A program made the position numbers and the translations under genes. Positions 1 to 11,555 of a stretch of DNA of 11,555 nt are shown in pieces (the first letter of the stretch is position 1; every line of letters begins with the position of its first letter). Origin of the DNA: Clostridiales bacterium. GTDB taxonomy: Bacteria > Bacillota > Clostridia > Lachnospirales > Anaerotignaceae. The stretch lies in NCBI GenBank assembly GCA_021202325.1, contig JAJQDF010000108.1, positions 1 to 11,555 of the forward strand. The letters are read 5' to 3'. A model generated the notes under the pieces. The model was given only the letters and a program-made list of their open reading frames with translations, had not been told where the DNA came from and searched no databases.

Positions 1-174
1 TTGTATATCATCAAGCCGGCATCTGTCACTTGGTAAAACGCAGTTTAATACAAAAATTGAGTCAGAAAAATCTGTCAGTTCCTCCGCCCATTGGCCACCA
101 TATTTGAATCAGTTTTTCAAATTAATAAAAGCGTTCAAGTTATCCTCAAACGCTTCTGTAATATGTATATGTAT
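1..174 (-). pseudogene. possible broken coding remnant, running off the left edge
   Basis: On the minus strand one frame is open from 174 to 112, hits a TGA at 111-109, and stays open from 108 to the window edge (36 codons). The residues look protein-like on both sides of the stop: TEAFEDNLNAFINLKN before it and GGQWAEELTDFSDSIFVLN after it. The antisense frame is serine-rich, as is usual opposite real genes. No ATG, GTG or TTG start with a ribosome binding site is visible at the head of this frame, and it follows directly on the 137-residue gene ending at 179. It may be the decayed start of a gene lying mostly outside the window, or simply chance openness. The family is not recognised. Confidence 0.3.
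118..155 (-). terminator. weak candidate terminator after the 137-residue gene
   Basis: On the minus strand AAGCGTT (155-149) pairs with AACGCTT (135-129) across a 13-nt loop and is followed by an interrupted T-rich stretch (TTTTATTAATTT). It sits where a terminator for the gene ending at 179 would be expected. The stem is short and AT-rich, and it overlaps a frame that looks coding-like, so it could be coincidental. Confidence 0.3.
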
Positions 175-178
175 TTAA

Positions 179-592
179 TTAATTTTCCTGATTATTTCTT
201 TCCTGTTCTTCCTGTTCCTGTTTTGCCTTCTCTTGTTCTTCTCGTTCTCTTTTCTTTTGCATATCCTTCTCATATTCACCGCTTAAAATATACTCAGCTG
301 ATAATTTACGCATTGATATTCTATCCCAAAATTCTTCTTCGGTTATGTCATACTCTCCCATATTCATATGTTTGTAGTAATAATTTTTTCCATACAACCT
401 TAAATCTTGCCCCGCTTTTTCATGGTCTACAACATATCCGGCAGGCGGCAAATATGTCCAAGGTCTTAAAAATGATCTATGCCCCATTGGAGGCCTATTA
501 GTTTTTTGCTTGCTTGTGTTTACCGGTTTATCCTTGTCCTTATATGCCATAGATAGCGCAAATAATGTTGCAAAATCAAACCCCAAACTCAT
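179..592 (-). CDS. hypothetical protein with charged C-terminal coiled coil
   Basis: Encodes 137 residues that I do not recognise. The start is well supported: ATG at 592 is preceded by GGGAGGG with a 6-nt spacer. Residues 1-17 are mildly hydrophobic (MSLGFDFATLFALSMA) but too short and phenylalanine-rich for a confident signal peptide. A basic, proline-containing middle follows, with many Tyr/Trp/His between residues 44 and 75. From about residue 108 to the end the chain is almost only Glu, Gln, Lys, Arg and Asn, which predicts a charged helix or coiled coil. The gene begins 60 bp after the lipoprotein stop, and no terminator or convincing promoter lies between them, so the two are probably co-transcribed. 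No catalytic motif is visible. It could be a structural or interaction protein; function unknown. Confidence 0.7.
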   Translation of the reverse strand: MSLGFDFATLFALSMAYKDKDKPVNTSKQKTNRPPMGHRSFLRPWTYLPPAGYVVDHEKAGQDLRLYGKNYYYKHMNMGEYDITEEEFWDRISMRKLSAEYILSGEYEKDMQKKREREEQEKAKQEQEEQERNNQEN

Positions 593-652
593 ATCGTGCC
601 CTCCCTTTTTAATTTCTTTTCATCTCCGTACATCTAAACACCATAGCTTCAA

Positions 653-1516
653 TCATTCTGCTAAAGCTGCTTCGGGGATTTCAAATTCCTCAACGGCATT
701 ATAGTTATCGCAGGTCATGGAAATAATCATTTCAGATACCGTCATAGGCACATCTTCCTCAGACAAGCCTGCCGACTGTGCTATTATAGAAACCATAAGC
801 GCTTGTGCCATTTCCGTCATGTCAAGCTCATATTTCATAACATAGCCTTCTCCGCTTATCCAAAGCCTAATCGGTATATCGCCCACAGCATTTATTATTT
901 CGTCAAACTCCTCCTCTGTCATATCCTCCAGTGAGCCTGTAAATGACTCCATACCTGAATTGGCTATGACCTCTTTAATGCTGTCACCTGTGAACACGCC
1001 TGAAATTATTTTTGTATCAACGCCGTTTATTGTCTCTGTGCCGTCCTCAGCAAATGAACTTATATTATTGAGATATTGCTCCGCAGTTGTCTGCGCATTG
1101 TACTGAGCCATATTTTCAACGGTTGACTGCTGGCTATACCATGTGTCGTCGCCAAGATTAATATACATATTCATTGTATCTCCATCCTGAACGGCATATA
1201 TACTGTAGCCTCCGGCACTTTCTCCGTCCGTCAGCACATTCATATCCATTTTCAGCCTAATGGGCTCTTCATATATTATGTCCATGTCGGCTATCATTGC
1301 CATGTCGAAAGCCTCTTCATCTATATCAGCCGACATTTCCATACCTATCGATGCCGACATACTGTCTATCCCGGCCATAGTATCATTTGCCAAAGTTATA
1401 AGCTCATCGGCGCTCATTTCGTCCAAATTGATTTCTGCGGTACTTTCCGTACTTCCGCAGCCTGATAATGCCATCACCGATATCAGAGCAGCTGCTAACC
1501 CCTTTTTAAACTTCAT
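653..1516 (-). CDS. putative lipoprotein, LolA/LppX-like (DUF6612-type)
   Basis: A 287-residue secreted lipoprotein. A type II signal peptide is clear: positive MKFKK, a hydrophobic core, and the lipobox LSGC with the lipidated Cys at residue 20. The mature part is acidic and strikingly rich in methionine. It consists of alternating polar segments of the kind that form the half-barrel beta-sheet of LolA/LppX-like lipoproteins, for example SIYAVQDGDTMNMYINLGDD followed by a Trp-Tyr pair. The overall plan (lipobox, a helix beginning near ADELITLANDTM, then repeated strands ending in a DNYN segment) resembles the Firmicutes DUF6612 proteins, but that assignment comes from memory of the pattern only. 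It would sit on the outer face of the membrane and may bind a lipid or other hydrophobic ligand. ATG at 1516 is preceded by GGGAGGAT with good spacing. A terminator lies just upstream (1550-1583), so it may use its own weak promoter or read-through. Confidence 0.8.
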   Translation of the reverse strand: MKFKKGLAAALISVMALSGCGSTESTAEINLDEMSADELITLANDTMAGIDSMSASIGMEMSADIDEEAFDMAMIADMDIIYEEPIRLKMDMNVLTDGESAGGYSIYAVQDGDTMNMYINLGDDTWYSQQSTVENMAQYNAQTTAEQYLNNISSFAEDGTETINGVDTKIISGVFTGDSIKEVIANSGMESFTGSLEDMTEEEFDEIINAVGDIPIRLWISGEGYVMKYELDMTEMAQALMVSIIAQSAGLSEEDVPMTVSEMIISMTCDNYNAVEEFEIPEAALAE

Positions 1517-1549
1517 GTTTTATCCTCCCAGATAGTTATTTGTATGCTT

Positions 1550-1583
1550 CAAAACGAAAGCAACCGTGGATTTAGGCCACGGT
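1550..1583 (-). terminator. Rho-independent terminator after pspC-like gene
   Basis: On the minus strand ACCGTGG (1583-1577) pairs perfectly with CCACGGT (1569-1563) over a 7-nt loop, followed by a broken T-rich tail (TGCTTTCGTTTTG). It lies 9 bp after the stop of the PspC-domain gene and before the lipoprotein start, so it marks the end of the folC-to-pspC operon. The imperfect U-tract may allow some read-through into the lipoprotein gene. Confidence 0.65.
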
Positions 1584-1591
1584 GCTATGTT

Positions 1592-1813
1592 TTATTTCTC
1601 TGTAAAATCTACATCAATTGTGTTGTCGTCTTCAGGAATAATAAATATGCATGCAATATAAAGCAAAATTCCTGCGCCAAAAAATATAAGTGTTCCGACA
1701 ACCCAAAGTATTCTTACAATGGCGGCATCAATTCCTATATAGTCGGCTATGCCAAGGCATACACCCGATACCTTTCTGCCGTCACGAGGTCTAACTAATT
1801 TCTTTCCGCTCAT
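1592..1813 (-). CDS. PspC-domain small membrane protein
   Basis: Encodes 73 residues carrying a complete PspC domain: basic N-terminus, the family hallmark GRKVSGVCLGIADYIGID at residues 12-29, then a hydrophobic stretch at about 32-60 (IVRILWVVGTLIFFGAGILL and onward) that crosses the membrane, and an acidic tail. PspC proteins are inner-membrane sensors or partners in envelope stress responses, and stand-alone single-domain versions are common in Clostridia. The start is chosen at ATG 1813. The in-frame ATG at 1822 directly abuts the AAGGAG Shine-Dalgarno with no spacer, whereas 1813 has a 9-nt spacer and begins one base after the radC stop. No PspA or PspB homologue is visible nearby. It is the last gene of the folC operon. 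Confidence 0.9.
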   Translation of the reverse strand: MSGKKLVRPRDGRKVSGVCLGIADYIGIDAAIVRILWVVGTLIFFGAGILLYIACIFIIPEDDNTIDVDFTEK

Positions 1814-1814
1814 A

Positions 1815-2504
1815 TCAAACATCTCCTTTTTTAATCAAATTCTCGGCCTTCATGCTGAAATATTCGCCTCCGCCGACAATTATATGATCCTCTAAATCAA
1901 CTCCGATAACCTTCAGCGCCTCTGTGCATTTCACTGTGAATGTCAGATCTCCCGGCGACGGTCTGGCAATGCCGCTAGGATGATTATGCATAAGCATTAT
2001 CTTGGCCGCCTTATTTCTGATGGCTATCTCTATGAGATCCCTCATTTCCAGAGATACAGAGCCCACTGCGCCGTTTCCGGCCTCCACACAGTTTATTACC
2101 GACAGAGAATTATCAAGACATACAACATACATCTTCTCTGTGTTCAGATTGCTCAAATACGATTTGGCATATTCTCCGGCATATCCTGTGCTTCTCAGAC
2201 AAACCTTCTCATCCCATTTTTCTATATCCATTCGCCGTGAAACCTCGCCTATCAGGCTGAAAAGCGTGGCCGCACTTTCGCTTATTCCGCAAGTTTTAGA
2301 AATAGTTTCGGGATCGGAATTTACAAGCTGTGTAAGCGATTTACCGAAGGCATCCAGCATATTATGGGCGGTTTCGTTAGTATCTCGTCTGGGATAGGCA
2401 TAATACAGGAGCATTTCGACAAGCTCATGCTTTTCAAAGCTAGCGCCTCCCGATTTTTGGAACCTTTCTCTCATTCTTCCTCTGTGTCCGTCATGCGTAC
2501 CCAT
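1815..2504 (-). CDS. radC: RadC family (UPF0758) JAB/MPN-domain protein
   Basis: Encodes 229 residues, the usual length for RadC. The N-terminal half (about 1-100) holds the UPF0758 helical region with a helix-hairpin-helix-like segment (TISKTCGISESAAT). The C-terminal half is the JAB/MPN metalloprotease-like fold, with the conserved HNHPSG at residues 173-178 followed by PS and Asp186, giving the H-x-H-P-S-G-x3-P-S-x2-D metal site. Despite the name, RadC proteins are not proven DNA repair factors and their substrate is uncertain. ATG at 2504 follows GAGG, and the DUF402 stop lies only 9 bp upstream. The stop overlaps the Shine-Dalgarno zone of the next gene. It is flanked here by core operon genes rather than phage or plasmid genes, so this looks like the chromosomal RadC. 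Confidence 0.93.
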   Translation of the reverse strand: MGTHDGHRGRMRERFQKSGGASFEKHELVEMLLYYAYPRRDTNETAHNMLDAFGKSLTQLVNSDPETISKTCGISESAATLFSLIGEVSRRMDIEKWDEKVCLRSTGYAGEYAKSYLSNLNTEKMYVVCLDNSLSVINCVEAGNGAVGSVSLEMRDLIEIAIRNKAAKIMLMHNHPSGIARPSPGDLTFTVKCTEALKVIGVDLEDHIIVGGGEYFSMKAENLIKKGDV

Positions 2505-2513
2505 ATTTTATCC

Positions 2514-2984
2514 TCAATTTAAGTATTCATCAACAAGCTGCAGCCATTCACCACTATAAATTAATCCAAGCAAAATATCCAGCTTCTTTAAAAGCTCAGC
2601 GGTCGTTTCTGCATCTATAAGTCCTTCCTTCAAAGCTTCAGCCGCTTCGCCGAGATCCACAATCTCAACATGTCCGTCGGGATAAATTTTGACATCGGCA
2701 AGCAAATCCGTAAATATCCACTTGTTGTCCTCAGGGAAATACTCGCTGTGTATTATATCGCAGTAATAATAGACAAGCCCGCCGTCTTCCTTCATAAATT
2801 TGCTTATTTTAAAACCCTTATTCATGAACGTACATGAAGTACCCTTGGCGAACTCCTTTTTAGGCTTAAATGTTTTCCACCTGGTAACGATAAGGTCATC
2901 GGTTACAAGCAGAATTTCATCGTCGTTAAGGGATTTTATATCCTGCGGAATATACCGCTTTCTGTACATCAATGGTTTATCCAT
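2514..2984 (-). CDS. DUF402 domain protein
   Basis: Encodes 156 residues matching the DUF402 beta-barrel fold. The central segment YYYCDIIHSEYF, then FTDLLADVKIYPDGHVEIVD, then a helix with EAAEALKEGLID, follows the family order of Tyr-Asp strand, DxxxDV strand, PDG turn, and Asp/Glu-rich helix with A...G.I. Some DUF402 members are Mg-dependent nucleoside di/triphosphatases (the Staphylococcus SA1684/Sav1914 group) and others are fused to RNA-binding or nuclease domains. The activity of this one cannot be assigned. ATG at 2984 has a strong AAAGGGGGA ribosome binding site. It lies 41 bp after the TPR gene and 9 bp before radC, in the same operon, with no terminator in between. Confidence 0.8.
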   Translation of the reverse strand: MDKPLMYRKRYIPQDIKSLNDDEILLVTDDLIVTRWKTFKPKKEFAKGTSCTFMNKGFKISKFMKEDGGLVYYYCDIIHSEYFPEDNKWIFTDLLADVKIYPDGHVEIVDLGEAAEALKEGLIDAETTAELLKKLDILLGLIYSGEWLQLVDEYLN

Positions 2985-3025
2985 ATAAATTCCCCCTTTT
3001 CCTTTGTAGTCATATCTAAATCACT

Positions 3026-4423
3026 TTAATCTGTATTTTGTGAACTGCTTAATGAAGCATTAAGCGAGTTTATGCTGTTCTGGGCATTTGTAGCCTGGGA
3101 CGAGCTGGGGTATTCGCTGACAACCCTTTCATAATACGAAAGCGCCGTTGCCGTTTTCCCCTGTGCTTCTGCCGTCTTTCCCAAATAATAGAGAACATCG
3201 CTCACATAGTCCTCGTCTGTTATCATCGACAGGCAATCGGTCAGTGCCGACTCCGCATCATCATAGTTTCCGGCCAGGTAGTACATCTTGCCTTCACTGA
3301 AAAGGTCCTCGGCCGCCGTTGCAAATGTTGCCGCTCTGACAGCATCATATATTTCTATGTCGTCATCGGACATATCGCTTATGTCAATGTCCTTTATAAG
3401 AAGCGCCGCCTCTTTGTACTCACCGTTTGCCATAAGGGCATATGCTTTATTGACATTGCCTATCTTTGTCTGCAATGTTAAAGAGCTCTTATATTTTTCA
3501 ATTTCCTCCTTAAGAGAAGCATTTTCGCTCAGCACCTCATCATAGCTGGCACTGCCGTCGCCTCCGTTATAGGATTCATAGCTTTCAAGGGTAGTCCTAA
3601 GCTCATTTATTGTCTTGCTTCGGCTCTCAAGCATTGTAGGGAACACAAGGGCAAAGAGCACAGCCGCCGCACAAATAACACCGCCGGCAAAGGATATAAG
3701 CTGCTGTCTTCCGATTATCCCGCTGTTCGATTCCTTATATGATATTCTTTTCTTTCTTCTCGAAGCGGCGCTGTCATCACTGCTTGATGCCGCACCGGCT
3801 GCTCCGACCTTGCTTCCCGGAGTTATCTCCTGAAGGTATCTCAGCGCCGTCGGATTTTTCTTATCAAGGTAAAGCACCCTTTTTACAAAGGGCTCAGCGG
3901 CAGAATTGTTTCCCCCTGCCATGTTGCAGAGCGCCGCCAAATTATAGGCATCCACCAGCTTCGGATTATATGATATTGCCTTCTTAAGCTGAATAAGTGC
4001 CAAATCCTCGCTGTGCTGTCCCATATATTGTATCGCCAGATTGTAAAGTCTGAGCGCATCATTCATTTTTTCAAGCTCTCTGGCGTTTTTCTGCAGCTGT
4101 TCCAAATATCCCGCCGCAGTTTTATCCTGTTTATTCAGGTTGGAACTCATTACCCACTCTCTGAGTGCGTCCGCCACGAGCCCCTTTTCATAGTATACCA
4201 GACCGAGCAGATTCCTAGCTTTAGTATTAAATTTATTAACCATTACGCTTTTTTTCAGATTTTCAATTGCTCCGGTCAAATCCCTTTCATTGGCGCATTT
4301 GAGCCCGGCATTATACAGCCTGTCTGAAATAACTCTGGTTTTGTTATATAATACTATATCAGTACCGCAGTCCGGACAAACATTGCCGCTTTTAAATATG
4401 TAGCCGCAAACTGGACATTTCAC
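3026..4423 (-). CDS. zinc-ribbon, TPR-repeat, single-pass membrane protein
   Basis: Encodes 465 residues. At the N-terminus a zinc ribbon is formed by CPVC (Cys3, Cys6) and CPDC (Cys16, Cys19). TPR helices run from about 30 to 200, with clear A-L-[FY] and Y-P-like turns (AIENLKKSVMVNKFNTKARN; LALIQLKKAISYNP). A low-complexity Gly/Ala/Ser linker and a basic patch (RRKKR, 222-226) lead into one transmembrane helix at about 241-264, then a predicted coiled coil (265-315). A second TPR set lies near 365-445, including YYERVVSEYPSSSQ, and the tail is Ser/Asn-rich. The basic patch before the helix suggests that the ribbon and first TPRs are cytoplasmic and the second set extracellular. The start is GTG at 4423, behind AAGGAG inside the preceding small ORF. 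It is probably a scaffold or envelope-assembly factor; no enzymatic motif is seen. Confidence 0.85.
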   Translation of the reverse strand: MKCPVCGYIFKSGNVCPDCGTDIVLYNKTRVISDRLYNAGLKCANERDLTGAIENLKKSVMVNKFNTKARNLLGLVYYEKGLVADALREWVMSSNLNKQDKTAAGYLEQLQKNARELEKMNDALRLYNLAIQYMGQHSEDLALIQLKKAISYNPKLVDAYNLAALCNMAGGNNSAAEPFVKRVLYLDKKNPTALRYLQEITPGSKVGAAGAASSSDDSAASRRKKRISYKESNSGIIGRQQLISFAGGVICAAAVLFALVFPTMLESRSKTINELRTTLESYESYNGGDGSASYDEVLSENASLKEEIEKYKSSLTLQTKIGNVNKAYALMANGEYKEAALLIKDIDISDMSDDDIEIYDAVRAATFATAAEDLFSEGKMYYLAGNYDDAESALTDCLSMITDEDYVSDVLYYLGKTAEAQGKTATALSYYERVVSEYPSSSQATNAQNSINSLNASLSSSQNTD

Positions 4424-4429
4424 GGTAAT

Positions 4430-4579
4430 CTACTCCTTTTCCTCTTTACTTTTATTATTAGCCAAATACTGCATCAATTCAAATATGTCTCTAAAATCCG
4501 TAGAATATATAGAGTCCTCCATGTCTTCTATAAGCATGGCAGGCTCATATTTTTTCAGTTCGTCCTTATAGCTGAACAA
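4430..4579 (-). CDS. small ORF between folC and the TPR gene, 49 residues
   Basis: A short gene that is easy to miss because it uses a TTG start. TTG at 4579 is preceded by GGAGG with an 8-nt spacer, and the Shine-Dalgarno lies in the last codons of folC. The product begins (M)FSYKDELKKYEPAMLIED and continues as an acidic, helix-favouring peptide ending in a Lys/Glu-rich tail (NNKSKEEKE). There is no membrane segment, no Cys pair and no recognised domain. It starts 1 bp downstream of the folC stop and ends 6 bp before the GTG of the TPR gene, whose ribosome binding site lies within its last codons. This tiling is typical of translational coupling and argues that it is translated. Its function is unknown; it might be a partner of either neighbour. 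Confidence 0.6.
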   Translation of the reverse strand: MFSYKDELKKYEPAMLIEDMEDSIYSTDFRDIFELMQYLANNKSKEEKE

Positions 4580-4580
4580 A

Positions 4581-5876
4581 TCAATTTCCTCCCATTACAA
4601 GCGTGCGGAGCCCTCCGATCAAATAGAGCGAGCCGGCGCAAAGCAGCACGTCTCTCTCGCCTGTCAGGCTGAGCGCAAAGTCATATGCTTCACCAATATT
4701 TTCAAAGCTGTATACCTTATCACAGAATTTTTTCACGGTTTTCTCAAAGCTCGAAACAGAAAGCGCCCTGTTGCTGGCAGGCTCTGTTATTACCACCGTA
4801 TCAGCCAAAGGCACTATTTCGGATGCCATCAAATCATACTGCTTGTCCCCCAGCACTCCCATAAGAAGCATAATTCTTTTGCCGGAAAAATATTTTTTTA
4901 CCGACTTTGCAAGCATGGCAATTCCGTCGGGATTGTGTGCCCCATCGAGGACAACTATCGGATTTCTGCGGCATATTTCCATTCTGCCGTTCCATTTGGC
5001 CGTTTTTATTCCGTTAAGTATACTCTCCCTCTTAAGCTCCACTCCGGCCTCTTTCAAAGCATGAGCCGCCAGCAGAACCAAAGAACAATTCTTTATCTGA
5101 TATTCTCCCACAAGCGGAAGAACTATTCTTTCATACTCATATAAGTCATTTTTTACCGACATCACTGTGCCGTCAATATCCTGACTTATCACATCTATTG
5201 TTTCATCATCAGCATAATAAAGCTTGGAGCCACGCTCATCGCAAAGCCCCTTTATTACATCGTATACCCTTTTATCCTGTCTGTAAAGTACAGTGGGACA
5301 TCCGGGCTTAATTATACCACCCTTCTCAAAGGCAATGCTTTCAAGGGTGTTTCCCAAAAACTCCGTGTGGTCAAAGCTTATTGAAGCAATAACGCTTAAA
5401 ATTGGTTTTTTCACCACATTTGTGGCGTCAAACCTGCCTCCAAGGCCTACTTCAATAACAGCATAGTCCACATCATTATCATAAAAATAAAGAAAAGCCA
5501 ATGCTGTCAGCTGTTCAAAGACAGTCGGCCTGCCGATATTTTCCTGATACATAGTATCGGCCTTCTCTTTTATGATATTCATATATTTTGCGAAATCGTC
5601 ATTGGAAATTTCGGCTCCGTCTATCATATATCTTTCGTTATATCTCTCCAAATGGGGAGATGTATAAAGGGCTGTCCTATATCCTTCCGACATAAGTATG
5701 CTTGTTAACATCGAGCATACTGAGCCCTTTCCGTTTGTTCCGGCAACATGTATTACTTTAAGCTTTTCCTGAGGGTTGCCGAGTCTCTCCAGCAAGCCGC
5801 TTATTCTGGTCAGCTCCAGCTTAGAGCCTAGACCGCTGATATTGTCTATATATCTCAGTGCGCTTGCATAATCCAA
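4581..5876 (-). CDS. folC: folylpolyglutamate synthase / dihydrofolate synthase
   Basis: FolC adds glutamate to (tetrahydro)folate using ATP, and in many bacteria also makes dihydrofolate from dihydropteroate. At 431 residues it is full length. The Mur-ligase fold is evident: the P-loop AGTNGKGSV (GTNGKGS at 46-52), the YTSPHL segment near 71-76, EVGLGGRFDATN at 142-153, SFDHTEFLG near 167-175, KGGIIKPG with Lys185 (likely the carbamylated or Mg-site lysine), and the C-terminal domain motif DGAHNPDG at 311-318. The start is TTG at 5876, 7 nt after GGAGG; no in-frame ATG lies nearby. A good promoter sits at 5931-5959, and the leader of roughly 48 nt contains a small GGCTGA/TCAGCC hairpin (5896-5910). 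It is the first gene of a six-gene operon. The valS gene that often precedes folC in Firmicutes is absent here, replaced by repeat element A. Confidence 0.96.
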   Translation of the reverse strand: MDYASALRYIDNISGLGSKLELTRISGLLERLGNPQEKLKVIHVAGTNGKGSVCSMLTSILMSEGYRTALYTSPHLERYNERYMIDGAEISNDDFAKYMNIIKEKADTMYQENIGRPTVFEQLTALAFLYFYDNDVDYAVIEVGLGGRFDATNVVKKPILSVIASISFDHTEFLGNTLESIAFEKGGIIKPGCPTVLYRQDKRVYDVIKGLCDERGSKLYYADDETIDVISQDIDGTVMSVKNDLYEYERIVLPLVGEYQIKNCSLVLLAAHALKEAGVELKRESILNGIKTAKWNGRMEICRRNPIVVLDGAHNPDGIAMLAKSVKKYFSGKRIMLLMGVLGDKQYDLMASEIVPLADTVVITEPASNRALSVSSFEKTVKKFCDKVYSFENIGEAYDFALSLTGERDVLLCAGSLYLIGGLRTLVMGGN

Positions 5877-5930
5877 TTTTATTCCTCCGAACAGCGGCTG
5901 ATTTTCAGCCTGAAAAAAATCTTTTTATAT

Positions 5931-5959
5931 ATAGTAACAGTTTTAAATTTTTTTATCAA
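5931..5959 (-). promoter_or_regulatory. sigma-A-type promoter of the folC operon
   Basis: On the minus strand TTGATA (5959-5954) and TACTAT (5936-5931) are separated by exactly 17 bp; each hexamer matches consensus at 5 of 6 positions, and the spacer is A/T-rich. The predicted start lies near 5924, about 48 nt before the folC TTG. The -35 box is only about 20 bp from the boundary of repeat element A, so the element lies just upstream of a functional-looking promoter. Positions 5877-5979 hold only this promoter and the leader. Confidence 0.75.
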
Positions 5960-5979
5960 CAGATTTACATAAAATTTAT

Positions 5980-6358
5980 TATGAAAGTCCCGGACTACAG
6001 CTAGACAGATGGGCAAGCTTGCTCGCACAGATGCCTGGACATTGGACGGGCTAACCGTATGGGTATCTACCATTTTTTCTTTTAAAAAATGGCACGAGGC
6101 GCTGAATGGTTCTGCATGCCGGCGGCATGCGTTAAGAACGGACCGAAGCGGAAGCGGAGAACCAGTGGACATTCGTTTAGCGCCAACCGGAGTGGCAACG
6201 TAGATCGAATACGGTCGATTGCGAGGTGCTGAACATCCGGTGGATGTTCGTTTAGCATCGACCGGAGCGGTGCTGCATACCAGTGGCATGCGTTTAGCAC
6301 GGACCGGAGCGGAAGCGTAGAAGCGTAGATTCGCAGAACGTAGCAATCGACTTTCATA
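5980..6358. repeat. structured palindromic repeat element, copy A
   Basis: A non-coding element sharing long stretches with copy B at 10330-10650, in the same orientation. It is bounded by the inverted repeat TATGAAAGTC (5980-5989) and GACTTTCATA (6349-6358). Shared parts, in order: a CTAGACA/TGCCTGG stem (6001-6038), ACGG/CCGT (6046-6058), an A/T stem CCATTTTTT/AAAAAATGG (6070-6092), a GGCGCTGAAT...ATTC-GTTT-AGCGCC stem (6098-6184) that here encloses a second hairpin (GTTCT/AGAAC with GCATGCC/GGCATGC, 6109-6139), a small hairpin near 6204-6216, and two more modules (6225-6259, 6270-6300). TCGATTGC (6215-6222) is complementary to GCAATCGA (6343-6350), which could close a branched domain. It fills most of the gap between the radical SAM gene and folC and is more GC-rich than the surrounding intergenic DNA. 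Long ORFs can be read through it, but they change character between the copies and have no ribosome binding site. Confidence 0.85.
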
Positions 6359-6388
6359 CCCAACGATTTCTGTGTAGCACACATTTTA

Positions 6389-7282
6389 TTAAAAAAGCGA
6401 CATTTGTTCGTATTCTCCGCCCTGCGGCTTACTTCTAGGCTCTCTGCGGCTTTTAGATATGCCGTATTTCTTCATAAGCTCATCGGTCATTTTATATAGG
6501 CCGGCTTTATACTCGGAGGAAACATATCCTCTCTTATACATCCCGCAAAGTTCATTATAGCAGGACGGATATTCCTCCCTGACAAATGAAAGAAAAACAT
6601 TTTTCGTCTCGCCCCTCAAATTCATAGGCTGAACAATGGCATAATCAACATCGGCATCCTTTGCATTTGAAAACAGAGATTCAAGGTTTTCCCTGCTGTC
6701 TGTTATAAATGGTATAACAGGCATTATATGCACTCCGGTGGAAGCCTTGGTTTTTGAAAAGGCCTTGAGCATTTCAAATCTTCTCTTTGAAGAAGCGCCC
6801 CTCGGTTCTATCTTTTGCCTTATGCTTTCGTCTGTACATGTTATTGTAGCGGCCACATTTACGCCGGCTGTTTCGGCAAGCTCCGCAATCAGGTCAAAAT
6901 CTCTGAGTATCAAATCTGACTTTGTGGATATGGTACATGGATTTTTGTATTTAATAAGAAGCTTAAGTATTTCCGGCATAAGCTTGTAGTGTTCCTCAGC
7001 AGGTTGATAATTGTCTGTTACGCCGCCCAAATTTATAGGCTCGCCCTTCCAGCTTTTAGAGTGCAGAAGCTTTTCCAGCTTTTCCGCAATATTTGTCTTG
7101 ACATAAATTTCATTAAAAAAGTTCTGCGAGTTCATATACTTATGGGTATACAGTGCAAAACAGTATTTACAGCCGTGTTCACAGCCCCGGTATATGTTGA
7201 GATCCCAAAGATATGGAAATCCGCCCTTAACCTTATTGCAGGCATTAACACATTCTATTTCTCTAAAATCATATTGCGCCAT
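6389..7282 (-). CDS. SPL-family radical SAM protein
   Basis: Encodes 297 residues. The radical SAM cluster motif is GCEHGCKYCFA, with Cys34, Cys38 and Cys41 (C-x3-C-x2-C) binding a [4Fe-4S] cluster that cleaves S-adenosylmethionine. The surrounding pattern (NIYRGCEHGCKYC, then GGVTDNYQPAEEHYKL, then ISTKSDLILRD, then IEPRGASSKRRFEMLK) matches the spore-photoproduct-lyase-like or Rv2578c-type group. Most of these have unknown substrates and are not true SPL enzymes, which carry a distinctive extra Cys. The start is set at ATG 7282, behind AGGTGG with a 5-nt spacer; the in-frame GTG at 7291 lies inside that Shine-Dalgarno. The protein ends in QMSLF. It appears to be a single-gene unit between the terminator at 7375-7421 and element A, with no terminator of its own other than whatever structure element A provides. 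Confidence 0.88.
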   Translation of the reverse strand: MAQYDFREIECVNACNKVKGGFPYLWDLNIYRGCEHGCKYCFALYTHKYMNSQNFFNEIYVKTNIAEKLEKLLHSKSWKGEPINLGGVTDNYQPAEEHYKLMPEILKLLIKYKNPCTISTKSDLILRDFDLIAELAETAGVNVAATITCTDESIRQKIEPRGASSKRRFEMLKAFSKTKASTGVHIMPVIPFITDSRENLESLFSNAKDADVDYAIVQPMNLRGETKNVFLSFVREEYPSCYNELCGMYKRGYVSSEYKAGLYKMTDELMKKYGISKSRREPRSKPQGGEYEQMSLF

Positions 7283-7298
7283 AAATACCACCTATTTC

Positions 7299-7327
7299 AG
7301 TATAGCACAAAAAATATCACAGGTCAC
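7299..7327 (-). promoter_or_regulatory. candidate extended -10 promoter of the radical SAM gene
   Basis: On the minus strand TATACT (7304-7299) is preceded by TGC, giving an extended -10. A weaker -35 candidate, GTGACC (7327-7322), lies 17 bp upstream. The predicted start would fall at about 7293, right at the Shine-Dalgarno, leaving a leader of only about 12 nt. That is odd, so either the start site is a few bases earlier or another promoter is used. Confidence 0.4.
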
Positions 7328-7350
7328 CAAAAAGACAAATTTTTTGACCT
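7321..7350. repeat. inverted repeat AGGTCA/TGACCT over the candidate -35
   Basis: AGGTCA (7321-7326) and TGACCT (7345-7350) form an inverted repeat, with A-rich and T-rich inner arms that could extend the pairing past a CC bulge. The left arm coincides with the candidate -35 of the radical SAM promoter, so it could be an operator; it could also be a chance AT-rich hairpin. No regulator is encoded in the window. Confidence 0.35.
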
Positions 7351-7374
7351 AAGTCCTGCGGGAATTTTATATAC

Positions 7375-7421
7375 AAAAAATCCCCTAAGCAGATTTTAAT
7401 TTTTCTTTCTCCGCTTAGGGG
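7375..7421 (-). terminator. Rho-independent terminator of the salvage cluster
   Basis: On the minus strand CCCCTAAGC (7421-7413) pairs perfectly with GCTTAGGGG (7390-7382), a 9-bp GC-containing stem with a 22-nt A-rich loop, followed by ATTTTTT. It lies about 18 bp after the stop of the DUF523 gene. On the plus strand no U-tract follows, so it acts for the minus strand. Confidence 0.85.
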
Positions 7422-7439
7422 AATAATCTCATATAAGTT

Positions 7440-7868
7440 TTATAGCTTATCTATATTTTTTTCACCAAAAATCTCTATGCCGTTTTCCGCCAAAAGTTTT
7501 GATGTAATGCCGTTTCCGTCTATGAGCTTTTTCGTAAATGTTCCGTCATAGACCGCTCCGCAGCCGCAGGACGGGCTCTTTTCCTTCAGCACAGCTTTTT
7601 TACAGCCAAACATATCAACCAAACGCAGTGTTTCCTCAGCGCCCTTTTTGTACTCCTCGGTGACATCTCTGCCTTCGCTGTTTATTACCCTTTCGCCTGA
7701 TATTTCCGACGGAACTCTTGGCGTCGGCAGACCGCCCATTATTTCGGGACAGACCGGTATAATATTATATTTATACTTTAATGCTATTACATCTTCGTTG
7801 GGTTTACTCTTTCCGTCATAACGGCAGGAAACTCCCAATAGACAGGCGCTGACAATTATATTTTCCAT
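7440..7868 (-). CDS. DUF523 family protein, TudS-like (thiouracil desulfidase type)
   Basis: Encodes 142 residues with all hallmarks of DUF523 (YbbK-like): SACLLGVSCRYDG at 7-19, VCPEIMGGLPTPR at 39-51, and KEKSPSCGCG at 95-104. Cys9, Cys40 and Cys101 correspond to the three conserved cysteines that hold a [4Fe-4S] cluster in the characterised member TudS, which removes sulfur from 2-thiouracil. Cys15 and Cys103 are extra. Family members differ, so thiouracil activity is an inference; however, the position 2 bp after a Nudix gene and downstream of cdd, deoD and deoC fits a role in handling modified bases. ATG is at 7868. It is the last gene of the cluster and is followed by a good terminator. 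Cytoplasmic, with no signal peptide. Confidence 0.88.
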   Translation of the reverse strand: MENIIVSACLLGVSCRYDGKSKPNEDVIALKYKYNIIPVCPEIMGGLPTPRVPSEISGERVINSEGRDVTEEYKKGAEETLRLVDMFGCKKAVLKEKSPSCGCGAVYDGTFTKKLIDGNGITSKLLAENGIEIFGEKNIDKL

Positions 7869-7870
7869 GG

Positions 7871-8344
7871 CTATATCTCCAATTTATTGCCGTTCAATAC
7901 GGCCAATACAAGCTTATCTCCGATATACTCCAGCTTAAGCGAGAAAAACGGCGCATCAGAGGCAAGCAGTCCCAAAAATATTCTGTCGCCCTCCCACATG
8001 GGAAGCTTAAGCATATCATTTATATTTATCCACTCAAGGTCGCCCTCATCGCAGTCGGATATTATCTCTCCCTCAAAGCCGTCAACGGTAAACAAATGCA
8101 TATACTCTGTCTCCCATTCATCGGAAAGAAATGTAACTATGCCTCTGTACTTATATGAAGTAACCGTAAGGCCGGTTTCCTCCTTTATTTCACGGAAGGC
8201 ACAGTCCTCCGGACTTTCTCTGTCCTCAAACTTGCCGCCTATGCCCAGCCATTTATCATGGGACTGGTCGTTTTTCTTCTTGGTTCGGTGAAGCATAAGA
8301 CATTTATCGTCTTTTATGATATAGCACAATGTTGTATATCTCAT
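7871..8344 (-). CDS. Nudix hydrolase, MutT/8-oxo-dGTPase-like
   Basis: Encodes 157 residues with a perfect Nudix box, GKFEDRESPEDCAFREIKEE at 37-56 followed by TGL, fitting G-x5-E-x7-REUxEExGU. The Glu residues of REIKEE bind the divalent metal. Before the box comes TLCYIIKDDKCLMLHRTKK and then KWLGIGGK, the layout of 8-oxo-dGTP diphosphatases of the Firmicutes MutT group. Substrates cannot be read from sequence with certainty; nucleoside triphosphates with damaged bases are likely. Its ATG overlaps the cdd stop as ATGA (8341-8344), indicating translational coupling, and a GGGAG lies 7 nt upstream inside cdd. It is separated from the DUF523 start by only 2 bp. Confidence 0.92.
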   Translation of the reverse strand: MRYTTLCYIIKDDKCLMLHRTKKKNDQSHDKWLGIGGKFEDRESPEDCAFREIKEETGLTVTSYKYRGIVTFLSDEWETEYMHLFTVDGFEGEIISDCDEGDLEWININDMLKLPMWEGDRIFLGLLASDAPFFSLKLEYIGDKLVLAVLNGNKLEI

Positions 8345-8769
8345 ACCGTAACTCCCAAATCGGCAGGGCCAAAGCCATATGGAAGTATTTCCTCAAGCGT
8401 TTTTACAAAAAAGTTATCCTCTCCCGTGGCGATTATAACCCTAAATGTTTTAGCGTCGCAGAATTCCGCCATAACCTGTCTGCATACTCCGCAGGGCGCC
8501 GCCGTAGAAAATTCTTCCGGCTTAGCATCCTTTGCGCCGCCAATAACAGCAATGGCCTCAAAATCACGCTCACCCTCGGAAACCGCCTTGAAAATAGCAG
8601 TTCTTTCGGCGCAGTTTGTGGGACCATAGGCCGCATTTTCAATATTACAGCCTCTATATACCTTTCCGTCCTTTGTAAGAAGTGCGGCTCCTACCATAAA
8701 ATTTGAATATGGAGAATATGACATTTTTCTGGCCTCAATAGCTTCAAGTACAAGTTCTTTATCAGTCAT
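8341..8769 (-). CDS. cdd: cytidine deaminase
   Basis: Encodes 142 residues of the short homotetrameric class of cytidine deaminase, which converts cytidine and deoxycytidine to uridine and deoxyuridine. The zinc site is plain: TNCAERTAIF with Cys53 and the proton-shuttling Glu55, then APCGVCRQVM with Cys93 and Cys96, three cysteine ligands as in Bacillus-type enzymes. The substrate-binding stretch SPYSNFMVGAALLTKDGK and the GCNIENAAYG segment at 40-49 are also conserved. ATG at 8769 follows GAGGAGGT with a 6-nt spacer. A hairpin with a short T-run lies between deoD and this start, so its level may differ from the upstream deo genes. It overlaps the Nudix gene by 4 bp. Confidence 0.96.
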   Translation of the reverse strand: MTDKELVLEAIEARKMSYSPYSNFMVGAALLTKDGKVYRGCNIENAAYGPTNCAERTAIFKAVSEGERDFEAIAVIGGAKDAKPEEFSTAAPCGVCRQVMAEFCDAKTFRVIIATGEDNFFVKTLEEILPYGFGPADLGVTV

Positions 8770-8783
8770 AGCTATACCTCCTC

Positions 8784-8814
8784 AAAAAATACTCAAGGCG
8801 GCATTAAAGCCGCC
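8784..8814 (-). terminator. hairpin between deoD and cdd, possible partial terminator
   Basis: On the minus strand GGCGGC (8814-8809) pairs with GCCGCC (8802-8797) over a 6-nt loop. The T-run (TTTTTT within 8784-8790) comes only after a 6-nt gap, and then immediately the cdd Shine-Dalgarno. It could terminate part of deoC-deoD transcription, or act as a stabilising or processing stem between the two halves of the cluster. Confidence 0.5.
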
Positions 8815-8834
8815 CAACATCATCATGTTTATTA

Positions 8835-9551
8835 TTATGCAAGAGAAAGCGCAACCTTCATCATATTTGTAAAGGATGTCTGTCTTTCCTCAGGTGTTGT
8901 TGCAAGTCCTCTCATGGGGCAGTCTGAAACAGTGAGTATGCAAAGAGCATTCTTTCCTGCACGGGCGGCGTTCATATAAAGAGCTCCTGACTCCATTTCA
9001 GCACAAAGCACGCCCATCTTCTTCCACTGCATGAATCCGTCGAAGTTCTCTGTATAGAACACATCGCTTGAAAGAACGTTTCCAACCATATAGTTCACGC
9101 CGAGCTTTTCAGCGGCATCTACAGCGCCTCTAAGAAGCTTGAAGCTGGCAATAGGTGCAAATGTTCCCGGAAGCTTAAACTGGTTAACATAGCTTGACTC
9201 TGTGCAGGCGCCCTGGGCAATTACAAGGTCGCCAAGGTTAAGATCGTCATGGATAGCGCCTGTTGTACCGATACGGATAATATTTTCAACATCATAGAAG
9301 TTGAAAAGTTCATATGAATAAATACCTATGGAAGGCATGCCCATGCCGCTTCCCATAACAGATACTTCTTTTCCGTTATATTTTCCTGTAAAACCAAACA
9401 TATTTCTAACCGAATTGAACTGCTTAACATCTGTAAGGAAATTCTCGGCAACGAATTTTGCTCTCAAAGGATCGCCGGGCATCAAAACCGTTTTAGCGAT
9501 TTCTCCATATTTTGCAGTGTTATGCGGTGTAGGTGTATTTGCAGCTGACAT
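8835..9551 (-). CDS. deoD: purine nucleoside phosphorylase, DeoD type
   Basis: Encodes 238 residues, the normal length for the hexameric DeoD family, which phosphorolyses purine ribo- and deoxyribonucleosides to base and (deoxy)ribose-1-phosphate. Family signatures run in order: TPTPHN near the N-terminus (His10 reaches the neighbouring subunit), [11 protein letters not shown] with the phosphate-binding Gly26 and Arg30, [26 protein letters not shown] (phosphate loop), [10 protein letters not shown] (sugar contact Glu), and LTVSDCPM with the catalytic Asp210. E. coli DeoD has His-Ile after this Asp, so the CPM is a local variation. ATG at 9551 follows TAGGAGGA. It starts 12 bp after the deoC stop and clearly belongs to the same transcript. 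Confidence 0.96.
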
Positions 9552-9563
9552 ATTAAATTCCTC

Positions 9564-10208
9564 CTAATTGTTTATTATATTTTTCGCACCGCTGGTACCA
9601 ATGCGGTCACAGCCGGCGTTTAAAAACTCTTCCATAGCTTCTCTTGTCCTGATTCCACCGGCAGCCTTTATTTTTACATTTTCGCCGATATGTTTTTTGA
9701 AAAGCTCAATATCTTCTATTTTTGCTCCGCCATCGCCAAAGCCCGTCGAAGTCTTTATATAATCTGCGCCGCCCTTTGTAACGCATCCGCATAGGGCGAT
9801 CTTCTCATCTTCTGTCAAATAGCATGTCTCAATTATAACCTTAAGAATCTTTGTGCCGACAGCCTTTCTGACTGCGGCAATTTCCTCAGTTACCTTGTCA
9901 AAATCTCCGTTTTTAACATCTCCGATATTGACCACCATGTCTATTTCATCGGCTCCATTTTTGACTGCATCTGCGGCCTCAAAGGCTTTCACTGCAGTGG
10001 TGCAGTAACCAAGAGGAAATCCGATAACAGTACAAACATTAAGTTCCGGAAATGTTTCCTTAGCATACTTAACATACGAAGGCGGAATGCACACGGAAGC
10101 GGTTTCATACTCAAGCGCTTCTTCGCAAAGCTTCTTTATGCTTTCCCTATCGGAAACAGCCTTCAAAAGTGTATGGTCAATATGCTTTAAAATATCTTTA
10201 GTGTCCAT
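9564..10208 (-). CDS. deoC: deoxyribose-phosphate aldolase
   Basis: DeoC cleaves 2-deoxyribose-5-phosphate into acetaldehyde and glyceraldehyde-3-phosphate through a Schiff base. The 214-residue TIM-barrel protein has the family motifs: HIDHTLLKA at 9-17, VCIPPSYV (39-46), ADEIDMVVNIG with Asp90, KVIIETCYLT (123-132), ADYIKTSTGF with the Schiff-base Lys152, and KIKAAGGIRT with the assisting Lys181. The start is placed at ATG 10208, 6 nt after GGGAGGTG; the in-frame GTG at 10217 falls inside that ribosome binding site and is unlikely to be used. It is the first gene of the cluster, with a strong promoter just upstream. No phosphopentomutase gene is in the window, so ribose-1-phosphate isomerisation must come from elsewhere. 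Confidence 0.96.
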   Translation of the reverse strand: MDTKDILKHIDHTLLKAVSDRESIKKLCEEALEYETASVCIPPSYVKYAKETFPELNVCTVIGFPLGYCTTAVKAFEAADAVKNGADEIDMVVNIGDVKNGDFDKVTEEIAAVRKAVGTKILKVIIETCYLTEDEKIALCGCVTKGGADYIKTSTGFGDGGAKIEDIELFKKHIGENVKIKAAGGIRTREAMEEFLNAGCDRIGTSGAKNIINN

Positions 10209-10234
10209 AAAAAGCACCTCCCTTTACACTAATA

Positions 10235-10264
10235 ATCGTACCATTTTATGAGCCTAATTGTCAA
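10235..10264 (-). promoter_or_regulatory. sigma-A-type promoter of deoC-deoD cluster
   Basis: On the minus strand a consensus TTGACA (10264-10259) is followed after 18 bp by TACGAT (10240-10235, 4 of 6). Transcription should start near 10228, giving a leader of about 20 nt before the deoC ATG. No clear operator palindrome overlaps it. The stretch 10265-10329 between this promoter and element B is AT-rich, and I see nothing definite in it. Confidence 0.75.
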
Positions 10265-10329
10265 CAAAAGTGCCGATTATATTAAAAATTGTTTTTATTC
10301 GCATTACAGTTTATCAGTATGACTTATTT

Positions 10330-10650
10330 TGAAAGTCCCTGACTGCGGCCAGACAGATAGGCAAGCTTGCTTGCATAGATGTCTGGACATTGGACGGGCT
10401 GACCGTATGAGTCACGTAGCCATTTTTTGCATAAAAATGAGCGGAGGCGCTGAATATCCGGTGGATATTCGTTTAGCGCCGACCGGAGCGGCAGCGTAGA
10501 CCGAATGCGGTCGATTGCGAGGTGCTGCATGCCAGTGGCATGCGTTTAGCACGGACCGAAGCGGTGCTGCATGCCAGTGGCATGCGCTTAGCACAGACCG
10601 GAGCGGCAGCGTAGAAGCGTAGATGCGCAGAACGTAGCAATCGACTTTCA
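10330..10650. repeat. structured palindromic repeat element, copy B
   Basis: Second copy of the element at 5980-6358, shorter by about 55 bp. Ends are TGAAAGTC (10330-10337) and GACTTTCA (10643-10650). Hairpins in order: CCAGACA/TGTCTGG (10349-10386), ACGG/CCGT (10394-10406), CATTTTT/AAAAATG (10421-10439), and GGCGCT+GAATATCC/GGATATTC+AGCGCC with GTTT bulged on the 3' side (10446-10480). Then GACCG/CGGTC (10499-10512), and two near-identical modules GTGCT+GCATGCC/GGCATGC+AGCAC 43 bp apart (10522-10552, 10564-10594). TCGATTGC (10511-10518) can pair with GCAATCGA (10637-10644). Modules are joined by variants of GACCGGAGCG. It lies in the 565-bp gap between divergent deoC and ppiB, clear of both promoters. 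No gene is supported inside it. Confidence 0.85.
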
Positions 10651-10686
10651 TACATCATGGGGCGCCGTTTTAGCGGTGCATATTAG

Positions 10687-10715
10687 TTTACTTTTCGGTT
10701 CAATTATGATAAAAT
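10687..10715 (+). promoter_or_regulatory. promoter of the cyclophilin gene
   Basis: TTTACT (10687-10692) and TAAAAT (10710-10715) are separated by 17 bp, and the -10 is preceded by TGA, giving an extended -10 (TGnTAAAAT). The predicted start near 10722 gives a leader of roughly 50 nt. It begins about 37 bp beyond the end of repeat element B. Confidence 0.65.
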
Positions 10716-10773
10716 CATTTTGTTTAGTTTCAACAAAGAATGGAACAATAATAATTTTGAAAGGAAGAAAACA

Positions 10774-11301
10774 ATGGATAACAAAAATCCTGTTGCAACA
10801 ATCGAAATGGAAAACGGCGGTATTATAAAGGTTGAGCTCTATCCCGAATATGCTCCCAATACCGTCAACAACTTTATTTCTCTGGCAAACAAAGGCTTCT
10901 ACGACGGAATCATATTCCATAGAGTAATCAAAGGCTTTATGATTCAGGGCGGCGATCCCCTCGGACAGGGTACAGGCGGCCCCGGCTACCGCATTAAAGG
11001 CGAATTTTCTCACAACGGCTTTGCCAAGAACACTCTGAAGCATGAAAGAGGCGTAATTTCAATGGCACGTTCAATGATGAACGACTCTGCAGGCTCCCAG
11101 TTCTTCATCATGCACCAGAACGCTCCCCATCTTGATGGCGAATATGCCGCTTTCGGCAAGGTTATCGAAGGAATGGATGTAGTAGATGCAATTGCTGATG
11201 TAAAGACAAATTATATGGATAAGCCTCTCGAAGAGCAGAAAATGAAAAAGGTTACAATTGAGACCTTTGGGGTTGAGTATCCGGAAGTCGCAAAAATTTA
11301 A
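10774..11301 (+). CDS. ppiB: cyclophilin-type peptidyl-prolyl cis-trans isomerase
   Basis: Encodes 175 residues of a cytoplasmic cyclophilin that speeds cis-trans isomerisation of Xaa-Pro bonds in folding proteins. The core is complete: IIFHRVIKGFMIQGGDPLG with catalytic Arg50 and the Phe55/Gln58 pocket, GTGGPGY (67-72), the GVISMARS strand near 93-100, and SAGSQFFIMHQNAPHLDGEY at 105-124 with the Gln-Phe pair. The Trp of eukaryotic cyclophilin A is replaced, as usual in bacteria. No signal peptide is present. ATG at 10774 follows AAAGGAAG; a longer reading from TTG at 10720 adds 18 residues that are Asn-rich and have no ribosome binding site, so it is rejected. Codon choice is C-rich at third positions compared with the neighbours, consistent with high expression. 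It is the only plus-strand gene, and it has its own promoter and terminator. Confidence 0.96.
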   Translation: MDNKNPVATIEMENGGIIKVELYPEYAPNTVNNFISLANKGFYDGIIFHRVIKGFMIQGGDPLGQGTGGPGYRIKGEFSHNGFAKNTLKHERGVISMARSMMNDSAGSQFFIMHQNAPHLDGEYAAFGKVIEGMDVVDAIADVKTNYMDKPLEEQKMKKVTIETFGVEYPEVAKI

Positions 11302-11328
11302 GATGAAATCCTTGGCGGATTTCATCTT
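11291..11328 (-). terminator. perfect hairpin at the ppiB stop, minus-strand terminator-like
   Basis: AAGATGAAATCC (11300-11311) and GGATTTCATCTT (11317-11328) form a perfect 12-bp stem with a 5-nt loop; the left arm starts inside the ppiB stop codon. On the plus strand no U-tract follows, but on the minus strand AAATTTTTG follows. It therefore looks like a terminator for transcripts arriving from the right, or a 3'-end protecting stem for ppiB mRNA. Confidence 0.5.
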
Positions 11329-11336
11329 GGGCGGAG

Positions 11337-11374
11337 GTAACGAAAAAAGTTCCAGTAGAAACTTTTTCCGTTAC
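11337..11374. repeat. inverted repeat downstream of ppiB
   Basis: GTAACGAAAAAAGTT (11337-11351) and AACTTTTTCCGTTAC (11360-11374) pair at 14 of 15 positions across an 8-nt loop. It is followed by ATTGTATACTC rather than a U-tract, so it is not a standard terminator by itself. It is the second of three successive hairpins between ppiB and position 11436. Confidence 0.7.
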
Positions 11375-11396
11375 ATTGTATACTCATTAGGTATAG

Positions 11397-11436
11397 AAGT
11401 GGTCGGAAATGAATTCCGGCCACTTTTTCAGTTTTT
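11397..11436 (+). terminator. Rho-independent terminator of ppiB
   Basis: AAGTGGTCGGAA (11397-11408) pairs with TTCCGGCCACTT (11414-11425) with a single G-U pair and a 5-nt loop, followed by TTTCAGTTTTT. It lies about 95 bp beyond the ppiB stop and is the best plus-strand terminator in the region. Confidence 0.85.
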
Positions 11437-11555
11437 AAAAAAATCAAAGCAGAGGTAGAATTTAAGGAGTAGACGGTTGTAGGTAACTAAAGTATATAAT
11501 TAAATTTTTCTAAAAATATAAATTTATGGAAGAAGACAGTCAACGCCTGAGGAAC
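11437..11555. other. right-edge AT-rich stretch, no firm gene
   Basis: The stretch holds a TATAAT-like box (near 11494-11499) without a convincing -35. A plus-strand ATG at 11527 opens a frame to the window edge (MEEDSQRLRN) but has no ribosome binding site. On the minus strand a frame reading VPQALTVFFHKFIFLEKFNY is open from the edge to a TAG, and might be the end of a gene. Neither can be decided here. Confidence 0.25.

What the first reader, a model, noticed from the sequence alone, without database searches (positions are those of the whole stretch)
5980..6358. Two copies of an unrecognised hairpin-module element with compensatory stem changes (copy A)
Copies A and B keep the same module architecture (outer 5-6 bp stem, inner 7-8 bp stem, 3-nt loop, 4-nt bulge GTTT, GTTA or GCTT on the 3' side only), while stem sequences change on both sides. 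Outer stems seen: GCGCT/AGCGC, GTGCT/AGCAC, GTTCT/AGAAC, GTGCT/AGCAT. Inner stems seen: GAATATCC/GGATATTC, GAACATCC/GGATGTTC, GCATGCC/GGCATGC. The A/T stem also changes from 7 to 9 bp. Paired changes that keep base pairing point to selection on folded RNA or single-stranded DNA, or to a replication mechanism that needs the palindromes. I know of no named family with this layout.
Basis: partly seen in the sequence, partly recalled or inferred. Interest (0 to 1): 0.78.

Follow-up and report, generated by a model that had tools for sequence, protein, structure and literature searches.

The report
Tiny mobile hairpin in gut bacteria
The two repeats are expanded relatives of a known RNA-like repeat that carry copies of a roughly 53-letter DNA hairpin, which also sits in other places in many related bacterial genomes, including inside protein genes, and appears to jump by a route that is not yet known.

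Summary
In detail: copies A and B contain modules with a 5-bp outer stem, a 7- or 8-bp inner stem, a 3-nt loop and a 3' GTTT-type bulge, and stem changes are compensated. (1) A and B as wholes are diverged, expanded relatives of Rfam Clostridiales-1 (RF01699); their genome holds 32 RF01699 matches, 27 over the cut-off. Copy B scores below the cut-off; copy A was not matched directly. (2) The modules are a separate 51-54 nt repeat with no Rfam match of its own. It sits in Clostridiales-1 elements and in other modules, but also in unrelated repeats, partial tRNA repeats and protein genes; 36 of 295 sampled genomes of the order have it (own included). In a relaxase gene a 99%-identical relative gives a clean empty site: 54 nt inserted, no duplication, no loss, 18 residues added in frame. 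So it is a mobile element, closest in behaviour to Rickettsia palindromic elements but different in size and phylum. The enzyme is unknown: Y1 transposase and reverse transcriptase genes were each not found in 4 of 10 carriers tested. A folded single DNA strand as substrate is my preferred, unproven mechanism. A general hairpin-loop target preference was tested and not established.

The parts
5980..6358 (+). Copy A: expanded Clostridiales-1-like element, TATGAAAGTC...GACTTTCATA
   Evidence: first 119 nt 89% identical to G000:C201, a 74.2-bit RF01699 match; matching spacers in G003 and G001 (same genus) lack it
6099..6108 (+). Module A1, first part (interrupted by A2)
   Evidence: sequence; remainder at 6161-6204; not matched by model R1
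6109..6160 (+). Module A2, 52 nt, nested in the inner stem of A1
   Evidence: L001:1629-1682, 51.3 bits with one flanking base each side
6161..6204 (+). Module A1, second part
   Evidence: sequence
6226..6269 (+). Module A3, first part (tail interrupted by A4)
   Evidence: L001:1746-1788, 49.5 bits
6270..6321 (+). Module A4, 52 nt, nested in the small tail hairpin of A3
   Evidence: L001:1790-1843, 55.7 bits
6322..6329 (+). Tail of module A3 (AGCGTAGA) left after A4
   Evidence: sequence
10330..10652 (+). Copy B: expanded Clostridiales-1-like element
   Evidence: RF01699 match 10331-10649, model 1-166, 28.7 bits, cut-off 48, E 0.0052
10447..10500 (+). Module B1, 54 nt, within the second Clostridiales-1 stem region
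   Evidence: model R1 79.5 bits
10522..10563 (+). Module B2, first part (tail interrupted by B3)
   Evidence: L003:1692-1731, 35.2 bits
10564..10615 (+). Module B3, 52 nt, nested in the tail hairpin of B2
   Evidence: model R1 59.7 bits
10616..10623 (+). Tail of module B2 (AGCGTAGA) left after B3
   Evidence: sequence

Best explanation
Copies A and B are two expanded copies of a dispersed element related to Clostridiales-1 RNA. The hairpin modules inside them belong to a separate, non-coding mobile element of 51-54 nt: GYGCT stem, inner hairpin with AGT-type loop, GTTT bulge, then a small GC-GGA-GC hairpin and the tail GNAGA. SHOWN: the module occurs in many genomes of this order in unlike surroundings; it follows a sequence close to RSG; it lies in either orientation relative to genes; at least one insertion is exact, with no target duplication and no loss; stems are kept paired while their sequence changes; modules lie inside each other. 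INFERRED: it moves as a folded single DNA strand that is cut and joined by an enzyme supplied in trans, which reads the fold and the conserved unpaired bases rather than the stem sequence. It persists because it is short, open in several reading frames and often lands where a hairpin is tolerated. I put the mobile-element part at about 0.85 and the single-strand DNA step at about 0.4.
For: No Rfam family for the module in the window or 32 loci. Host varies: in an even sample of 18 loci none has RF01699 at its cut-off, in 7 others 1 does (L052), while 7 of 8 picked by eye as Clostridiales-1-like do match it, 6 over the cut-off. Clean empty site: L104 GCAGG[54 nt]CCCGC against L228 GCAGGCCCGC, 99% identical over the 501-nt query. 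Protein level: 8 aligned relaxases (query included) are 18 residues longer, in frame and at one place, than 8 others. Other filled/empty pairs: 71 of 174 modules have a hit across the joined flanks, 59 of them to DNA without module motifs at the junction. Covariation, including the tail hairpin that was not used to choose sequences. Site motif in 85 non-redundant, non-nested sites: -1 G in 83, -2 G/C in 73, -3 A/G in 79, +1 C in 56. G.U pairs are rare, 6 of 886 inner-stem pairs. Patchy spread: 36 of 295 genomes of the order, own included, and no match in the 3 other genomes of the genus.
Against: No enzyme identified; no experiment shows movement. Several filled/empty pairs show a net loss of 1-2 nt rather than a clean join (L123/L162, L090/L093, L109/L103, L135). 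Hairpin loops as targets are not established: with two filler bases 28 of 97 sites fall in predicted loops, against 13% of other positions in the same flanks but 22% with mismatched flanks (p 0.08), and 21 of 85 against 21% without nested sites (p 0.25); without filler 25 of 97 against 17% of other positions (p 0.03) and 10 of 97 mismatched (rank test p 0.12), and 18 of 85 against 18% without nested sites. Low G.U could come from palindrome correction without selection, and Clostridiales-1 itself shows 15 one-sided against 83 both-sided changes. In the own genome I saw no module clearly outside a Clostridiales-1 element or remnant. Some copies spread by riding on other repeats, so copy number overstates module jumps.
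Confidence: 0.75

Rival explanations
1. Everything is one structured non-coding RNA family: Clostridiales-1 RNAs that grew extra hairpins by internal duplication, the modules serving the RNA.
For: RF01699 is filed as an sRNA; copy B keeps its helices with two expansions; in the own genome the module-bearing loci that I read all lie in such elements or remnants; 7 of 8 hand-picked loci of other genomes do too; whole-element folds are more stable than shuffles, z -3.0 and -4.7.
Against: None of 18 evenly sampled loci of other genomes has RF01699 at its cut-off; modules lie in protein genes in both orientations, one with an exact empty site.
Confidence: 0.1
2. The module is a REP-type repeat moved by a Y1 HUH transposase (RAYT or IS200/IS605 kind).
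For: Hairpin, no target duplication, conserved bases upstream of the join, a GTAG/GGAG-like tail; Y1 genes or pieces occur in 6 of 10 carrier genomes tested.
Against: Y1 not found in 4 of 10 carriers (G000, G126, G270, G245) and found in 4 of 6 non-carriers. Only 1 of 20 loci around Y1 genes holds a module. The hairpin starts at the first base, leaving no room for an IS200-type left guide, and the GNAG motif is at the 3' end, whereas in REPs it tags the palindrome's 5' foot (both recalled).
Confidence: 0.2
3. The module spreads through an RNA copy: reverse splicing or reverse transcription by a group II intron or other reverse transcriptase.
For: Strong fold; exact insertion without duplication; several hosts are structured RNA-like repeats; L115 carries a group II intron.
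Against: RVT_1 not found in 4 of 10 carriers, and neither RVT_1 nor Y1 in G000 and G245. Both senses relative to genes. No Rfam intron match at the module.
Confidence: 0.12
4. The module is carried mostly by host recombination: short-homology repair at broken hairpins and gene conversion between repeats, with no dedicated enzyme.
For: G-rich 5' and C-rich 3' flanks fit the module's own ends; some sites lost 1-2 nt; no enzyme common to all carriers was found among the two families tested.
Against: The relaxase site is exact and shares no more than single bases with the module ends; the end positions are the same in unrelated sites.
Confidence: 0.25

Closest known systems
Rickettsia palindromic elements (RPE) and Wolbachia counterparts
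   Same: Short palindromic repeats, fused in frame in protein genes and also present in RNA genes; no experimental proof of a mover in the 2007 review (passages of PMC2229807, PMC3767692, PMC10969869).
   Different: RPE are 105-146 bp with terminal inverted repeats, in Rickettsia; this is 51-54 nt, begins with its hairpin, nests in its own tail, and was found in a Clostridia-related order. Sequences were not compared letter by letter.
GTAG and CGTC REP families
   Same: Small palindromes with short loops and compensated stems; some inside genes (passages of PMC3733652).
   Different: REPs are 20-40 bp and that paper lists Proteobacteria, Cyanobacteria, Chloroflexi, PVC, Chlorobi, Bacteroidetes, Spirochaetes and Thermotogae; 'Firmicutes', 'Clostridi' and 'Lachnospir' do not occur in its main text. 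GTAG REPs often lie by RAYT genes; here no such link.
Clostridiales-1 RNA, Rfam RF01699
   Same: Host element of the window's modules: closing stem, GCTTGC-loop stem, ATGAG..CGAAT stem, GATTGCG..CAATC stem.
   Different: The copy B match carries two insertions of 90 and 110 nt and falls below the cut-off. Of its original report I saw one table row (PMC2864571).
Bacterial MITEs such as RUP, and the 8-bp-duplication repeat seen in L066
   Same: Non-autonomous, many copies; modules ride on some of them.
   Different: Most carry terminal inverted repeats and duplicate the target; the module does neither at the clean site.

Membership tests
Clostridiales-1 RNA (RF01699) | score at or above the curated 48-bit cut-off | tested here: not met
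   copy B 28.7 bits; copy A no match up to E 1
Clostridiales-1 RNA (RF01699) | consensus stems in order over the whole model | tested here: met
   copy B aligned to model 1-166 with two long insertions; copy A not alignable by the scan
Clostridiales-1 RNA (RF01699) | sequence kinship with copies over the cut-off | tested here: met
   copy A 89% over 119 nt to C201 (74.2 bits), 86% and 83% over about 100 nt to C15 and C206
Rickettsia palindromic elements | in-frame presence in protein genes | tested here: met
   relaxases with and without an 18-residue block; 7 frames open through a module carry Pfam domains, without empty allele except the relaxase
Rickettsia palindromic elements | length 105-146 bp | tested here: not met
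   51-54 nt in 167 of 179 model matches
Rickettsia palindromic elements | sequence kinship or occurrence in Rickettsiales | not tested
   no rickettsial sequence was fetched or searched on purpose
REP / RAYT | cognate Y1 transposase gene flanked by the repeat | tested here: not met
   1 of 20 Y1 loci has a module nearby; Y1 not found in 4 of 10 carriers
REP / RAYT | palindrome tagged by GTAG or CGTC | tested here: inconclusive
   tail GNAGA includes GTAG or GGAG in many copies, but at the 3' end after a second small hairpin
MITE | target site duplication | tested here: not met
   none at the 99%-identical empty site
MITE | terminal inverted repeats shared with an insertion sequence | tested here: inconclusive
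   module ends are not inverted repeats of each other; no insertion sequence library was searched

The most novel reading that the evidence does not exclude
A self-contained mobile unit of only about 53 nt, recognised by fold rather than by stem sequence and joined exactly into a single DNA strand by a protein not yet known to move elements, has spread through this gut-bacterial order, where it decorates RNA-like repeats and adds about 18 residues to proteins.
Probability: 0.3. Interest if true: 0.85.

Novelty: new variant of a known kind. Interest (0 to 1): 0.64.

Why it matters
In-frame palindromic inserts are best known from Rickettsia, where they are unusually frequent, although other small repeats also fuse in frame (passages); the 2007 review found no experimental support for a mover of such elements (passage). 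Here is a comparable system in anaerobes, some of them isolates, with near-identical filled and empty alleles, so the mechanism can be attacked directly. It also warns that Rfam-type families in these genomes can be expanded by parasites, and that small insertions in their proteins may be former hairpins.

Tried and rejected
Known Rfam family for the module: none in the window or in 32 loci (L061 was scanned twice). Y1 transposase as mover. Reverse transcriptase as mover. Hairpin-loop targeting as a general rule: flank pairing was above permutation (3.67 against 3.23, 0 of 300), but the folding tests do not separate it clearly from the G-rich/C-rich flank bias, so I dropped the claim. My first reading that modules of other genomes lie almost wholly outside Clostridiales-1 was too strong: 7 of 8 loci picked by eye match it. 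tRNA insertion: the modules at L040 and L127 lie near, not in, the tRNA gene that ARAGORN finds; L098 is unclear. Plasmid collection: no match for one 54-nt module; phage collection: one unannotated record; viral contigs: 2. Empty allele for the L128 relaxase: nothing found, not even a control, which shows nothing. Replication-strand bias: not tested. The PDB alignment of the GT8 protein did not reach the insert; the relaxase had no PDB relative up to E 1. Paper searches listed no description of such an element in this group; only open-licence papers are held, and I saw listings, abstracts' first lines and, for five papers, passages.

Dropped rows: one search used 130 of 148 parsed modules, 85 after collapsing similar flanks; A2 and A3 left out copies with short or odd tails (60 of 64 and 42 of 46); one search used 168 of 179 model matches, 97 after collapsing, 85 without nested sites; one search had 174 queries; the swap test used 118 of 121 hits; one search listed many frames open through modules, several of them plainly not genes, and only 7 went to Pfam. 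Model R1 surveys scored at most 14, 19 or 150 candidates per genome, so copy and carrier counts are lower bounds. The local BLAST printed nothing; the empty site was read from the strings printed there.

Full report
What is in the window. Copy A (5980-6358) and copy B (10330-10652) are two full copies, 75% identical. Both hold TGAAAGTC at the start and GACTTTCATA at the end. An Rfam scan of the window gives one relevant match: copy B to RF01699, Clostridiales-1, model 1-166, 28.7 bits, E 0.0052, below the 48-bit cut-off; copy A gives none up to E 1. The family has 32 matches in the genome of the window, 27 over the cut-off, and the first 119 nt of copy A are 89% identical to one of those, C201, 74.2 bits. 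An alignment of 18 Clostridiales-1 copies from this and related genomes folds into three stem regions; 21 of 26 predicted pairs show a both-sided change. So A and B are expanded relatives of that family, not orphans. Copy A is absent from the matching spacer in two genomes of the same genus (G003, G001), where the two flanking regions lie 133 and 231 nt apart; no RF01699 match is found there. Among 40 genomes, own included, 4 have RF01699 matches, none of them one of the 3 others of the genus.

The modules are something else. Each has the form G-Y-GCT stem, inner hairpin of 7 or 8 bp (commonly G...CC-AGT-GG...C), 3' bulge GTTT or GCTT, closing stem, then GACCG-R-AGC-GGA-GCG-N-AGA with a few variants. 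In the window they are nested: A2 splits the inner stem of A1; A4 and B3 sit in the small tail hairpin of A3 and B2, leaving two AGCGTAGA tails in a row. Their surroundings differ (read by eye): dispersed repeats of several kinds, a terminator-like hairpin (L051), partial tRNA repeats (L040, L127; the tRNA gene found by ARAGORN lies beside), a gene that reads like a tyrosine recombinase (L039, recalled), relaxase genes (L104, L128).

How often the host is Clostridiales-1. An even sample of 18 loci shows no RF01699 match at its cut-off; 7 others, chosen earlier for contrast, show 1 (L052, E 0.1); 8 picked by eye because they looked like Clostridiales-1 show 7, 6 over the cut-off (L061 does not match). 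So it is one common host among several. In the window's own genome every module-bearing locus that I read lies in a Clostridiales-1 element or remnant: 15 loci parsed (window copies included) and L009, L023, L186 and L187 (partly by eye; L015 and L027 only as remnants). One is a head-to-tail array (L186).

Structure under selection. On 60 copies with the 8-bp stem, 99.7% of cells pair and 73 cells changed on both sides, against 17.7 in shuffles; on 42 copies with the 7-bp stem, 98.7% and 64 against 13.9; no shuffle of 500 reached either, and slid partners fall to 12-48% paired. Because those copies had been filtered for pairing, I repeated the test on all pattern hits without that filter: 114 of 121 form at least 90% of the pairs, 7 do not, 2 more were cut off. 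The tail hairpin, never used for selection, also covaries: C-G to U-A in 4 of 60, G-C to A-U in 3 of 42. G.U pairs make up 6 of 886 inner-stem pairs. That fits a DNA hairpin, but palindrome correction would do the same.

Mobility. Empty sites were sought by joining flanks in scripts: 46 of 117 modules had a hit across the junction; with model R1 matches 71 of 174 did, 59 of them to DNA without module motifs at the junction (a motif check, not a proof). Pairs from unlike hosts include L211/L178 (no length change), L123/L162 (one nt fewer), L090/L093 and L109/L103 (two fewer). The best case is a relaxase gene: L104 has GCAGG[54 nt]CCCGC where L228, 99% identical over the 501-nt query beside it, has GCAGGCCCGC. 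The join is exact: no duplication, no loss. The gene runs antisense to the module and stays open. Frames also stay open through modules in a GT8 glycosyltransferase whose Pfam match (12-298) spans the insert, a second relaxase, an RNA methyltransferase just after its domain, a BcrAD-type ATPase between two domains, a radical-SAM protein before its domain and a metallo-hydrolase after its domain; for those I have no empty allele, and since modules are open in several frames an open frame alone is weak. In L039 the host frame, as I read it by eye, meets a stop in the module.

Target. In 85 non-redundant sites outside other modules the base before the module is G in 83, preceded by G/C in 73 and A/G in 79; the base after is C in 56. 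Whether sites are hairpin loops was tested twice. With two filler bases: 28 of 97 against 13% of other positions and 22% with mismatched flanks (p 0.08); 21 of 85 against 21% mismatched without nested sites (p 0.25). Without filler: 25 of 97 against 17% of other positions (p 0.03) and 10 of 97 mismatched (rank test p 0.12); 18 of 85 against 18% without nested sites. So loop targeting as a rule is not shown; single loop insertions are clear (L109/L103).

Spread. Model R1 finds 32 copies in the own genome, 106 in G042, 36 in G046, 25 in [Eubacterium] cellulosolvens G041, and 3-5 in four others (at most 150 candidates scored each). In the order 36 of 295 genomes, in a phylum sample 5 of 398, own included in both; one of the 5 (G570) is told only as same phylum, so outside the class. 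Viral contigs 2, plasmids 0, phage records 1.

Mover. Y1 transposase (PF01797) was found in 6 of 10 carriers and 4 of 6 non-carriers; RVT_1 in 6 of 10 and 3 of 6; G000 (83% complete) and G245 (99%) show neither. Modules are not gathered at Y1 genes: 1 of 20 loci. Old copies could outlive a lost enzyme, so this lowers but does not exclude either. My preferred mechanism, a folded single DNA strand joined exactly by an enzyme in trans, rests on the exact join, the conserved unpaired bases with free stem sequence, low G.U and both orientations; it is inference.

Compared with what is known. It works like Rickettsia palindromic elements (short palindromes, in frame in proteins, also in RNA genes; passages) but differs in size, ends and lineage; I do not file it as one. 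It differs from GTAG/CGTC REPs in size, tag position and lack of a Y1 link (passages). I found no print description in the searches named in Tried and rejected.

Noticed in passing
L002, L012, L013, L023 against L001, L003, L005 (own genome): Clostridiales-1 copies of one genome carry two different 5' domains (GTGTTTTCAATAG...TATTAGAAAAC or CCGGACTGCGGCCAGAC...) joined to a similar 3' part, as if swapped.
   Followed up: no
window 10653-10700; L014, L016, L018, L024, L030: Beyond the Rfam end several copies share a further G+C-rich hairpin followed by ATGTAAGTTTA-like sequence, so the element may be longer than RF01699.
   Followed up: no
L066, about 6180-6420 and 7710-7950; similar in L120, L147: A repeat with ends GTAACTGTTCAGTAC...GTACTGAACAGTTAC carrying two modules is flanked in L066 by apparent 8-bp direct repeats (GAATAAAG; GAGCTTGA): a MITE that moves modules along.
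   Followed up: partly
G270:C1 2527535-2822269 (L200-L205): 9 of the 10 modules reported in this 2.9-Mb contig lie within 0.3 Mb; the five read (L200-L204) sit in another dispersed repeat (CCACGCCGAAGGCG...).
   Followed up: partly
L186 450-746 (G000:C113): Head-to-tail array of at least four module units inside a Clostridiales-1-like element.
   Followed up: no
window 5879-6382, strand -: A 167-aa frame runs open through copy A, as modules are open in several frames; I do not take it for a gene.
   Followed up: no
L045, L069, L071, L072, L110: A larger repeat with a TGCCGCCG motif before the module seems to lie inside or near protein genes and to carry a module itself.
   Followed up: no
L119 5731-5820: Match to skipping-rope RNA (RF02924, 55.2 bits, over its cut-off) in the same locus as a module; not related to it as far as seen.
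   Followed up: no
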